Source of the DNA: Paeniglutamicibacter cryotolerans
Lineage (GTDB): Bacteria; Actinomycetota; Actinomycetes; Actinomycetales; Micrococcaceae
Assembly: GCF_014190875.1 (NCBI RefSeq)
Contig: NZ_JACHVS010000001.1
Span: 2,418,001-2,482,000 of the forward strand
DNA length: 64,000 nt
Direction of reading: 5' to 3'
This document shows, in pieces, positions 1-64,000 of the stretch. Every line of letters begins with the position of its first letter. Within the stretch, counting starts at the first letter, position 1. The notes under the pieces were generated by a model that was given only the letters and a program-made list of their open reading frames with translations, had not been told where the DNA came from and did not search any database. Both the position numbers and the translations under genes were made by a program.

Positions 1-1069
1 CTCCATCATGAACATCGCCGAGGCCGGGGACCACATCGTGGCCAGCCCCAGCCTCTACGGCGGAACCCAGAACCTGCTCAAGCACACGCTGCGCAAGTTC
101 GGCCTCCAGGTCACCTTCGTCTCTGATCCGGATGACCTCGACGCATGGAAGGCTGCCGTGCGGCCAAACACCAAGGCGTTCTTCGCTGAGGTCGTCTCCA
201 ACCCGCGCCAGGACGTGCTGGACATCGAGGGCGTCAGCGGGATCGCCCACGAGGCCGGTGTGCCGCTGATCGTCGACAACACCCTCGCCACCCCGTTCCT
301 GGTCCGCCCGATCGAGTGGGGTGCCGATATCGTGATCCACTCGGCCACGAAGTACCTCGGCGGCCATGGCACGGCGATGGCCGGTGTCATCGTGGATTCG
401 GGCAACTTCGACTTCGCCGCCGACCCGGAGCGCTTCCCTGGACTGAACACCCCGGACGAGTCCTACAATGGGCTGGTCTTCGCCCGCGACCTGGGTGTCA
501 ACGGCGTGCTCGGCGCCAACCTGGCCTACGTGCTCAAGGCCCGCGTGCAGTTGCTGCGCGACTTCGGTGCGGCGGTCTCCCCGTTCAACGCCTTCCTGAT
601 CGCCCAGGGCCTGGAAACGCTGTCGTTGCGGATGGAGCGCCACGTCTCCAACGCGGTGGCGGTGGCCACCTGGCTCGAATCCCACCCGCAGGTCAGTGGC
701 GTGAAGTATGCCGGGCTGCCCTCCAGCCCGTGGTTCGAGCGCGGCGCCAAATACAGCTCCAAGGGCATCGGCGCCATCGTCTCGTTCGAGATCAACGGCG
801 ACCTGGCTGCCGGCCAGGGGTTCGTCGACGCGCTGGAACTGCACTCGCACGTGGCGAACCTCGGCGACGTGCGCTCGCTGGTGGTGCACCCGGCCTCGAC
901 CACCCACTCCCAGCTCACCGCGGAGGAGCAGTTGGCGGCCGGTGTCACCCCGGGCCTGGTGCGCCTCTCCGTGGGCATCGAGCACATCGATGACATCATC
1001 GCCGACCTTGACGCCGGATTCCGCGCCGTGGCCTCCCTGGGCCGGACGGAACTCCAGGGCGCCCTGTGA
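1..1069 (+). CDS. metY: O-acetylhomoserine sulfhydrylase (5' end outside window)
   Basis: PLP enzyme of the Cys/Met metabolism family that makes homocysteine from O-acetylhomoserine and sulfide. The reading frame is open to the window edge and enters as S-I-M-N-I-A-E-A-G-D, which is internal family sequence, so the N-terminus lies upstream. The PLP lysine is in SATKYLGGHG, and the segments DNTLATPF and the C-terminal LVRLSVGIEH are typical of MetY. The stop overlaps the GTG of metX by 4 bases (GTGA), so the two are translationally coupled and supply the two consecutive steps of direct sulfhydrylation. Identity is strong; MetY versus a close cystathionine synthase relative is decided by the insert and by the partner gene. 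Confidence 0.93.
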   Translation, partial: SIMNIAEAGDHIVASPSLYGGTQNLLKHTLRKFGLQVTFVSDPDDLDAWKAAVRPNTKAFFAEVVSNPRQDVLDIEGVSGIAHEAGVPLIVDNTLATPFLVRPIEWGADIVIHSATKYLGGHGTAMAGVIVDSGNFDFAADPERFPGLNTPDESYNGLVFARDLGVNGVLGANLAYVLKARVQLLRDFGAAVSPFNAFLIAQGLETLSLRMERHVSNAVAVATWLESHPQVSGVKYAGLPSSPWFERGAKYSSKGIGAIVSFEINGDLAAGQGFVDALELHSHVANLGDVRSLVVHPASTTHSQLTAEEQLAAGVTPGLVRLSVGIEHIDDIIADLDAGFRAVASLGRTELQGAL

Positions 1070-2229
1070 GCATAGAGTCCGACGTGTCAGCCCAGGAAGC
1101 GCAGTGGTCCGAGTTCGTCGGCAATCATGCCGGCGACGGGATCCTGCACGCCCTGCGCACCGGACCGTATTCATTTGAGACCGGCGGCTTCCTGCCCGAG
1201 GTCGTCATCGGCTACGAAACGTGGGGAACCCTGGACGAGCAGGGGTCCAACGCCGTCCTGATCCAGCATGCGCTGACCGGAGACTCCCACGTCTCCAGCG
1301 GCGATTCGGCAGAGGCCGGCTGGTGGGAGGGCTTCGTGGGCCCGGGCAAGACGGTGGACACCGAGCGGTTCTTCGTGGTCTGCGTGAACATGCTCGGCGG
1401 CTGCTACGGCAGCTCCGGACCATCCAGCCTGGACCCGGAGGGCGTGCCCTGGGGCTCGCGTTTCCCGTTCACCACCGTCAAGGACTCGGTGCGGATCGAG
1501 GCCCGACTGGCAGATGAGCTGGGCGTCGATGTCTGGCATACCGTGCTGGGCGGCTCCATGGGCGGGGCCCGGGCCCTTGAGTGGGCCGTCGAATTCCCGC
1601 AGCGGGTCGAACGTGCCGTGGTGGTGGCCGCCACCACGGCGTCCTCCGCCGAACAGATAGCCTTTGCCCAGGCCCAATGCGCGGCGATCCGGCTGGATCC
1701 GGCGTTCGCCGACGGCGACTACTACGCCGCGCAGGCCCCGGGGCCCGTCGCCGGGCTGGGCATTGCCCGGCGCATCGCGCACATCACCTACCGTTCCGAG
1801 CCCGAAATGGAGGTGCGCTTCGGCCGCGCACACCAGCTCGGGGAGAATCCCCTGGGGTCGCCGGCGCGCGATCGCGGACGTTACCAGGTGGAAAGCTATC
1901 TGGACCACCAGGCCTCCAAACTGGTGTCGCGGTTCGATGCGAACAGCTACCTGGTACTCACCGAGGCGCTGATGAGCCACGATGTGGGCCGCGGCTACGG
2001 CTCGGTTGACGCGGCGCTGGCCCGGACCGCCGGCGTGCGCTTCCTGGTGGCAGCCGTGGACAGCGACCGGCTCTACTGGCCCGAACAGTCCGAGCGGCTG
2101 GCCGCGTCTCTGCCGGTTCCGGTTCCGGTCAACTACATCACCTCGCCGATTGGGCACGACGGCTTCCTGACCGACATCGATCAGCTGTCCCCGGTGCTTG
2201 AAAGCGATTTCCTGAGCCCTGAGCACTGA
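1066..2229 (+). CDS. metX: Homoserine O-acetyltransferase
   Basis: Transfers acetyl from acetyl-CoA to homoserine, making the substrate for MetY next door. The product is 387 residues, usual for the family. The alpha/beta-hydrolase nucleophile elbow GGSMGG puts the catalytic Ser near residue 164, and the C-terminal GHDGFL holds the catalytic His. The GTG start overlaps the metY stop by 4 bases. Downstream lies a short tandem of CTGAGCCC-like units around the stop (about 2213-2241), probably simple repeat without function. Confidence 0.95.
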   Translation: MSIESDVSAQEAQWSEFVGNHAGDGILHALRTGPYSFETGGFLPEVVIGYETWGTLDEQGSNAVLIQHALTGDSHVSSGDSAEAGWWEGFVGPGKTVDTERFFVVCVNMLGGCYGSSGPSSLDPEGVPWGSRFPFTTVKDSVRIEARLADELGVDVWHTVLGGSMGGARALEWAVEFPQRVERAVVVAATTASSAEQIAFAQAQCAAIRLDPAFADGDYYAAQAPGPVAGLGIARRIAHITYRSEPEMEVRFGRAHQLGENPLGSPARDRGRYQVESYLDHQASKLVSRFDANSYLVLTEALMSHDVGRGYGSVDAALARTAGVRFLVAAVDSDRLYWPEQSERLAASLPVPVPVNYITSPIGHDGFLTDIDQLSPVLESDFLSPEH

Positions 2230-2271
2230 GCCCTGAGCCCTGGTGCTCGGCAACGCAGGAGGCCGGCGGGG

Positions 2272-2655
2272 CTATCGGCCGCCGAGGATCTCCATACGCG
2301 CCGTCTCGTGTTCGGCTGCGGAGATCACGCTGCGGACCAGCAGGTCGTCGAGCTCGGCGAGCCGGGCCTCCTTGGAGGGGGCCGGTGCCAGCAGTCCACT
2401 GTTCATGACCTTGGCCGCCAGATCCGTCTGCATGGTCGCTGGATTCATCCCGGCGCGGCGGGCGGCCTTGATGTTGCGCAGGATCATGAAGAAGACGCTG
2501 AGGACGCCCAATGCGAGGACTGCCGCCACTGCGAGGAAAGCGGCGTCGAAGTTGTTTGCCAGCGTATCCAGGAACGAGTTCCCGGGGGAATCGACGTAGC
2601 CGAAGTCCAGCACATCGTCGGTGGATTCTGCCAAGGATGTTGCGGGCAGGTGCAT
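2272..2655 (-). CDS. Small membrane protein with C-terminal SHOCT domain
   Basis: The 127-residue protein has one strong membrane segment (about residues 38-60) followed by a basic stretch NIKAARRAG, so the C-terminus probably faces the cytoplasm. The last 30 residues (RLAELDDLLVRSVISAAEHETARMEILG, split here as RLAELDDLLVRSV and AEHETARMEILG) match the pattern of the short C-terminal SHOCT domain, a small helical oligomerisation module. A GAGGA ribosome-binding site lies just upstream of the ATG. No specific function is known. It is convergent with metX and stands alone. Confidence 0.75.
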   Translation of the reverse strand: MHLPATSLAESTDDVLDFGYVDSPGNSFLDTLANNFDAAFLAVAAVLALGVLSVFFMILRNIKAARRAGMNPATMQTDLAAKVMNSGLLAPAPSKEARLAELDDLLVRSVISAAEHETARMEILGGR

Positions 2656-2707
2656 GAGGTCCTCGTTCTGGGTGCGTGCTGAAGGGCTGCCCCGGCGGGA
2701 CGCTTCG

Positions 2708-3577
2708 CTAGCTGGTCAGGTTATCAGGCGGACCGGGGGTTTCCGGGAGGTCTGTGGTGAAGGGCGCGGCCATCGGGCGCTTGGCGATGATTCCGTCGCC
2801 GCTTGACTGGTGCCGCAATCGGCGCAGTACCCACGGAGCCAAGTGGGAGCGTGCCCAGACGAGGTCCTGGCCGCGGGCCTGGCGCCAGGTCTTGGGATCC
2901 AGCGGCTCCGGAACCAGCGGCTTGAGTCCGTGTTCGATGTTCAGCGCCTCCAGCGCCATGATGGCTATGGTGTGGTGGCCCAGCGGCGAGAAATGCAACC
3001 GGTCCGGGGCCCACATCTGCTGGGCGTGCAGTTCGCGCAGGGCCCACATGTCAGCTATCACCGCGTCGTGGCGGGCACCCAGCGTGCGCAGGTTCTCGTT
3101 GTAGATGGCCACGCGTCCGCGCACGCTGCCCAGTACCGGTGTGTCGCGGATGTCCGGGCCGGTGAACAACAAGATGGTGGCCCCGGTGGTGGAGAGGATC
3201 CGCAGCAGCGAGTCCATCTTGTCGGCCAGCACATCAGGGTCCCCTCCGGGGCGGATCACGTCGTTGCCGCCCGCGCAGAGGCTGATCAAATCCGGATGCA
3301 GTTCAAGCGCGGCTCCCGCCTGCTCGTCGAGGATCTGGGCCAGCAGCCGGCCGCGAATGGCCAGGTTCGCGTAGGCGAAGTCCTCGGTGCCGTGGCTCAG
3401 TTCCTCGGCCACGCGGTCCGCCCAGCCACGGTAGCCGCCGGGGCTCTGCGGATCGGGATCGCCGATGCCCTCGGTGAAGGAATCGCCCAGCGCCACATAG
3501 CGGGTCCAAGGATGGTGTCCGTTGCCCGGCGTGGTCGTGGTGTGCACCAGTGGCTTCCCTGTCGGATGCATGCTCAT
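2708..3577 (-). CDS. SGNH/GDSL-type esterase or lipase
   Basis: The 289-residue product shows SGNH blocks in order: GDSFTEG with the nucleophile Ser near residue 33, a block II Gly region, GGNDV (block III Asn), and DRLHFSPLGH with the catalytic Asp/His. There is no signal peptide, so it probably acts in the cytoplasm on an ester or an acylated small molecule; the substrate cannot be told. A second in-frame ATG two codons later is an equally possible start. Divergent from the alpha/beta hydrolase gene, with only 64 bases between. Confidence 0.87.
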   Translation of the reverse strand: MSMHPTGKPLVHTTTTPGNGHHPWTRYVALGDSFTEGIGDPDPQSPGGYRGWADRVAEELSHGTEDFAYANLAIRGRLLAQILDEQAGAALELHPDLISLCAGGNDVIRPGGDPDVLADKMDSLLRILSTTGATILLFTGPDIRDTPVLGSVRGRVAIYNENLRTLGARHDAVIADMWALRELHAQQMWAPDRLHFSPLGHHTIAIMALEALNIEHGLKPLVPEPLDPKTWRQARGQDLVWARSHLAPWVLRRLRHQSSGDGIIAKRPMAAPFTTDLPETPGPPDNLTS

Positions 3578-3641
3578 TGCTTCATTCTTACCCCGGTGAC
3601 CCCGCGGGCGCTAGCGTGGGCGGTCATGGTTGAATGGCCCG

Positions 3642-4304
3642 ATGAACGAAACACCCTGGACTCCCACTGTCATCTGGTCCAAGCCCGAGGCCGAACGTGC
3701 CGGCACCCCGCTGCTGGTGCTGTTGCATGGCTACCTCTCCAACGAACAGGACCTGATCGGCCTGGCCCGGCTGCTGCCTGAAGAATTCACCCTCGCCTCG
3801 GTGCGGGCCCCGCACGCGCTGGGCCCGGGGTACACCTGGTTCCCGCTGATGCAGGATGCCGACTATTCCTTCGGTGCCGTGAAGGCGGCCGTCGCTGAGC
3901 TGTGGTCCTGGCTGGAGCCGGTGGGGAAGAACCACACGTCCGTCTCGCTGCTGGGCTTCTCCATGGGCATGGCGATGGCCACCTCGGTGCTGCGCCATCA
4001 GCCGGCGGCCATTACGGCGGTGGTGGGCCTCTCCGGCTTCGCCGTTCCGAACCACGGGGACGCCTTCTTCGACGACGCGGCGGTGAAGGCCGTACAGACC
4101 CCGCTGTTCTGGGGCCGGGACCAAGCGGACCCGGTGATCACCCACGACAAGATCGAATACACCCATGCCTGGGCCACCGGGCATGTGGCGCTGACCAAGG
4201 TGCTCTACACGGACATGCTGCACTCGGTCAGCGAGCAGGAGATGGCCCACGTGCACGAGTTCCTGACCCATGTGCTGCTTAACGCGGCGTCATCCGGGAC
4301 GTGA
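3642..4304 (+). CDS. Alpha/beta-hydrolase, carboxylesterase/phospholipase type
   Basis: A 220-residue single-domain hydrolase. It has the oxyanion segment LLHGYLSNEQD near the N-terminus, the nucleophile elbow GFSMG, an Asp in WGRDQADPVI and the catalytic His in LHSVSEQE, which is the order of the small carboxylesterase / YpfH-like family. No signal peptide. The ATG at 3642 is preferred; an in-frame TTG at 3630 is possible, and no clear ribosome-binding site decides. A TAGCGT box at 3612-3617 could be the -10 element. It is followed immediately by a strong hairpin. Confidence 0.82.
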   Translation: MNETPWTPTVIWSKPEAERAGTPLLVLLHGYLSNEQDLIGLARLLPEEFTLASVRAPHALGPGYTWFPLMQDADYSFGAVKAAVAELWSWLEPVGKNHTSVSLLGFSMGMAMATSVLRHQPAAITAVVGLSGFAVPNHGDAFFDDAAVKAVQTPLFWGRDQADPVITHDKIEYTHAWATGHVALTKVLYTDMLHSVSEQEMAHVHEFLTHVLLNAASSGT

Positions 4305-4306
4305 TG

Positions 4307-4354
4307 AGCCCCACCTCCCTTGTGTCATTCGATTGACACAAGGGAGGTGGGGCT
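4307..4354. terminator. Perfect 21-bp inverted repeat, probable terminator
   Basis: Positions 4307-4327 and 4334-4354 are perfectly complementary with a 6-base loop. The arms begin 3 bases after the hydrolase stop, so a terminator is the simplest reading, although no T-run follows. The loop-proximal part of the arms (CTTGTGTCA / TGACACAAG) shares its CTTGT/ACAAG ends with the dyad just downstream, so a regulatory role is also possible. Confidence 0.7.
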
Positions 4355-4355
4355 G

Positions 4356-4380
4356 CTTGTATTACTTGAGTTGATACAAG
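4356..4380 (+). promoter_or_regulatory. Candidate GntR operator dyad
   Basis: CTTGTAT at 4356-4362 and ATACAAG at 4374-4380 form a dyad with an 11-base spacer, 25 bases before the ATG of the membrane-protein/GntR operon. A TTGACA hexamer at 4333-4338 overlaps the preceding hairpin and could serve as a -35 box. Short GntR regulators of the YtrA type usually control their own operon, so autoregulation at this dyad is the natural inference. Confidence 0.5.
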
Positions 4381-4404
4381 TATTGATCGGAAGAGGACCA
4401 GCAG

Positions 4405-5442
4405 ATGATGTCGCTCCTGCCCGTTGCCATGATCATCCTGGTGCCGCTGTGTGCCATCGTCCTGATCGCCGGGTTGTTCGCACGCCCCCGCGCCCGGGTG
4501 ACCGCCACCGAGGCGGCTGGGTTGCTGCCTCCCGAACGCGAGGCCGAACTGGCCGCCAAGCGCCGCCGCCAGGTGCTGGCCATGGCGGCGGCGATGATCG
4601 CCGGCTTCGTCGTCTGCGGCGCAGTGGCATCCCGTGGCCCGGTCGACACCGGGCTGATGGGCCTGCCCTTCGCATTGGCGATCCCGCTGGGAGCCATCGC
4701 CGGCCTGCTGGTTTTCGCCTTGATCTGGCGGCTGCGCTGGAACGACGGCGAGGCGCCGCGGCGCAGCGCCGAGCTTCAAACCCGCGAACCGTGGAGCTTC
4801 TCCACCCGCGCCCTGCTGCTGACGCCGCTGCTCGGCGGCGGAATACTGATTGCCGCGCTGCTGCTGGCCGGGCTGGCATCGGTGACCGACGAGAGCGGCA
4901 AGCACATTGGCCTGCCCGGCATCTCCCTCGCCGGCTGGGCCGAGGAGGACGGGCGGATCTTCGACGTGCAGTACCGCGAGGATGTCTTCGCTCCCTTCCC
5001 CGGCTGGTACTACGGGGTGCCGCTGATCATCTGCGTCGTGGTGCTGCTGGCCGGGCTCTACCTGCTCCTGCGCCGCATCGCCGGGGCCCCGCGCCCTCCG
5101 GAATCAGGGCTGTTGGCTGCCGACACCTTGCTGCGCCAGGGGGCATCGGAATTCGTCATGCTCTGGGTCGGGATGGCGTTCATCGCCCAGATGGCCGGCC
5201 TGGCCATCATCAGCGCGATCGCGTTCCAATCGATGTACCGGCGATCGGTGCCGCACCTGGATCTCGAGGGGATGCCACCGCAGGAAATCCTGCAGCCGGG
5301 CTACGGGCTGGGCATCGTGTTGGTATGCCTGGGGTTGGCGCTGCTGGTCGCCGCAGCCGTGCTGCTGGTGCGCCAGATCGTGCAGCTGGCAGCGGCCACC
5401 AGGGCCATCCGGTCCACGTCGGGGATGGAAGCCGCCCGGTGA
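4405..5442 (+). CDS. Polytopic membrane protein of unknown function, GntR-linked
   Basis: 345 residues with about six to seven hydrophobic segments (roughly 5-25, 60-80, 88-108, 135-157, 207-229, 253-275, 300-325) and a polar region between segments four and five containing PGWYYG. It resembles the membrane proteins that travel with YtrA-type GntR regulators; no transport or enzyme motif is visible. ATG at 4405 or the adjacent ATG at 4408 is preceded by AGAGGA. Its stop overlaps the GTG of the regulator by 4 bases, so the two form an operon. Confidence 0.75.
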   Translation: MMSLLPVAMIILVPLCAIVLIAGLFARPRARVTATEAAGLLPPEREAELAAKRRRQVLAMAAAMIAGFVVCGAVASRGPVDTGLMGLPFALAIPLGAIAGLLVFALIWRLRWNDGEAPRRSAELQTREPWSFSTRALLLTPLLGGGILIAALLLAGLASVTDESGKHIGLPGISLAGWAEEDGRIFDVQYREDVFAPFPGWYYGVPLIICVVVLLAGLYLLLRRIAGAPRPPESGLLAADTLLRQGASEFVMLWVGMAFIAQMAGLAIISAIAFQSMYRRSVPHLDLEGMPPQEILQPGYGLGIVLVCLGLALLVAAAVLLVRQIVQLAAATRAIRSTSGMEAAR

Positions 5443-5789
5443 TCGTGCTGGATGAGTCCGATGCCCACGGGCCGGCGGAACAGATCCGGGCGCAAATCGC
5501 CGCGCTGATCCGCGCGGGGGAGCTGGCCGCCGAGTCCCGGCTGCCCCCGGTGCGCCAGCTGGCGGGGGATCTGCGGGTGGCGCCGGGCACGGTGGCCAAG
5601 GCGTACAAGGAACTCGAGGCGGCGGGGATGGTCCGGGCAGGACGTGCCGCCGGAACCCGGGTGAATCCCGGGCAGGTGATTGCCGCCCCGGCGCTCACCG
5701 AGGCGGTGGCCTTTGGCCGGGCTGCCCGGGATGCCGGGCTGTCGCTGGCCGAGGCCCAGTCCCTGCTGGCCGCCGGCTGGAACGCCTGA
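5439..5789 (+). CDS. GntR-family transcriptional regulator, YtrA type
   Basis: A 116-residue regulator with only the N-terminal winged helix (LPPVRQLAGDLRVAPGTVAKAYKELEAAG is the helix-turn-helix, seen as LPPVRQLAGDLRVAPGTVAK) and a short C-terminal helical tail instead of a large ligand domain, which is the YtrA subgroup layout. The GTG start overlaps the stop of the upstream membrane-protein gene (GTGA), with GGGATGGAA as ribosome-binding region. It probably represses its own operon through the dyad at 4356-4380. Confidence 0.87.
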   Translation: MIVLDESDAHGPAEQIRAQIAALIRAGELAAESRLPPVRQLAGDLRVAPGTVAKAYKELEAAGMVRAGRAAGTRVNPGQVIAAPALTEAVAFGRAARDAGLSLAEAQSLLAAGWNA

Positions 5790-5807
5790 GCCCGCAGGAC
5801 CCGGGGT

Positions 5808-6056
5808 TTAGCCGGCTGACTCGATCTGGACCGCTTCACCGTTGACCTCGACCACGTCGCCGGCACGCAGCTGGCGGCCGCGGCGGGTCTCGATGTCGCC
5901 GTTGACCTTGACCAGGCCGTGTTCGATCAGTTCCTTGGCCTGGAGGCCATCCTCGGCCAGGGACGCCAGCTTCAGCAGCTGGCCCAGGCGGATGGATTCG
6001 TCACGGATCTCTATGGGCTGTGCCTTGGGGGTTCTCATGAAACCATTTTCTGTCAC
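5808..6056 (-). CDS. RNA-binding S4-domain protein
   Basis: A small protein that is almost entirely an S4 RNA-binding domain: IRLGQLLKLASL, then GLQAKELIEHGLVKVNG and the C-terminal GDVVEVNG. Such YbcJ/YaaA-like proteins bind structured RNA, perhaps ribosomal, but their role is poorly known. The start is uncertain: GTG at 6056 has a GGCGGA about 4 bases upstream; ATG at 6038 and GTG at 6071 are also in frame. The conserved part starts shortly after residue 6 of the ATG version. Confidence 0.82.
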   Translation of the reverse strand: MTENGFMRTPKAQPIEIRDESIRLGQLLKLASLAEDGLQAKELIEHGLVKVNGDIETRRGRQLRAGDVVEVNGEAVQIESAG

Positions 6057-6138
6057 GCTGTCCGCCTGCACCTAATTGCAGTGCCGGTGAGCGGCTGGGT
6101 AGATTGTCCGGTGGACGACCACCAGAAGGAGCCGGCCG

Positions 6139-6659
6139 GTGGCCCGCAGCGCCGACCCGTCGACAGTCCTGCCGCTGGGCCTTGCCGCCGGTGCTGGGCG
6201 GCTTCCAGCTGGCTGCTGTCCTCCGGGACGGCACTGGGGCTGATGCTGACCGTTTGGCTGGTGTTCAAGCCCGCGCGGGTCGGCTGGAAACGGGTCCGGA
6301 CGCTGTGGAGGGAGCGCACCCTTCCGCGTTGGTATCTTGCTGCCGGGCTCATTGGGGCCATCGTACCGTCCATCGGCGCCTCCATCGCGGCGCTGGGCGC
6401 GGGGGAACGTGCCCAGATGCAGCCCGGGGCCTGGTGGGGTTTTGCCGCTGCCATCCTCGCCGGGCCGCTGGATATCCTGTTCCTGGGCACCATGCAACTG
6501 GTCGGCTCGCTGCTGATGGACCTGGTCCCTGCCCCCGCCAGCGTGGGCCCGGCCGAGGTGATCGGTACGCTGGTGACGCTATGCGCCGTCATTGTCACCT
6601 GCTGGCTGCCCAGTTACCGCTTCCACCCCTTTCCGAAAGCTCAGCCGAACCATGCCTGA
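6139..6659 (+). pseudogene. Decayed DMT/DUF606 (YdcZ-type) transporter gene
   Basis: A GTG at 6139 with a very good AGAAGGAG site begins a peptide V-A-R-S-A-D-P-S-T-V-L-P-L-G-L-A-A-G-A-G that looks like the first helix of a YdcZ-type transporter, but the frame stops at about 6240. The matching continuation (GTALGLMLTVWLVFKP, then LPRWYLAAGLIGA and QLVGSLLMDLV) is in another frame up to the TGA at 6657-6659. Compared with the intact paralogue that follows, about 30-40 residues around the conserved Q-x-x-I-N segment are missing at the junction. So I read it as an internal deletion plus frame change. A shorter functional ORF from ATG 6243 cannot be excluded. TAGATT at 6100-6105 may be its -10 box. 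Confidence 0.55.
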
Positions 6660-7653
6660 AACGTCGAACACCGCACCCTTCGCCGCCGGAGCGCGCGGTC
6701 AGCTACCGGCGGCCCTCGGGCTCGCCATCGCCTTGGCCGCCGGGGTCCTGATGCCCATCCAGGGCAGGATCAACGGCGCCCTGGGCCGCGAACTCGGCGA
6801 CCCGGTCGCCGCCGCGCTGGTGAGCTTCGGCACCGGTTTCATCCTGCTGCTCGCCGGCTCACTGGGGCTGCCCGCCGGGCGGGCCGGACTGGCCGGGATC
6901 CGCCGGTCGATCAAAACCCGGGCCTTCCCGCTGTGGTACCTGGGTGCCGGCGCCGTGGGCGCGTTCGTGGTCTATGGGCAGGCGCTCGCCGTTCCGCTGG
7001 TCGGCGTGGCGCTTTTTACCGTCGCCATCGTCACCGGCCAGACCCTGGGGTCGCTCTTCGTGGACCGGATCGGCTTCGGCACCGGGCGCAAACGGCCGAT
7101 CACCGGGCTGCGCGCCATCGGTTCGGTCCTCACCGTTGCCGCCGTGCTCTGGGCGGTCTCGCCGCGGCTGGGCGCGGCGCAGGGAGAGGGGCCCGCGCTA
7201 ATGCTCACGCTGCTGGTCCCGGCCGTGGGCGGCGTGTTCATGGGCTTCCAGGCGGCGATGAACGGGGTACAGGCAATGAACTACGGCACCCCGGTCGCCG
7301 CGACATTCGTGAACTTCGCCGTCGGCGGGGCGTTGCTGGGCGTGATCCTGCTGGTCTCGCTGCCGTTCACCGGGGCCCCTAACCCGCTGCCGGGCTCCTG
7401 GTGGTACTACGCCGGCGGCCCGTTGGGCTGCGTGGTGATCGGGGTCAGCGCGCTGCTGGTGCGCCATCTGGGCGTGCTGCTGACCGGGTTGGGCATGATC
7501 GCCGGGCAGCTGCTGGGATCGCTCGGCATCGACCTGCTCTTCCCCGCACCGGGGGCGATAGTGAACCTGGCGACCATCGGCGGCACGGTGCTGACACTGG
7601 CGGCCGTCGCGCTGGCATCGATGCCGTTCAGGTCGGTGAAGACCCGCCGCTGA
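6652..7653 (+). CDS. DMT-family transporter, DUF606/YdcZ type
   Basis: 333 residues made of two DUF606 halves, each with about five membrane helices. The first half shows the hallmarks P-I-Q-G-R-I-N-G-A-L-G and AALVSFGTG, the second the parallel FMGFQAAMNGVQAMNYGTPVAA (quoted up to GFQAAMNGVQAMNYG) and ATFVNFAVGG. The family is thought to export or import small metabolites; substrate unknown. ATG 6652 overlaps the end of the decayed upstream copy by 8 bases, so the two were probably an operon of paralogues. Confidence 0.85.
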   Translation: MPETSNTAPFAAGARGQLPAALGLAIALAAGVLMPIQGRINGALGRELGDPVAAALVSFGTGFILLLAGSLGLPAGRAGLAGIRRSIKTRAFPLWYLGAGAVGAFVVYGQALAVPLVGVALFTVAIVTGQTLGSLFVDRIGFGTGRKRPITGLRAIGSVLTVAAVLWAVSPRLGAAQGEGPALMLTLLVPAVGGVFMGFQAAMNGVQAMNYGTPVAATFVNFAVGGALLGVILLVSLPFTGAPNPLPGSWWYYAGGPLGCVVIGVSALLVRHLGVLLTGLGMIAGQLLGSLGIDLLFPAPGAIVNLATIGGTVLTLAAVALASMPFRSVKTRR

Positions 7654-7655
7654 GC

Positions 7656-7679
7656 GGGGTCTGGGCATGCCCGGACCCC
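7656..7679. terminator. Hairpin after DMT transporter gene
   Basis: GGGGTCTGGGC at 7656-7666 pairs with GCCCGGACCCC at 7669-7679 (one U-G pair). It begins 3 bases after the stop; no T-run follows. Confidence 0.55.
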
Positions 7680-7692
7680 GGCGCCGGCACGT

Positions 7693-7698
7693 TAGGCT
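7693..7698 (+). promoter_or_regulatory. Candidate -10 box of glyS
   Basis: TAGGCT, which would give a leader of about 57 bases before the glyS ATG. No convincing -35 hexamer is seen. Confidence 0.4.
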
Positions 7699-7761
7699 AG
7701 GAGGCGTATGTTTTTCCCTAGCGGACCGCAACCAGCGGCCTCGTGAACCATTGGAGTTGTT

Positions 7762-9147
7762 ATGGCGCCCCAGTCCAAGCTCGATCAAGTCATCTCCCTC
7801 GCCAAACGGCGCGGATTCGTTTTCCAGGCCGGTGAAATCTACGGCGGTTCGCGTTCGGCCTGGGATTACGGGCCCCTCGGCGTGGAGCTGAAGGAAAACA
7901 TCAAGCGCGAATGGTGGCAGACCTTCGTCCGCGGGCGCGAGGACATGGTGGGGCTGGACTCCTCCATCATCCTGCCCAAGGCCGTCTGGGAGGCCTCGGG
8001 CCACGTGGCGACATTCACCGACCCGCTGGTCGAGTGCACCTCCTGCCATAAGCGCCACCGCCAGGACCACCTCATCGAGGCCTTCGTCGCGAAGAAGAAC
8101 CGCCAGCCGGTCGACGGCATGAGCGAAATCGCCTGCCCCGACTGCGGCACCAAGGGCGAGTTCACCGAACCGCAGCTGTTCTCCGGCCTGGTCAAGACGT
8201 TCCTGGGCCCGGTCGACAACGAGGCCGGCCTGCACTACATGCGCCCCGAAACAGCGCAGGGCATCTTCGTGAACTTCAACAACGTGCTCACCGCCTCGCG
8301 CAAGAAGCCGCCGTTCGGGATCGGCCAGATCGGCAAGGCCTTCCGCAACGAGATCACACCCGGAAACTTCATCTTCCGCACCCGTGAATTCGAACAGATG
8401 GAAATCGAGTTCTTCACCTCCCCCGAGGACGCCGGCGCGTTCTTCGATCAATGGGTAGAGGACTGCTGGGCCTGGTTCATCGACCTGGGCATCACCGAGG
8501 AAAACCTGCGCCGCTTCGACGTTCCGGATACCGAGCGCGCCCACTACTCGGCCGGGACCATCGATTTCGAGTACCGCTTCGGTTTCAAGGGCTCCGAATG
8601 GGGCGAGCTCATGGGCGTCGCCAACCGCACCGATTACGACCTGGGCTCGCACTCCAAGGCCTCGGGCACCGAGCTGAGCTACTTCAACCAGGCCACCGGC
8701 GAGCGCTTCACCCCGTACGTGATCGAGCCCTCCTTCGGCCTGACCCGTTCGATGATGGCCTTCCTGGTCGACGCCTACGTCGAAGACGAGGCCCCGAACG
8801 CCAAGGGCGGCGTGGACAAGCGCACCGTGCTGCGTCTGGACCCGCGCCTGGCCCCGGTCAAGGCCGCCGTGCTGCCGCTCTCGCGCAACGAGGACCTCTC
8901 CCCGAAGGCCAAGGCCCTGGCAGCTCAGCTGCGCAAGGAATGGAACATCGACTTCGACGACGCCGGTGCCATTGGCCGCCGGTACCGCCGCCAGGATGAG
9001 ATCGGCACCCCGTTCTGCATCACCGTGGACTTCGACACGCTGGAGGACAACGCGGTGACGATCCGTGAGCGCGACACCATGAGCCAGGAACGCGTTGCCC
9101 TGGATCAGGTCCGCGACTACCTGGCCAAGCGCCTGCGCGGAGCCTAA
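7762..9147 (+). CDS. glyS: Glycine--tRNA ligase, single-chain class II type
   Basis: Charges tRNA-Gly. The 461-residue protein starts with [16 protein letters not shown] and [12 protein letters not shown], the signature of the eukaryote-like homodimeric GlyRS used by actinobacteria. Class II motif 2 lies in [20 protein letters not shown] (key part FRNEI...RTREFEQ), motif 3 in [10 protein letters not shown], and a zinc-type C-x2-C / C-x2-C pair occurs at CTSCHKRH and CPDCGTKG. The anticodon-binding domain follows to the C-terminus. The ATG has GGAG 7 bases upstream. Confidence 0.97.
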
Positions 9148-9151
9148 CCCG

Positions 9152-10069
9152 ATGTCATCGTTGAGCTACCGCCCCTGGACGGAGGGCGACGACCTGGCGC
9201 TGCTGCAGGTCTGGGGGGATCCGGCAAGCCCGCATGCCCATCAGGACCGCACCATGTTCCGCCCGTCCACCGATAGGCCCTGGTCCCGCTGCATCGTCGG
9301 CGAGGACCAGGGGGTACCGGTGGCCGCGGCCGTGGTCTTCGAATCCTCGCTGCACCCCGACCGGTTGTGGCTGCACGTGGAGGTCGCGCGCGATCACCGC
9401 CGGCAGGGCATCGCCACCGAAATGGTGGGCCTGCTGCGCGCCGAGGTGCCGCCCTCGGGCGTCACCGCGCTGAAGTCTCGCTACACCACCGGACCGGTGG
9501 ACAAGGGGAGCGCAGCGGCCGGGTTCGCCGCCTCCATCGGGCAGCACGAGATCCAGCGTTCGCGCGACGTCGTGGTGGAGCCGGGCGGGCTGAAGCTTCC
9601 GTTGTTCAACGACGACGGACTCACGCTCGATGACGCGGCCACCGGTTCGGTCGAACTGACGCAGCTGGTGACGGCGTTCTACAACGCGACCCACGAGTGG
9701 GACCGGGCCGCGATGACACTGGGCATGGCGCAGAAGATGCTGCTCAACGACGCCACCGGCGCCAAGGGCGTCGTGATGCTGCGGGACAAGCCGAAGGAAG
9801 GCGGCGGGAAGATCCTCTCGTTCGCCATCAGCTACGAGCCGACCCGCATCGACGCCCCGGCCGACGTGTTGCTGGGCTGGGATCCGGAACTGGCCGATGC
9901 AGATGCCGCCGAGGCGATCCGCGGACTGCTGGCGATGATCGTGCACCAGTACCCGGTGAAGCTCGAGGTCGATGATTCGATGGTGCTGCTCTCCGGGCTC
10001 GTCGACGCGCTGATCGGTGCCGGACATGCCACGGTGATCTCCGAAACGCACATCATGGCCACCGCGTAA
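9152..10069 (+). CDS. GNAT-like N-acetyltransferase (two-domain)
   Basis: 305 residues starting 5 bases after the glyS stop. The N-terminal half contains the acetyl-CoA loop pattern H-R-R-Q-G-I-A-T after a beta strand LWLHVEVA, typical of GNAT enzymes. The second half, from about residue 165, looks like a degenerate second GNAT fold without a clear CoA loop. Substrate unknown. Tight spacing suggests cotranscription with glyS and a shared terminator. Confidence 0.7.
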   Translation: MSSLSYRPWTEGDDLALLQVWGDPASPHAHQDRTMFRPSTDRPWSRCIVGEDQGVPVAAAVVFESSLHPDRLWLHVEVARDHRRQGIATEMVGLLRAEVPPSGVTALKSRYTTGPVDKGSAAAGFAASIGQHEIQRSRDVVVEPGGLKLPLFNDDGLTLDDAATGSVELTQLVTAFYNATHEWDRAAMTLGMAQKMLLNDATGAKGVVMLRDKPKEGGGKILSFAISYEPTRIDAPADVLLGWDPELADADAAEAIRGLLAMIVHQYPVKLEVDDSMVLLSGLVDALIGAGHATVISETHIMATA

Positions 10070-10087
10070 CCCGCCCGGTTATCGCCA

Positions 10088-10139
10088 AAGCGGCGCCGCG
10101 CTGTTCCCCTTCGATGGGGGAGCGGTGCGGCGCCGTTTT
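10088..10139. terminator. Rho-independent terminator, bidirectional
   Basis: CGGCGCCGC at 10091-10099 pairs with GCGGCGCCG at 10127-10135, with a second inner pairing CCCC/GGGG. TTTT follows on the + strand and AA precedes on the left. It lies between convergent genes. Confidence 0.85.
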
Positions 10140-10154
10140 GCGTGGAGGCGGGTT

Positions 10155-11780
10155 TCAGCGCGAGCTCTGCTCCAGCTCGATGATCCGGAGTTCCGTCGGC
10201 CCGTCGATGAGCAACATGACCCGGCGAGCCGCGGGGCCGATGCCAGCCAACGCCGATGCCAGGGCGGCCTCATCCGGGGGCGGCACGCCCGGGACCCCGG
10301 CGACGGCCATGACCTCAACCCGGGCACCGGTCAACCGGACCAGCAGCTGCCGCAGGCCAGCGGTGTCCCCACCGGCAACCAAAACCAGCGATTCCAGCGT
10401 CCCGGGGTGCTCGGAGATCTCGGTGTCCAGTACTGCACGATCGCCGCCCCAGATGATGAAGTGGTAGCCGGCGGCCAGTACCGTGGCGACGAGCAGGCCC
10501 AAGGGAGCCCGGACCGACTCGAGGAGTCCGCTATCGGCATTGGCCGCATCGAAGAGATGCTCGAAGATCCGGAAACCGATGACCAGCAGGGCAACCAGGG
10601 CCACGGCGGCGCTGATGCCGAACACGGCAACCAGGTAGACCCGCCGTCCACGCGGATCGGCAGCACGGTCCGGACGCCAGGCCGGCACCCACAGTGCCGC
10701 ACCGAGTACCAGTGAGACGAGCCCCGCCAGCAACAGGTCGCCCGCGGTATAGCCCGACAGCTGCCGGGAGGAACCGGCGAGGGCTGCATTGATAACTATG
10801 CCCAGGCCCGACGCCGCGGCCGCGAGCCCGATGCCCGAGAGCACCAGCCGTGCGGCGGTACGCACTGGTGCCAGCGATTCGCGCAGTACCTTGTGGTGGA
10901 AGGCCCAGACGAGGGCGCCGCTCAGCGCGGTGGCCAGCGCGGCGGGAATCACCTGCAAGGCGGGCATCCCGGAACCGAAGGCGAACCTCAACAGCGCATG
11001 AATGGTGACGCCGCATCCGCCGAGGGTAGCTGCGGCTGCCACGAGGACCCCGCCCACCACCAGCGCCACGTCGGCGAATCCGCCGCGCAGGACACCGACG
11101 CGTTCGCGCGCGAAATGCCACCACCAGATGAGCAACCCGCCGGCCAGCCAGGGCAGCTGGGCCAGCGGAGCGGTGAACCACGGCGTGCCGAACGCAGCGG
11201 CCGAGGCCAGGGAGGCAATGGCTGCGGTGAAAAGCGAAGCCAAGGCGGCCGCCAGAGCGCCCCACGCCAGAGCCAGGCCGTACCAGTTGCCCAAGATCCC
11301 GGGCAGCGTGGCCAGCGTCTGAGGTGCACGTCGAGGGTGGTGCCAGAGGCGGGCCTGCCACCACCAGACGGCGCCCCAAGCGAGGGCCAGCCCGACCCGC
11401 TCCTGCCAAGGGCCGGGATGCCCGGTAATCACATCGGCCAGCACGGAGAGCAGTGAGATGCTGGCGACGATGAGTGCCGCGGTGTACAGGGCGGCCACGT
11501 ACAGGCCCCAGGCCGGGGCGGTATGCTCCGCAGGTTCCAGCAGGCGTTTGGCCAGCGAGCGCCAGAGCAGCCAGCTCAGTGGCCCGGCGACCAGCACGAA
11601 GGCAAGGGATTGCGCCAGCGCGCTACCGCGGTTCTCCGTTGAACCGCCCAGGACGATGGCGATGAGTCCGGAGGTCCCCGCCGCAGTGAGTGAGACCAAG
11701 GCGAAGAGCAGCACATAGACGGTGATTCGGCGGACGGTAGGCAGGGCGCCGCCGGTGCGCTGCACCGTGGTGGCGGACAT
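10155..11780 (-). CDS. Large polytopic membrane protein, DUF5671-like
   Basis: 541 residues with about twelve hydrophobic segments in repeating blocks beginning R-R-I-x-V-Y-x-L-L-F-A-L-V, which recalls the DUF5671 repeats found in actinobacterial membrane proteins. A soluble tail of about 120 residues follows (after HFIIWGGDRAVL) with VLVAGGDTAGLRQLL and VLLIDGPTELRI. No catalytic motif is recognised. The ATG directly abuts the stop of the upstream small membrane protein (TAAATG), so they form one operon. Confidence 0.6.
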   Translation of the reverse strand: MSATTVQRTGGALPTVRRITVYVLLFALVSLTAAGTSGLIAIVLGGSTENRGSALAQSLAFVLVAGPLSWLLWRSLAKRLLEPAEHTAPAWGLYVAALYTAALIVASISLLSVLADVITGHPGPWQERVGLALAWGAVWWWQARLWHHPRRAPQTLATLPGILGNWYGLALAWGALAAALASLFTAAIASLASAAAFGTPWFTAPLAQLPWLAGGLLIWWWHFARERVGVLRGGFADVALVVGGVLVAAAATLGGCGVTIHALLRFAFGSGMPALQVIPAALATALSGALVWAFHHKVLRESLAPVRTAARLVLSGIGLAAAASGLGIVINAALAGSSRQLSGYTAGDLLLAGLVSLVLGAALWVPAWRPDRAADPRGRRVYLVAVFGISAAVALVALLVIGFRIFEHLFDAANADSGLLESVRAPLGLLVATVLAAGYHFIIWGGDRAVLDTEISEHPGTLESLVLVAGGDTAGLRQLLVRLTGARVEVMAVAGVPGVPPPDEAALASALAGIGPAARRVMLLIDGPTELRIIELEQSSR

Positions 11781-12251
11781 TTACTTCACCTCCGCGCCGC
11801 TGCAGGCCAGCAACGGCCAGGGCGTGCTGACGATGGACCAGGAACCATAGGCCCCCTGCAGCTCGAAGGCGTCGGACGAAGTGTATTCGCCGGTCCCGAA
11901 AGGGCCGCTAGCCGAGCCCTGGGCCAGAGTGACCGAGACGGTGGACCGGGGACCGTCGATGAGCGTTGAGCCCAGGGTGATCCGCAGATCGGCAGCGCGC
12001 CGTTCGGTATCGGCGTACTGGCAGTCCTGCCTAGCCGTGGAGGTCTGATCCAGGAGCGCCGCGGCGCCCGCGTCGTCGCCCGCGAGCAGTGCCTGGGTGT
12101 AGCGCTGCACTGTGCCCTCGGGAGTTGCGGGATCCGGTGGCGGGGTGGTGCCCCGGGACAGGACGACGACGATGGAAAGTCCCACCAGGGTGCCGACCAC
12201 CCCCATCAGCGAATACATAAGCCCATTTTGTGACTTTAGACGAGTGACCAT
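11781..12251 (-). CDS. Membrane-anchored protein with extracytoplasmic domain
   Basis: 156 residues: a short basic N-terminus, one membrane helix (about 12-32), then a Pro-rich linker TPPPDPATPEGTV and a domain that begins YTQALLAGDDAGAAALLD, similar in style to small lumazine-binding / NTF2-like extracytoplasmic domains that use two cysteines (Cys in RQDCQYA and in LLACSG). Function unknown. Its stop touches the start of the large membrane protein, suggesting a complex of the two. ATG with GGAG upstream. Confidence 0.6.
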   Translation of the reverse strand: MVTRLKSQNGLMYSLMGVVGTLVGLSIVVVLSRGTTPPPDPATPEGTVQRYTQALLAGDDAGAAALLDQTSTARQDCQYADTERRAADLRITLGSTLIDGPRSTVSVTLAQGSASGPFGTGEYTSSDAFELQGAYGSWSIVSTPWPLLACSGAEVK

Positions 12252-12265
12252 GAGCTCATTCTCCG

Positions 12266-12409
12266 TCAGCGGGGCACCGGGTCAGTGGCCCGGCGCGCCC
12301 AAGAGCTGAGGGCACCCTGCCTATCCATGGTTCGGAACACCTTGGAGGTGATCTTCGCCAGACGGTCCGATAATCGACGCACAGCTGGCTTAGCAGCAGG
12401 CGTGCCCAT
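12266..12409 (-). CDS. Possible small basic protein (47 residues)
   Basis: An open frame ATG 12409 to TGA 12266-12268, encoding a peptide rich in Arg and Lys with a central amphipathic stretch (SDRLAKITSKVFRTMD). GAGAGA lies 4 bases before the ATG and a TACTAA box at 12434-12439 (minus strand) could be a -10 element. It ends 14 bases before the next gene of the same strand. No family recognised; it may equally be chance. Confidence 0.3.
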   Translation of the reverse strand: MGTPAAKPAVRRLSDRLAKITSKVFRTMDRQGALSSWARRATDPVPR

Positions 12410-12603
12410 TTTCTCTCGGACAACGTGGCTGTCTTAGTACGAAGTCGCAGCCATGAACCGTGCACTTGGATGCGGCAAGGATGTGAGCCTTGTTGAGCAC
12501 CGCCCGTCTTCCCAGAGGACATTCTGGGAAGACGGGTGGATGTGCTGGACACATGACATCCTGCCGGCTGGCCGAGCAAATCGAAACCAGTGTGCCGATG
12601 GCG
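12410..12603. other. Intergenic stretch without recognised gene
   Basis: Between the small ORF candidate and the cupin-like gene. Apart from the TACTAA box at 12434-12439 and the hairpin at 12503-12536 I see nothing; the open frames here on both strands have unlike-neighbour codon use and no family resemblance. It marks the boundary between the membrane-protein operon and the catabolic cluster. Confidence 0.5.
12503..12536. terminator. Perfect 14-bp hairpin, probable terminator of the Rieske operon
   Basis: CCCGTCTTCCCAGA at 12503-12516 and TCTGGGAAGACGGG at 12523-12536 with a 6-base loop. It lies 67 bases beyond the stop of the last gene of the minus-strand operon. Confidence 0.6.
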
Positions 12604-13095
12604 CTAGGGCACCCAGCCCAAGGCGGTGCGGCCCTTGAGCCGGATGACGGCCAGCGGCGTAGAGTCTGCACCCTCGGCCTCCAACGGAACCGAGAAGGGG
12701 TCATCGCCCTCCAGGATCAGCGCATCGAGCCGGCCCAGCTGGTGTCGTCCCTCGACCAGCAGTCCGGGGCCTCCGGAAAGCAGCACCATGATCTCCTGGG
12801 GCTGGCGCTTGAGTTCGGAGCGGGCCCCTACCTGGTGGATTTCCACCGAGGGCACCGCGGCGTGGGGAGAGCTGCGCACCATCACCTGTAGCACGCCGCC
12901 ATCGGAGAGTTTCAGTTCACCGCTGGCACCCAGCGCCTCGTCCGGGGCTGGCCGGGTCAGCGGTTCCCGGGTGTCCGGGGCCAGACGCACATCCCACTGC
13001 CAGCGTTCTCGGCCGTGGGTGTCGGGGGATGCCGCAATTTCCGTCTCTCCTGAGGGTTCTACGCGGTGTGCGTTGGCGCGCAGCAGCAGCCTCAC
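12604..13095 (-). CDS. Cupin-like protein, possibly HutD/Ves-related
   Basis: 163 residues, all beta-rich. The order W-Q-W-D-V-R-L-A, LKLSDGGVLQVMV, MVLLSGGPGLLVEG and DALILEGDDPFSV follows the two-sheet pattern of cupin proteins of the HutD/Ves type, but the diagnostic W-K-N-G-G motif of HutD is absent. I chose GTG 13095 because it overlaps the stop of the Rieske gene by 4 bases (GTGA); the frame itself stays open further upstream. As third gene of the operon it may bind or isomerise a pathway intermediate. Assignment of family is weak. Confidence 0.5.
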   Translation of the reverse strand: MRLLLRANAHRVEPSGETEIAASPDTHGRERWQWDVRLAPDTREPLTRPAPDEALGASGELKLSDGGVLQVMVRSSPHAAVPSVEIHQVGARSELKRQPQEIMVLLSGGPGLLVEGRHQLGRLDALILEGDDPFSVPLEAEGADSTPLAVIRLKGRTALGWVP

Positions 13096-14129
13096 GGTGC
13101 CGCTACCTTCTCGGGCACGGCGGCCGCGGCCTTGGCTTCGGCCGAAAGCAGCTGCTTCATCATCCGTCGTGCCTTGGCCACACCGGCATCCTGCGCAATC
13201 AACACGTCGGGCAGGTTCGACGGACGGCACTCCATCTTGACCTGCTGCAGCGCCAGGGCATCGGAGTCCTCGGTCAGTACCCCGCCGAGGCTCTCGGTGA
13301 GCAGCTCGTTCATCGCCTCATCGCCGACGGCGAAGTCGCGGCAGAAGGCGTAGAAGTACCATGCGGTGTTTTCGGTGATCGGGGTGATGGCGTTGAGTAC
13401 GCGCAGCAGGTGCCCGTCCTCGCGCTTGCCCCCGACCTCGACCACGCCGGCGTGGATCACGTGCAGCGAGGGCAGCTGGAAGACGGTGGTGTGCCAGCGG
13501 TCGACCCGCGTCATGCCGGTGGCCTTTTCAAAGAGCGGGGAGGGGTGGCATTCGGGCATCCACCGGTCCACCGAGACGGTGTTGCCATCGACCTCGACGG
13601 TGACCCCGTTTTCGTAGACGGCCTCGTCTCCGATGGTCGACTCGTGCAGGAAGCCCTCGTGGGTCAAATCCAGCAGGTTGTCGTGGATCAGGTCGGCGCT
13701 GCATTCGAACACGCGCTCATGGGTGACCCGGTCCCAAGCCGGATCGGTCATCCAGTGCGTGTCGGGTACCTCGGTGGTTTCGGCCAGCGCCGGATCGCCC
13801 ATCCAGACCCATACCCAGCGGTGGGATTCAACGACCGGGTAGGACTTGACCAGGGCGCGTTCTGGAATGCGTGCCTGGGCCGGGACCCTGACGCACACCC
13901 CGGCGCAGTTGTATTCGAAGCCGTGGTATCCGCATTGGATATTGTCCCCGACGATCCGGCCTTCCGAGAGCGGATAGGCGCGGTGGGCGCAACGGTCATC
14001 GAGCACCGCGATGGAGTCGTCCTTCTTGCGGAACAGGACGATGTCCTCGCCCAGTGCGGTGCGTTTGAGCGGCTCGCGGGTGACTTCTTCGGACAGGGCG
14101 ATGACATACCAAGCATTGCGTACGAACAT
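13092..14129 (-). CDS. Rieske non-heme iron oxygenase, VanA-like
   Basis: 345 residues. The Rieske [2Fe-2S] ligands are C-A-H in DRCAHRAYPLSEG (near residue 47) and C-G-Y-H in QCGYHGFEY (near residue 66). The mononuclear iron site is in NLLDLTHEGFLH (Asp, two His). N-terminal NAWYVIALSEEV is typical of VanA-type O-demethylases and ring hydroxylases. It needs a ferredoxin/reductase partner; none is encoded in this cluster, so electrons must come from elsewhere. The start lies 13 bases after the aminotransferase stop, in one operon. Confidence 0.9.
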   Translation of the reverse strand: MFVRNAWYVIALSEEVTREPLKRTALGEDIVLFRKKDDSIAVLDDRCAHRAYPLSEGRIVGDNIQCGYHGFEYNCAGVCVRVPAQARIPERALVKSYPVVESHRWVWVWMGDPALAETTEVPDTHWMTDPAWDRVTHERVFECSADLIHDNLLDLTHEGFLHESTIGDEAVYENGVTVEVDGNTVSVDRWMPECHPSPLFEKATGMTRVDRWHTTVFQLPSLHVIHAGVVEVGGKREDGHLLRVLNAITPITENTAWYFYAFCRDFAVGDEAMNELLTESLGGVLTEDSDALALQQVKMECRPSNLPDVLIAQDAGVAKARRMMKQLLSAEAKAAAAVPEKVAAP

Positions 14130-14142
14130 GGGTGGTTCTCCT

Positions 14143-15219
14143 TTAGCTGTGGTCGCTGGTTTCGAGGTGGTTCAGGGGAAGCAAGTGGTGCAGCGCATCG
14201 GCAAGCAGGCCGAGCCCGGCCTCGGTGGGCACGGAAATGCGCACGGTTCCCGGTGCGCCCAGTGCCGATCCGGGCCGGACCGAGACCCCGTGGGCCTGCA
14301 AGGCGGCAACGAAGCCGGCCTCGTCGGGAACCGGCACCAGGACGAAGTTTGCCTGGGAGTCGACGGCATGCAGCCGGTGGGATGCCAGTAGTGCGCTCAG
14401 TTCGGCGCGCAGCCGCAGCGTGTGTTCACGGACCGCATCGCGGTGGTTGGAATCATTCAGGGCATTGAGGGCGGCGGCCTGGGCCAGGGTTCCCACGGAG
14501 AAGGGGGCGCGGACCTTGCGCAGGGTGGCGATGACCTCCCGGGAGGCCACCAGGTAGCCGATGCGCAGTCCGGCCAGCCCATGGATCTTGGAGAAGGTGC
14601 GCAGCACGGCTATGCGACCACCCTCGATCAGTGGAATGGCGGTCATGGCATCAGGGTCGTCGGTGAAGTCGATATAGGCCTCGTCGACGACGACCAGTGC
14701 CGCGGGGCTTCGTGCGGCGAATTCCTGAATCTCCGCCCTGGACCGGATGGTACCGGTGGGGTTGTGCGGGTTGACGACATAGGCGATGTCGGCTCGAACA
14801 CGTGCCATGGCGGCCAGATCGTGCTTCCACTCGGTCAAGGGAACGCGGGTGACGCGCGCATTGACCGAAACCGCGCTGATCGCGTCGATTTGGTAGGCCG
14901 GGTCTGCGCAGACGGCATGACCGCCCTGTGCCAAGAAGGCGGTGGCCAGCAGGAAGATCAGCTCATCGGACCCGTTGCCGACCAGGATCTGTTCGGGGTC
15001 CACGCCGTGCAGTACGGCTAGTTCGGAGCGCAGGTTACCCGCCAGCGGGTCGGGGTAGCGGTGCAGTCCGGAGATGGCATCGGCAAGGGCCTGGCCCAGG
15101 TGTGCGCTGGCCCCGAGCGGGGATTCGTTGGCTGCCATGGAACCGTCTTCGGATCCCGAACCGGCTCCGGGCCGGTAGGCCTGGATCTCGTCCACCCAGG
15201 GGCGGGGTGCAATGGTCAT
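14143..15219 (-). CDS. HisC-like PLP aminotransferase
   Basis: 358 residues, aminotransferase fold type I of the histidinol-phosphate group: N-ES-P in AANESPLG, GNGSDELI, NPHNPTG, VDEAYIDF, the PLP lysine in RTFSKIHGLAGLRIGY (core TFSKIHGLAG) and a C-terminal Arg region. Its context (oxygenase, amino-acid importer, IclR regulator) argues for a catabolic amino acid, perhaps histidine-like or aromatic, rather than histidine synthesis. The ATG at 15219 has AAGGAG 9 bases upstream; a longer open frame through the promoter region is not real. Confidence 0.85.
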   Translation of the reverse strand: MTIAPRPWVDEIQAYRPGAGSGSEDGSMAANESPLGASAHLGQALADAISGLHRYPDPLAGNLRSELAVLHGVDPEQILVGNGSDELIFLLATAFLAQGGHAVCADPAYQIDAISAVSVNARVTRVPLTEWKHDLAAMARVRADIAYVVNPHNPTGTIRSRAEIQEFAARSPAALVVVDEAYIDFTDDPDAMTAIPLIEGGRIAVLRTFSKIHGLAGLRIGYLVASREVIATLRKVRAPFSVGTLAQAAALNALNDSNHRDAVREHTLRLRAELSALLASHRLHAVDSQANFVLVPVPDEAGFVAALQAHGVSVRPGSALGAPGTVRISVPTEAGLGLLADALHHLLPLNHLETSDHS

Positions 15220-15302
15220 TCCCGGTACTCCTTCGACTGCGGTATTTTTCGTGGCGGCGTTTCTTCTGAGAGGGTGCCGAATGTGCTGGCATTCCACTGT
15301 TC

Positions 15303-15318
15303 GTTCACATATGTGAAT
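15303..15318. promoter_or_regulatory. Operator copy 1 (IclR-type palindrome)
   Basis: GTTCACATATGTGAAT; the core TTCACATATGTGAA is a perfect 14-base palindrome, identical to copy 3. It lies downstream of the leftward promoter. Confidence 0.7.
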
Positions 15319-15321
15319 GAA

Positions 15322-15337
15322 GTACACGTATGCGAAC
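15322..15337. promoter_or_regulatory. Operator copy 2 (IclR-type palindrome)
   Basis: GTACACGTATGCGAAC matches copy 1 at 11 of 16 positions and keeps the dyad (GT-CAC-TATG-GAA). It is 19 bases from copy 1 and directly abuts the leftward -10 box. Confidence 0.65.
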
Positions 15338-15366
15338 ACGCTAGGAGTTGGCGGACTCGCTGTCAA
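15338..15366 (-). promoter_or_regulatory. Promoter of aminotransferase/Rieske operon
   Basis: On the minus strand TTGACA (15366-15361), a 17-base spacer and TAGCGT (15343-15338). The transcript would start inside operator copy 2, so a bound repressor would block it. Confidence 0.6.
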
Positions 15367-15415
15367 CAGGTGTTCCCGAGTGGAAGAAACATTGCGTCCA
15401 AAGTGGGAATGGGCG

Positions 15416-15444
15416 TTGACAGTGAGTTGAGACACACCTAATGT
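15416..15444 (+). promoter_or_regulatory. Promoter of importer operon
   Basis: TTGACA at 15416-15421 and TAATGT at 15439-15444 with a 17-base spacer (CCTAAT two bases earlier is an alternative -10). Operator copy 3 begins 21 bases downstream. Confidence 0.6.
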
Positions 15445-15464
15445 GATTCGACATGTGGCACACC

Positions 15465-15480
15465 GTTCACATATGTGAAT
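15465..15480. promoter_or_regulatory. Operator copy 3 (IclR-type palindrome)
   Basis: GTTCACATATGTGAAT, an exact second copy of site 1, 162 bases away and between the rightward promoter and the binding-protein gene, where binding would act as a road-block. Confidence 0.7.
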
Positions 15481-15523
15481 GAACTGATTGCACTCGTCGC
15501 CACCAAACACCGGAGGATTACAA

Positions 15524-16453
15524 ATGCGTTCTACCCCGAAGTCACGCAACCCCCGCAAGGCCGCACTGCTCGCCCTGCCGATGGTGGCAGGGCTCCTGCT
15601 CGCAGGATGCTCATCATCCGATGCCCCGAAGGAGGACGTGCAGGCCGAGGCCGCAACCAACTCGGCGCCGCTGTTCGCAGAGCTGCCCGAGGCAGTCCAG
15701 AAGGCCGGGACCATCCAGATCGGTTCGGCGATCGATTACCCGCCGTTCGAGTACTACGAGGAAAACGGGGACCTGGCAGGGTTCGAGTACGAGCTTTCCA
15801 AGGAACTGGAAAAGCAGCTCGGGGTCAGCTTCAAGTGGAACAACGCCAGCTTCGATACGCTGCTGCCGGCGCTGACCACCAAGCGCTATGACATCATCTT
15901 CGGCGCTGTCAACGACACCAAGGAGCGCGAGGAAAGTTTCGACATGATTTCCTACCTGCAGTCCTCCCAGGGCCTGGTATCCAAAGCCGGCGTCGATACC
16001 GGCATCAAGACGGTTGAAGATCTCTGCGGCAAATCCATTGCGGCGGTCCGCGGCGGCATCCAGCCCCAGTACCTGGAGGAGCGTTCCAAGGTATGCGTCA
16101 CCGATGGCATGAAGCCCATTGAGGTGTTGACCTTCGACGGCAACTCGCAGGAGCAGCTGGCCGTGAAGCAAGGCCGCGCAGTGGCAATGCTTGAGAACTA
16201 CCCGACCGCCGCCTACTTCGCAAAGAACTCCGAAGGTTCGCTGGAAGTCGTTCCCGATCTTCAGGTTGAAAAGCGCTTCTTCTCCATGGTGCTCAGCAAG
16301 GAGCAGACGGAGCTGCGCGACGTCCTGCAGAAGGGCTGGCAGGCCATCATCGACGACGGCAGCTACGACGAAATCCTGAAGAAGTGGGACCTGGATGCCA
16401 TCGGCATCAAGACCTCCGTCGTGAACCCGGTTTCAGAAGGCATCGAGCCGTAA
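15524..16453 (+). CDS. Amino-acid ABC transporter, substrate-binding lipoprotein
   Basis: 309 residues: signal peptide with lipobox LLAGC, then a type-II periplasmic-binding-protein fold with IGSAIDYPPFEYYEENGDLAGFEYEL (quoted core DYPPFEYYEENGDLAGFEYE) and YDIIFGAVNDTKEREE, typical of polar amino-acid binders (family 3). The Asp near VNDTKEREE normally binds the alpha-amino group, so the ligand probably has an amino-acid head. GGAGGA lies 6 bases before the ATG at 15524. First gene of the importer operon. Confidence 0.93.
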   Translation: MRSTPKSRNPRKAALLALPMVAGLLLAGCSSSDAPKEDVQAEAATNSAPLFAELPEAVQKAGTIQIGSAIDYPPFEYYEENGDLAGFEYELSKELEKQLGVSFKWNNASFDTLLPALTTKRYDIIFGAVNDTKEREESFDMISYLQSSQGLVSKAGVDTGIKTVEDLCGKSIAAVRGGIQPQYLEERSKVCVTDGMKPIEVLTFDGNSQEQLAVKQGRAVAMLENYPTAAYFAKNSEGSLEVVPDLQVEKRFFSMVLSKEQTELRDVLQKGWQAIIDDGSYDEILKKWDLDAIGIKTSVVNPVSEGIEP

Positions 16454-16456
16454 CCC

Positions 16457-17422
16457 ATGTCGATCCACCCGCCAAGAGACCTGAACGAAACGGAGCACAG
16501 CGTGCTTGAAAAGGAAACCACAACGGAGCCGGCCAGGTTGGAGACTCCGGTCCCGGCCAAGAAATACACGGTCGTCCCGCTGCGCTACCCGTGGCGCTGG
16601 ATTACCGCCGCCCTGGTCCTTGGCGGGCTGGGCCTCGTCGGCCGCGCCTTCCTGGCTGCCGACATCAATTACGACGTGGTCATCAAGTACCTGACCAACG
16701 CCGGAATCCTGACCGGGGTGCGCAACACGCTGGTCCTGCTGCTGGCGGCCATGGCCGTGGGCTTGGTCCTGGGCGTACTCACCGCGGTGATGCGCCAGTC
16801 CCCGAACCCGGTGCTGCGCTGGGTGGGCGGTGCCTACGTCTGGCTCTTCCGCGGCACCCCGCTGCTGGTGCAGCTGCTGATCTGGTTCAACCTCTCCATC
16901 ATCTTCGAGACCTTCACCATCCCTGGCCTGTTCTCCATCCCCATGAACACCCTGATGACCCCGTTCGTTGCCGCGTTGCTGGGCCTGGGCATCAATGAAG
17001 GCGCCTACATTTCGGAAATCGTCCGCGGCGGCATCCTCGCCGTGGACCACGGTCAGCGCGAGGCAGCCTCTGCCATCGGCATGTCCCGGGCCAAGACCAT
17101 GCGCCGGATCGTGCTGCCCCAGGCGATGCGGGTCATCGTCCCGCCGCTGGGCAACGAGTTCATTTCATGCCTGAAGTTCACTTCGCTGGCCTACACCATT
17201 TCCTACAGCGAACTGCTGCACTCGGCCAACAAGATCTACACGGCGAACTTCAAGGTGATCGAGCTGCTGTTCACCGCCGCCATCTGGTACATCGCATTGA
17301 CCACCGTGTTCAGCCTCTTCCAGCAGCTGCTCGAAGACCGGTTGAGCCGCGGGGTTCCCGGGGCGCAAGTCGGGTTCATCGAACGCCTGCGCCGCAACCT
17401 ATCCCTCAGGAGGGCCTCATGA
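16457..17422 (+). CDS. Amino-acid ABC transporter permease
   Basis: 321 residues, with a cytoplasmic N-terminal extension of about 55 residues before the first helix and the family-3 EAA loop [15 protein letters not shown]...[10 protein letters not shown]. One permease probably forms a homodimer. It begins 3 bases after the binding-protein stop. An in-frame GTG at 16501 with GGAG upstream is an alternative start that would remove 15 residues. Confidence 0.92.
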
Positions 17423-18186
17423 GCACCGACGTCATCGTCCGCGCCGAACAAGTCACCAAGTCCTTCGGGGACCTGCAGATCCTCAACGGCATCGACTTGG
17501 AGGTCTCCCGCGGCCAGGTGCTCTGCATCATCGGGCCCTCGGGATCGGGAAAGTCCACGTTCCTGCGTTGCATCAACCACCTGGAAAAGATCGACGGCGG
17601 CCGCCTGATCGTCAACGGTTCCCTGGTGGGATACCGGGAGGTGGGGGACAAGCTCTACGAACTGCCGGACCGGGCAGTGTGCTCGGAGCGGGCCAATATC
17701 GGCATGGTCTTCCAGCACTTCAACCTGTTCGCCCACAAGACGGCCCTGGAGAATGTCATCGAGGGTCCGATCCAGGTCAAGGGAGTGTCCAAGAAGAAGG
17801 CCCTGGCCGATGGCCTGGCGTTGCTCGAACGCGTCGGGTTGGGCCACCGCGCCCACGCTTACCCGCGCTCGATGTCCGGAGGGCAGCAGCAACGCGTGGC
17901 CATTGCCCGGGCGTTGGCCATGGAGCCGAGCCTGATGCTCTTCGACGAGCCCACCTCGGCCTTGGATCCGGAGTTGGTCGGAGAGGTACTCGATGTCATG
18001 AAGGACCTGGCCGCGTCGGGCATGACCATGGTGGTCGTTACCCACGAAATGGGTTTTGCGCGTGAGGTTGCCGACGGCATAGTGTTCATTGACCAAGGTC
18101 GAGTTCTCGAATCGGGGACGCCGGCGGAGCTCTTGGGCAATCCCCGCGAGGAACGCACCAAGGCGTTCCTCAACGCGGTTCTGTAA
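17419..18186 (+). CDS. Amino-acid ABC transporter ATP-binding protein
   Basis: 255 residues, GlnQ type. Walker [10 protein letters not shown]-loop FQHFNLF, signature MSGGQQQR, Walker B LMLFDEP and switch His VVTHEM are all intact. An insertion of about 15 residues between Walker A and the Q-loop ([16 protein letters not shown]) is seen in several actinobacterial members. ATG overlaps the permease stop (ATGA) with AGGAGG upstream. Confidence 0.95.
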
Positions 18187-18211
18187 GAAACAGGGAAAGA
18201 AGGAGACGGCC

Positions 18212-18946
18212 ATGAGCACCTCGGTCGTACGGGCCATGCGGATCCTCGAGTCATTATCCGGCGCCAGCCGGCCCATGACGCTGACCGCAATCGCCGATGA
18301 ACTGGAAATCCCGAAAAGCACGGCGCATTCGATCCTCAAGGCCCTGGCCAGTCGAGGTTTCTTGGACGTCGACGAATACCAGGGATACACGGTGGGGCTC
18401 AAGGCCTTCGAGGTGGGTGCTTCGCACCTGCGCTCCACCAATGCCGTGGAAGTAGTGGTTCCCCAGCTCGTCGAACTCACACGGGCGTTGGGCATCACGT
18501 CCCACTACGCGATTCTCGACGGTGCCGACGCTGTCTACCTCTGCAAGGAGGATCCCCCCGGGCTGGGCCTGAAACTGGCCAGCTCGGTGGGGGCCCGTCT
18601 TCCGGCGCATACGACGGCGGTGGGGAAAGCGGCGCTCGCCTGGCTGCCCGAAGCCAACCAGGAAGGCTATCTCGCGGCCCTTGGCGGCAGGAGGGCGGGC
18701 AAATTGGCGGTGGATCGCCTGCGCGGTGAACTGACCGCGGTCCGCGAACGCGGATACAGCAGTGATGACGGGGACACCGCACTGGGCGTGCGATGCGTCG
18801 CAGCCCCGGTCAGGTACCGCTCCGGTCCGCCGGGATCCATCGGTGTGAGCTATCTGGTCGGCTCCAAGGTCGAAGACCAGAAGGTCGTTGACGGGGTTGT
18901 TCAAGCGGCACGCCGGGCCAGCGAACTCCTCGCGCACCGGACGTAG
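18212..18946 (+). CDS. IclR-family transcriptional regulator
   Basis: 244 residues: N-terminal winged helix (TLTAIADELEIPKSTAHSIL, read as LTAIADELEIPKSTAHSIL) and C-terminal IclR ligand-binding domain (LPAHTTAVGKAALAWLP, RGYSSDDGDTALGVRCVAAPV in part). It is the last gene of the importer operon, with AAGGAG before its ATG. The three palindromes at 15303-15480 are the likely binding sites; the ligand is presumably the imported compound or its oxo acid. Confidence 0.93.
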   Translation: MSTSVVRAMRILESLSGASRPMTLTAIADELEIPKSTAHSILKALASRGFLDVDEYQGYTVGLKAFEVGASHLRSTNAVEVVVPQLVELTRALGITSHYAILDGADAVYLCKEDPPGLGLKLASSVGARLPAHTTAVGKAALAWLPEANQEGYLAALGGRRAGKLAVDRLRGELTAVRERGYSSDDGDTALGVRCVAAPVRYRSGPPGSIGVSYLVGSKVEDQKVVDGVVQAARRASELLAHRT

Positions 18947-18983
18947 GAGGGTTCCGGGCCTGGAAGGCCCGGAACCCTCCTAC
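18943..18983. terminator. Perfect 18-bp hairpin containing the IclR stop codon
   Basis: Arms 18943-18960 and 18966-18983 are fully complementary with loop TGGAA; the TAG stop (18944-18946) is inside the left arm. No T-run follows. Confidence 0.7.
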
Positions 18984-19092
18984 CGCCGCTGATCCCGGCA
19001 ACGACCATCACGAACCACCGAACGAACGGGTACCGAAATACCATGAACCACACAGTGATGGCCCTGCTGGGCCCGACAGGTAGGACTACACC

Positions 19093-20331
19093 ATGAAGCT
19101 TGTCGACGCGCTGGAACTCATCTCCCCACGGTTGCCCAGCGGAACGCTGCAGGAACGCCGGCTGCGCTCCTGCCACACCGTGGATGATCTGCGCCGAGCG
19201 GCAAAGCGGCTCCTGCCCCGTTCGGTTTTCGACTATGTGGACGGTGGGGCAGACCAAGAGCTGTCGCTTGCAGCCAATCCGACGGCCTTCACCGGATACC
19301 GGTACCATCCCAAAGTCATGCGGGACGTATCGAATCCGAATATCACAGGATCGTTTTTCGGACGCACAGCAGCGCTTCCGCTGGGGCTGGCACCCACCGG
19401 TTACACCCGGATGATGCATCCCGAGGGGGAGCCGGCCGTGGGTCGTGCAGCCAATACGCAGCGGATACCCTATGTGCTCTCCACCATGGCCAGTACCTCT
19501 ATCGAAGACCTGGCCACGGCTGTCGGGCCCGACTCGGATTTGTGGTTCCAGCTCTACGTGTGGAAAGACCGGGAATTGACCCGGCAGATGATCCACCGTG
19601 CCCACGCCAGCGGCTACCGGGTGCTGGAAATAGCGGTTGACACCGCCGTATCGGGAAACCGGGTGCGCGATAGGCGCAACGGTTTGACGATCCCGCCGGC
19701 GCTGACATTGGGCAGCCTGCTGGACATCGGCATGAAGCCCAACTACTGGATGCGGATGCTGCGCGGGGAAAAGCTCGAGTTCGCCAATGTGCGTTCCGAC
19801 GGACCCGGTGGCGGCCACACCATCGCGGGGATCTCCGAACAATTCGACCCGTCGGTCAACTGGGACGACCTGGCCTGGATTCGCGAGGCTTGGGTGGGCC
19901 CCATGGTACTGAAGGGACCGTTGGGCCCCGAGGACGCACTCCGTGCCAAAAGCCTGGGCATAGACGGGGTTCACCTGTCCAACCACGGGGGACGCCAGCT
20001 GGACCGCACCGTGGCCCCGGTGGAATTGATCGCCCCGGTGCGCGCAGCCGTCGGTGATGGCTTTGGCGTCTTCGTCGACTCGGGGATCCGCCACGGCTCG
20101 GACATCGCCACCGCCATCGCGCTGGGTGCCGATGCCGCCTTCGTCGGCCGGCCCTATCTGTGGGCGCTGGTTGCCGGGGGCGAAGACGGCGTCGAGCACC
20201 TGGTGAACACGCTGGCCGCCGAGTTCACCCGTACCCTGCAACTGCTCGGCGTAGGCTCGGTGGACGAACTGCGTGCTCATGGCCCCGAACTGCTCAGCGC
20301 CCTGAGCCCCGCCACCGCTGCGCTGCTGTAA
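19093..20331 (+). CDS. FMN-dependent alpha-hydroxy-acid dehydrogenase (LldD-like)
   Basis: 412 residues of the L-lactate dehydrogenase / glycolate oxidase family: SVFDYVDGGADQELSL, PLGLAPTGYTRMMHPEGE (core LAPTGYTRMMHPEGE), the catalytic His and substrate Arg in LSNHGGRQLD, and the FMN phosphate segment VDSGIRHGSDIATAIALGAD (core DSGIRHGSDIA). It oxidises an L-2-hydroxy acid to the 2-oxo acid; the substrate is open. It follows the IclR operon after 146 bases holding the hairpin, and probably has its own promoter. Confidence 0.88.
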   Translation: MKLVDALELISPRLPSGTLQERRLRSCHTVDDLRRAAKRLLPRSVFDYVDGGADQELSLAANPTAFTGYRYHPKVMRDVSNPNITGSFFGRTAALPLGLAPTGYTRMMHPEGEPAVGRAANTQRIPYVLSTMASTSIEDLATAVGPDSDLWFQLYVWKDRELTRQMIHRAHASGYRVLEIAVDTAVSGNRVRDRRNGLTIPPALTLGSLLDIGMKPNYWMRMLRGEKLEFANVRSDGPGGGHTIAGISEQFDPSVNWDDLAWIREAWVGPMVLKGPLGPEDALRAKSLGIDGVHLSNHGGRQLDRTVAPVELIAPVRAAVGDGFGVFVDSGIRHGSDIATAIALGADAAFVGRPYLWALVAGGEDGVEHLVNTLAAEFTRTLQLLGVGSVDELRAHGPELLSALSPATAALL

Positions 20332-20368
20332 CTTCTAGCAATCCCACCCCGAAAGGATCCAGCAACCG

Positions 20369-21757
20369 ATGGACATCGTTGAACAGCTGACCCGAGCACT
20401 TCCAGCCGGCACCGTGATCACCGATCCGGTGGCGCTCGACGCCTGCCGCACCGACCGCTCGGGACACCTCTCCTGCGGGCGCCCGCTGGCCCTGGTCGAG
20501 GCCCGCAGCATCGAAGACGTGCAGGAGGTCTGCCGGATCGCCACGGCCACCAATACCCCGGTGGTCTCCCGCGGTGCCGGAACCGGGCTGGCCGGTGGCG
20601 GAATCGCCGGCACCGGGGAAATCGTGCTTTCCACGCTGCACATGAACCGCATCTTGGAAGTATCCACCGCCAACCAGCTCGCTGTGGTTGAACCCGGAAT
20701 CATCAACGGGGAGATGAACCGGGCGCTCTTCGAGCACGGCATGTGGTGGGCCCCGGACCCGGCCTCCAAGGACATCGCCACTGTCGGCGGGAACATCGCG
20801 ATGAACGCCGGGGGATTGCTCTGCGCCAAGTACGGGGTCACCCGAGAAGCGGTCCTGGCTTTGAAGGTGGTACTGGCCGACGGCCGGCTGATCTCCGTGG
20901 GCCACCGCACCGTCAAGGGCGTGACCGGATACGACCTGTGCGCGCTGATGATCGGCTCCGAAGGGACGCTGGGCGTGATCGTGGAGGCAACGCTGAAGCT
21001 GCGTCCGCTCGTCACCGGGAACGTGGCCACGATCGCCGCCTACCTGGACTCAGTGGAAACCGGTGCCTCCATTGCGGCGCGGATCAGCGCTGCGGGACTG
21101 CAGCCGGCGATCATGGAATTGCTGGACCGGCGTTCGCTTGAGTGCCTGGACGCCTACACCGGGGGATCGCTGCTGAGCCGTGGCAACGCGTACCTGCTGA
21201 TCCAGTGCGACGGGGCGGCGGCCGAGGCCGAGGCGGCTGCCATGCTGGCGATCATCCGCGAGGCCGGGGCACAGGCGGAGACCACCACCGATCCGGTCCT
21301 CGCCGACGAATGGGTCCATGTTCGCCGGCAGGTCTTCCCTTCATTGGAGGCACAGGGGACGCTGCTGGTCGAGGATGTGGCGGTGCCACGCGAGCAGATG
21401 CCGGCGATGTTCGCCAAGCTCGCGCAGTTGGAGGAAAAGTACGGGATTTCAATCCCCAGTAGTGCCCACGCCGGTGACGGGAACCTGCATCCCTGCTTCA
21501 TCTTCCAGGGCGAGGACGTGCCGCAGATGATCTGGGACGCCGCAGGGGAGATGTTTGCCCACGCGCTGGAACTGGGCGGTACCCTGACGGGCGAACACGG
21601 CATCGGGGTGCTGAAGAAGCGCTGGCTCGGCGATGAGCTCGGCGATGTGCAGCTGATGTTGCAGCGTCAGATCAAGGCAGTGTTCGACCCCGCCGGGCTG
21701 CTGAACCCGGGTAAGGTGCTCGATCCGCTGGTGCAGGGGGCACCTGCCGTTTGCTGA
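20369..21757 (+). CDS. FAD-linked 2-hydroxy-acid dehydrogenase (GlcD-like)
   Basis: 462 residues: VAO-type FAD domain with VSRGAGTGLAGGGIAG, TVGGNIAMNAGG, and TVKGVTGYDLC, then the C-terminal cap with SSAHAGDGNLHPC and LGGTLTGEHGIG. The family oxidises D-2-hydroxy acids (D-lactate, glycolate, 2-hydroxyglutarate). GlcE/GlcF partners are absent, so a single-subunit D-lactate-dehydrogenase-like enzyme is likely. Together with the upstream L-specific enzyme it would handle both configurations of a hydroxy acid. AAAGGA precedes the ATG. Confidence 0.88.
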   Translation: MDIVEQLTRALPAGTVITDPVALDACRTDRSGHLSCGRPLALVEARSIEDVQEVCRIATATNTPVVSRGAGTGLAGGGIAGTGEIVLSTLHMNRILEVSTANQLAVVEPGIINGEMNRALFEHGMWWAPDPASKDIATVGGNIAMNAGGLLCAKYGVTREAVLALKVVLADGRLISVGHRTVKGVTGYDLCALMIGSEGTLGVIVEATLKLRPLVTGNVATIAAYLDSVETGASIAARISAAGLQPAIMELLDRRSLECLDAYTGGSLLSRGNAYLLIQCDGAAAEAEAAAMLAIIREAGAQAETTTDPVLADEWVHVRRQVFPSLEAQGTLLVEDVAVPREQMPAMFAKLAQLEEKYGISIPSSAHAGDGNLHPCFIFQGEDVPQMIWDAAGEMFAHALELGGTLTGEHGIGVLKKRWLGDELGDVQLMLQRQIKAVFDPAGLLNPGKVLDPLVQGAPAVC

Positions 21758-21855
21758 TCCTGCCGGAGGACCCGATGCCTGACGCGGGATAGGCGCAGGG
21801 CTCCGGAAACCGGCGGGTAAATCGCCGGTGGCCGGCAGCCATGCCCGCGGGCGGG

Positions 21856-21884
21856 GTCCTTCCCCGGGACCTCCGGGGGAGGAC
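21856..21884. terminator. GC-rich hairpins after the GlcD-like gene
   Basis: GTCCTTCCCC at 21856-21865 pairs with GGGGGAGGAC ending at 21883 or 21884 (one wobble). A smaller hairpin CCGGCG/CGCCGG lies at 21810-21828. No T-run. Confidence 0.45.
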
Positions 21885-21927
21885 CCGGAGCGGTGAGCAT
21901 TCTCATGGTGATTGATTTGTCCGGGTT

Positions 21928-21936
21928 TGAGATAAT
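21928..21936 (+). promoter_or_regulatory. Extended -10 box for leaderless dusB
   Basis: TGAGATAAT, i.e. TG-N-GATAAT. The GTG start at 21943 is 6 bases downstream, where transcription should begin; the GGAG in between is too close to serve as ribosome-binding site. Confidence 0.65.
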
Positions 21937-21942
21937 GGAGAA

Positions 21943-23139
21943 GTGACTGTTACCGCACCCGCCCCCGAAGAATCCGTACCGGCCCCCATTCGGCTGGAGC
22001 TGCCCCCGCTGAAGCTGGGCAAGCACACCATTGACGTTCCGGTGATCCTGGCCCCCATGGCGGGCATCACCAACCGCGCCTTCCGCCGGCTTTGCCGCGA
22101 GTACGGCGGTGGGGTGTACGTCACCGAGATGGTCACCTCCCGGGCCCTGGTGGAACGCAACGAGGAATCGATGCGCATCATCTCGCACGACCCGGACGAG
22201 GAACTGCGCTCGGTGCAGCTCTACGGAGTCGATCCCAAGACCGTCGGCGCAGCGGTGCGCATGATCGTGGAGGAAGACCGTGCCGACCACATCGATTTGA
22301 ACTTCGGCTGCCCGGTGCCCAAGGTCACCCGCAAGGGTGGTGGCTCGGCGCTGCCGTGGAAGACGGACCTGTTTACCTCCATCATCAAGGCGGCAACCAC
22401 CGAGGCGGCACGCGGCGAGGTTCCATTGACCATCAAGATGCGCAAGGGCATTAACGAGGACCACCTCACCTACATCGAATCGGGCAAGATCGCCCGCGAC
22501 CACGGCGTCGCCGCCGTCGCCCTGCACGGTCGCACCGCCAGCCAGTACTACTCCGGCAAGGCCGACTGGGACGCCATCGCCAAGCTGCGCGAATCGTTGC
22601 CCGACGTCCCGGTGCTGGGCAACGGCGACATCTTCAGCGCAGAGGACGCGGTGGCCATGGTCGCGCAGACCGGAGTCGACGGCATCGTCGTGGGCCGCGG
22701 CTGCATGGGCCGGCCGTGGCTGTTCGGCGACCTGCAGGCCGCCTTCGAGGGCACGGACGTGCGCCACCGCCCGGGCATGGCCGAGGTGGCGGCATCCGTC
22801 TACCGCCACGCCGAACTGCTCGTGGACTACTTCGGCGACGAGGGCAAGGGCCTGCGCGACATGCGTAAGCACATGGCCTGGTACTTCAAGGGCTACCAGG
22901 CCGGCGGAGAACTGCGCGCCAGCCTGGCCCAGGTCTCCACGCTCGAGGAGTTGAGCGGGCTGCTGGCGCTGCTGGACATGTCCGTCGGCTACCCGGGCAA
23001 GGACGCCGAGGGCACCCGCGGCCGCGCCGGCTCGCCCAAGGCCACCAAGCTGCCCGACGGCTGGCTCGATAGCCGCGAAATGGATGAGAAGCACAAGGCC
23101 ATGATCTCCGCGGCGGAACTGGACATTTCCGGTGGCTGA
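21943..23139 (+). CDS. dusB: tRNA-dihydrouridine synthase
   Basis: 398 residues, FMN enzyme that reduces uridine to dihydrouridine in tRNA. It has APMAGITNRAFRRLCREYGG, the active-site motif LNFGCPVPKVTRKGGGSAL (Cys in FGCPVPKVTRKG), KMRKGIN, HGRTASQYYSGKADW and GNGDIFS. A tail with a KATKLPDGWLDS segment follows. GTG start, probably leaderless. Its end overlaps dgt by 8 bases. Confidence 0.93.
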   Translation: MTVTAPAPEESVPAPIRLELPPLKLGKHTIDVPVILAPMAGITNRAFRRLCREYGGGVYVTEMVTSRALVERNEESMRIISHDPDEELRSVQLYGVDPKTVGAAVRMIVEEDRADHIDLNFGCPVPKVTRKGGGSALPWKTDLFTSIIKAATTEAARGEVPLTIKMRKGINEDHLTYIESGKIARDHGVAAVALHGRTASQYYSGKADWDAIAKLRESLPDVPVLGNGDIFSAEDAVAMVAQTGVDGIVVGRGCMGRPWLFGDLQAAFEGTDVRHRPGMAEVAASVYRHAELLVDYFGDEGKGLRDMRKHMAWYFKGYQAGGELRASLAQVSTLEELSGLLALLDMSVGYPGKDAEGTRGRAGSPKATKLPDGWLDSREMDEKHKAMISAAELDISGG

Positions 23140-24430
23140 ACCGGCGCTGGAGATCCCCGGCTACACGCCCGAAGACCAGGAGCGCTGGGTCCCGGAGCCG
23201 CCGAAGAAGTCCTATCGGACAGCCTTCGAACGCGACCGGGCCAGGGTCCTGCATTCCTCGGCACTGCGCCGACTCGGTGCCAAGACCCAGGTCGTGGCAC
23301 CCTCCTCCGACGACTTCGTGCGCACTCGGCTCACCCACTCGCTCGAGGTCGCCCAGATCGGCCGCGAGCTCGGCGCCACGCTGGGCTGTGACCCGGACGT
23401 GGTCGACACCGCCTGCCTGTCCCACGACCTGGGCCATCCACCGTTCGGGCACAACGGGGAGAAGGCGCTTGACGCCCTCGCGAAGGATATCGGCGGCTTC
23501 GAGGGCAACGCGCAGACGCTGCGCCTGCTCTCGCGCCTGGAAACCAAGACGTTCCGGCACACCGGCGCTTCCGCCGGGTTGAACCTCACCCGGGCCTCGC
23601 TCGATGCGGCCTGCAAGTACCCGTGGCGGCGTGCCGACGCGCCGGAAAAGAACGGCAAGCAGAGCCGGAAGTTCGGGGTGTACCTCGATGACGGACCGGT
23701 GTTCGACTGGCTGCGTGCCGGTCCCGACGCCCCCGACCCGGGTGCCACCTGCATCGAGGCACAAGTCATGGACCTGGCCGATGACATCTCCTACTCGGTG
23801 CACGACGTCGAGGACGCGATCAACGCCGGACGCTTCCAGCTGCGCTGGATCAAGGACGCGGACCACCGGGCCCGGGTCATCGAATACACCCGCCGCTGGT
23901 ACCTGCCCGGCACCGAGGACGCGGTCATCGACGCCGCGCTGTCGCGGCTGGAGGCCACGGCGGAATGGGTCCCGCATACCGACGGTTCGCGCCGCTCGAT
24001 GGCGGCGCTGAAGGACATGACCAGCCAGTTCATTGGGCGCTTCTGCCAGGCGGCGTTCGATGCCACCCGTACCGAGTACGGACCCGGGCAGCTGACCCGC
24101 TACAACGCGAAGCTGATCGTGCCGGCGGACACCGAACACGAGATTGCGGCGATGAAGGGCCTGGCCACCGCATACGTGATGACCAGCGATGAACGCCAGC
24201 CGATCTACGCGCGCCAGCAGGAGACGCTCACCGAGTTGGTGCACCTGCTCAACGAGACGGGGGAGCGCTACCTGGAGCCGATGTTCGCCGCCGACTGGCG
24301 CGATGCCGGGGACGACGCCGACCGGCTGCGTGCCGTCATCGACCAGGTCGCCTCGCTCACCGACAGCTCGGCGATCGCATGGCACCGGCTCCTGGTGCGC
24401 GGCGAGACCTTCGAGGAACGGCTCTTCTAA
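23132..24430 (+). CDS. dgt: Deoxyguanosinetriphosphate triphosphohydrolase-like protein
   Basis: 432 residues, HD-domain phosphohydrolase. RTRLTHSLEVAQIGR gives the first His and SHDLGHPPFGHNGE the HD pair and the His-rich loop of the dGTPase family; MDLADDISYSVHDVED carries the final Asp. It would cleave dNTPs to the nucleoside and triphosphate. GTG start inside the end of dusB. The dusB-dgt-dnaG order is common in actinobacteria. Confidence 0.93.
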   Translation: MAEPALEIPGYTPEDQERWVPEPPKKSYRTAFERDRARVLHSSALRRLGAKTQVVAPSSDDFVRTRLTHSLEVAQIGRELGATLGCDPDVVDTACLSHDLGHPPFGHNGEKALDALAKDIGGFEGNAQTLRLLSRLETKTFRHTGASAGLNLTRASLDAACKYPWRRADAPEKNGKQSRKFGVYLDDGPVFDWLRAGPDAPDPGATCIEAQVMDLADDISYSVHDVEDAINAGRFQLRWIKDADHRARVIEYTRRWYLPGTEDAVIDAALSRLEATAEWVPHTDGSRRSMAALKDMTSQFIGRFCQAAFDATRTEYGPGQLTRYNAKLIVPADTEHEIAAMKGLATAYVMTSDERQPIYARQQETLTELVHLLNETGERYLEPMFAADWRDAGDDADRLRAVIDQVASLTDSSAIAWHRLLVRGETFEERLF

Positions 24431-24432
24431 AC

Positions 24433-24451
24433 CGCGCCGGGCCCCGGCGCG
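24433..24451. terminator. GC-rich hairpin between dgt and dnaG
   Basis: CGCGCCGGG at 24433-24441 pairs with CCCGGCGCG at 24443-24451, two bases after the dgt stop. No T-run; may attenuate read-through. Confidence 0.45.
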
Positions 24452-24497
24452 ACGTGACTACCCCGACACCCGTCCGCGGGCAGGGGTGAAGACTCAC

Positions 24498-24503
24498 TAG
24501 ACT
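24498..24503 (+). promoter_or_regulatory. -10 box for leaderless dnaG
   Basis: TAGACT, 7 bases before the ATG at 24511; no Shine-Dalgarno sequence. Confidence 0.6.
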
Positions 24504-24510
24504 GGGGCCC

Positions 24511-26409
24511 ATGGCCGGCCTGATTAAAAGAGAAGACATCGACGAGGTGCGTTCGCGCACCGACATCAAGGAAGTGGTTGACGGCTACGTCACCCTGCGA
24601 TCGGCCGGCATCGGCTCGTTCAAGGGGCTGTGCCCCTTCCACGACGAACGCAGCCCCAGCTTCCACGTGCGCCCGCAGGTCGGCACGTTCCACTGCTTCG
24701 GCTGCGGAGAATCCGGCGACGTCATCGCGTTCATCCAGAAAATGGACCACACCACGTTCTCGGAGACGGTGGAGCGACTGGCCGCCCGCATCGGGTTCGA
24801 GCTGCATTACGAGGACGGCGGGACCGGCCCGCGCCGCGAGGACGTGGGCAAGCGCCAGCGCCTGCTCGACGCGCACAAGGTCGCCGAGGAGTTCTTCCGC
24901 GACCAGCTCGCCACCCCCGGCGCAGCAACGGGCCAGGAGTTCCTCGCCGGCCGCGGATTCGACCAGGAAGCGGCGGCGCGCTTCGGCGTGGGCTACGCCC
25001 CGCAGGGCTGGGACGCGGCGCTGAAGCACCTGCGCGGGCGCGGCTTCCGCGACGAGGAGCTCAAGCTCACCGGCATCTTCTCCGAGGGCAACCGCGGCAT
25101 CTACGACCGCTTCCGCGGCCGGCTGATCTGGCCCATCCGCGATTTGACCGGCGCCACCATCGGCTTCGGCGCGCGCAAGCTCTACGAGGACGATCAGGGA
25201 CCCAAATACCTGAACACCCCGGAAACCATGCTCTACAAGAAGTCCCAGGTGCTCTACGGGGTGGACCTGGCCAAGCGCGAGATCACCAAGAACCGGCAGC
25301 TGGTCGTCGTCGAGGGGTATACCGACGTGATGGCCTGCCACCTCTCGGGCATCGGCACCGCGGTGGCCACCTGTGGCACCGCGTTCGGCGCCGACCACAT
25401 CAAGATCGCCCGCCGGCTGCTGCAGGACGACGGCTCCGGCGGCGAGGTGGTCTTCACCTTCGATGGCGATGCCGCCGGCCAGAAGGCGGCGCTGCGCGCC
25501 TTCGAGGAGGACCAGCGCTTCATCGCGCAGACCTATGTCGCCGTCGAACCCACCGGCGCAGACCCATGCGACCTGCGCCAGACCCGCGGACCGGAGGCCG
25601 TGCGCGAACTCATCGCCTCCAAGCGCCCGCTGTTCGAATTCGCGATCAAGGCCGGGTTGCAGAAATTCAACCTGAACACCGTGGAGGGCCGGGTACAGGC
25701 ACTGCGCGCCTCGGCGCCGATCGTCGCCGGCATCCGCGACGCGGCGATCCGCCCCGCCTACGCCCGCGAACTGGCGGGCTGGCTCGGCATGGACGTCGAT
25801 GACGTGGTGCGGGCCGTGGGCGCGGCGGGGCGCCGCGCGAAGGAAACCAAGGGCGCGCCCGAACGGATCTTCGCCGCCCCGGTGGACGCCGTCCAGAGCG
25901 CCCCGGAGGCCGAGCAGGAACCAGCTGCCCAGGTCTTCAGCCGCCCAGATGCGCGCGATCCGGTCACCCGGATGGAACGCGAGTCGCTGGAGGTGGTGCT
26001 GCAGCAGCCGGCGCAGCTTACTGCTGCCCAATGGCAGGCCTTCTACGAGGCGCGCTTCCTGGCCCCGGCACACGCGGCCATCCACGATGCCGTGCGCGCC
26101 GCGGGCGCCAGCGGCGCGACGCCGGCCCAATGGGTGGAGCAGATCCGGCAGGAGGTTCCGGAACCGCTGCGCGGCTTCGTTTCCGAGCTCGCCGTCACGC
26201 CGCTGCCGGCCGGCAACGACGACGCGCTCGTGCGCTACTGCTCCGACATCATGAACCGGCTCTTCGAGCTGCAGATCACCCACGCGAAGGCGGAACTGAT
26301 GGGCAGGCTCCAGCGCATGGACCCCGCATCGGACCCCGAGGGGTTCAATTCGCTGAACCGGCAATTGATGGAATTGGAGATCCAGCGCAGGGCCCTGCGC
26401 GCGGACTGA
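24511..26409 (+). CDS. dnaG: DNA primase
   Basis: 632 residues. The CHC2 zinc-binding domain is at residues about 38-65 (CPFHDERSPSF and FHCFGCGESGD), followed by the primase core with the RNA-polymerase-like FRGRLIWPIRD, and a TOPRIM domain with VVEGYTDVMA (Glu) and TFDGDAAGQKAA (Asp-x-Asp). The C-terminal helical DnaB-interaction region starts near residue 450. Own promoter, leaderless. Confidence 0.97.
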   Translation: MAGLIKREDIDEVRSRTDIKEVVDGYVTLRSAGIGSFKGLCPFHDERSPSFHVRPQVGTFHCFGCGESGDVIAFIQKMDHTTFSETVERLAARIGFELHYEDGGTGPRREDVGKRQRLLDAHKVAEEFFRDQLATPGAATGQEFLAGRGFDQEAAARFGVGYAPQGWDAALKHLRGRGFRDEELKLTGIFSEGNRGIYDRFRGRLIWPIRDLTGATIGFGARKLYEDDQGPKYLNTPETMLYKKSQVLYGVDLAKREITKNRQLVVVEGYTDVMACHLSGIGTAVATCGTAFGADHIKIARRLLQDDGSGGEVVFTFDGDAAGQKAALRAFEEDQRFIAQTYVAVEPTGADPCDLRQTRGPEAVRELIASKRPLFEFAIKAGLQKFNLNTVEGRVQALRASAPIVAGIRDAAIRPAYARELAGWLGMDVDDVVRAVGAAGRRAKETKGAPERIFAAPVDAVQSAPEAEQEPAAQVFSRPDARDPVTRMERESLEVVLQQPAQLTAAQWQAFYEARFLAPAHAAIHDAVRAAGASGATPAQWVEQIRQEVPEPLRGFVSELAVTPLPAGNDDALVRYCSDIMNRLFELQITHAKAELMGRLQRMDPASDPEGFNSLNRQLMELEIQRRALRAD

Positions 26410-26474
26410 GCGGCCCGGCAGACACCTCGTTTTGCATCCTCGCAAAACCCTGTGTAAGCTTTTACCCGTTGCCT

Positions 26475-26547
26475 TCCTCCGTAGCTCAATTGGCAGAGCA
26501 TTCGACTGTTAATCGAAGGGTTACTGGTTCAAGTCCAGTCGGAGGAG
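26475..26547 (+). tRNA. tRNA-Asn (GTT), CCA encoded
   Basis: 73 bases with acceptor TCCTCCG/CGGAGGA, D-arm GCTC/GAGC, anticodon GTT at 26508-26510, T-arm with GGTTCAAGTCC. CCA follows at 26548-26550. Identical in sequence to the gene at 29851. Confidence 0.97.
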
Positions 26548-26558
26548 CCAAAACGGGA

Positions 26559-26589
26559 ATCCCCGGACCGAAATGGTCCGGGGATTTTC
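26559..26589 (+). terminator. Terminator of tRNA-Asn gene 1
   Basis: ATCCCCGGACC / GGTCCGGGGAT with loop GAAAT, followed by TTTTCC; A-rich on the left. Confidence 0.88.
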
Positions 26590-26622
26590 CATTTAATGCA
26601 TCCCGGTCCGGCCCGGGGAAAC

Positions 26623-26628
26623 TACCAT
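26623..26628 (+). promoter_or_regulatory. -10 box for leaderless lipase-maturation-factor gene
   Basis: TACCAT, 6 bases before ATG 26635. Confidence 0.5.
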
Positions 26629-26634
26629 GGGGCC

Positions 26635-28083
26635 ATGGAGTGGCTGGCGGCGAACGACTACGTGGCGGCGCGGGAAATCCTCCAGCGCGGGGTGGCCCTG
26701 ATCTACCTGATCGCCTTCAGCTCGACGCTCAACCAGTTCCGGGCGCTGGCGGGGGAGCACGGCCTGTTGCCGGTTCCCGAGCTGCTGGCCGGGCGCGGAC
26801 CCCGCGGCCCGACGCTGTTCAGTCGGATCGGCTATTCGGACAACAAACTGGTGGCAGTCTGCGCCGCCGGCATCGTGATTTCGGCCACGGTGATCGCCGG
26901 CCTGCCCCAGGCCGGACCGCCCTGGGGGCCACTGGCTGCGTTCCTGGCCCTGTGGGGGCTGTACCTGTCGGTGGTGAACGTGGGCCAGGTGTTCTACGGC
27001 TTCGGCTGGGAGATGCTGCTGCTGGAGGCCGGTTTCACCGTCGGGCTGCTCGGTTCGTACCGGGTCGCGCCGCCGGCCGCCATCTTGGCGCTGAACGTCT
27101 GGTTGCTCTTCCGGCTCGAATTCGGCGCGGGGATGATCAAGTGGCGCGGGGACCCGGCCTGGCGCAACCTTACGGCGTTGTACTACCACCACCAGACCCA
27201 GCCGATGCCCGGCCCGTTCAGCCGCAACGCGCACCTGGCCCCGAAATGGTGGCACCGGATCGAGGCGGCGGGAAACCACGTGGCCCAGCTGCTGGTCCCG
27301 TTCCTGCTCTTCGCCCCGCAGCCCGTGGCGTCCATCGCGGCGGGGGTGGTGATAGCCACCCAGCTCTGGCTCGTGGCGACCGGCAACTTCGCCTGGCTGA
27401 ACGCGCTCACCATCATCCTGGCCGGCGGCAGGCTCAGCGATCCGGTGCTGCACCGGCTGCTGCCCCGGCTACCGGCTACCGGTGTGCCTGCCCCGGCCGC
27501 CCCGCCCTGGTGGGACGCCGTGGTGCTGGCCGGAACGCTGCTGCTGGTGGTGGCATCGCTCCCGGCACTGCGCAACCTGTTCTCCGCGCACCAGCTGATG
27601 AACGCCAGTTTCAACAGGTGGCAGCTGGGCAACGCATACGGCGCCTTTGGCACTGTCACCCGCGAACGGATCGAGATCGTCATCGAGGGGACGCTGAAAG
27701 CGGACCCGGATGCCGCCGGCTGGATCGAGTATGGGTTCAAGGGCAAGCCCGGGGACGTGTTCCGCCGGCCGCGGCAGTTTGCCCCCTACCATCTGCGCCT
27801 GGACTGGATGATGTGGTTCCTGCCGCTGGGCTCGGTGCACCAGCGCTGGTTCCACCGGCTCCTGGTCCGTCTGCTGGAGGCCGATGCGCCGACCCTTGAC
27901 TTGCTGGACCACGACCCGTTCGCCGGTGCGCGCCCGCGTTTCGTGCGTGTGCTCTCCTACAGGTACCGCTTTGCCGGGAAGGCCCGGCACCGGCGCGACG
28001 GCGCGATCTGGGTGCGCGACCGGCGGCGCCTGGTGATCGGGCCGGTGGGCCGCGACGGGGGCGGGAGCGGCGGGCCTCGGTAG
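26635..28083 (+). CDS. Lipase maturation factor family membrane protein
   Basis: 482 residues with about eight to nine membrane helices and a large C-terminal soluble part. Family features: L-x-R-G-V-A-L-I-Y at the first helix, the loop GWEMLLLEAGF, RLEFGAGMIKWRGDPAWRNLTAL (core FGAGMIKWRGDPAWR), YYHHQTQPMP and the C-terminal WIEYGFKGKPGD and HLRLDWMMWFLPLG. In animals LMF1 helps fold lipases in the ER; the bacterial role is not known. ATG chosen for its leaderless promoter; upstream codons are in the tRNA terminator region. Confidence 0.88.
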   Translation: MEWLAANDYVAAREILQRGVALIYLIAFSSTLNQFRALAGEHGLLPVPELLAGRGPRGPTLFSRIGYSDNKLVAVCAAGIVISATVIAGLPQAGPPWGPLAAFLALWGLYLSVVNVGQVFYGFGWEMLLLEAGFTVGLLGSYRVAPPAAILALNVWLLFRLEFGAGMIKWRGDPAWRNLTALYYHHQTQPMPGPFSRNAHLAPKWWHRIEAAGNHVAQLLVPFLLFAPQPVASIAAGVVIATQLWLVATGNFAWLNALTIILAGGRLSDPVLHRLLPRLPATGVPAPAAPPWWDAVVLAGTLLLVVASLPALRNLFSAHQLMNASFNRWQLGNAYGAFGTVTRERIEIVIEGTLKADPDAAGWIEYGFKGKPGDVFRRPRQFAPYHLRLDWMMWFLPLGSVHQRWFHRLLVRLLEADAPTLDLLDHDPFAGARPRFVRVLSYRYRFAGKARHRRDGAIWVRDRRRLVIGPVGRDGGGSGGPR

Positions 28084-28086
28084 GAT
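28081..28086 (+). promoter_or_regulatory. -10 box overlapping the upstream stop codon
   Basis: TAGGAT; its TAG is the stop of the lipase-maturation gene. The GTG of the ABC-F gene is 6 bases downstream. Confidence 0.5.
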
Positions 28087-28092
28087 GGTGCA

Positions 28093-29775
28093 GTGGCTCA
28101 TATCGATGTCTCAGACATTCACTACTTCCTTTCCGACGGCACCCAATTGCTCGGCGGCGTCACCTTCAAGGTGACCAGCGGCAGCAAGACGGCACTGATC
28201 GGCCCCAATGGCGCGGGCAAGACGACGCTGTTCAAGATCATCGCCGGTGACCTGAAGGCGGACGAGGGCGCCGTCTCGCGCTCCGGCTCCATGGGCATCA
28301 TGCGCCAGTTCGTCGGCCAGGTCCGGGACGAATCCACGGTGCGCGACCTGCTGCTGAGCACCGCCAGCCCGGACTTGGCGGCAGCGGCGAAGGCCGTTGC
28401 CGACACCGAGACCGAGATGCTGGAGACCGGCGACGAGAAGTCGCAGATGCGTTACGCCCAGGCCATCGTCGACTGGGGGGACGCCGGCGGGTACGAGCTG
28501 GAAACCGCATGGGACAAGGTCTGCATGTCGGCACTCGGCGTCGAATTCGACCGCGCCCAGTACCGCCAGGCCGCCACGCTCTCCGGCGGCGAGCAGAAGC
28601 GCCTGGTGCTCGAAGCGCTCTTCGAGGGCCCCGATGAATTGCTGCTGCTCGATGAGCCGGATAACTACCTCGACGTGCCGGGCAAGCGTTGGCTCGAGGC
28701 CACGTTGAACGAATCGTCCAAGACGGTGCTGTTCATCAGCCACGACCGCGAGCTGCTGGACAACGCGGCGACCCGCATCGTCACCCTCGAGCCGGGACTC
28801 TCCGGGGCATCGGCCTGGATTCACGGCGGCGGTTTCGGTTCCTACGTCACTGCCCGCAAGGAGCGTAACGAGCGCTTCGAGGAACTGCGCAAGCGCTGGG
28901 ACGAGGAACACACCAAGCTCAAGGAGCTGGTGAATATGTACAAGAACAAGGCGGCGTTCCGTTCCGACATGGCCACCCGCTACCAGGCTGCCCAGTCCCG
29001 GCTGGCCAGGTTCCTCGATGAGGGCCCGCCGCAGGCGATCCCGATGGAGCAGAACGTGCGCATGCGCCTGGCCGGCGGACGCACGGCCAAGCGTGCAGTG
29101 GTCATGGACAAGCTGGAACTCACCGGGCTGATGAAGCCGTTCAGCAACGAGATCTGGTTCGGTGACCGCGTTGCGGTGCTCGGTTCAAATGGTTCGGGCA
29201 AGTCCCACTTCCTGCGCCTGCTGGCAGCCGGCGGCACCGACCCCGAACGCGAGCACCTTCCGGTCTCCGACTTCGAGATTGCAGAGGTGCCGCATGCCGG
29301 CAGCGCCAAGCTCGGTGCCCGCATCCGGCCCGGCTTCTTCGCCCAGACGCGTAGCCGACCGGACCTGGTCGGGCGCACGCTGCTGACCATCCTGCACCGC
29401 GGTGACGAGCACCGCTCGGGCTTGGCCCGCGAGGCCGCCTCCGGCGCGCTGGATAACTACGGGCTGGCCGCCCAGGCCGAGCAGAAATACGATTCACTCT
29501 CCGGCGGACAGCAGGCCCGCTTCCAGATCCTGCTGCTGCAGCTCTCCGGTGCCACCTTGCTGCTGCTCGACGAGCCGACGGACAACCTGGACCTGCATTC
29601 GGGTGAGGCGTTGGAAAAAGCGATCGACGCGTTCGAGGGGACGGTCCTGGCTGTCACCCACGATCGCTGGTTCGCCCGTTCCTTCGACCGCTTCCTGGTG
29701 TTCGGATCCGACGGCAGGGTCTACGAATCCAAGGAACCGGTCTGGGACGAAACCCGGGTCCAGCGCGCCCGGTAG
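28093..29775 (+). CDS. ABC-F family ATPase (duplicated ABC domain)
   Basis: 560 residues with two ABC modules and no membrane segment. Domain 1: GPNGAGKTT, LSGGEQKR, LLLLDEPDNYLD, HD in ISHDRELL. Linker of about 80 residues with many charged helices (KERNERFEELRKRWDEE, a P-site-tRNA-interaction-motif type arm). Domain 2: GSNGSGKS, LSGGQQAR, LLLLDEPTDNLDLHS. ABC-F proteins act on the ribosome, in translation rescue or antibiotic protection; which applies here is unknown. Confidence 0.93.
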   Translation: MAHIDVSDIHYFLSDGTQLLGGVTFKVTSGSKTALIGPNGAGKTTLFKIIAGDLKADEGAVSRSGSMGIMRQFVGQVRDESTVRDLLLSTASPDLAAAAKAVADTETEMLETGDEKSQMRYAQAIVDWGDAGGYELETAWDKVCMSALGVEFDRAQYRQAATLSGGEQKRLVLEALFEGPDELLLLDEPDNYLDVPGKRWLEATLNESSKTVLFISHDRELLDNAATRIVTLEPGLSGASAWIHGGGFGSYVTARKERNERFEELRKRWDEEHTKLKELVNMYKNKAAFRSDMATRYQAAQSRLARFLDEGPPQAIPMEQNVRMRLAGGRTAKRAVVMDKLELTGLMKPFSNEIWFGDRVAVLGSNGSGKSHFLRLLAAGGTDPEREHLPVSDFEIAEVPHAGSAKLGARIRPGFFAQTRSRPDLVGRTLLTILHRGDEHRSGLAREAASGALDNYGLAAQAEQKYDSLSGGQQARFQILLLQLSGATLLLLDEPTDNLDLHSGEALEKAIDAFEGTVLAVTHDRWFARSFDRFLVFGSDGRVYESKEPVWDETRVQRAR

Positions 29776-29850
29776 CTGTCAGTCGGGGGAGCCGGGCCGC
29801 GCCGATTTCACGTTTGCCCGGAACCCCTGATACTGTTTTGACTGCTTCAT

Positions 29851-29923
29851 TCCTCCGTAGCTCAATTGGCAGAGCATTCGACTGTTAATCGAAGGGTTAC
29901 TGGTTCAAGTCCAGTCGGAGGAG
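29851..29923 (+). tRNA. tRNA-Asn (GTT), second copy, CCA not encoded
   Basis: Base-for-base copy of the gene at 26475 over all 73 positions, anticodon GTT at 29884-29886. The next bases are CGT instead of CCA, so CCA must be added after transcription. Confidence 0.97.
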
Positions 29924-29930
29924 CGTATAT

Positions 29931-29967
29931 AAAGAACCCCCGTCCTCGTCGAGGCCGGGGGTTCTTT
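29931..29967. terminator. Terminator of tRNA-Asn gene 2
   Basis: AAAGAACCCCC at 29931-29941 and GGGGGTTCTTT at 29957-29967; works in both directions. Confidence 0.85.
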
Positions 29968-30085
29968 GCTGGGTGCGGGAACTCATACCGTGGTAGTACG
30001 CCTTGTGGTTGAGTCCCTTCTCCCGGTGCTGGTGGTAGTTTTGGTTGCAATCGGTCAATTGGGGCCGAAGGGAAATGGAGTCATC

Positions 30086-30964
30086 ATGACCGAAGCCGAG
30101 TCGACACCCCTGTCGGGAGACCGCACTGCGGCACCCACGACCATCAAGGGCCAGGTGAGCGGGCTAGGCAGGCTCGTTCCGCGGCAGCTCAGGGACGAGC
30201 TGAGCCTGGCACTCATCGCGTTGAAGGCCTCCGGCATCCGCCTTGGCATCGCGGCCGGTGCGGCGGTGGTGGCCATCGTCTTCCTGTGCTTCTTGCTGAT
30301 CTCCCTGGTGGTCGCCGCGATCATGGGCCTGTCCACTGTCATGGCACCGTGGCTCGCAGCATTGATCGTCGGCGCTGCGTTCCTGCTGTTGGCCCTGGCG
30401 CTGGCAGGATTCGCCGTGTGGCGGGTCAAGCGCTCCATGCCGCTGGTCCCGGAGGAGGCTCTGCGCGGGCTGCGCCACGACGTGGGCATCCTGCGCGAGG
30501 GCAGCTCCTTCAACGAGGCCACGCTCGATGAACCGCGTGAACCGCGGCACAAGGACGAGGATCAGGTGGCGGCGAAGGAAGCCAAGGCTGCAGCACCGAA
30601 GCCCACCCATGACGAACTGCTCAAGCGCACCCGCGCCCGCCGCCACGAGATCGCGCTGCTGCGCGACGGACTGGGCTACAAGCTCGAGGCCCCGCGCAAG
30701 GCAGCCGAGACGGTCTCGAAGGCGGCGCACTCAGCTGGAGACGGCATCACCCGCATGGCCGAGGCCGCCCACACCACCTTGGTGGCTGCCGGCGAGAAGC
30801 TCGAGGCGGGCAAGGAAGCCGCCACGCAAAAACTTGCGGAGGCCTCAGGGCTCTCCGGCGAGAACGCCGGAACCGCCCTGCGCGAACGCTGGGCCCCGCT
30901 GGCCGTGATGACCGGATCGCTGATCGCGTTCGTGGTCCTCGTCCGCAAGCTCTTCGGCAAATAA
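30086..30964 (+). CDS. Holin-like membrane protein (phage_holin_3_6 type) with helical tail
   Basis: 292 residues. Residues about 30-120 hold the actinobacterial holin-X module: a basic amphipathic stretch and two long helices (GAAVVAIVFLCFLLISLVVAA and WLAALIVGAAFLLLALALAG). A long Ala/Lys/Glu-rich region follows with repeats such as AAHTTLVAAGEKLEAGKEA, and a final membrane helix LAVMTGSLIAFVVLV before the C-terminus. Such proteins are chromosomal and not evidence of a prophage. ATG 30086 has GGAG 7 bases upstream. Confidence 0.75.
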   Translation: MTEAESTPLSGDRTAAPTTIKGQVSGLGRLVPRQLRDELSLALIALKASGIRLGIAAGAAVVAIVFLCFLLISLVVAAIMGLSTVMAPWLAALIVGAAFLLLALALAGFAVWRVKRSMPLVPEEALRGLRHDVGILREGSSFNEATLDEPREPRHKDEDQVAAKEAKAAAPKPTHDELLKRTRARRHEIALLRDGLGYKLEAPRKAAETVSKAAHSAGDGITRMAEAAHTTLVAAGEKLEAGKEAATQKLAEASGLSGENAGTALRERWAPLAVMTGSLIAFVVLVRKLFGK

Positions 30965-30970
30965 CACACC

Positions 30971-30990
30971 GGCCGTCCACCAGGACGGCC
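30971..30990 (+). terminator. Hairpin after holin-like gene
   Basis: GGCCGTCC-ACCA-GGACGGCC, 6 bases after the stop; no T-run. Confidence 0.6.
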
Positions 30991-31028
30991 GCGCACTCGG
31001 CGCAGGATCAAACGGTAGACGGGCGAAA

Positions 31029-31040
31029 GGGGGGGGGGGG
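31029..31040 (+). repeat. Run of 12 G in the ribosome-binding region
   Basis: Twelve consecutive G, ending 6 bases before the ATG at 31047. It takes the place of a normal Shine-Dalgarno sequence; see findings. Confidence 0.85.
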
Positions 31041-31046
31041 AGAAAT

Positions 31047-31667
31047 ATGCGCATCATCAACGCCGGAACGCGTGATGACCTTGAATGCCGCGTTCTCGAT
31101 ACCTTCTTCACCATCCCCAAGCTCATCACCGTTGGCCGATTCCTGCTGGTTCCGGTGGTTGCCGCCCAGGCTGTCGGCGCACATGACGGTTTGGCCACGC
31201 TGAACCTCGCCGTGCCAGGCGGCACCGACTGGATCGACGGCTCCCTGGCCCGGAAACCGGACCAGGTCTCCAGCGTCCGTGCCTGGCTGGACCCGGCCGC
31301 GGATCGGCTGGCCCCGATCGTTATCGCCGCGACCTTCGTCAGCACCGGCCTTGCCTTGTCCTGGCTGGTGTACTCCATCATCATCCCCGACGCCGTGTTG
31401 ATCATCAACGCGCCGGTCATCTTCCGCGGGAGCCCCGGGCTGAAGGTCAGCAACGGCGGTAAGATGCGCACCGCGCTGCTTCTGGTGGCCAGCCCGATGC
31501 TGCCGCAGGGAAGCGCCGACCGGGGCGGGGAATCGGCGCTGATTCCGATCTCCACCGTCGTGCTGGCTGTTGCGTGCGTGCTGCACGTAGCCGTCGCCAT
31601 CGACTACTTCATCCGCGTCCGGGCCAAGGCCGCCGCTCTGAAGAACGGCGTCGCATGGTCTGGGTAG
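31047..31667 (+). CDS. CDP-alcohol phosphatidyltransferase family protein, variant motif
   Basis: 206 residues with about five hydrophobic helices and N-terminal TIPKLITVGRFLLVPV as in PgsA. The family motif D-x2-D-G-x2-A-R-x8-G-x3-D-x3-D is present as Asp61, Asp64, Gly65, Ala68, Arg69, Asp82, Asp86, but the second Gly is Arg78. That Gly lies at the substrate pocket in known enzymes, so activity may be changed or lost. It would otherwise join a CDP-activated lipid to an alcohol such as glycerol phosphate or inositol. The gene overlaps the next by 13 bases. Confidence 0.75.
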   Translation: MRIINAGTRDDLECRVLDTFFTIPKLITVGRFLLVPVVAAQAVGAHDGLATLNLAVPGGTDWIDGSLARKPDQVSSVRAWLDPAADRLAPIVIAATFVSTGLALSWLVYSIIIPDAVLIINAPVIFRGSPGLKVSNGGKMRTALLLVASPMLPQGSADRGGESALIPISTVVLAVACVLHVAVAIDYFIRVRAKAAALKNGVAWSG

Positions 31668-32587
31668 CCGTCCTCTGCGCCGTGACCGCGGCCTTCTTCC
31701 TCGCGTTCGGCACCCAGTTCCAGAGCAGTGCGGTCCGCTCCAGCACCGGCGGCCTGAGCGTCTCCACCCAGGGCATACTCAAGCTGGGAACAAGCCCGCG
31801 CTGGCTGCTGGGATTGTTCCTGCTGGTCATCGGCATGGGACTGAACGTCTATGCGCTGGCCAGCGCGCCGCTGACCGTGGTGCAGCCGATCGGGGCCATT
31901 GCACTGGTGATTACCACCATCGTCAATGCCCGCGAGCAGGACATCAGGATCAACCGCCCGACCATCCTGGCCATCACCACCTGCATGGTCGGCTCGGTCG
32001 GGTTTGTGCTGCTGGCGATCAACGTCAGCGCCGAAAATCACGAGATCACCCGTCGTCAGGAACTCACCACCGTGTTGTTCCTGGCCATCGCCGTGGCCTT
32101 CTTCGGGACAGCGGTGCTGATGTTCAAACACCGGATCGGGGCCTTCTTCTACATCGTCGGGGCCGGGGTGCTGTTCGGTTTCGTGGCGGTGCTGGTGCGC
32201 ACCATAGCAGTGGCCCTGATGGACCCCAACGGCAAGTTCCTGGGCAACCTGGCCTGGTATGTCGTGGTCGCAGTCGCAGTCGCCGGGCTCCTGGGCACCT
32301 ACTTCGTGCAGAATGCCTACTCAAGCGGCCCGCCTGAACTGGTGATCGCCGGGCTGACGGTGATCGACCCGATGGTCGGCATCGCCGTCGGCATCGGCAT
32401 CCTCGGTGAGCTTCGTCCCGATGTGCACGCCGCCGTGGCGTTGGCCATGGCCGTCTGCGCCCTGATTGCTATCGTGGGGGTCGTCGCCCTTTCGCGGCAC
32501 CATCCAGACGTGCTGCAACGCCAGGAAGAGGCAAAGCGGCGGGCCAAGGCCGGTCCGCTACCGCAGGACCCCGGCGCAACATCCTGA
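31655..32587 (+). CDS. DMT-superfamily (EamA/NIPA-like) membrane transporter
   Basis: 310 residues, nine to ten helices in two EamA-like halves: AFGTQFQSSAV in the first helix, PLTVVQPIGAIALVITTI and later VQNAYSSGPPELVIAGLTVIDP (core AYSSGPPELVIAGLTVIDP), both with the P-x3-Q/I-G-type turn of the family. It resembles NIPA-type or unassigned actinobacterial DMT proteins. ATG 31655 lies inside the end of the phosphotransferase gene, so the two are coupled. Confidence 0.75.
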   Translation: MVWVAVLCAVTAAFFLAFGTQFQSSAVRSSTGGLSVSTQGILKLGTSPRWLLGLFLLVIGMGLNVYALASAPLTVVQPIGAIALVITTIVNAREQDIRINRPTILAITTCMVGSVGFVLLAINVSAENHEITRRQELTTVLFLAIAVAFFGTAVLMFKHRIGAFFYIVGAGVLFGFVAVLVRTIAVALMDPNGKFLGNLAWYVVVAVAVAGLLGTYFVQNAYSSGPPELVIAGLTVIDPMVGIAVGIGILGELRPDVHAAVALAMAVCALIAIVGVVALSRHHPDVLQRQEEAKRRAKAGPLPQDPGATS

Positions 32588-32661
32588 GCACCATCGACCC
32601 CCTTTTCCATCCAAGTAACGACAAGCACGGCCCGCTGCGGCCGTTGAGGAGCCACATTCCC

Positions 32662-33849
32662 GTGACCGGTGACAAACCACTGAAAATCGTGATTGCCGCG
32701 GATACCTACGCACCGGATGTCAACGGGGCGGCGGTCTTCTGCTTCCGGCTGGCCACCGCCATGGCCGAACGCGGGCACGAGGTCCATGTCATTGCCGCCC
32801 GCGCGGATTCTGGCCCGACCATCACCGAGCTGCGGCCCGAGGCGACGGTACACCGGCTGAAGTCCTATGCGGTTCCGACGCACGAGACCTGGCGCCTATG
32901 CCTGCCCTGGGAGGCGAACAAGGAGCTGCGCCGGCTGCTGGCCGAGATCAAGCCCGACGTCGTCCATGTCCAGTGCCACTACATGATCGGCCAAGCGGCG
33001 CTGCAGGAAGCCCGGAAGCTCGGGGTACGCACCGTTGCCACCAACCATTTCATGCCGGAAAACCTGGATCCCTTCCTGCCGTTCCCGAAGTTCGTCAAGC
33101 GCATCATCGCGCGCAACTCCTGGCGCGACATGGGCAAGATCATGGGCAAGGCGAACGTCGTGACCACCCCGACGCCGCTTGCCGCCCACGCCATGCGCGA
33201 GCGGGGACGCCTGGAGATGGTGCTGCCGCTTTCCAACGGCATCGATTCGAGCCATTACGAGCTGGCCGCGGGCGAAACGGTCGAATCGCGCCCGTACCCG
33301 ACGATCCTCTTCGCCGGCCGGCTGGCAGTGGAAAAAAATGTCAACGAGCTCATCGAGGCGCTGAACCTGATGAAGCACGTCCCCGACGCACACCTGGAGG
33401 TCGTCGGCGGCGGCGAACAGCGGGCACCGCTGGAGAAGCTGGCCCGCGATCAGGGCCTGGCTGACCGGGTGAGTTTCCTGGGCCACGTCGATGACGCCGA
33501 ACTGCGCAGCGCCTACCTGCGCTGCGACGTGTTCTGCCAGCCCGGCACGGCCGAGCTGCAGTCCCTGGTGACGCTGGAGGCGCTCTCGGCGTCCAAGCCC
33601 GTCGTACTGGCCAATGCCATGGCCCTGCCGCACCTGGTCGACGACGGGGTCAACGGCTTCCTGTTCGAGCCGGGTAACCGCTCCGACTTGGCGGCCAAGC
33701 TCGACGCCGTCCTGGCCCAGGACGCGGCGGCACGCGCGGCGATGGGCGAGGCCGGACATGCCAAGGCAGCCATCCACAGCCACGCCAAGACCATGGATAC
33801 CTTCGAGGCCCTGTACCGGGGCGCCAGCGCGGCCCAGTTTCTGCCCTGA
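32662..33849 (+). CDS. GT4-family glycosyltransferase
   Basis: 395 residues, GT-B fold: KIVIAADTYAPDVNGAA at the N-terminus, VVHVQCHYMIG, sugar-nucleotide domain FAGRLAVEKNVNELIEAL, GHVDDAELRSAYLRCDVF and the E-x7-E pair in TAELQSLVTLEAL. Such enzymes use GDP-mannose or UDP-sugars to decorate lipids (PimB/MgtA-like). A neighbouring CDP-alcohol phosphotransferase fits glycolipid synthesis, as inference. GTG 32662 is preferred because AGGAG lies 9-11 bases before it; TTG 32644 is an alternative. Confidence 0.88.
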   Translation: MTGDKPLKIVIAADTYAPDVNGAAVFCFRLATAMAERGHEVHVIAARADSGPTITELRPEATVHRLKSYAVPTHETWRLCLPWEANKELRRLLAEIKPDVVHVQCHYMIGQAALQEARKLGVRTVATNHFMPENLDPFLPFPKFVKRIIARNSWRDMGKIMGKANVVTTPTPLAAHAMRERGRLEMVLPLSNGIDSSHYELAAGETVESRPYPTILFAGRLAVEKNVNELIEALNLMKHVPDAHLEVVGGGEQRAPLEKLARDQGLADRVSFLGHVDDAELRSAYLRCDVFCQPGTAELQSLVTLEALSASKPVVLANAMALPHLVDDGVNGFLFEPGNRSDLAAKLDAVLAQDAAARAAMGEAGHAKAAIHSHAKTMDTFEALYRGASAAQFLP

Positions 33850-33951
33850 GTCGTCAGGATTCCGGACTCGCCGGTCATCGGAACGGGTTCGGGCGCAAAC
33901 ATCCATTAGGATGACTGAGGATGTTCGGGCGTTGCCTTGCGCATCTTGTCG

Positions 33952-34025
<74 letters not shown>

Positions 34026-34034
34026 GGCAATACT

Positions 34035-34078
34035 CCCGGTCGGCACCGGATCGCACCGGAGCCGGCCGGGATATTTTC
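34035..34078 (+). terminator. Terminator of CAT-anticodon tRNA
   Basis: TCCCGGTCGGC at 34035-34045 pairs with GCCGGCCGGGA at 34062-34072 (one wobble), followed by TATTTTCT. Confidence 0.82.
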
Positions 34079-34121
34079 TTTAATAGCTAGCCGAAACGCA
34101 TTCGCTTCCGGAAAGGGCCCC

Positions 34122-35306
34122 ATGCACGTCGCCATGTTCATCGATCAGCATCCCGATACCCTGGGCGGAATGCAGACCTCGGTGCGCTTGCAGCGCAGGT
34201 TCCTTGAACGTGCCGGACACCGGGTCAGCATCGTTTCCCCGAGGTTCCGGGGTGCCCATGCGGCGGACCCCGCGGTCATCGAGCTTCCATCGCTGCCGCT
34301 GGGGCCGGGGGAGTACTCCCTGTCGGTACCGGGACGGCACACCGACAAGGCGCTGCGTGTCGCCCTGGCATTGCGGGGACCGGTGGACCTGGTCCATGTC
34401 CAGGCGGATTTCTGGCAGGCGGTCATTGGCTACCGCTTCGCCAAGGCGAGTAACCTTCCCGTGGTGCACACCATGCACAACCGGCTGGACGTGGGCATGG
34501 CGGCCACCATGCCGTTCCCGGCAATGATCCAGCGCGGGTTCTCACTTGCCCAGAAGGCCTGGCTGCGCACGGGCGCCCCGGTCGCGGCCGATGCGTGGGA
34601 GTACCTGGCCCGCTTCGCCGACAGAGCCGACGCCATCACCGCCCCCTCCAGCCACTTTGCCCAGCTGCTCACCGAGAAGGGCGTCTTCCCCGAGGTCGAG
34701 GTGGTCCCCAACGGCATGGACGATGACATCGCCGAGGCGCTGCTCGCTGCCGGCCCCCTCCCGATGAACCCCCGGCCTCGACTGGTCTGGGTAGGACGAT
34801 TCAGCGCCGAAAAGCGGTTGCTGCCGTTCCTGAAGGCGGTGGCCGAGTCGAATGTCGATGCCGTGATCCAGGTCTTTGGCGACGGCGCCGACCGGGCGAA
34901 GGCGGAGGCGCTTTGCCGGAGCATGGACCGCCCCGAAGTGGTGATCCGAGGCAAGGTGCCCTATGCGCAGATGCTTGACGAGCTGCGGCGGGCCGATGCC
35001 CTGGTCCAGACCTCGCAGGGTTTCGAGACCCAGGGCATGACCGTCTTTGAGGCGGCTGCGCTGGGCACGCCCTCGCTGCTTAGCGACCACCGGATCGCCG
35101 GAGATCTTCCGCTCGGAACCTACTGGCTGACCGGCGACGACACGGTTCAGGGCCTGGCCTCGGCACTGGTCCGGTGTGTCCAGGAGATATCCTCGGGCGT
35201 CGGACCGCTGACATCCGACTTCGACCCCGCTTCGTTCCTGCAGAGCCGGCAGACCGGACTGATGCTCGAGGTGTATGGCCGGGCCATGGACGCACACCGC
35301 GGCTAG
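34122..35306 (+). CDS. GT4-family glycosyltransferase
   Basis: 394 residues, GT-B fold with N-terminal IDQHPDTLGGMQTSVRLQ (the G-G-x-x-x glycine turn), VDLVHVQADFWQA, VVPNGMDDD, VWVGRFSAEKRLLPFLKA and the E-x7-E pair in FETQGMTVFEAAALG. Similar in layout to the GT4 enzyme on the other side of the tRNA but clearly diverged. Acceptor unknown. ATG with GGAAAGGG upstream. Its TAG stop overlaps the stop of the convergent M23 gene (CTAG). Confidence 0.87.
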   Translation: MHVAMFIDQHPDTLGGMQTSVRLQRRFLERAGHRVSIVSPRFRGAHAADPAVIELPSLPLGPGEYSLSVPGRHTDKALRVALALRGPVDLVHVQADFWQAVIGYRFAKASNLPVVHTMHNRLDVGMAATMPFPAMIQRGFSLAQKAWLRTGAPVAADAWEYLARFADRADAITAPSSHFAQLLTEKGVFPEVEVVPNGMDDDIAEALLAAGPLPMNPRPRLVWVGRFSAEKRLLPFLKAVAESNVDAVIQVFGDGADRAKAEALCRSMDRPEVVIRGKVPYAQMLDELRRADALVQTSQGFETQGMTVFEAAALGTPSLLSDHRIAGDLPLGTYWLTGDDTVQGLASALVRCVQEISSGVGPLTSDFDPASFLQSRQTGLMLEVYGRAMDAHRG

Positions 35307-35824
35307 CCGCCGAGCGGCAGCAGGATCGATGGCCTCCTGTCGCTGATCGTCAGCATCGGATCGATGTATTCGTTGTGCAGGCGAAGACCCCAATGCAGGC
35401 AGTGGCCATCGCAATGTCCGCCCGTGTCAATCGTCCCGACCCTGTCCCCGGCGGCAACCGCCGTTCCGGGGCGTGGAGTTCCGGCGACGGGTTCGAAGCT
35501 GGAGAGCAGTCCGTGGCCGTGGTCGATGACCAGGACCCGGCGATCCACCACCACCGCGGCGTAGGACACGATTCCCGGAGCCGGGGCCAGCAGTGCCTCG
35601 CCCCCGGCAGCACCCAGATCAAGGCCCCGGTGTCCGGGGGACCAGCGCTGCGCGGGTGGGTCGAAGAGGCGCAGAAGTTCCGGATGTCCGGCAAGCGGCC
35701 AGGACCATGCGCCGGGGTCGGCGGCGGGTGCCGCCAGATCATGGGCCGGTGCCGTGGTGGCCGCGGGCAGCGCGGTCAGGGCTCCGAGCAGGGTGAGGGT
35801 CACGAAGAGCCGTGTTTTTGCCAT
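35303..35824 (-). CDS. Secreted M23-type metallopeptidase, HxH variant
   Basis: 173 residues: signal peptide (MAKTRLFVTLTLLGALTALP with cleavage after ATTAPA) and a LytM/M23 domain. Zinc ligands H-R-G-L-D are present; the third ligand region reads G-H-C-L-H-W-G, so the usual H-x-H is C-x-H. The C-L-H-W-G form is, from memory, frequent in actinobacterial members and may keep zinc. Likely acts on peptidoglycan cross-links or is a regulator of such enzymes. Start ATG 35824 chosen because the signal peptide begins there. Confidence 0.82.
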   Translation of the reverse strand: MAKTRLFVTLTLLGALTALPAATTAPAHDLAAPAADPGAWSWPLAGHPELLRLFDPPAQRWSPGHRGLDLGAAGGEALLAPAPGIVSYAAVVVDRRVLVIDHGHGLLSSFEPVAGTPRPGTAVAAGDRVGTIDTGGHCDGHCLHWGLRLHNEYIDPMLTISDRRPSILLPLGG

Positions 35825-36228
35825 GGAACCAGCATGGAGTGGGCCGAACGCGCCCGATGGCCAAAGCTGCGCCGGTGTGAATAACCGCAAGAAACCCGCT
35901 CATGGTTGACGCCGGGCACGCGTCCTCGGGAGGGACAGGGCTGTAGTACACTTTAAACCGCGGTTCGTCGCGTCCTTTTTCCTGTCCGGAAACTGGTCGC
36001 CACAGACCGACTTCGCGCATCATGCATCCACCCATGACCCGTTTCTGCGGGTTCTGTCGTGGCCGCATCGCCTGCGGTCCGGAAATCCGGTGGGCGGTGG
36101 GGATTGGGTAACCAGTGGCTGAAGCCAGGGGCGATGTTCACCCTGAACATCGACCGTCAACCGAAAACCATGGCAGTTACCGCGGTCCAGCAATGGACCG
36201 GACAGCTACTGCCGGAAGGAGTTGCGAC
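35825..36228 (+). promoter_or_regulatory. rpsB promoter and long structured leader
   Basis: About 400 bases without a gene. TACACT at 35947-35952 is a likely -10 box for rpsB, giving a leader of about 270 bases. The leader holds three hairpins: ACCCG/CGGGT (36037-36052), a perfect CGATGTTCA/TGAACATCG with a 3-base loop (36132-36152), and CGGTCC/GGACCG (36183-36200) directly before the GAAGGAG ribosome-binding site. Bacterial rpsB genes are often autoregulated by S2; that this leader does so is inference. Confidence 0.55.
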
Positions 36229-37137
36229 ATGCCAGTCGTAACCATGCGCCAGCTGCTTGACAGCGGCGTTCACTTTGGCCACCAGACCCGTCGCTGGAAC
36301 CCGAAGATGAAGCGATTCATCTTCACCGAGCGCAACGGCATCTACATCATCGACCTGCAGCAGTCGCTGTCGTACATCGACCGCGCCTACGAGTTCACCA
36401 AGCAGACCGTTGCCCACGGCGGCACCGTCCTGTTCGTTGGCACCAAGAAGCAGGCTCAGGAAGCAATTGCCGAGCAGGCTACCCGCGTTGGCCAGCCCTA
36501 CGTCAACCAGCGCTGGCTCGGTGGCATGCTCACCAACTTCCAGACCGTTTCCAAGCGCATCTCGCGCATGAAGGAACTGGAAGAAATCAACTTCGAGGAT
36601 GTTGCCGGTTCGGGCCACACCAAGAAGGAGCTGCTGCTGCTGAAGCGCGAGCTCACCAAGCTTCAGTCGAACCTCGGCGGCATCCGCAACCTGACCAAGG
36701 CCCCTTCGGTCCTGTGGGTTGTCGATACCAAGAAGGAACACCTGGCCATCGACGAAGCCCGCAAGCTGGGCATCCCCGTCGTTGCCATCCTCGACACCAA
36801 CTGCGATCCGGATGAAGTCCAGTTCCCGATCCCGGGCAACGACGACGCCATCCGCTCCGTCAACCTGCTGACCCGCGTTGTTGCTGACGCAGTGGCCGAG
36901 GGCCTGATGGCCCGCCACAACAAGGCAACCGGCAACACCGAAGCCCCGGCCGAGCCGCTGGCCGAGTGGGAGCGCGAACTGCTGGAGACCGGCAACGCTG
37001 AAGCTGCTCCGGCCGCTGACGCTGCTCCGGCTGCTGAAGCTGCTCCGGCTGCTGAAGCTGCTCCGGCTGCTGAAGCTGCTCCGGCTGCTGACGCTGCTCC
37101 TGTAGCCGAAGCTGCTCCGGAAGCTTCCGCAGAGTAG
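36229..37137 (+). CDS. rpsB: 30S ribosomal protein S2
   Basis: 302 residues. Standard S2 sequence from [22 protein letters not shown] (core [19 protein letters not shown]) through [12 protein letters not shown] and [13 protein letters not shown] to [13 protein letters not shown], ending near residue 250. A 45-residue Ala/Pro/Glu tail follows, built of six-residue repeats (A-E-A-A-P-A). GAAGGAG 8 bases before the ATG. First gene of rpsB-tsf. Confidence 0.98.
36997..37119 (+). repeat. 18-bp tandem repeat encoding the S2 tail
   Basis: About six to seven units of GCTGAAGCTGCTCCGGCT and close variants (GAC for GAA, GCC for GCT), in frame, giving A-E/D-A-A-P-A repeats. Confidence 0.85.
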
Positions 37138-37153
37138 TCAAGAACCAAACCGT

Positions 37154-37179
37154 GGTGCGCTCCCATCGGGGAGCGCACC
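37154..37179 (+). terminator. Attenuator-like hairpin between rpsB and tsf
   Basis: GGTGCGCTCCC / GGGAGCGCACC with loop ATCG, 17 bases after the rpsB stop, no T-run. It may lower read-through into tsf or protect the rpsB mRNA end. Confidence 0.6.
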
Positions 37180-37260
37180 GTGGAACAACCGCAGGGGCGG
37201 GCCACAACGGCCCGTCCTTCGGCGAAACAGCTCAAAAACCACTTATGAATGGGGTTGCAC

Positions 37261-38100
37261 GTGGCAAACTACACCGCTGCTGACATTAAGGCACTGCGCG
37301 AGCGCACCGGCGCTGGCATGATGGACGTCAAGAAGGCCCTCGACGAGGCTAACGGCGACGCCGAGAAGGCCATGGAGCTCATCCGCATCAAGGGCCTCAA
37401 GGGCGCCACCAAGCGCGAAGGCCGTTCGACCTCGGAAGGCCTCGTTGCCGCCAAGGTCATCGACGGCACCGTCGGCGTCATGATCGAGCTCTCCTGCGAG
37501 ACCGACTTCGTCGCCAAGAACGACAAGTTCATCTCACTGGCCGCCAAGGTCCTGGAAGTTGCCGTTTCCTCGGAAGCCGCCGACCTGGAGACCCTGCTGG
37601 CCGTTGACGTCGATGGCAAGACCCTTGTCGAATACGTCACCGAAGAGGGCGCAGTGCTGGGCGAGAAGGTTGTCGTCCGCCGGATCTCCCGCGTTGAGGG
37701 TGCATCGGTTGATGCGTACCTGCACAAGACCTCCAAGGACCTCCCGGCCCAGGTCGGCGTCCTCGTTGCAGTCAACGGTACCGGCGAAGCCGCAGCAACC
37801 GTTGCGCACGACGTGGCAGTCCACACCGCCGCCATGACCCCGAGCGTCCTCTCCCGCGAGGACATCCCGGCCGAGACGGTCGAGAGCGAGCGTCGTATCG
37901 CCATGGAGACCGCAGTTGCAGAGGGCAAGCCCGAAGCAGCACTGCCGAAGATCGTTGAAGGACGCCTCACCGGCTTCTTCAAGGAGCACGTGCTGGTCGA
38001 CCAGGCTTTCGCCAAGGATGCCAAGAAGACCGTTGGAAAGGTCCTCGAAGAGGCCGGCGTGCAGGCTACCGCCTTCGCACGTTTCCGCGTAGGCTCCTAA
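37261..38100 (+). CDS. tsf: Translation elongation factor Ts
   Basis: 279 residues. N-terminal UBA-like domain with IKALRERTGAGMMDVKKAL, the TDFV motif (CETDFVAKND) that contacts EF-Tu, and a C-terminal module ending FARFRVGS. GTG 37261 is chosen because the family begins M-A-N-Y-T-A; the ATG at 37249 adds four residues only. Exchanges GDP for GTP on EF-Tu. Confidence 0.97.
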   Translation: MANYTAADIKALRERTGAGMMDVKKALDEANGDAEKAMELIRIKGLKGATKREGRSTSEGLVAAKVIDGTVGVMIELSCETDFVAKNDKFISLAAKVLEVAVSSEAADLETLLAVDVDGKTLVEYVTEEGAVLGEKVVVRRISRVEGASVDAYLHKTSKDLPAQVGVLVAVNGTGEAAATVAHDVAVHTAAMTPSVLSREDIPAETVESERRIAMETAVAEGKPEAALPKIVEGRLTGFFKEHVLVDQAFAKDAKKTVGKVLEEAGVQATAFARFRVGS

Positions 38101-38145
38101 CGAAGCATTCCGGCGGTCGGGTATTCTCCGCCCGCCGACACAGGT

Positions 38146-38182
38146 AAAGGGGGTGGCCACCATACGGTGGCCGCCCCTTTTT
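38146..38182 (+). terminator. Rho-independent terminator after tsf
   Basis: AAAGGGGGTGGCCACC pairs with GGTGGCCGCCCCTTT across loop ATAC and is followed by TTTTT. Confidence 0.9.
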
Positions 38183-38262
38183 CCTGCAACAGGGCATTTT
38201 GCCGCAGACGGTGAACCACACAGAGATCGATGACGGACCTTTGGTCCGCAGCAGGAGGCACC

Positions 38263-39015
38263 ATGGAAACCAGTGAAATGACACCAGCAGAGCCCGCAGC
38301 CCAGGCGCCCGCCCGCAGGCGCCGCGTACTGCTCAAGCTCTCGGGCGAGGTCTTCGGCGGCGGTAAACTGGGCGTGGACCCGGTCACCGTGCAGGCCGTG
38401 GCTGAGCAGATCGCCCGCACCGTGGGAACCGTCGAGGTAGCCATCGTTGTCGGCGGCGGCAACTTCTTCCGTGGAGCCGAACTCTCCCAGTCGGGCATGG
38501 ACCGCTCCCGTGCGGACTACATGGGCATGCTGGGCACCGTCATGAACTGCCTGGCGCTGCAGGACTTCCTGGAGCAGGCGGGCGTCGAAACCCGCGTGCA
38601 GTCGGCCATCTCCATGGCCCAGGTCGCCGAGGCCTACATCCCCCGCCGCGCCATCCGCCACATGGAAAAGAACCGCGTGGTCATCTTCGGCGCCGGCGCC
38701 GGTCTTCCCTACTTCTCCACCGACACCGTCGCTGCGCAGCGTGCGCTGGAAGTCGGGGCCGACGTGGTGCTGATGGCAAAGAGCGGGGTTGACGGCGTCT
38801 ACACCGCCGACCCGAAGAAGGACCCGGCCGCGGTCAAATTGGAACACCTGACCTATGACGAAGCCCTGATCAAGGACATCCGCGTGATGGATCAGACCGC
38901 GATGACCATGTGCAAGGACAACGGCCTGGAAATGATGGTGTTCGGCATGGAGGGCGACGGAAACGTCACCCGCGCGATCCTCGGCGAGGAAATCGGCACC
39001 CGCGTCACCGTGTGA
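38263..39015 (+). CDS. pyrH: UMP kinase
   Basis: 250 residues, amino-acid-kinase fold: [48 protein letters not shown] (core of nucleotide site), [16 protein letters not shown] and GTRVTV at the end. The N-terminal 20 residues are an Ala/Pro/Arg extension. ATG 38263 has GGAGG upstream. Phosphorylates UMP to UDP. Confidence 0.97.
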
Positions 39016-39111
39016 ACAGCGGCCGCCACCGGCCGTGACATAGGATGAATGAAGAGTCCAGATACACCCCTGACCCGCCGATAGCGGCGTGCCAGACGCT
39101 AAGGAGAAAAC

Positions 39112-39669
39112 GTGATTGAGGAAACCCTGCTCGAAGCAGCCGACAAGATGGATCGCACCGTCGAAGCCGCGAAGGAAGACTTCTCGTCGATCCGCACCGG
39201 CCGCGCGCACCCGGGCATGTACGCCAAAGTGATGGTGGACTACTATGGTTCGCCGACGCCGCTGCAGCAGCTGGCCTCGTTTGCCATCCCCGATGCGCGA
39301 ACCATCATGATCACCCCCTACGACGTGACCGCGCTGCGCGAAATCGAAAAGGCACTGGGCGACTCCGAGGTCGGGGCCAACCCGTCGAACGACGGCAAGG
39401 CCATCCGTGTGATCATGCCGGTGCTGACCCAGGAACGCCGTAAGGAATACGTCAAGGTCGTGCGCGGTATGGGCGAAGACGCCAAGGTTGCCCTGCGTAA
39501 CTTGCGCCGCAAAGCCAAGGACGGCATCGACAAGCTGGTCAAGGACGGCGAAGTCGGCGAGGACGACGGTACCCGCGGCGAAAAGGAGCTCGACGCGCTG
39601 ACGAAGTCCCACTCGGACACGATAGACGAGATGCTCAAGCGCAAGGAAGCGGAGCTGCTGGAAGTCTAA
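39112..39669 (+). CDS. frr: Ribosome recycling factor
   Basis: 185 residues, usual length. RTGRAHPGM, YYGSPTPLQQLA, DARTIMITPYD, VIMPVLTQERRKEYVK and the two-helix coiled arm are all present. GTG start with AAGGAG 6 bases upstream. Splits post-termination ribosomes together with EF-G. Its stop shares a base with the cdsA start (TAATG). Confidence 0.98.
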   Translation: MIEETLLEAADKMDRTVEAAKEDFSSIRTGRAHPGMYAKVMVDYYGSPTPLQQLASFAIPDARTIMITPYDVTALREIEKALGDSEVGANPSNDGKAIRVIMPVLTQERRKEYVKVVRGMGEDAKVALRNLRRKAKDGIDKLVKDGEVGEDDGTRGEKELDALTKSHSDTIDEMLKRKEAELLEV

Positions 39670-40604
39670 TGACCAACACCTCCGAGTCCAGCGAACCCAA
39701 CCCGAAGCCTTCCGCAACGGAGGCCGAATCGGGTGTCGGTGCCCTGCGGGCCCGGCGGGAACGAAGCGCTGAACGGGGGAAGAAGTCCAAGGCCGGACGC
39801 GACCTGCCCGCAGCCATTGCTGTGGGCGTGCTGCTCATCGCCGTGGTCTTCACTGGACTGTTCTTCCTGCCGCTGGCCTTCGTAGCCATCGTCGCGGTGT
39901 TTGCCGTGGTCGGTTGCTGGGAGGTGGCGCGCGCGTTCACCCGGAGCGGCGTTGAGGTGCCGCTGGTGCCACTGGCGGTGGCCGGGGTGCTGATGCCCTT
40001 CGCAGGGTACTACGGCGGGGTCGAGGCCGTGGGTTTCGCCCTGACCGGCAGCGCGCTGCTGATCGTGCTCTGGCGCATCGCCGAGGGACCGGGCAAGGCC
40101 ATGGCATCGATCATGGCCTCGCTGCTGATCCTGGGCTGGGTGCCGCTGCTGATCAGCTTCTCCATCCTGCTGTTCAACCAAGAGGGCGGGTCGCTGAAGC
40201 TGGCCACCATGCTGTTGCTGGTGGTCTCCAACGACACTTTCGGTTACCTGGTCGGCGCGTTCTTCGGCAAGCACCCGATGGCTCCGAAGATCAGCCCGAA
40301 GAAGTCCTGGGAGGGGTTCGCCGGCTCCGTCGGCGGCGCCATGATCGTGGGCATCCTGGCCGCAGTGTTCCTGCTGGATCAGCCGTGGTGGCTGGGCCTG
40401 GTGCTCGCCGTGGCGCTGGTCGGCGCGTCGACTGCCGGAGACCTGTCCGAATCGATGCTCAAGCGCGAGCTGGGCATCAAGGACATGAGTAATATCCTGC
40501 CCGGGCACGGTGGGGTCATGGATCGCCTGGACTCGGTGGTTTTCGCCGTCCCGGTGATGTATTTCCTCTCCATCCTGCTTTTCCAGGCAGTACCCGGCAT
40601 GTAG
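39669..40604 (+). CDS. cdsA: Phosphatidate cytidylyltransferase
   Basis: 311 residues, about eight helices, makes CDP-diacylglycerol. The C-terminal CDS signature is in STAGDLSESMLKRELGIKD and ILPGHGGVMDRLDS (Asp-rich). The N-terminal 45 residues are polar, Arg/Lys rich and probably disordered. Coupled to frr by TAATG. Confidence 0.95.
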   Translation: MTNTSESSEPNPKPSATEAESGVGALRARRERSAERGKKSKAGRDLPAAIAVGVLLIAVVFTGLFFLPLAFVAIVAVFAVVGCWEVARAFTRSGVEVPLVPLAVAGVLMPFAGYYGGVEAVGFALTGSALLIVLWRIAEGPGKAMASIMASLLILGWVPLLISFSILLFNQEGGSLKLATMLLLVVSNDTFGYLVGAFFGKHPMAPKISPKKSWEGFAGSVGGAMIVGILAAVFLLDQPWWLGLVLAVALVGASTAGDLSESMLKRELGIKDMSNILPGHGGVMDRLDSVVFAVPVMYFLSILLFQAVPGM

Positions 40605-40637
40605 TGCCAACGTCCCGGCCACAGGCTGGGGCATAAT

Positions 40638-40670
40638 GGTTCCGGTGCGGCTCTGTGCCGTGCCGGAACC
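40638..40670 (+). terminator. Hairpin after cdsA / in leader of DivIVA-repeat gene
   Basis: GGTTCCGG at 40638-40645 and CCGGAACC at 40663-40670, with an inner CGG/CCG pairing. CATAAT just before (40632-40637) could be a -10 box, so the hairpin may instead sit at the 5' end of the next mRNA. Confidence 0.5.
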
Positions 40671-40719
40671 GCAAAACCATTGATGCCCCCGGCATCGGAA
40701 CGAACCCGAGGACAACGCA

Positions 40720-41301
40720 GTGACCCAGGAAAAGGCCCAGCAGGGTAGCCCCTTCGAGCGTGTCGCCGAAAAGGACTACGGGTACAGCACCAAACAGGTC
40801 GACGTGTTCCTTTCCCGCGCCCGCGCCACCTTCAACGGCACCGGCGCCGACGACACGATCGTGACATCGCACCTGGTCCGCCGTACCGTCTTCGAACCGC
40901 AAAAGGGCGGTTACAACGCCCGCGAGGTTGATGGTGCGCTCGATCGCCTGGAAGACGTCTTTGCCCAGCGTGAACGCGACGCCTTGATCGAGACCGAGGG
41001 CGAGGACGCCTGGCTGCAGCAGGTTGGCCGGCTCTCGGCGATCCTGCGCGGACGCCTGCACCGCGACGCGGGGGAGCGTTTCCGCCGCCCGAGCCGTTCA
41101 AACGCCCCGAGCTACAACACCGAGGACGTCGACGCGCTGTGTGATCGTCTCATCGAGTACTTCGAGCAGGATGTGGCGCTCAGCGTCGATGTGGTGCGTC
41201 GGGTATCCTTCCGCCAGGCACACGGTCAGGACGGTTACGAGGAGAGCCAGGTCGACGCGTTCCTGGACCGCATCGTCGAACTGATGGCCTCCATCGACTG
41301 A
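40720..41301 (+). CDS. DivIVA-domain repeat protein
   Basis: 193 residues containing four short DivI1A-like repeats of form G-Y-x4-V-D-x3-D-R: GYSTKQVDVFLSRA (21-34), GYNAREVDGALDRL (64-77), SYNTEDVDALCDRL (131-144), GYEESQVDAFLDRI (172-185), two of them preceded by a V-R-R-x-x-F strand. No coiled coil of full DivIVA/Wag31 length is present. Probably a polar or septal scaffold; partner unknown. GTG start, GAGGA upstream. Confidence 0.8.
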   Translation: MTQEKAQQGSPFERVAEKDYGYSTKQVDVFLSRARATFNGTGADDTIVTSHLVRRTVFEPQKGGYNAREVDGALDRLEDVFAQRERDALIETEGEDAWLQQVGRLSAILRGRLHRDAGERFRRPSRSNAPSYNTEDVDALCDRLIEYFEQDVALSVDVVRRVSFRQAHGQDGYEESQVDAFLDRIVELMASID

Positions 41302-41335
41302 CAAGACCGTCACCTGCCCAAGGGGCATGGACCAT

Positions 41336-41370
41336 GGCCGCCGCCCTCTTTACCGGGGACGGCGGCCGTT
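41336..41370. terminator. Terminator after DivIVA-repeat gene
   Basis: GGCCGCCG at 41336-41343 pairs with CGGCGGCC at 41360-41367, followed by GTTTCCGTTT. Confidence 0.7.
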
Positions 41371-41500
41371 TCCGTTTATGGCTGCGTGGCCGGGCCGATC
41401 AGGGGGGCGGGGCGCGGAAGCGCAGAAGCGCGTGGAGGCCTCGCGCGGCGTTGACGCGCCTCGGGGCGGCCCGCCTCCCCAACGGGGCGGCATCGCCGAA

Positions 41501-41522
41501 CCCGGGCAGTTACGTTGCCGGG
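41501..41522 (-). terminator. Hairpin after symporter gene
   Basis: CCCGGGCA and TTGCCGGG around a short loop, 14 bases beyond the minus-strand stop. Between this and 41370 I see nothing else. Confidence 0.4.
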
Positions 41523-41536
41523 CCGCGTGCTTGCTC

Positions 41537-43003
41537 CTAGGACAACTCAGGCACGTGCAGCCGGGCCATCACCGAGTCGGTGCCCGGGTGGCGGGATGAA
41601 CGGGATGCGAGCGAGACGAGGATGGTGGTCAGGAACGCCAGCGGGACGCTCCAACCGGCGGGCTGGCTCACCAGCAGGTAGGCGGTTCCGATCCCCGGAT
41701 CCAGCAGGGCCGCGGCAATCAATGCGCAACCGCAGGCCAGTGCCCCGGTGACCATGCCGGCTATGGCTCCGGCGGGGGTGAGCCCACGCCACCAGATGCC
41801 CAGCAAAAGCAACGGACAGATGGTCGATGCGGTGAACGCGAACACCGAGCCGATGGCTCCGGCCAGAGCGAAGGTGCTGGTGCCCAGGGCGAGTAGCAGC
41901 GGCACCGCGGTGGCCAGTACCGTGGCGATCCGGAAACCGCGCACAGTGCCCTGGAACAGGTCTTGGCTGATCACCCCGGCCAGCGAGACGACCAGCCCCG
42001 AGCTGGTGGACAGGAACGCGGCGAAGGCCCCGCCGATGATCAGTGCGCTGAGCATGTCCCCGGCCGCTCCGCCCACGATGCGCCCGGGCAGCAGCAGCAC
42101 CGTGGCATCGGCATTGCCGGCTGCCGCCAGGTCCGGAGCATAGACACGGCCCAGGATGCCCAGCATCGTCGGGAAGAGGTAGAAGATCGAGAGCAGGCCC
42201 AGCACGATGGCCGTGGTCTTGCGGGCCGAGGGCCCGTCGGGGTTCGTGTAGAAGCGCACCAGTACGTGCGGCAGGCCCAACGTGCCGAAGAGCAGGGCTA
42301 TCAACAGCGAGATGTTGTGATAAAGCCCGTGGTCGGCCGAGGCCGGGGCAGGCATGTCGAAAGCGGCGCCGCCGGCTGTGGGGGATTGGCCCTCCATGCC
42401 CAGGAACAGCAACAGGAACACTGTCGGGATGGCTAGTGCGGCCAGCTTCAGCCAGTACTGGAAGGCCTGGACGAAGGTGATCGAGCGCATGCCCCCGGAG
42501 AGGACAGTCACGCAGACGATGCCCATCACCAGCGTCGAACCCATCCAGCCGGGTAGTCCCGAGCTGATGCCCAGGGTGAGTGCCGCACCATGCAGCTGCG
42601 GGACGATATAGAGCCAGCCGACGATCACCACCAGCAGCGAGGTGATCCGCCGGGCGGTGCGCGAGCCGAGCCGGATCTGCGCAAAATCCGGAAGCGTGTA
42701 GGCCCCGGAGCGGCGCAGCGGGGCAGCGACGAAGAGCAGCAGCATCAGATAGCCTGCGGTGTAGCCGATCGGGAACCAGAGTGCGTCTTGCCCGCTGACG
42801 ACTATCAGCCCGGCGATGCCCAGGAAACTGGCGGCGGAGAGGTATTCCCCGCCGATGGCCGAGGCATTCCACCACGGGCGCACGGTGCGTGATGCCACGT
42901 AGAAGTCTCCGGTAGTGCGGGAGATGCGCAGGCCGTGGATCGCGATGATGACGGTGGCGATGGACACGACGGCAATGGCGATCAGCGAAATGGTTGAGTT
43001 CAT
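41537..43003 (-). CDS. Sodium:solute symporter (SSS family)
   Basis: 488 residues, about thirteen helices. SSS features: DFYVASRTVRPWWNASAIGGEYLSAASFLG (core GGEYLSAASFLG), GYLMLLLFVAAPLRRSGAYTLPDF (core SGAYTLPDF), GTLGLPHVLVRFYTNPD and AAFLSTSSGLVVSLAG. Closest in pattern to ActP/MctC monocarboxylate symporters. ATG overlaps the stop of the small membrane protein upstream (ATGA), which probably is its accessory subunit. Part of an operon with the LytTR regulator. Confidence 0.9.
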   Translation of the reverse strand: MNSTISLIAIAVVSIATVIIAIHGLRISRTTGDFYVASRTVRPWWNASAIGGEYLSAASFLGIAGLIVVSGQDALWFPIGYTAGYLMLLLFVAAPLRRSGAYTLPDFAQIRLGSRTARRITSLLVVIVGWLYIVPQLHGAALTLGISSGLPGWMGSTLVMGIVCVTVLSGGMRSITFVQAFQYWLKLAALAIPTVFLLLFLGMEGQSPTAGGAAFDMPAPASADHGLYHNISLLIALLFGTLGLPHVLVRFYTNPDGPSARKTTAIVLGLLSIFYLFPTMLGILGRVYAPDLAAAGNADATVLLLPGRIVGGAAGDMLSALIIGGAFAAFLSTSSGLVVSLAGVISQDLFQGTVRGFRIATVLATAVPLLLALGTSTFALAGAIGSVFAFTASTICPLLLLGIWWRGLTPAGAIAGMVTGALACGCALIAAALLDPGIGTAYLLVSQPAGWSVPLAFLTTILVSLASRSSRHPGTDSVMARLHVPELS

Positions 43004-43389
43004 GGCCGGGCGATGCTCCGGTAGCGGTCTTCGATGCGGGTGGCCGCCCTGTTGTAGAGCGCGGCCGCAAGCAGGATCAGCGGGTAGACGCCGATGCCCA
43101 GCAGCAACCAGGACAGCGGAAAGGTGCCGATGCGGATGTCATGGATCTGTGGCCATGTCCCGACGATGACGGCCAGCCCCATCAGGATCAGCAGGAAGCC
43201 CAGCGCCACCGACAGGGCAATGCGCAACTGCGAGCGGATCAGCGAGCGCACGTAGAAGGCAGCGGCGGGATCAGGCGTTCCGCGCTTGGGCAGGTTGAGC
43301 ACGGCGCCGGCCGGCGCCGTGACGCGCACCCGCCGGGGGATGGCTGGCGCGGATTCCGGTGGGGGAATCTCGTCGCCGGATTCGCTCAC
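43000..43389 (-). CDS. Small two-helix membrane protein, symporter partner
   Basis: 129 residues: Pro-rich cytoplasmic N-terminus, two membrane helices (about 58-78 and 92-112) and a basic C-terminus RAATRIEDRYRS. The position between the regulator and the symporter, with 4-base overlaps on both sides, and the two-helix layout parallel the DUF485 and DUF4212 small subunits of SSS symporters, but the sequence is different. Function inferred from context only. Confidence 0.65.
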   Translation of the reverse strand: MSESGDEIPPPESAPAIPRRVRVTAPAGAVLNLPKRGTPDPAAAFYVRSLIRSQLRIALSVALGFLLILMGLAVIVGTWPQIHDIRIGTFPLSWLLLGIGVYPLILLAAALYNRAATRIEDRYRSIARP

Positions 43390-44102
43390 AGCGGGCGGAC
43401 CCGGTTCGCCGCGAGGCGCTCGCGCAGGTAGGGCAGTGCGCGGCGGCTGACCGGAAGGTCGGTGCCGCCGACCATGACCGAGGCCTTGCCGGTCTGCAGT
43501 TTCACCTGGTCAACACGGTCCATCGCGACCAGGTAGGAACGGTGGATCCTGATGTAACCAGCCGGTGCCCACTGCTGTTCCAAGTCGTTGAGCGGGACCC
43601 GGATCAGGTAGCTGGCGTCGGCGGTATGCAGCCGGGCGTAGTCGCCCTGGGCCTGTACGTAGCGGATTTCGTCGCGGCGGATCATTTTGGTGATGCCGCC
43701 CTGATCGACGGTGACGACCTCCGGCTGGGAGGACTCCTCCTCCATCAGCTCCGAGACCCGGCGCACCGATTCGGCCAGGCGTTCGGGCCGGATCGGCTTG
43801 AGCACGTAGTCCACCGCCGCCAGTTCGAAGGCCTCCAGCGCCTGGGCCTCGTCGGCCGTCACGAAGACGACGGCCGGCGGCCTGGTGAACCGCGAGATGA
43901 CCCGGGCGATGTCCAGTCCAGAGAGCGCCGGCATATGGATGTCGAGGAAAAGCGCATCGACCTGGAACTCCTCCAGGGCCTTCAAGGCCTCGGCACCGGA
44001 GTTCGCCCGGTGGATCTGGCCGACCCGTGAATCCAAGGACAACAGATAGGCCAGCTCTTCGACGGCGGGCAACTCGTCGTCCGCAACAACCACATTGATC
44101 AT
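43386..44102 (-). CDS. LytTR-family response regulator
   Basis: 238 residues: receiver domain with acidic pair ADDE, phospho-Asp in LFLDIHMP (Asp54), Lys in YVLKPIRP, then a LytTR DNA-binding domain (IRYVQAQGDYARLHT, FRIHRSYLVAM-like IRIHRSYLVAM, LPVSRRALPYLRERL). ATG 44102 is chosen because a TAAGCT box ends 7 bases upstream, i.e. leaderless; a GTG at 44123 is also in frame. Overlaps the small membrane protein by 4 bases. Partner of the LytS-type kinase. Confidence 0.9.
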   Translation of the reverse strand: MINVVVADDELPAVEELAYLLSLDSRVGQIHRANSGAEALKALEEFQVDALFLDIHMPALSGLDIARVISRFTRPPAVVFVTADEAQALEAFELAAVDYVLKPIRPERLAESVRRVSELMEEESSQPEVVTVDQGGITKMIRRDEIRYVQAQGDYARLHTADASYLIRVPLNDLEQQWAPAGYIRIHRSYLVAMDRVDQVKLQTGKASVMVGGTDLPVSRRALPYLRERLAANRVRPL

Positions 44103-44109
44103 GACCCCA

Positions 44110-44115
44110 AGCTTA
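44110..44115 (-). promoter_or_regulatory. -10 box for leaderless LytTR regulator gene
   Basis: TAAGCT on the minus strand, 7 bases before the ATG at 44102. Confidence 0.5.
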
Positions 44116-44152
44116 GCTGGCACTCCGAGCCCCGGTTTCGCCGCCGGGCCGG

Positions 44153-45349
44153 TCAGGCCCCGGAGGATGCGGGTGCATTGGCCTCCACGCCGGCGCGGAA
44201 CTTGGGTACCCGGAGGGTGATCAGCGTCCCGGCGCCAGGTGCGGTATCGATGACCAGTCCATGGGCGTCTCCATAGACCTGGCGAAGGCGCACATCGACG
44301 TTGCGCAACCCCACGTGCACCGACTCGGTGGTCCCGGCCAGCACCTGGGCCAGTGCCACCGGGTCGATGCCCACACCGTCGTCCTCCACGGTGATTTCCG
44401 CGTACTGGCCGCTGTCCTGGGCCACCAGCGTGATCAGTCCGCCGCCGGGCTTGGACTCCAGCCCGTGGCGAACCGCGTTTTCGACCAGCGGTTGCAGCGA
44501 GAGGAACGGGATGACTGTGCTGAGCACCTCCGGGGCGATGGAGAGCGAGACCCGGATCCGTTCGCCGAAGCGCGCCTTTTCCAGCAGCAGGTAGCGGTCG
44601 ATGGCCTGCAGCTCCTCGGCCAGCGTGGTGAAGTCACCGTGCCGGCGGAAGGAATACCGGGTGAAGTCGGCGAACTCGACCACCAGCTGGCGGGCGCGCT
44701 GCGGGTCGGTGTTGATGAACGAGGCGATCGCGTTGAGGCTGTTGTAGATGAAGTGCGGGCTGATCTGGGCGCGCAGGGCCCGGACCTCGGCTTCCATGAG
44801 CAGGGCCCGGGATTCGTCCAATTCGGCCAGCCCGACCTGTGCCGCCACCCAGGAGGCGACCTCGCTGACAGCACGCACCAGCCCGGCCCCGGCCTTGGGA
44901 GTGAAGGCACAGACGGTGCCCACGGCCACCTCGCGCACCATGACCGGCGAGCAGATCATGTCCCCCTGGGCGCCGCGGCGGACCTGGGTGCGCCGGGTGG
45001 AGAGCGTGATGGCGGCCAGCGAGAGCGTGTTTTCCTCGGAACCCGGTCCGCTGGGAATGGAACCGTCGGTGGCCAGCACCGAGGTGGTGTCGGTGATGGC
45101 CAGCCCGGCGCAGGAGAGCAGCTGGCGCAGGTGCCGCCCGGCCTTGGCGGCCCCCTCCGGCGTCAGCCCGTTGGCCAGGTGAGGGGCCGCGACCGAGACC
45201 TGGTGCAGGGTCTCGAACGTTGCCTTTTCGGCGTCGGTGCCCAGGTCCTGGGAGGAACGCATGATCCGGTAGCCGAGGTATGCCACGACGGCGACCGCCA
45301 CCAAGACGATGGCGACGATGAGCGTGGTCTGCAATGCCGTGGACAACAT
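44153..45349 (-). CDS. LytS-type sensor histidine kinase
   Basis: 398 residues. One N-terminal membrane helix (8-28), a GAF-like sensor segment (about 45-180) with SVAAPHLANGL and CSPVMVREVAVGTVC, then the His_kinase domain: phospho-His in QISPHFIYNSLNAIASF (His199), N-box LVENAVRHGLESKPGGG and G-boxes DDGVGID, GLRNVDVRL. With only one helix the signal is probably intracellular. Relatives of this kinase class (BtsS, YpdA) sense pyruvate and control carboxylate transporters, which fits the flanking symporters. Confidence 0.92.
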   Translation of the reverse strand: MLSTALQTTLIVAIVLVAVAVVAYLGYRIMRSSQDLGTDAEKATFETLHQVSVAAPHLANGLTPEGAAKAGRHLRQLLSCAGLAITDTTSVLATDGSIPSGPGSEENTLSLAAITLSTRRTQVRRGAQGDMICSPVMVREVAVGTVCAFTPKAGAGLVRAVSEVASWVAAQVGLAELDESRALLMEAEVRALRAQISPHFIYNSLNAIASFINTDPQRARQLVVEFADFTRYSFRRHGDFTTLAEELQAIDRYLLLEKARFGERIRVSLSIAPEVLSTVIPFLSLQPLVENAVRHGLESKPGGGLITLVAQDSGQYAEITVEDDGVGIDPVALAQVLAGTTESVHVGLRNVDVRLRQVYGDAHGLVIDTAPGAGTLITLRVPKFRAGVEANAPASSGA

Positions 45350-45479
45350 GGTCCAAGCCTACGGGGCGCCGGAACCGGCTGACCGTTCACCGGATGCCGG
45401 TGCCATTGGGCGCAGGGCGGTTACCGCTCGACGGCACCGGGTCGTGATCCGCTTCACGCGGGAACGCCGGCCGGGTGAG

Positions 45480-45495
45480 AGTGGTCTGAGTCACA
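45480..45495. promoter_or_regulatory. Candidate CRP/GlxR-type site
   Basis: AGTGGTCTGAGTCACA fits TGTGA-N6-TCACA at 8 of 10 positions. It lies in the 242-base divergent region between kinase and DUF485 gene. No LytTR direct repeats are evident to the eye. Confidence 0.35.
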
Positions 45496-45591
45496 AGCGC
45501 CATTGGTGCCAGCCAACCCCCGCCCCACCGGGTCCGCGGGGTGGGGCGGGAGCCGCCGGCCAGGGCAATGCCCATCCCACTAGGAGGAATC

Positions 45592-45945
45592 ATGAGCACC
45601 ACCCACGATTCGGAGCTCGGCTCCGACATCGATTTCCGAAAGGAGCAGGACTCCCCGGAATTCCAGGAACTACGCAAGACGCATCGCAGCTTCGTCTTCC
45701 CGATGGCCATCGTCTTCCTGCTCTGGTACTTCGCCTACGTGCTGTTGGCGGACTACGCGCATGAGTTCATGTCGATCAAGGTCTGGGGCAACATCAACAT
45801 GGGCATCCTGCTGGGCCTGGCCCAGTTCGTGACCACCTTCGGCATCACGGCCGCCTATGTTTCCTTCTCCAACAAGAAGTTTGACCCGAAATCGGCAGCC
45901 ATCCGCACCCGCCTCGAGGCGCAGCAGGCAGGAGAAGGACAGTGA
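45592..45945 (+). CDS. DUF485 membrane protein, symporter accessory
   Basis: 117 residues, two membrane helices (about 35-57 and 72-96). The DUF485 pattern FQELRKTHRSFVFPMAIVFL, LLADYAHEFM and INMGILLGLAQFVTTFGITAAY is clear. These proteins pair with ActP/MctC symporters and are usually cotranscribed. TAGGAGGA 5 bases before ATG. Stop overlaps the symporter GTG (GTGA). Confidence 0.92.
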   Translation: MSTTHDSELGSDIDFRKEQDSPEFQELRKTHRSFVFPMAIVFLLWYFAYVLLADYAHEFMSIKVWGNINMGILLGLAQFVTTFGITAAYVSFSNKKFDPKSAAIRTRLEAQQAGEGQ

Positions 45946-47576
45946 ATTCCCTCTCCCTCATGACGGCCCTCCCGATGGTCGCCGCCGAATCGACCAAGGT
46001 CGGCAATCCCTGGGTCAACATCGGCATCTTCGGCCTGTTTGTCGGCGTCACCCTGATCGTGGTGCTCAAGGCCAGCGCCAACAACAAGACGGCGGCCGAC
46101 TACTACGCCGGCGGCCGCTCCTTCACCGGCACCCAGAACGGCACCGCCATCGCCGGGGACTACCTCTCGGCCGCCTCCTTCCTGGGCATCGTCGGTGCCA
46201 TCGCGGTCAACGGCTACGACGGCTTCCTGTACTCGATCGGCTTCCTGGTCGCCTGGCTGGTGGCACTGCTGCTCGTCGCCGAGCTGCTGCGCAACACCGG
46301 GAAGTTCACCATGGCCGACGTGCTCTCCTTCCGTCTGCGCCAGCGCCCGGTGCGGATCGCCGCCGCCGTCTCCACCCTGGCAGTGTGCGTGTTCTACCTG
46401 CTGGCCCAGATGGCCGGCGCCGGAGCCCTGGTATCGCTGCTGCTGGGCATCGACGACCGCCTGGGCCAGTCAATGGTCATCGTCGTGGTCGGCGCGCTGA
46501 TGATCGTCTACGTGCTGATCGGCGGCATGAAGGGCACCACCTGGGTGCAGATCATCAAGGCCTGCCTGCTCATCGCCGGCGCGTTCATCATGACGATCTT
46601 GGTCCTGGCCATCTACGGCTTCAACTTCTCTGCCCTGCTCGGAGCCGCCGTTGAAAGCGCCGGCACCCCGGACATCCTGAACCCGGGCCTGGCCTACGGC
46701 AAGACCAATGCCTCCAAGCTGGACTTCATCTCCCTGGCCCTGGCCCTGGTGCTCGGCACCGCAGGCCTGCCGCACGTGCTGATGCGCTTTTACACCGTCC
46801 CGACGGCCAAGGAGGCCCGCAAGTCGGTGGTGTGGGCCATCTGGCTCATCGGCGGCTTCTACCTCTTCACCCTGGTGCTCGGCTACGGAGCCGGCGCACT
46901 GATCGGCAAGGAGAAGATCATGGCCGCCCCGGGCGGCGTGAACTCCGCTGCCCCGCTGCTGGCCTATGAACTGGGCGGCGCGCTGCTGCTGGGCATCATC
47001 TCCGCCGTTGCGTTCGCCACGATCCTGGCCGTGGTGGCCGGGCTGACCATCACCGCGGCAGCATCCTTCGCCCACGACGTCTACGCCTCGGTCATCGCCA
47101 AGGGCAAGAGCACCCCCGAAAAGGAAATGAAGGTCGCCCGCCGCACCGTCATCGTCATCGGCGTCTTCGCCATTCTCGGCGGCATCGGCGCCCAGGGGCA
47201 GAACGTGGCCTTCCTGGTGGCGCTCGCCTTCGCCGTCGCCGCCTCGGCGAACCTGCCGACGATCCTGTACTCGCTGTTCTGGAAGAAGTTCACCACCCAG
47301 GGCGCCGTCTGGTCCATGGTCGGCGGGCTCGGCTCGGCTGTCGTGCTGATCATCTTCTCCCCGGTGATGTCGGGACTGCCGACCTCCATGATCCAGGGCG
47401 TCGACTTCTCGTTCTTCCCGCTGGCCAACCCGGGCATCGTCTCGATCCCGCTGGCCTTCATCCTGGGCTGGCTCGGTTCGGTTCTGGACAAGAATTCCGA
47501 GGACCGCGACAAGGCCGCCGAAATGGAGGTCCGTTCGCTCACCGGTGTCGGCGCCGAGAAGGCGGTGGACCACTAG
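45942..47576 (+). CDS. Cation:acetate/monocarboxylate symporter, ActP/MctC-like
   Basis: 544 residues, thirteen helices. DYYAGGRSFTGTQNGTAIAGDYLSAASFLG (core GTAIAGDYLSAASFLG), GKFTMADVLSFRLRQRPVR, AGLPHVLMRFYTVPTAKEAR and AGLTITAAASFAHDVY are typical of ActP/MctC. Imports acetate, pyruvate or propionate with Na+ or H+. It differs from the paralogue at 41537 by its longer C-terminus and by pairing with DUF485. Confidence 0.93.
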   Translation: MNSLSLMTALPMVAAESTKVGNPWVNIGIFGLFVGVTLIVVLKASANNKTAADYYAGGRSFTGTQNGTAIAGDYLSAASFLGIVGAIAVNGYDGFLYSIGFLVAWLVALLLVAELLRNTGKFTMADVLSFRLRQRPVRIAAAVSTLAVCVFYLLAQMAGAGALVSLLLGIDDRLGQSMVIVVVGALMIVYVLIGGMKGTTWVQIIKACLLIAGAFIMTILVLAIYGFNFSALLGAAVESAGTPDILNPGLAYGKTNASKLDFISLALALVLGTAGLPHVLMRFYTVPTAKEARKSVVWAIWLIGGFYLFTLVLGYGAGALIGKEKIMAAPGGVNSAAPLLAYELGGALLLGIISAVAFATILAVVAGLTITAAASFAHDVYASVIAKGKSTPEKEMKVARRTVIVIGVFAILGGIGAQGQNVAFLVALAFAVAASANLPTILYSLFWKKFTTQGAVWSMVGGLGSAVVLIIFSPVMSGLPTSMIQGVDFSFFPLANPGIVSIPLAFILGWLGSVLDKNSEDRDKAAEMEVRSLTGVGAEKAVDH

Positions 47577-47613
47577 CGGCACCGCTTCACCCGCACTCGC
47601 TCCACCGCATGCA

Positions 47614-47649
47614 CAGCAGGGTCCAGGCCGACCGGCCGGGGCCCTGCTG
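47614..47649. terminator. Terminator between convergent symporter and Lrp genes
   Basis: CAGCAGGG at 47614-47621 and CCCTGCTG at 47642-47649 with inner GGCC pairing; bidirectional. Confidence 0.65.
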
Positions 47650-47672
47650 CCGTGTGTGGGGCGTGTATCGGC

Positions 47673-48152
47673 TCAGGGGGCTTGCCGTTCCCACCCGTGA
47701 CGGAGCAGTGGCAACATCCGGTGTGGGATCAACTCGGCCATGGACAGTGAGGTGTCGGCGCGCTCGACCCCGTCGATGGCCAGGATCCGGCCGTTCACCC
47801 GGAAGAGCTCCTGAGCGCCGTCCGCCACCACCCGGGCCAGGATGTCGGCGGACCCGGTGAGGCCGTGCGCCTCGATGAGTTCCGGGATCTGGGACAGTGC
47901 CTCGACGATGTCCGCGAGCTGGCGCTGGCGGACGTGGATGTGCACGAACGCGGTGAGCGGGTAGCCCAGGGTCGCCGGATTGATGCGCCGCTCGAACGGC
48001 AGCAGCGCATCGGCCGATTCGAGCGCGGCCAGCCGGGCCTGGACCGTGTTACGGCTCAGGTGCAGATCATGGGCGAGCGCAACGGCCGTGGCCTTGGGCG
48101 TGGTGGCCAGGGCCTGCAGGATCCGCCGGTCGGTGTCGTCGATCTGATGCAT
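47673..48152 (-). CDS. bkdR: Lrp/AsnC-family regulator (BkdR-like)
   Basis: 159 residues: helix-turn-helix IDDTDRRILQALATTP and HDLHLSRNTVQARLAALE, then the RAM effector domain with GYPLTAFVHIHVR and HGLTGSADILARVVA. Divergent from the branched-chain oxoacid dehydrogenase operon, hence probably its regulator, responding to a branched-chain amino acid. ATG 48152 has a TAACGT box 7 bases upstream (leaderless). The gene name follows context, not sequence proof. Confidence 0.88.
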   Translation of the reverse strand: MHQIDDTDRRILQALATTPKATAVALAHDLHLSRNTVQARLAALESADALLPFERRINPATLGYPLTAFVHIHVRQRQLADIVEALSQIPELIEAHGLTGSADILARVVADGAQELFRVNGRILAIDGVERADTSLSMAELIPHRMLPLLRHGWERQAP

Positions 48153-48159
48153 ACTGCGC

Positions 48160-48165
48160 ACGTTA
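48160..48165 (-). promoter_or_regulatory. -10 box for leaderless Lrp-type gene
   Basis: TAACGT on the minus strand, 7 bases before ATG 48152. Confidence 0.5.
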
Positions 48166-48187
48166 GCACCGTCGGATGGGCGCGGAC

Positions 48188-48224
48188 AGTGCATTGTGCA
48201 CGATCCGAAGGATGGGCATTGTGC
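48188..48224. promoter_or_regulatory. Paired Lrp-type operator candidates and bkd -35 region
   Basis: GTGCATTGTGCAC (48188-48200) and GGCATTGTGCC (48214-48224) share the dyad GCA-TTG-TGC and are 25 bases apart centre to centre. TTGTGC inside the second site, with TACGAT at 48242-48247 (18-base spacer), could be the promoter of the dehydrogenase operon, so binding would overlap its -35. Confidence 0.55.
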
Positions 48225-48341
48225 CGATTGTTCGGCGTGAGTACGATCACATCAGGTGCCGGTGAGGATGCCGGACACCGATGGAGCGCACCGGCCCACC
48301 GGCCGGGCGGACCATCAGAGACCAACCGAAGGATGCCGATC

Positions 48342-50471
48342 GTGTCCCCGTTTGAAGCCCAGCACCAAGCGCACTCCGGTGCCGCCGAATACTTGCAGAT
48401 GATCACCCCCGAGGGTGAACGCATCCTGTGTCCGGAGCTCGATGGCCACGTCGCCGACATCGACACCGAGGCGCTCGCCGAACTCTACGTCGACATGGTG
48501 GCCATCCGCCGGCTGGATGCCGAAGGCACGGCGCTGCAGCGCCAGGGCGAACTCGGGCTCTGGGCCCCGCTGCTGGGGCAGGAAGCCGCCCAAATCGGGG
48601 CGGGCCGGGCGCTCGCGACGGGCGACTACGTCTTTCCCTCCTACCGCGAACACGGCATCGGCTACTGCCGGGGAGTGGAGCCGGGGGACATGCTGCGGAT
48701 GTGGCGGGGAGCGGCGCCCAGCGGCTGGGACCCGAACGAATTCAACATGGCGGACCAGCAGATAGTCATCGGCGCGCAGACCCTGCATGCTGCCGGCTAT
48801 GCGATGGGGCTCAGGCTCGATGGGGCACCCGACGCGGCCATCACCTTCTTCGGCGACGGGGCGACCAGCCAGGGCGACGTGAACGAGGCGATGGTCTTCG
48901 CCACCAGCTTCGCCGCCCCGCTGGTGTTCTTCTGCCAGAACAACCAGTGGGCCATCTCGGTGCCGGTCGGAGTGCAGGCCCACGCCCCGCTGGCCCGGAG
49001 GGCCGCCGGGTTCGGCATGCCGGCGCTGCGGGTGGACGGAAACGACGTGCTGGTGGTGCTGGCGGCCACCCGGGCGGCGCTGGAGCACGCACGCAACGGC
49101 CAGGGCCCCTCGTTCATCGAGGCGGTGACCTACCGGATGGGCGCCCACACCACGGCCGATGACCCGTCCCGGTACCGCGACGAGCTGGAACTGGAGACCT
49201 GGCGGGCCAGGGACCCGATCGACCGGGTGGCCACGCTGCTGCGGTCCCTGGGAGCCGACCTGGATTCCGTCACCGCCCGCGCCGCAGCGGTCGCCGACGG
49301 CCTGGCCGCGGGCATGCGTGCCGCCATCGAGCGGATGCCAGATCCCGGCCCGGACGAACTCTTCGCCCACGTGTATGCCGAACCGCACCCGCTGCTTGAG
49401 CTCCAGCAACGGCGCTACGGGCGCTACCTCGATCAGTTCGCCGCGGCGCATGAACGGGGGGGCAGGGGCATGAGCACCATGACCATGGCCCGGGCATTGA
49501 ATACCGGGCTGCGCGCCGCGCTGGACCATGATCCGAAGGTCGTGCTGATGGGCGAGGACATCGGGGTGCTCGGAGGGGTCTTCCGGATCACCGACGGGCT
49601 GCAGAAGGACTTCGGCGCCCACCGTGTCATCGACACCCCGCTGGCCGAGGCGGGGATCGTGGGCACAGCCATCGGGTTGGCCTTCCGCGGCTACCGGCCG
49701 GTGGTGGAAATACAGTTCGACGGCTTCGTCTACCCGGCGTTCGACCAGATCGTCTCCCAGCTGGCCAAGATGCACAACAGGACCCGGGGAAGGGTCAGGA
49801 TGCCGGTGACCATCAGGATCCCGTTCGGCGGAGGCATCGGATCCCCCGAACACCACTCCGAATCGCCCGAGGCCTACTTCGCCCATACGGCCGGGCTGCG
49901 CGTGGTGGCCCCGTCGAACCCGCAGGACGCCTGCACCCTGTTGCGCCAGGCCATCGCGAGCGATGACCCGGTGATCTTCCTCGAACCCAAACGCCGCTAC
50001 CACGAGAAGGGCGAGGTGGACCCCGAAGCCCCCGGCGACCCCTGGGGCAGTGCGGCGGTGGCGCGTCCCGGAACCGATGTGACACTGGTGGCCTACGGCC
50101 CGCTGGTGAAGACCGCGCTGGACGCGGCGACGGCGGCTGCGGGGGAGGGGATCTCCGTGGAGGTCATCGACCTGCGCTCGCTTTCCCCGGTCGATTACCC
50201 GCTGCTGGCGGCCTCCGTGCGCAAGACCGGGAAGCTGGTCATCACCCACGAAGCCGGGGCCTCGGGCGGGCTGGGCGCCGACATCGCGGCCTCCCTCACC
50301 GAGCGCTGCTTCAACTACCTGGAACATGCCCCGGTGCGGGTGACCGGGTTCGACGTGCCGTACCCGCCCTCCAAACTGGAATCGCACCACCTGCCGGACC
50401 TGGACCGGATCTTGGACGGCGTGGACCGGGTCATGGGCCGGGACAATTCACTCTCGGGAGAGCAGGAATAG
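48342..50471 (+). CDS. Branched-chain 2-oxoacid dehydrogenase E1, alpha and beta fused in frame
   Basis: One open frame of 709 residues. Residues 1-376 are E1-alpha: thiamine-diphosphate motif GDGATSQGDVNEAM...NNQWAIS and phosphorylation-loop region YRMGAHTTADDPSRYR. From Met377 (ATG 49470) it is complete E1-beta: MTMARALN, GEDIGVLGGVFRITDGL, GFVYPAFDQIVSQLAK, HHSESPEAYFAH, VITHEAGASGGLGADIA. The two are joined through G-G-R-G encoded by a run of seven G (49456-49462). With six G, E1-alpha would stop at TGA overlapping the beta ATG, the common arrangement. GTG 48342 is preferred (GAAGGA 8 bases upstream); ATG 48333 is possible. Confidence 0.85.
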   Translation: MSPFEAQHQAHSGAAEYLQMITPEGERILCPELDGHVADIDTEALAELYVDMVAIRRLDAEGTALQRQGELGLWAPLLGQEAAQIGAGRALATGDYVFPSYREHGIGYCRGVEPGDMLRMWRGAAPSGWDPNEFNMADQQIVIGAQTLHAAGYAMGLRLDGAPDAAITFFGDGATSQGDVNEAMVFATSFAAPLVFFCQNNQWAISVPVGVQAHAPLARRAAGFGMPALRVDGNDVLVVLAATRAALEHARNGQGPSFIEAVTYRMGAHTTADDPSRYRDELELETWRARDPIDRVATLLRSLGADLDSVTARAAAVADGLAAGMRAAIERMPDPGPDELFAHVYAEPHPLLELQQRRYGRYLDQFAAAHERGGRGMSTMTMARALNTGLRAALDHDPKVVLMGEDIGVLGGVFRITDGLQKDFGAHRVIDTPLAEAGIVGTAIGLAFRGYRPVVEIQFDGFVYPAFDQIVSQLAKMHNRTRGRVRMPVTIRIPFGGGIGSPEHHSESPEAYFAHTAGLRVVAPSNPQDACTLLRQAIASDDPVIFLEPKRRYHEKGEVDPEAPGDPWGSAAVARPGTDVTLVAYGPLVKTALDAATAAAGEGISVEVIDLRSLSPVDYPLLAASVRKTGKLVITHEAGASGGLGADIAASLTERCFNYLEHAPVRVTGFDVPYPPSKLESHHLPDLDRILDGVDRVMGRDNSLSGEQE
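49456..49462 (+). repeat. 7-G tract at E1-alpha/E1-beta junction
   Basis: Homopolymer that decides whether the two E1 subunits are one or two proteins; see findings. Confidence 0.85.
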
Positions 50472-50476
50472 GGAAC

Positions 50477-51769
50477 ATGGGCGCGAACAAGACATTCAAC
50501 CTGCCGGACCTCGGTGAGGGGCTCACCGAATCGGAGATCCTCTCCTGGAGGGTCGCCGTGGGAGACAGCGTGGAACTGAACCAAGTCATTGCGGAGGTCG
50601 AGACAGCCAAGGCAGTGGTCGAGCTGCCCTCGCCGTTCAGCGGGGTGGTGACGGGCATCCATGCCGAACCCGGCACTGTGGCCGCCGTCGGGTCCGCGCT
50701 GATCAGCTTCGATGTCGGTCCTCCCGACGGATCGGGGGCAGGGGAGCCGGCCGGGCGCGAACCCACGCTGGTCGGATATGGTGCCGCTGTGGAACCGGAC
50801 GGGCCCCCGGCACGCCGGGCCCGCAAGCCGGCGGCGGCGGCGGCGACTGCCGGGCCAACGGACCAGGTGGCAACCTCGGCGCCGGCTGGCTCCGTGAAGG
50901 TCCGCTCCACACCGCCTGTGCGCAAACATGCACGGGACTTAGGCATAGACATCTCCCGGCTGATTGGAAGCGGCCCGGAGGGGCTGATCATCCGGACCGA
51001 TGTCGATGAGTTTGCCGCCGCCTCGAGGGTGCCCCCGGCACTTGCCGAGGCACCGACGCAACCCGGGGCTCGGGAAATCCGGACCCCGATTCGGGGGGTG
51101 CGCAAATACACGGCCGCCGCCGTCAGCTCCAGCGCCTTCACGGCACCGCACGTCACCGAGTTCCTCACGGTGGATGTCACCGAGGGCATGGAACTACTGG
51201 AGCGGTTGCGGCCGCTGACGCGGTTCGAGGGACTCAAGCTCACCCCGCTGACCCTGGTTGCCAAGGTGCTCTGCCTAGCCGTGGCCCGGTATCCGGAACT
51301 GAATTCGCATTGGGATGAGGCGGCGCAGGAAATCGTCACCTTCAACTATGTGAACCTGGGCATCGCCGCCGCCACCGGTCGCGGGCTGATGGTGCCCCAT
51401 ATCCCCGATGCGCACAAGCTGGGACTGGCCGGACTGGCCGCAGCGCTCACCGGGTTGAGGGAGCAGGCGCGGGCCGGGACGCTGAGTCCGGCCCAGCTGA
51501 GCGGAGGAACCATCACCATCACCAACATCGGGGTGTTCGGTGTCGATGCCGGGACCCCGATCCTGAACCCGGGAGAGGCGGCCATCCTCGCCATGGGCCA
51601 GGTGCGCTCCACACCCTGGGAGTACCAGGGGCGGATCGAGCTGCGGCAGGTGATGACCCTGTCGCTGTCCTTCGACCACCGGCTGGTGGACGGGGAAGGG
51701 GCATCGAGGTTCCTGGCCGAGATCGGCGGGGTGCTGCGGGACCCGGGGATCGCGCTCTCGCTGCTCTGA
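50477..51769 (+). CDS. Dihydrolipoamide acyltransferase E2
   Basis: 430 residues: one lipoyl domain with the lipoylated Lys in EVETAKAVVELPSP, a Pro/Ala linker, a peripheral-subunit-binding domain VRKHARDLGIDISRLIGSGPEG (core HARDLGIDISRLIGSGPEG) and the catalytic acyltransferase domain ending in SLSFDHRLVDG (catalytic His). ATG lies 6 bases after the E1 stop. No E3 gene is near, so lipoamide dehydrogenase is shared from elsewhere. Confidence 0.94.
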   Translation: MGANKTFNLPDLGEGLTESEILSWRVAVGDSVELNQVIAEVETAKAVVELPSPFSGVVTGIHAEPGTVAAVGSALISFDVGPPDGSGAGEPAGREPTLVGYGAAVEPDGPPARRARKPAAAAATAGPTDQVATSAPAGSVKVRSTPPVRKHARDLGIDISRLIGSGPEGLIIRTDVDEFAAASRVPPALAEAPTQPGAREIRTPIRGVRKYTAAAVSSSAFTAPHVTEFLTVDVTEGMELLERLRPLTRFEGLKLTPLTLVAKVLCLAVARYPELNSHWDEAAQEIVTFNYVNLGIAAATGRGLMVPHIPDAHKLGLAGLAAALTGLREQARAGTLSPAQLSGGTITITNIGVFGVDAGTPILNPGEAAILAMGQVRSTPWEYQGRIELRQVMTLSLSFDHRLVDGEGASRFLAEIGGVLRDPGIALSLL

Positions 51770-51800
51770 GCCCGGGCCTCGGACCCCGGACAAGGAGAAA

Positions 51801-51831
51801 GGGGGATCGCACCGCCATCGGTGCGACCCCC
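51801..51831. terminator. Bidirectional terminator after E2
   Basis: GGGGG-A-TCGCACCG and CGGTGCGA-CCCCC around CCAT, between convergent genes. Confidence 0.75.
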
Positions 51832-51854
51832 CTGGATCCGGGCGGCGGTGGGGC

Positions 51855-52319
51855 CTAGCCCAGTTCCATGATCTGTTCCTTGACCACGGTTGCGCGGGCG
51901 TTGGAGAAGCCGTTCACCTCGCCGACGACGGTGAAACCGCGGCGCTCAAGCACCTTGATCGAACCAATGTTGTCGGTGACCACACGGGCGCGGATCGGCC
52001 GGGTGGTGTACTCGGCGAGGAACGCATCGACTGCCGAAGTGGTGACACCCTGGCCCCAGTACTTGCGTGCCGTCCAATAGCTGATCTCCGGGTAGCCCTC
52101 ATGGGGGTAGATCAACACCGAACCGGCCACCTCGCCCTCGTGTTCGATGGTGCGCACGATGACACTGGGATCATTGAGGATCATGCCCCAGTGAAGATCG
52201 AATACACCCCGGTCCGAGGGGTTGCGGGCGGTGAAGGCGGCCATGATGTTCGCCTCCGGATCCTGCTGGTGTTCGAAGAACCGATCCAGATCCGCGGGCT
52301 GCACGGGGCGTAGCTTCAC
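51855..52319 (-). CDS. GNAT-family N-acetyltransferase
   Basis: 154 residues of the RimJ/RimL-like type: VKLRPVQPADLDRFFEHQ at the start, ISYWTARKYWGQGVTTSAVDAFL (acetyl-CoA loop W-G-Q-G-V-T) and VVTDNIGSIKVLERRGFTVVGE (core NIGSIKVLERRGF). GTG 52319 is the start at which the domain begins. A solitary gene pointing against the operon; substrate unknown. Confidence 0.85.
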   Translation of the reverse strand: MKLRPVQPADLDRFFEHQQDPEANIMAAFTARNPSDRGVFDLHWGMILNDPSVIVRTIEHEGEVAGSVLIYPHEGYPEISYWTARKYWGQGVTTSAVDAFLAEYTTRPIRARVVTDNIGSIKVLERRGFTVVGEVNGFSNARATVVKEQIMELG

Positions 52320-52492
52320 GTTGTCTGCCTCTCTGTCATGCGCGATATACCTCACTAGCCTACCGGTGCCCGCCCTGACTTCCACGCCACCGCGGCCGGT
52401 GCCCCTCCGCCGGTGCCGGCTCTGGACAGGGAAGGGCAACGCCGCTAGCGTCGGAAACAGGCAGGGGCGGGTACCGCAAGAAGGAGGAAGCG

Positions 52493-53629
52493 ATGGATTT
52501 CGAACTCTCCGAGGAACACGGCGACCTTCGCGCCACGGTCCGGGAATTCGCGAACGAGGTGGTGGCACCGGCTTCCGCCCGCCACGACGCCGAACACAGC
52601 TTCCCGTACGAGATAGTGGCGCAGATGGGGGAAATCGGCCTGTTCGGGCTGCCGTTCCCCGAGGAATACGGTGGCATGGGCGGGGACTACTTCGCCCTGG
52701 CGCTCGCGCTGGAGGAACTCGGCCGTGTTGACCAGTCGGTGGCCATCACGCTGGAGGCCGGCGTGTGCCTCGGCGCCATGCCGGTCTACCGCTTCGGGAC
52801 CGAGACGCAGAAGCAGCGTTGGCTGCCCGGGCTCTGCGCGGGCACCGAGCTGGGCGCCTTCGGCCTCACCGAACCCGGCGCAGGCTCGGATGCCGCCGGT
52901 ACCCGCACCACGGCCGTGCTCGATGACGGGCATTGGGTGCTGAACGGCAACAAGGAATTCATCACCAACTCCGGCACGGACATCACCACGCTGATCACCG
53001 TCACGGCCCGCACCGGGGGCGACGGCGCCATCTCCAGCTTCCTGGTTCCGGCACATGCCCCCGGCTTCACCGCCGAGAAGGCCTACGACAAGGTCGGCTG
53101 GAGGGCCTCGGACACCCACCCGCTGACGTTGCACAACGTGCGCATCCCCGAGGAGAACCTGCTCGGTGCGCCGGGGCGCGGCTATGCGAACTTCCTCTCC
53201 ATCCTGGATGAGGGCCGCATCGCCATCGCCGCACTGGCCACCGGCGCCGCGCAGGGCTGCGTCGATGCATCGGTGGCCTACGCCAAGACCCGCACCGCCT
53301 TCGGCTCAGCGATCGGCACCAACCAGGGGATCTCCTTCAAGATCGCGCGCATGCAGGCCCGGGCCCATGCGGCCCGGCTCGCCTACTACGATGCCGCCGC
53401 CCGGATGCTGGCCGGGGCGCCCTTCAAGGCCCAGGCTTGCATCGCAAAGCTGGTCGCGGGGGAGGCGGCCATGGACAACGCCCGCGACGCCACCCAGGTG
53501 TTCGGCGGCTACGGGTTCATCAACGAGTCGCTGGTGGCCCGGCACTACCGGGACTCGAAGATCCTGGAGATCGGCGAGGGCACCACCGAGGTGCAACTGA
53601 TGCTGATCGCCCGTTCGCTCGGGCTCTAG
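52493..53629 (+). CDS. Acyl-CoA dehydrogenase
   Basis: 378 residues, full-length: AFGLTEPGAGSDAAGT (FAD/substrate loop), NGNKEFITNSG, FGSAIGTNQGISFKIARM, and the C-terminal QVFGGYGFINESLVARHYRDSKILEIGEGTTEVQ (catalytic-Glu region GYGF...RDSKI; GEGTTEV). Probably of short/branched-chain type by context, oxidising the acyl-CoA made by the E1-E2 complex. AAGGAGGAAGCG precedes the ATG. Confidence 0.94.
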   Translation: MDFELSEEHGDLRATVREFANEVVAPASARHDAEHSFPYEIVAQMGEIGLFGLPFPEEYGGMGGDYFALALALEELGRVDQSVAITLEAGVCLGAMPVYRFGTETQKQRWLPGLCAGTELGAFGLTEPGAGSDAAGTRTTAVLDDGHWVLNGNKEFITNSGTDITTLITVTARTGGDGAISSFLVPAHAPGFTAEKAYDKVGWRASDTHPLTLHNVRIPEENLLGAPGRGYANFLSILDEGRIAIAALATGAAQGCVDASVAYAKTRTAFGSAIGTNQGISFKIARMQARAHAARLAYYDAAARMLAGAPFKAQACIAKLVAGEAAMDNARDATQVFGGYGFINESLVARHYRDSKILEIGEGTTEVQLMLIARSLGL

Positions 53630-53670
53630 GTACTTCACCGCCGACACGAGCACCAGGGGAGAGACAGCCG

Positions 53671-54204
53671 ATGACCAACGAGGGCACACCCGCTCCGCAC
53701 CGGGTTGAACAGCGCGGACTGTACTTCGAGGAACTGGACCCGGAGGCGCTCTACGTGCACAACCCCGGGCGGACCATGACCGAGACCGACAACGTCCTGT
53801 TCACCACGCTGAGCATGAACCCGCAAGCGCTGCACCTGGACGCCGCGTTCAGTGCCGCCCAGCCCTTTGGGCGCCGGGTCATGAACTCGATGTTCACCCT
53901 GGCAACGCTCGTGGGCCAGTCGGTGGGACAGCTGACCCAGGGCACCATCATCGGGCAGCTGGGACTGGACGACGTGCGCTTCCCGCACCCGATGTACCCG
54001 GGGGACACCCTCTATACGGAGAGCAGGATCCGCGAGCTGCGGCCCTCCGCCTCCCGGCCCGGCCAGGGCGTGGCCACCTTCAGGCACGTGGGGCGCAACC
54101 AGGACGGCGTCATCGTCGCCGAAGCGACCCGCACCTGCCTGATGTGGACCCGGCAGGCGCACCTGGACAGCCTGCGCGGGCACTTCGAGGAGGACTGGAC
54201 CTGA
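53671..54204 (+). CDS. MaoC-like dehydratase
   Basis: 177 residues, hotdog fold of the MaoC type: RGLYFEELDPEALYVHNPGRTMTETDNVLF (core PGRTMTETDNVLF), LHLDAAFSAAQPFGRRVMNSMFT with the D-x4-H-like catalytic region, and YPGDTLYTESRI. Would hydrate an enoyl-CoA formed by the acyl-CoA dehydrogenase 42 bases upstream. GGGGAGAGA precedes the ATG. Confidence 0.87.
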   Translation: MTNEGTPAPHRVEQRGLYFEELDPEALYVHNPGRTMTETDNVLFTTLSMNPQALHLDAAFSAAQPFGRRVMNSMFTLATLVGQSVGQLTQGTIIGQLGLDDVRFPHPMYPGDTLYTESRIRELRPSASRPGQGVATFRHVGRNQDGVIVAEATRTCLMWTRQAHLDSLRGHFEEDWT

Positions 54205-54259
54205 GCGTGCCGGGGAGGCTCCCCGGCACCTGCGTGTTCGACGCATCAGGGAAGACTGG

Positions 54260-54265
54260 GATACT
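54260..54265 (+). promoter_or_regulatory. -10 box for leaderless dxr
   Basis: GATACT, 6 bases before the GTG at 54272. Confidence 0.6.
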
Positions 54266-54271
54266 GGGAAA

Positions 54272-55501
54272 GTGACTTCCCTACCGCACCCCTTCACAGC
54301 CCCCGATCCGCAGGCACTGCGCCGGGTCGTGCTGCTGGGCTCCACCGGATCCATCGGAACCCAGGCCATCGACGTGGCAGCCCAGGCACCGGACCGCTTC
54401 GCCATCGTCGCGCTCGCCGGGGGCTCGAACCTCACGCAGCTGGCCGCCCAGGCGGTGGCAACCCGGGCCGAAGCCGTCGGCAGCGCCGGACACGGCCTCG
54501 ACGTCCTGCGTGCCGCCATCGACGATGCGGCACGCGCCGCCTCCGTGACCGGTTACGCGCCCGAACTCTTCTCCGGCCCCGATGCGGCCACTGCCATCGC
54601 CGCCTGGCCCGCCGCCGACGTGGTGCTCAACGGCATCACCGGATCCATCGGCCTGGCCCCGACGCTGGCGGCACTGAACGCCGGTCACCTGCTGGCCCTG
54701 GCCAACAAGGAATCGCTGATCGTTGGCGGCGAACTGGTTAAGCGGGCGGCGGCCCCCGGGCAGCTGGTCCCGGTCGACTCCGAACACTCGGCGCTGGCCC
54801 AGGCGCTGCGCTCCGGTACACCGGACGAGGTGCACCAGCTCATCCTTACTGCCTCCGGCGGTCCGTTCCGCGGGTGGAGCCGCGAGGCACTGCGCCAGGT
54901 CACTCCCGCCCAGGCGCTCGCGCACCCGACCTGGGCCATGGGCAAGGTGGTGACCACCAACTCGGCCACCATGGTGAACAAGGCGCTGGAGGTCATCGAG
55001 GCGCACCTGCTCTTCGACGTGCCGCTGGGCCGCATCGAGGCGGTGGTGCACCCGCAGTCCGTGGTGCATTCGATGGTCGAGTTCATCGACGGCTCCATCA
55101 TCGCCCAGGCCTCGCCGCCGGACATGGCCCTGCCCATCGCCTTGGGCATGGGCTGGCCGGCGCGCGTTGCCGGCTCGGCAACAGCCTGCGACTTCTCCGC
55201 AGCCGCCGCCTGGACGTTCGAACCGCTGGACGCCGAGGCCTTCCCGGCCATCGAACTGGCCAAGGCCGCCGCCGCCGCCTCGCCCACCCACATGGCAGTC
55301 TTCAATGCGGCAAACGAGGAGGCCGTCGAGGCCTTCCACGCCGGGGCCATCGGATTCCTGGACATCGTTGACACGGTGCGCGTGGTGGTGGAGGAATACC
55401 AGCCGCAGGCGGCAGCCGGCGGCGAACTCGACATCGACATGGTGCTCGAGGCGGAGTCCTGGGCACGAAACCGGGCACACGATCGTTTGGGACTACTGTG
55501 A
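54272..55501 (+). CDS. dxr: 1-deoxy-D-xylulose 5-phosphate reductoisomerase
   Basis: 409 residues; second step of the non-mevalonate isoprenoid pathway. NADPH motif LLGSTGSIGTQAID, metal/substrate segment LANKESLIVGGEL, PVDSEHSAL, SGGPFRGWSRE, HPTWAMGKVVTTNSATMVNK (core MGKVVTTNSATMVNK) and the C-terminal NAANEEAVEAF. GTG start, leaderless. Stop overlaps the protease gene (GTGA). Confidence 0.97.
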   Translation: MTSLPHPFTAPDPQALRRVVLLGSTGSIGTQAIDVAAQAPDRFAIVALAGGSNLTQLAAQAVATRAEAVGSAGHGLDVLRAAIDDAARAASVTGYAPELFSGPDAATAIAAWPAADVVLNGITGSIGLAPTLAALNAGHLLALANKESLIVGGELVKRAAAPGQLVPVDSEHSALAQALRSGTPDEVHQLILTASGGPFRGWSREALRQVTPAQALAHPTWAMGKVVTTNSATMVNKALEVIEAHLLFDVPLGRIEAVVHPQSVVHSMVEFIDGSIIAQASPPDMALPIALGMGWPARVAGSATACDFSAAAAWTFEPLDAEAFPAIELAKAAAAASPTHMAVFNAANEEAVEAFHAGAIGFLDIVDTVRVVVEEYQPQAAAGGELDIDMVLEAESWARNRAHDRLGLL

Positions 55502-56886
55502 GCGTTCTACTTTTCATCGTCGGCATCCTGGTCATGGTCGTGGCCATCGCCGTATCCATCGGCCTGCACGAGGTCGGGCACCTGCTTCCGGCCAAGCTGT
55601 TCAAGGTCCGTGTCCCGCAATACATGATCGGCTTCGGCAAGACCATCTGGTCCTTCCGGCGCGGTGAGACCGAGTACGGTTTCAAGGCCATCCCGCTGGG
55701 CGGCTACATCTCCATGATCGGGATGTATCCGCCGGCGAAGGCCAAGAAAGGCGAGGAAGCCACCGACGCGGACGGTGCCCCGGTGCTGCGCCAGTCGAGC
55801 ACCGGCATGTTCCAGCAGATGGCCGACGAGGCACGCCATGCGGCTGCCGAGCAGCTGCAGCCCGGTGATGGGAACCGGGTCTTCTACAAGCTGCCCGTCT
55901 ACAAGCGCGTCATCATCATGCTCGGCGGGCCGCTCATGAACCTGCTCATCGGCACGGTGATGATCGGGATTCTGCTGGTCGGCTTCGGCGTTCCCGAACA
56001 GACAAACAAGGTCTCCGAGGTCTATCAATGCGTGGTCCCGCTGAGCCAGCAGCCAACCCGCGATACGGCGGCCAACGGCGGCTGCCTGCCCGGTGACCCG
56101 CAAGCCCCCGCCTACGCTGCCGGGCTGCGACCGGGTGACCTGATCACCTCCTTCGGCGGCGTGGCCATCGGGCAGACCCAGTGGCTGGAACTGATCACGT
56201 TGATCCGCGACGCAGCGGGCAAGCCCACCCCGGTTACCTTCGTGCGCGACGGCGTGGAGAAGACCGCAACGATCACGCCGCTGGCCACCGAGCGCCCGGC
56301 CCTGGACATCAACGGCCAGCCCCTGACAAACCCCGACGGTTCGCTCCAGACCGTCAAGGTCGGATTCATCGGCATGGGTTCCGAATCGGCGACCATCCGC
56401 CAGCCGCTGACGGCCGTTCCCGCCGCAGTGGGAGACCAGCTCAAAAGCGTTGCGGGCGTCGTGATCGACCTGCCGGCCCGCGTCGTCGCCGTGGCCCGAG
56501 CAGCGTTCTCGAGCGAACCGCGTGACCCCAACGGACCCATCTCCGTGGTCGGCGTGGGCCGGATCGCCGGTGAAATCAGCGCCACCAACCAGATCTCCGT
56601 CACTGACAAGGTGGCATCGCTGATCGGGCTGATCGGCGGGCTGAATATCGCGTTGTTCGTCTTCAACTTGATCCCGCTGCTGCCGTTGGACGGTGGACAC
56701 GTGATCGGCGCGCTCTGGGAGGGCCTGCGCCGCACTGTTGCCAGGACCTTCAAGCGCAAGGACCCCGGCCCGGTGGACATCGCCAAAGCGCTGCCGCTGA
56801 CCTACGTGGTGGCTTCCCTGATGCTGGTCATGGGCGCGATCCTGATCTACGCCGACATCGTCAAGCCGGTCAAGCTCTTCGGCTAG
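55498..56886 (+). CDS. rseP: Site-2 metalloprotease (RseP/Rip1-like, M50)
   Basis: 462 residues: HEVGH zinc motif in the first helix, one PDZ domain in the middle (YAAGLRPGDLITSFGGVAI, read as GLRPGDLITSFGGVAI), and LIPLLPLDGGHVIGALWEG with the third zinc ligand (Asp) near the C-terminus. It cuts membrane proteins such as anti-sigma factors. Coupled with dxr as in mycobacteria (dxr-rip1-ispG). Insertions before the PDZ domain are Gln/Ala-rich. Confidence 0.93.
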   Translation: MSVLLFIVGILVMVVAIAVSIGLHEVGHLLPAKLFKVRVPQYMIGFGKTIWSFRRGETEYGFKAIPLGGYISMIGMYPPAKAKKGEEATDADGAPVLRQSSTGMFQQMADEARHAAAEQLQPGDGNRVFYKLPVYKRVIIMLGGPLMNLLIGTVMIGILLVGFGVPEQTNKVSEVYQCVVPLSQQPTRDTAANGGCLPGDPQAPAYAAGLRPGDLITSFGGVAIGQTQWLELITLIRDAAGKPTPVTFVRDGVEKTATITPLATERPALDINGQPLTNPDGSLQTVKVGFIGMGSESATIRQPLTAVPAAVGDQLKSVAGVVIDLPARVVAVARAAFSSEPRDPNGPISVVGVGRIAGEISATNQISVTDKVASLIGLIGGLNIALFVFNLIPLLPLDGGHVIGALWEGLRRTVARTFKRKDPGPVDIAKALPLTYVVASLMLVMGAILIYADIVKPVKLFG

Positions 56887-56899
56887 CCACCCGGTCCTT

Positions 56900-56948
56900 C
56901 ACGCCACGACAGCCACAGCACGTTCAGTGCTGTGGCTGTCGTGGCGTG
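56900..56948. terminator. Perfect 22-bp hairpin terminator
   Basis: Arms 56900-56921 and 56927-56948 are fully complementary around GTTCA; GTGTTTTCC follows after two bases. It separates the convergent protease and response-regulator genes. Confidence 0.85.
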
Positions 56949-56964
56949 GCGTGTTTTCCGGGCC

Positions 56965-57639
56965 TCAGGGGCTGTGGTTCCGGCCGGGGTACCGGAACCC
57001 GCATTCGTAGGCGAGGACCACTCCCTGGACCCGGTCACGGAGCCCGAGCTTGGCCAGGATCCGGGTGACATGGGTCTTGACGGTGGTTTCGCCGAGATAC
57101 AGTGCCGCACCGATCTCGGCGTTCGACAGGCCACCGGGCAGCTGGTCAAAGACCTCGAGCTCGCGGCCGGTCAGCCCGGTCAGGACCGCCGGGATGCCTG
57201 CCGGTGCCGGTGGCCGTGACACGAACGACTCGACGAGGCGCCGGGTGATTTCCGGGGCGAAGAGCGATCCGCCGGCGTGGCAGGCTCGGATGCCCTCGAG
57301 CAGTCGCGCCGCCGGCGTGGTCTTGAGCAGGAATCCGCTGGCACCGGCCCGCAGTGCTGCATAGACGTATTCATCGAGGTCGAACATGCTCAGCATCAGC
57401 ACCCGGGTCCCGGAACCCGATGCGGCTATCTGTTCCAGCCCGTCGATCCCGCTGCTGCCGGGCATCTGGATATCCATCAGCACCACATCGGCCGCGTTGG
57501 CCGCTGCGGCTTCCGCCGCATCCAATCCGTTTGCCGCCTCGGCCGCCACGTCGATATCCGGTGCCGGACCCAGTATCGCCGCGAGTCCGGCCCGGATCAG
57601 GTCCTGGTCATCGGCCAACACGACCTTGATTGGACTCAT
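56965..57639 (-). CDS. NarL/LuxR-type response regulator
   Basis: 224 residues: receiver domain (LADDQ, phospho-Asp56 in VLMDIQMPG, Lys in GFLLKTTPA) and LuxR-type helix-turn-helix (LTGRELEVFDQLPGGLSNAEIGAALYLGETTVKTHVTRILAKLGLRDR in part: LSNAEIGAALYLGETTVKTH). Its ATG overlaps the stop of the kinase gene by 4 bases. Target unknown; the divergent membrane-protein gene at 59654 is a candidate. Confidence 0.93.
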   Translation of the reverse strand: MSPIKVVLADDQDLIRAGLAAILGPAPDIDVAAEAANGLDAAEAAAANAADVVLMDIQMPGSSGIDGLEQIAASGSGTRVLMLSMFDLDEYVYAALRAGASGFLLKTTPAARLLEGIRACHAGGSLFAPEITRRLVESFVSRPPAPAGIPAVLTGLTGRELEVFDQLPGGLSNAEIGAALYLGETTVKTHVTRILAKLGLRDRVQGVVLAYECGFRYPGRNHSP

Positions 57640-59477
57640 GGGTCCTCCGTCGATGCCGGCCGCAGCCGGGGTGAGAGGATTCCGGTAGCCGGAACGAACA
57701 CCTCGACCCGGAATCCGCCCCCGGGTGTCGGGCCGTGGTGCAGCGTGCCGCCGGCCAGTGCCGTTTCCTCGGCGAGGCCCAGCAGCCCGAATCCGGTCCC
57801 CGTCCCGGGGGCAGTGGTGCCGGGGCCGTTCTCCACCAGGACCCGGGCGCCCGGGACGTCGGATGCCAGCCGCACCCGCACCACGCTTCCCGGTGCATGC
57901 CGGGCCGCGTTGAACAGGGCCTCGGCCAGAGCCCGGAACAGCAGCGGCGGCAGCGCCGTGTCATAGGCCGCGGTGTTTTCCAGGTCCAGCACGAGCCCCG
58001 CGGCAGACAGGGTTTCCAGCAGCCGGGCCAGGGTGCCGTCATCGACCCGGGTGGCGCGCTCGGCGTCCTCCCGCAGCAGCGCATGGATGGTTTCACCGGA
58101 TTCCAGCCCCACTGCATCGATGATGGAAAGGGCGCGGCGGGCGCCATCGGGATCGGTGTCGAGCAGCGCGGCAGCGGCATTCGCCTGGATCGCCATCGCC
58201 CCGATCGAATGGCTGGTGGCATCGTGCAGGGCCCGGGCCAAGACGAGCTTCTCCCCGGCCAGCGCTGCATCGAAGATGGCGCTGAATTCGGCTTCCAGGT
58301 CCCGGGCCACGGCAAGCGCGTCGAGTTCGTCGACCCGGTATCCGGACCAGGCCCGCGCGCAGAAGGCAGACAACGCGACGGTGCCGATGTTCACCGGCAG
58401 GTTGACCGGATCGCGCAGCAGCAAGGCGATCGCCAGCGCCGTGGTGAACAGCGCGAAGAGGATCCCCGCGCCCCGGCCCCCGCGCAGCATCAACTGCCAA
58501 GTGAGGCAGGCGTACATCGCGGCGATCGCCAGGCACTGGGGCAGCCCGGTGCCCGTCAACGGCACCAGGGCCAGGAAGCAGGCAGCGGCGGCTCCGGCGA
58601 GGAGCGGCAGATAGCGGCTCAGACAGGTGGCAAGCAGCAACAGCGCGGCGAGAAGCCGGACCCGGGCGTCCCAGCCCGGGTCGGTGAGCAGGTACTCGGC
58701 CACCAGCAGTGTGGCGAGCAGCGTCATGCCGATGACCCAGGGGCCTTCTCGCCGCGAGTTCGACGGCGGCATCGGCCCGGCGGCCGGGGCCGGGGCGGCA
58801 TGCAGGAAGAGGAGTGCCTCGCGCAGCCGGGAAACTGCGGCCGCGCCGGTGCTCTGGACCGCGTCGATCTTCCCCCGGTCGAGGTCGGCTGCCGCCTCGG
58901 ATGCCAGCTTCCGGATCAGGGCGACTGCAGCTTCGATATCGGTGACGAACCGCCGCTGCACCTCCTCGAGCCCGGAACCGGCCAGGGACAGGGCGTGCTT
59001 GCCCGATCGCGTTGCATCAGCGCCCTGGTCCCGGCCCAGGCCGATCGGGCGCCGTCGGCCCGGCGGCGCACCAGCCTCCCGAAACCGAAGGCGGCGAGGT
59101 AGAGCAGCGCGGCGAAGAAGGCGTCGGCCGCTGTGGCCCCCAGCTGCGGGATGGACAGCGTGGCAAGCAGCGGGGCCAGCGCGCAGACGGCAAACCGGTG
59201 CCGCAGGTTCCGTCCGCAGCCGAAGGCGATAATGAGCACCGGAATCATCGGGGCAGCGCTTGCGGTGGGGATCCCCAACAACGCCCCGGCCCCGAGCAAC
59301 AGGGAGGCGCCCACGGCGGAGACCAGCGGTGTGCGGCGGTGCAGCAGCGCCACGGCGGCCCATCCGGCCGCCAGATACAGGTGTCCGTGGCCGTCGAAGG
59401 CCAGCAGTCCCGCGGCCCAGAGCCCCGAGCACAGTGCCACCGACCACTCGTCGCCGGAGAATCGGAGCCTGCCCATA
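57636..59477 (-). pseudogene. NarL-type sensor histidine kinase, frameshifted
   Basis: The N-terminal part (MGRLRFSGDEWSVALCS, four hydrophobic helices, to GTRALMQRDR) is in one frame from ATG 59477; the rest (GKHALSLAGSGLEEVQRRFV onwards, second group of helices, phospho-His region ALHDATSHSIGAMAIQANAA, ATPase end FGLLGLAEE) is in another. The switch is at the C-run 59002-59004: one added C would restore a single chain of about 613 residues. So either a true mutation, a phase-variable site or a sequencing error. The upstream TACCCT box 7 bases before the ATG suggests a leaderless mRNA. The catalytic half is otherwise intact. Confidence 0.7.
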
Positions 59478-59484
59478 GTCAGCA

Positions 59485-59490
59485 GGGTAG
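59485..59490 (-). promoter_or_regulatory. -10 box for leaderless kinase gene
   Basis: TACCCT on the minus strand, 7 bases before ATG 59477. Confidence 0.45.
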
Positions 59491-59653
59491 GGGGCTGCGT
59501 CGTGTTGCACGAGCGACCCGGGGATGACCCGGCATCCTCCGGGAGTAGGTGTCTGCTCGGTGCCCCGCGCCGGATCACGGGATCCGGGTCCCCGGGGCAG
59601 GGTGGCGGCAACGGAACCGCAGGGCCGGTTCCCCTGGACGAAGGCGGCAGGAC

Positions 59654-60391
59654 ATGAAAACACCATGCAGGGAACTCGATCCGGTACCCGCGGGAGCCAT
59701 GGAGCGGTGGGGAGTGGCCTGCCTGCTGGCCGTCCCGCTGTTGGCCGCCGTGATGGACATGCTGCGCATGTGGTCCGAGGGCGATGGCGCGATCACCGGT
59801 GGGATCGGGGAGCCCGAGGCCGGGGCGAGGGCCCTGGCCTCGGTGGCGGCATGCCCCGGCCCCATGGCCGCCGCCACCATCCTGGCTTTCGCCACGGCCT
59901 TCGTGGCGATCCCGGCGCTGCCGGCGATCTGGAGGCTGACCCGTCCGGGGCTGCCGGTACTTGCCGTGGTGCTTGCCGCAGTGGGCTCCTGCTTCGTGCT
60001 GGGCCGCGTCATCCACACCTGCGTGTACTTCACCTGGACCCTGTTCATGGCCACCCGGCTGCCGCTGGAGCAGGCGGTGGGCATCGACTCGGAGATGAAC
60101 GGATTCTGGCCGGTAAACATGGTCATCGTCCCGACCATCCTGGGCCTGGTGCTGTGGCTGCCCCTGTTGGCTGTTGCCCTCTACCGGGCCGGGCGGATCC
60201 CGCTGTGGGCGATGATCCTGATCCTGGTGGTCAATGTCGCGTTGATCGTCTTGGGAAGCTCCTACGCCACGGCTGTGGCCATGGGCCTGGGAACGCTCAT
60301 CGGGTTGCTGCCACTGGCCCGCGGGGCACTGGATCCGTCACCGGCGGCTTCTCCGGACCGGCGGGCACCGGCGCGGCCCTCCCTTCCCTGA
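59654..60391 (+). CDS. Membrane protein of unknown function
   Basis: 245 residues, six predicted helices (about 17-35, 70-90, 98-118, 155-175, 185-205, 210-228) with an acidic loop after the first. No family is recognised; the layout recalls DUF4386-type small polytopic proteins. It is divergent from the two-component system, which may control it. ATG 59654 chosen as the first in the hydrophobic context; upstream in-frame codons look non-coding. The tail is Pro/Ala/Arg rich. Confidence 0.6.
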   Translation: MKTPCRELDPVPAGAMERWGVACLLAVPLLAAVMDMLRMWSEGDGAITGGIGEPEAGARALASVAACPGPMAAATILAFATAFVAIPALPAIWRLTRPGLPVLAVVLAAVGSCFVLGRVIHTCVYFTWTLFMATRLPLEQAVGIDSEMNGFWPVNMVIVPTILGLVLWLPLLAVALYRAGRIPLWAMILILVVNVALIVLGSSYATAVAMGLGTLIGLLPLARGALDPSPAASPDRRAPARPSLP

Positions 60392-60499
60392 ACCGGCGTC
60401 GACGCACTTGCCCGGGGGAGCGGCATGGTTCCGGCTTTGGCCGGGACCGCGCCATGTCACATCGCGACCCGAGTTCAGGTCGGTGGCAGCTACAGCGGT

Positions 60500-60505
60500 T
60501 AGGCT
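60500..60505 (+). promoter_or_regulatory. -10 box for leaderless YciI gene
   Basis: TAGGCT, 6 bases before ATG 60512. Confidence 0.55.
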
Positions 60506-60511
60506 GGCCCC

Positions 60512-60811
60512 ATGAGTGTTTTCGCAGTCGAATACGTATATGCAGCAGATTCCGAAGCGGTCCGGGACGAGCACCGCCCCACACACCGGGCCTTCCTGAC
60601 CGGGCTGACCGCCGAAACCGGGGACGTCGCGTTGATCGCAGCCGGCCCCTACACCGATGGCAGCGGCGCCCTGCTGATGTTCTCCGCACCGGAGGAAGCA
60701 GTCCTGGCCGCCACGTTGAAAAACGATCCCTTTGCCGTCCACGGCACCATCAGTGCCCTGCGCATCACCGCGTGGGCGCCCGTGACTGGTGAGCTTAAGC
60801 ACCACGCCTAA
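60512..60811 (+). CDS. YciI-family protein
   Basis: 99 residues with the YciI fold: FAVEYVYAAD, R-P-x-H-R-A-F-L near residue 25, LIAAGPYTDGSGALLMF and a terminal ITAW strand. The His in the R-x-x-H-x-x-F segment and an Asp are the proposed catalytic residues of the family. Function unknown. Leaderless promoter. Confidence 0.87.
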   Translation: MSVFAVEYVYAADSEAVRDEHRPTHRAFLTGLTAETGDVALIAAGPYTDGSGALLMFSAPEEAVLAATLKNDPFAVHGTISALRITAWAPVTGELKHHA

Positions 60812-60898
60812 GGCTTCGGCCCCGCCGATGCGGGCGGGAGGCTGGAACCGGGTGGCAAAGACCGTGCCGATCCCGGCCTTTCTTGCCGCAGCGGGGTG

Positions 60899-60904
60899 GA
60901 TAAT
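60899..60904 (+). promoter_or_regulatory. -10 box of ispG
   Basis: GATAAT; leader of about 35 bases with GGAGG at 60936-60940. Confidence 0.55.
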
Positions 60905-60945
60905 GGATACAGCTTTGCAATAGTCCCCACCACACGGAGGAAACA

Positions 60946-62112
60946 TTGACCTCGGTCAGCCTCGGAATGCCTTCGGCACCGCCACCAGTCCTTGCCCCGC
61001 GCCGTAAGACGCGCCAGATCAAGGTCGGATCGGTCGGGGTTGGTTCCGACTACCCGATCAGCATCCAGTCGATGACGACGACCCCGACCACCGACATCAA
61101 CGCGACGCTGCAGCAAATCGCCGAACTGACGGCGACCGGCTGCGACATCGTGCGTGTTGCGTGCCCCTCGGCCGACGACGCGGCTGCCCTGCCGATCATC
61201 GCCAAGAAGTCGCAGATTCCGGTGATCGCCGACATCCACTTCCAGCCGAAGTACGTCTTCGCCGCGATCGAGGCCGGCTGCGCCGCCGTCCGCGTGAACC
61301 CGGGCAACATTCGCAAGTTCGATGACCAGATCAAGGAAATCGCCAAGGCCGCCACCGACCACGGCACCTCGATCCGCATCGGCGTCAACGCCGGTTCGTT
61401 GGATCCGCGCCTGCTGGCCAAGTACGGCAAGGCCACCCCGGAGGCGCTGGTCGAATCCGCCGTCTGGGAGGCCTCGCTGTTCGAAGAACACGGCTTCCAC
61501 GACTTCAAGATCTCGGTCAAGCACAATGACCCGGTGGTCATGGTCCGCGCCTACGAGCTGCTCGCACAGCGCGGGGACTGGCCGTTGCACCTGGGCGTTA
61601 CCGAGGCCGGACCGGCCTTCCAGGGCACCATCAAGTCGGCCACCGCCTTCGGCGCACTGCTGGCCCGGGGCATCGGCGACACCATCCGCGTCTCGCTCTC
61701 CGCCCCGCCCGTGGAGGAGATCAAGGTCGCCAACCAGATCCTGCAGTCGCTGAACCTGCGCCCGCGCAAGCTGGAAATCGTCTCCTGCCCCTCCTGCGGC
61801 CGCGCCCAAGTGGACGTCTACACGCTGGCCGAACAGGTCACCGCCGGACTCGAGGGCATGGATGTCCCGCTGCGCGTCGCCGTCATGGGCTGTGTCGTCA
61901 ACGGACCGGGTGAGGCCCGCGAGGCCGACCTCGGCGTGGCCTCCGGCAACGGCAAGGGCCAGATCTTCGTCAAGGGCGAGGTCATCAAGACGGTGCCCGA
62001 GGACCAGATCGTCGAAACACTGATCGAAGAGGCTATGCGCCTCGCCGAGGAAATGGGAGGCCCGGATGGCGAGAATACTGTCCAGGGTGGCCCCGTGGTT
62101 TCCGTCAGCTAA
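60946..62112 (+). CDS. ispG: 4-hydroxy-3-methylbut-2-enyl-diphosphate synthase
   Basis: 388 residues. TTG start with GGAGGAAAC upstream. Iron-sulfur enzyme of the isoprenoid pathway that acts after Dxr: [43 protein letters not shown], cluster ligands C-P-S-C-G-R and the third Cys in [16 protein letters not shown], then [17 protein letters not shown]. Its 3' end overlaps the GNAT gene by 47 bases. Confidence 0.97.
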
Positions 62113-62971
62113 AAGCCGGCGTACCCCCGGGGAACCCCTCACGGAGTCCATCCGCGTCCTAGCAGACGCCGACACTCCGGCCCTGCGCGCGCTCATCGCA
62201 CGGGACCCGGTATCCAATATTTTCATGGACGCCCAGCTCGATGCCATCGGTGGCGCGGGGCCCGCTTCCTCGGGCTCCTTCGTCCTCGGACGCTTCGACG
62301 GCGGCCTGTTGATTTCAGCCTGCTGGGTGGGCGCCAATCTGGTGCCGATCCAGATGACCGGGGAGGACGCCGCCGAGTTCGCCCGGGTGCTGGTCCCCAT
62401 GGGACGGCACTACGCCTCGATCTTCGGCCCTTCGGCCGCCGTCCTTGGACTGTGGCAGGGGCTGGGCGAGGGCACTCAGCGGGCCTTCGACGTGCGTGAG
62501 CACCAGCCCCTGATGGTGCTGGATGCAGCCCCGCAGGTGGCGCCGAACAAGGCCTTGCGGATCAGCCACGAGGGCGAGTTCGAGTTGCTGCTGCCGGCCT
62601 GTGCCGCCATGTTCGAGGAGGAACTGGGCTACTCGCCACTGGCGGCCGGTGGGTCCTACTACCGTTCGAGGGTGCGCAGCCTGATGCGCCAGGGGCACTC
62701 GATGGTTGACATCAGGGACGGAGAAATCAGGTTCAAGGCCGAACTGGGCACCGTCTCGGCCAGGGCAACCCAGATCCAGGGCGTCTGGATGAACCCGAAA
62801 TACCGCGGCCAGGGTTCAGCGGCGGCCTACATGTCGGCCGTGGCCGGATACGCGTTGTCGCTGGCCCCGGTGACCAGCCTGTACGTCAACGACTACAACG
62901 CCCCCGCCCTGGCCACATATAAAAAGGTCGGATTCGAAGTGGTCGGGGAATTCGCCACCGTGCTGTTCTGA
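62066..62971 (+). CDS. GNAT acetyltransferase with DUF4081-type N-terminal domain
   Basis: 301 residues. N-terminal domain ([20 protein letters not shown], core [15 protein letters not shown]) typical of the actinobacterial DUF4081 proteins that follow ispG, then a GNAT domain with [34 protein letters not shown] (core [11 protein letters not shown]) and [22 protein letters not shown] 62066 inside ispG has GGGAGG 5 bases upstream; the unusually long overlap indicates tight coupling. Equivalent to the gene after gcpE in mycobacteria; substrate unknown. Confidence 0.9.
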
Positions 62972-63030
62972 GCGGCGGGTGGCTTGTTGCCCGCTCGGGA
63001 GACCCCCGGGATTTCGAGAGCCGGCACGGG

Positions 63031-63036
63031 TAGAAT
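63031..63036 (+). promoter_or_regulatory. -10 box near start of lipoprotein gene
   Basis: TAGAAT, 9 bases before ATG 63046, so the mRNA would be leaderless or nearly so. Confidence 0.5.
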
Positions 63037-63045
63037 GGCAACCCC

Positions 63046-63813
63046 ATGACAGATTTCACCGCCCCCGTTTTCCTCCGCCCGGCTTTCAAGCGATCCCTCG
63101 GCATGTCCATGGCTGTTTCGGCGTTGGGGCTGGCCCTGCTGCTGTCCGGCTGTTCCTCGGGAAACCCTGTTCCGGATCCTTCGGGGGGTACCGGCACTGT
63201 GACCCCGCCGGCGGAACTCGGGAAACTCGACGCATCTGTGCTCGAGGACGTGGCACGGACTTTCGCCGCTGAGCATCCCGGTTCCAAGATGCTGGACGGG
63301 GCCCAGATCCGCGCCCAGATACCGGCGACCGAGAAGTGGCTCAAGACGGTGGTCATCGAACCCGAGCGCTGTGGCTACTATGGCGGGCAGAGCCTGACCG
63401 AGCAGCTTGCCGTGGCCGAGCTGGCGGTCGTGACGCTTCCGCGAGCCGAGGGGCAGCAATCCGCGCAAATCACCGTGTCCTCCTATCGGGAGGCCGAAAC
63501 GCTGGTCGCCGACATCTCCACCCAGCAGTACCTGGACAAGGACTGCGGGACGTTCAGCGTGACCAGTGGCGGCCAGACGGTGAAGAACAGGATCGAGGCG
63601 GTCCCCGTTGATTCTTCCGCGCCGTACGGTTCGGGCATCCTGGCCACGGCGACCAGCGGGAAAAAGACCACCAGGAACCTGACGGTCAGGGCAGTCGATG
63701 GGAACGTCATGGTGACCTCCACCCGTGATGCCGGTTCCGATGTCGCCGCGGCCACCCAGGCGGCGCAGACCGACGTCGAGCGGATGCTCGAGCTCCTGCG
63801 CGCCCGCGGCTAG
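63046..63813 (+). CDS. Lipoprotein of unknown function
   Basis: 255 residues with a long N-region, hydrophobic core MAVSALGLALLL and lipobox LLSGC, so it is anchored to the outer face of the membrane. The mature part has two Cys (ERCGYYGG and DKDCGTF) that could form a disulfide, and beta-rich sequence without a recognised motif. Solitary gene after the GNAT gene. Confidence 0.72.
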   Translation: MTDFTAPVFLRPAFKRSLGMSMAVSALGLALLLSGCSSGNPVPDPSGGTGTVTPPAELGKLDASVLEDVARTFAAEHPGSKMLDGAQIRAQIPATEKWLKTVVIEPERCGYYGGQSLTEQLAVAELAVVTLPRAEGQQSAQITVSSYREAETLVADISTQQYLDKDCGTFSVTSGGQTVKNRIEAVPVDSSAPYGSGILATATSGKKTTRNLTVRAVDGNVMVTSTRDAGSDVAAATQAAQTDVERMLELLRARG

Positions 63814-63962
63814 GAGTCCCCGGACGGCCGGAGGGTAGTTCTCCCCATTCAAAAGGTCGGGATGGTCGCCACCGGGCCTGTAGGGTTTAGCGCAAGAGGA
63901 AGTTAGGCCAATCAATCGCCTAAGTCCAGTCCCAGGAACTCCAGCACGAGGTAACGATCATC

Positions 63963-64000
63963 ATGAAGAAGACAGCTTTCCTTGCCCTTCCCTTCGCAGC
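63963..64000 (+). CDS. Start of a secreted protein (3' end outside window)
   Basis: Only twelve codons are visible: M-K-K-T-A-F-L-A-L-P-F-A, the start of a signal peptide. GAGG lies 10 bases before the ATG. Nothing can be said of the product. Confidence 0.55.
   Translation, partial: MKKTAFLALPFA

Follow-up and report, generated by a model that had tools for sequence, protein, structure and literature searches.

The locus raises the question of what is broken down by a gene cluster that joins a Rieske oxygenase, a HisC-like aminotransferase, an ABC importer and two 2-hydroxy-acid dehydrogenases. It lies at positions 12604-21757 of a 64-kb window, by which we mean the whole stretch of DNA analysed (Paeniglutamicibacter cryotolerans, a soil-type actinobacterium, assembly GCF_014190875.1, contig NZ_JACHVS010000001.1, 2,418,001-2,482,000). 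Our preferred reading, to which we give a probability of roughly 0.4, is that the cluster serves the catabolism of imidazole-lactate or its N-methyl derivative via the oxo acid to a histidine, with the Rieske enzyme as a demethylase. The nine ORFs form two divergent operons followed by the FMN and FAD dehydrogenase genes. The first-pass annotation had described this layout, with matching operators and L-type and D-type dehydrogenase genes, and all nine were found in their places. The starts of the HutD-like gene (GTG at 13095) and of the aminotransferase gene (15219) are corrected ones. The features are as follows.

12604..13095, minus strand: HutD-like bicupin, 163 aa; GTG start, overlapping the Rieske stop
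13092..14129, minus strand: Rieske non-haem iron oxygenase, DdmC/VanA-like, 345 aa; PF00355 and VanA_C (PF19112)
14143..15219, minus strand: HisC-like PLP aminotransferase, 358 aa; Aminotran_1_2
15304..15317, no strand: exact palindrome TTCACATATGTGAA, presumed operator; sequence match
15323..15336, no strand: degenerate copy of the palindrome, 3 mismatches; sequence match
15466..15479, no strand: exact palindrome TTCACATATGTGAA, presumed operator; sequence match
15524..16453, plus strand: family-3 solute-binding lipoprotein; SBP_bac_3, with Asn130, Asn225 and Arg135
16457..17422, plus strand: ABC permease, polar-amino-acid type; BPD_transp_1
17419..18186, plus strand: ABC ATPase, GlnQ type; ABC_tran
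18212..18946, plus strand: IclR-family regulator; HTH_IclR and IclR_C
19093..20331, plus strand: FMN L-2-hydroxy-acid dehydrogenase/oxidase (LldD); FMN_dh
20369..21757, plus strand: FAD D-2-hydroxy-acid dehydrogenase, GlcD type; FAD_binding_4 and FAD-oxidase_C

That these nine genes are a conserved functional unit is almost certain. Eight loci, the closest relatives found, have a Rieske protein at least 71% identical to that of the window, and the full set is present in 7 of them; five of the complete loci are in Micrococcaceae and the others in Flexivirga and Planosporangium, and in the eighth locus (L036) the contig ends after the Rieske gene. Lack of conservation had been proposed earlier as the result that would tell against a single unit, and the neighbourhood search gave the opposite. 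We call the window's cluster type A, and a paralogous Rieske-HutD cluster found elsewhere type B. Among the titles and abstract openings that word searches of the literature returned, there is no description of the nine-gene set, which is conserved yet unstudied. There is no Rfam match within 12000-22000, and no sigma-70 promoters were found (shuffled sequences gave a mean of 1.3).

Both exact copies of the palindrome and the degenerate copy are inside the 304 bp between the divergent operons. With up to 2 mismatches allowed, the window has just one further site, at 51341, and 2,215,095 bases of other loci gave a single one. A copy is present in the control regions of 8/8 orthologous clusters, the best having 1, 1, 2, 2, 2 and 2 mismatches for L031-L036, 4 for Flexivirga (L037) and 3 for Planosporangium (L038); the last two are weak, as 19 of 3000 random 350-bp stretches have a site with at most 3 mismatches and 83 of 3000 one with at most 4. 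The IclR-family regulator presumably binds these palindromes, and would by this means control both divergent operons.

The importer is the part of the cluster that says most about the ligand. In LAO and HisJ two positions bind the alpha-amine of the ligand, according to the accessible parts of PMC4192606 and PMC5740067. In the window's binding protein the places of the alpha-amine-binding Ser/Thr and Asp of its relatives are occupied by Asn130 and Asn225, and the carboxylate site, Arg135, is retained. Asn is found at both positions in 9/9 cluster binding proteins, which thus lack the Ser/Thr and Asp pair of amino-acid-binding family-3 proteins. The fetched loci contain 34 other binding proteins, many of which are closely related: Asp is present in all 33 that reach the position, and the second position is Ser/Thr in 32/34 and Gly in 2/34. 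A HMMER alignment with 4zv1 has a one-residue gap that sets Glu224 and not Asn225 against the Asp, but Asn is favoured by the family alignments and by those with 5t0w and 5tuj, which have no gap. Because both alpha-amine residues are Asn, the ligand probably has no free alpha-amine, as is the case for a 2-hydroxy acid, and to judge from the pocket it is quite likely that a 2-hydroxy (or 2-oxo) acid is imported. The name amino-acid importer given earlier is right for the family, but with the alpha-amine lock lost from the pocket it probably does not fit the system described here.

The two dehydrogenases have their family domains, and LldD has the motif SNHGGRQ, which we take to bear the catalytic histidine. 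Between Flexivirga and Planosporangium the GlcD proteins are 68% and the LldD proteins 63% identical, and both are 43-51% identical to those of Micrococcaceae type A clusters, no nearer than to background proteins. Quick trees separate the Flexivirga and Planosporangium proteins from those of Micrococcaceae and 60 background proteins with branch support of 100 (GlcD) and 99 (LldD), the background having been chosen by similarity to the enzymes of the window, so that outward transfers from the cluster's lineage could also be involved. Both dehydrogenase classes seem from these comparisons to have been recruited into the cluster twice. The suggestion that a 2-hydroxy acid of either configuration is processed through the oxo acid is supported by this repeated recruitment and by the change in the binding site, and the hydroxy-acid logic of the cluster is well supported. 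The aminotransferase narrowly misses the NCBIfam hisC equivalog for biosynthetic HisC (272.9 bits, cut-off 276.55), and at E <= 1e-15 the genome encodes five further proteins related to it.

With regard to the side chain, the small protein has the HutD bicupin fold by fold comparison, but at 17.5 bits it is below the Pfam HutD cut-off of 25 (22.2 bits for the L038 homologue) and is thus classed as HutD-like and not as HutD; hhalign gave no profile match of its family to four true HutD rows (probability 0.3%). In Planosporangium genes for IclR, HutH, HutU, M20 and the start of HutF directly adjoin the cluster, in G021 those for HutI, M20, HutU and HutH adjoin the type B cluster, and the window genome has its own hut cluster 17.7 kb upstream, which holds the histidine ammonia-lyase and urocanase genes that are not among the nine. 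Type B is distant from hut in G014, G250 and G000, HutH, HutU and HutI are in none of the 12-20 kb fetched around 14 further loci, and HutU is common in the group regardless (43/58 relatives). The HutD fold and the hut neighbours give moderate support to the imidazole-type substrate put forward in the first-pass annotation, and we lean towards a side chain of that type.

The Rieske enzyme has CxH at 47, CxxH at 66 and the mononuclear D..H....H motif, which with the VanA_C domain place it in the VanA/DdmC type, and its closest solved relative by sequence is DdmC, a demethylase. A relative at 41% identity is encoded beside an annotated PDR/VanB reductase gene in what reads as a ferulate cluster. 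It is at most 44% identical to the nearest relatives outside its clade, among those seen, and the clade members mostly have a HutD-like partner (34/40 rows). On plasmids there are 47 records with a match at E <= 1e-60, all below 60% identity; the two inspected read as a ring-hydroxylation cluster and a VanA/ferulate cluster. None of the 8 genome-wide VanB-type reductase matches at E <= 1e-15 is within C1:2418001-2482000. The earlier statement that no reductase is present thus holds for the window, but the lack is explicable by the paralogous cluster elsewhere in the genome. Type B Rieske genes are present in 6/6 Micrococcaceae type A carriers as against 16/289 non-carriers in one sample, with the type B reductase seen in 5/6; Segeticoccus (G781), also a type A carrier, gave no type B match. 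The missing reductase is probably that of type B. N-demethylation by the Rieske enzyme we propose only tentatively.

Instead, the substrate could be an aryl- or indole-lactate or the corresponding amino acid, with the Rieske enzyme hydroxylating or O-demethylating the aromatic ring. DdmC and the 41% identical relative beside the PDR/VanB reductase gene point to methoxy-arenes, the solved relatives nearest by sequence to the FMN enzyme are (S)-mandelate dehydrogenases, and the second-best solved relative of the aminotransferase, 4r2n, is titled a putative phenylalanine aminotransferase. The Flexivirga cluster has as its neighbours not hut but kynA and kynU (tryptophan 2,3-dioxygenase and kynureninase), and begins some 0.6 kb past them. 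However kynA/kynU are found in only 1/37 mapped loci, against several hut genes in 2 (L038 and L112), and the HutD fold of the small protein and the lack of any aromatic ring-cleavage gene among the nine also make this reading unlikely. A division into two unrelated adjacent units, in which the lactate/glycolate dehydrogenase pair would serve central metabolism apart from the Rieske/importer operons, is very improbable. It is hard to reconcile with the presence of the pair in all 7 complete loci, where there are two gene orders and apparently two origins, even though the dehydrogenase genes begin 146 bp past iclR, may have their own promoter, and both have very many close homologues.

The remaining alternatives concern the ligand. 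For an opine-like N-substituted histidine or other amino acid, cleaved by oxidative N-dealkylation, there is a parallel in the octopine-binding protein OccJ, in which Asn202 corresponds to LAO Asp161 (accessible part of PMC5740067), an alpha-amine position at which the cluster protein also has Asn. But this leaves unexplained why two dehydrogenases, one for each configuration of a 2-hydroxy acid, were recruited on more than one occasion, and with no opine oxidase family among the nine genes we give it little credence. If N-methylhistidine itself were imported and demethylated to histidine, the hydroxy-acid enzymes would only salvage lactates from side reduction. Type B importers do retain the Asp of the amine site, and hut genes lie beside one type B cluster, but the loss of both alpha-amine residues from 9/9 type A binding proteins makes this rather unlikely for the window. 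Hercynine or another trimethyl betaine was set aside as ligand because betaines cannot undergo transamination.

A second urocanase-like gene was observed in carriers G778-G781 (Paenarthrobacter, Arthrobacter and Segeticoccus). The G778 enzyme (L138) scores 621.5 with hutU, above the cut-off of 375, and 615.5 and 578.1 with the thiourocanate models, far below their cut-offs of 880 and 930, so that an ergothioneine route is not supported there. The Segeticoccus enzyme (L141) has higher thiourocanate scores (751.8 and 744.4) than hutU score (713.5), yet the former are under the same cut-offs.

Under our preferred reading, imidazole-lactate catabolism, the ABC system would import a 2-hydroxy acid with a histidine-like side chain, the FMN and FAD enzymes would act on its L and D forms respectively, giving the 2-oxo acid, and the HisC-like aminotransferase would convert this to the amino acid. 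The Rieske oxygenase, fed by the VanB-type reductase of the paralogous cluster, would remove a ring methyl, most likely the N-methyl of N-methyl-imidazole-lactate or -histidine, and the HutD-like protein would from its fold be a ligand-binding accessory. The demethylated product could then enter the hut pathway encoded upstream. A wider but doubtful proposal is that the whole HutD-paired Rieske clade demethylates N-methyl-histidine-type ring nitrogens as a division of labour, the window branch acting on the 2-hydroxy acid, for example 1-methyl-5-imidazolelactate (named as a metabolite in mammalian metabolomics papers), the paralogous branch on the amino acid, and islands with an altered HutH-like lyase, one of them in the same genome, on other isomers.

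Muscle protein, anserine and excreta are sources of methylated histidines and their lactates, yet word searches of partly accessible literature gave just one title that concerns the breakdown of these compounds by bacteria. If our reading is correct, a whole Rieske clade gains a substrate class and a marker, the HutD-like partner, and the replacement of Ser/Thr and Asp by two Asn becomes a sequence test for family-3 importers of ligands other than free amino acids.

Of the known systems, the VanAB vanillate and DdmC dicamba O-demethylases share the Rieske and VanA_C domains with the cluster, and also the VanB-type reductase gene, which is inside the cluster in Flexivirga and Planosporangium; the low identity to relatives outside the clade and the frequent pairing with a HutD-like protein set the window's clade apart. 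LAO, HisJ, GlnBP and OccJ have the fold and carboxylate Arg of the cluster binding protein in common, and OccJ also the Asn at LAO position 161, but in none of them is Asn at both alpha-amine positions. The hut pathway (HutH/U/I/F or G, HutD) has the HutD fold in common with the cluster, is its physical neighbour in two genera and would receive a histidine-type product, but the cluster has no lyase, urocanase or imidazolonepropionase and has in addition an oxygenase, an aminotransferase and hydroxy-acid dehydrogenases. Histidine ammonia-lyase activity on N-tau-methylhistidine is credited to Beliaeva, Atac and Seebeck 2022 in the accessible part of PMC11432326; the cluster would likewise handle a methylated histidine, but in place of that lyase-based degradation it has a Rieske enzyme, an aminotransferase and 2-hydroxy-acid dehydrogenases.

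The window comes from an Arthrobacter-like bacterium of the Micrococcaceae, whose nearest named relatives are Arthrobacter and Paeniglutamicibacter. The cluster under study, called type A here together with its orthologues, is laid out in the window as follows.

Features of the type A cluster in the window, by Pfam and NCBIfam models
15219 down to 12604, minus strand: operon of aminotransferase, Rieske oxygenase and HutD-like genes, in that order
15524-18946, plus strand: operon of binding protein, permease, ATPase and IclR genes, in that order
19093-21757, plus strand: FMN then FAD 2-hydroxy-acid dehydrogenase genes (LldD, GlcD), after iclR

The HutD-like gene has a GTG start codon, which overlaps the Rieske stop. 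Between the divergent operons the exact palindrome TTCACATATGTGAA is present at 15304 and 15466, with a third, degenerate copy at 15323, and we infer that it is bound by the IclR protein. Each of eight orthologous control regions has 1-3 copies with 1-4 mismatches each, the best copy having 1 or 2 mismatches in six control regions of Micrococcaceae and Segeticoccus, 3 in Planosporangium and 4 in Flexivirga. At up to 2 mismatches there is one match in 2,215,095 bases of other loci. The Flexivirga and Planosporangium palindromes are weak, as 19 of 3000 random 350-bp stretches have one at up to 3 mismatches and 83 of 3000 at up to 4. Elsewhere in the window are two tRNA-Asn(gtt) genes on the same strand, 3.4 kb apart (26475-26550 and 29851-29924).

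A pattern-based scan of 84,980 species, one genome per species, gave eight loci with a Rieske protein at least 71% identical to that of the window, in a Micrococcaceae bin, Arthrobacter sp. AQ5-05, Paenarthrobacter sp. PH39-S1, A. terrae, Arthrobacter sp. H14-L1, Segeticoccus, Flexivirga and Planosporangium. All nine genes are present in seven of them, and the Segeticoccus contig stops just past the Rieske gene. The divergent gene order is retained in five, and in Flexivirga and Planosporangium the genes are on one strand in the order importer, IclR, aminotransferase, Rieske, HutD-like, reductase, GlcD and LldD, with 39-73% identity to those of the window for genes other than GlcD and LldD, HutD-like being lowest. 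What the first-pass annotation described as an uncharacterised catabolic cluster is an uncharacterised, conserved catabolic unit.

With regard to the two dehydrogenases, Flexivirga and Planosporangium are 68% identical to each other in GlcD and 63% in LldD, and only 43-49% and 48-51% identical to Micrococcaceae type A, no closer than to background proteins. The 119 other proteins among the matches listed per search are all closer to the window's enzymes (GlcD at least 62%, LldD at least 54%). Quick trees were built with every other one of these proteins as background (60 of the 119). In them a branch with SH-aLRT 100 for GlcD and 99 for LldD sets the Flexivirga and Planosporangium pair against the six Micrococcaceae and all 60 background proteins; as the background proteins were chosen by their similarity to the window's enzymes and the trees have no root, there may have been outward spread from the cluster's lineage. 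On these identities and branches, the L-type and D-type 2-hydroxy-acid dehydrogenases were apparently recruited twice into type A, and such repeated recruitment makes it likely that the function includes oxidising a 2-hydroxy acid in both its stereoisomeric forms. There is also a GlcD gene adjoining a type B cluster (the paralogous Rieske-HutD cluster discussed below) in G780, and an LldD gene near those of two related genomes.

The binding protein most resembles those for glutamine and arginine. According to one study (PMC4192606), Ser72 and Asp161 bind the ligand alpha-amine in LAO and HisJ, and NocT probably does not bind arginine because it lacks both residues; the opine binder OccJ has Asn at the second place, according to another (PMC5740067). 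Type A binding proteins have Asn at both places in 9 of 9 (window Asn130 and Asn225, with the caution that a gap in the HMMER alignment to 4zv1 would set Glu224 opposite the Asp). In the 13 other binding proteins first aligned Asp is retained in all, and Ser or Thr in all 12 that reach the place. A wider set comprises all 34 others in the fetched loci, many of which are closely related. Asp is present in 33 of the 33 reaching the place, and at the other place 23 have Ser, 9 have Thr and 2 have Gly (L123 and L124, the loci with LldD near type B). The carboxylate Arg (window Arg135) is retained throughout the proteins compared, as are Tyr72 and Phe110 of the window's protein, which we take to be the aromatic positions of LAO. 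Read plainly, the ligand would have a carboxyl group but no free primary alpha-amine, and would be a 2-hydroxy acid, a 2-oxo acid or an N-substituted amino acid.

The extra gene in the Flexivirga cluster encodes a VanB-type reductase with Fer2 and NAD-binding domains, 66% identical to that in the Planosporangium cluster. For the five Micrococcaceae type A clusters, the 14-21 kb of mapped surroundings showed no reductase gene. Type B, located elsewhere in the same genomes, has a GntR gene divergent from Rieske and HutD-like genes, often a DoeB-like deacylase, an importer and a VanB-type reductase. A type B Rieske is present in all six Micrococcaceae carriers of type A (G000, G004, G005, G778, G779 and G780; G776 and G777 are G005 and G004 under second handles, counted once), but these are not six independent events, as the carriers form about two clades. 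Of 294 sampled genomes, the type B Rieske is present in 21 and type A in 5, and each of those 5 is among the 21. The type B reductase is present in five of the six carriers, and the contig of the sixth stops before reaching that gene. A second Rieske match at E <= 1e-95 was found neither in Segeticoccus nor in Flexivirga or Planosporangium (8 of 9 candidates scored in the last), and the latter two have their own in-cluster reductase. That type B donates the reductase we can only infer, since the window's own genome has two further reductases, each 67% identical to that of type B.

The own-genome type B cluster is at L111 4179-10405, and the DoeB-like deacylase of type B scores 222 of 402.7 bits. 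The importer there and in the other type B loci retains Asp at the amine site. The type B substrate is perhaps an N-acylated amino acid. In a Flexivirga-family genome a creatinase- or ectoine-hydrolase-like gene, identified by eye, is near a type B cluster (L157 5771-7111). The own genome has VanB-type reductases at L172 9457-10464 and L173 9601-10608, about 0.67 Mb apart and alike at the protein ends compared, the latter having by eye no adjoining oxygenase.

A third island of the own genome (L172 1668-10464, L172 being C1:1684500-1704400) includes P450, IclR, HutH-like lyase, importer, HisC-like aminotransferase and VanB-type reductase genes. The importer is of amino-acid type, the P450 shares 54 and 57% identity with P450s that lie near Rieske-HutD clusters in two other genomes (G161, G203), and the lyase has Asn in place of the active-site His. 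Three type A genomes (L138-L140, family models scanned on L138 only) have a parallel pathway of HutH-like, HutU-like, HutI, HutF and M20 genes (L138 6670-17800), whose divergent neighbours are HisC-like aminotransferase and importer genes; L139 has by eye a GlcD-like remnant at 15201-15737. At the position which, via the SH motif, we take to be the active-site His (His82/83), five HutH-like lyases have Asn (4) or Asp (1) and ordinary HutH has His in 6 of 6. Plain histidine is probably not what the altered lyases act on; in the Geobacillus enzyme, exchanging that His for Leu left no activity on histidine, according to PMC11432326. An altered lyase is present in all six Micrococcaceae type A genomes (a fragment in G005), but the link to type A is weak, as 5 of 12 genus genomes without type A also have one. 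Segeticoccus has a second urocanase-like gene adjoining a HutI gene (L141 7463-10685), which scores higher with thiourocanate hydratase models than with hutU, yet below the cut-offs of those models.

1-Methyl-5-imidazolelactate is named in at least 10 published papers, so such a substrate occurs in nature, and soil bacteria would presumably encounter it. From the genes compared, we regard the 2-hydroxy-acid logic of the cluster as well supported, an imidazole side chain on the substrate as moderately so, and N-demethylation by the Rieske enzyme as weakly so. Among solved structures, the Rieske protein is nearest in sequence to DdmC and to 7qwt, whose title is Rieske (2Fe-2S) domain protein, and a relative at 41% identity is accompanied by an annotated PDR/VanB reductase, with neighbours that read as a ferulate cluster. 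The likeness to DdmC and to this relative makes demethylation the likely chemistry of the family.
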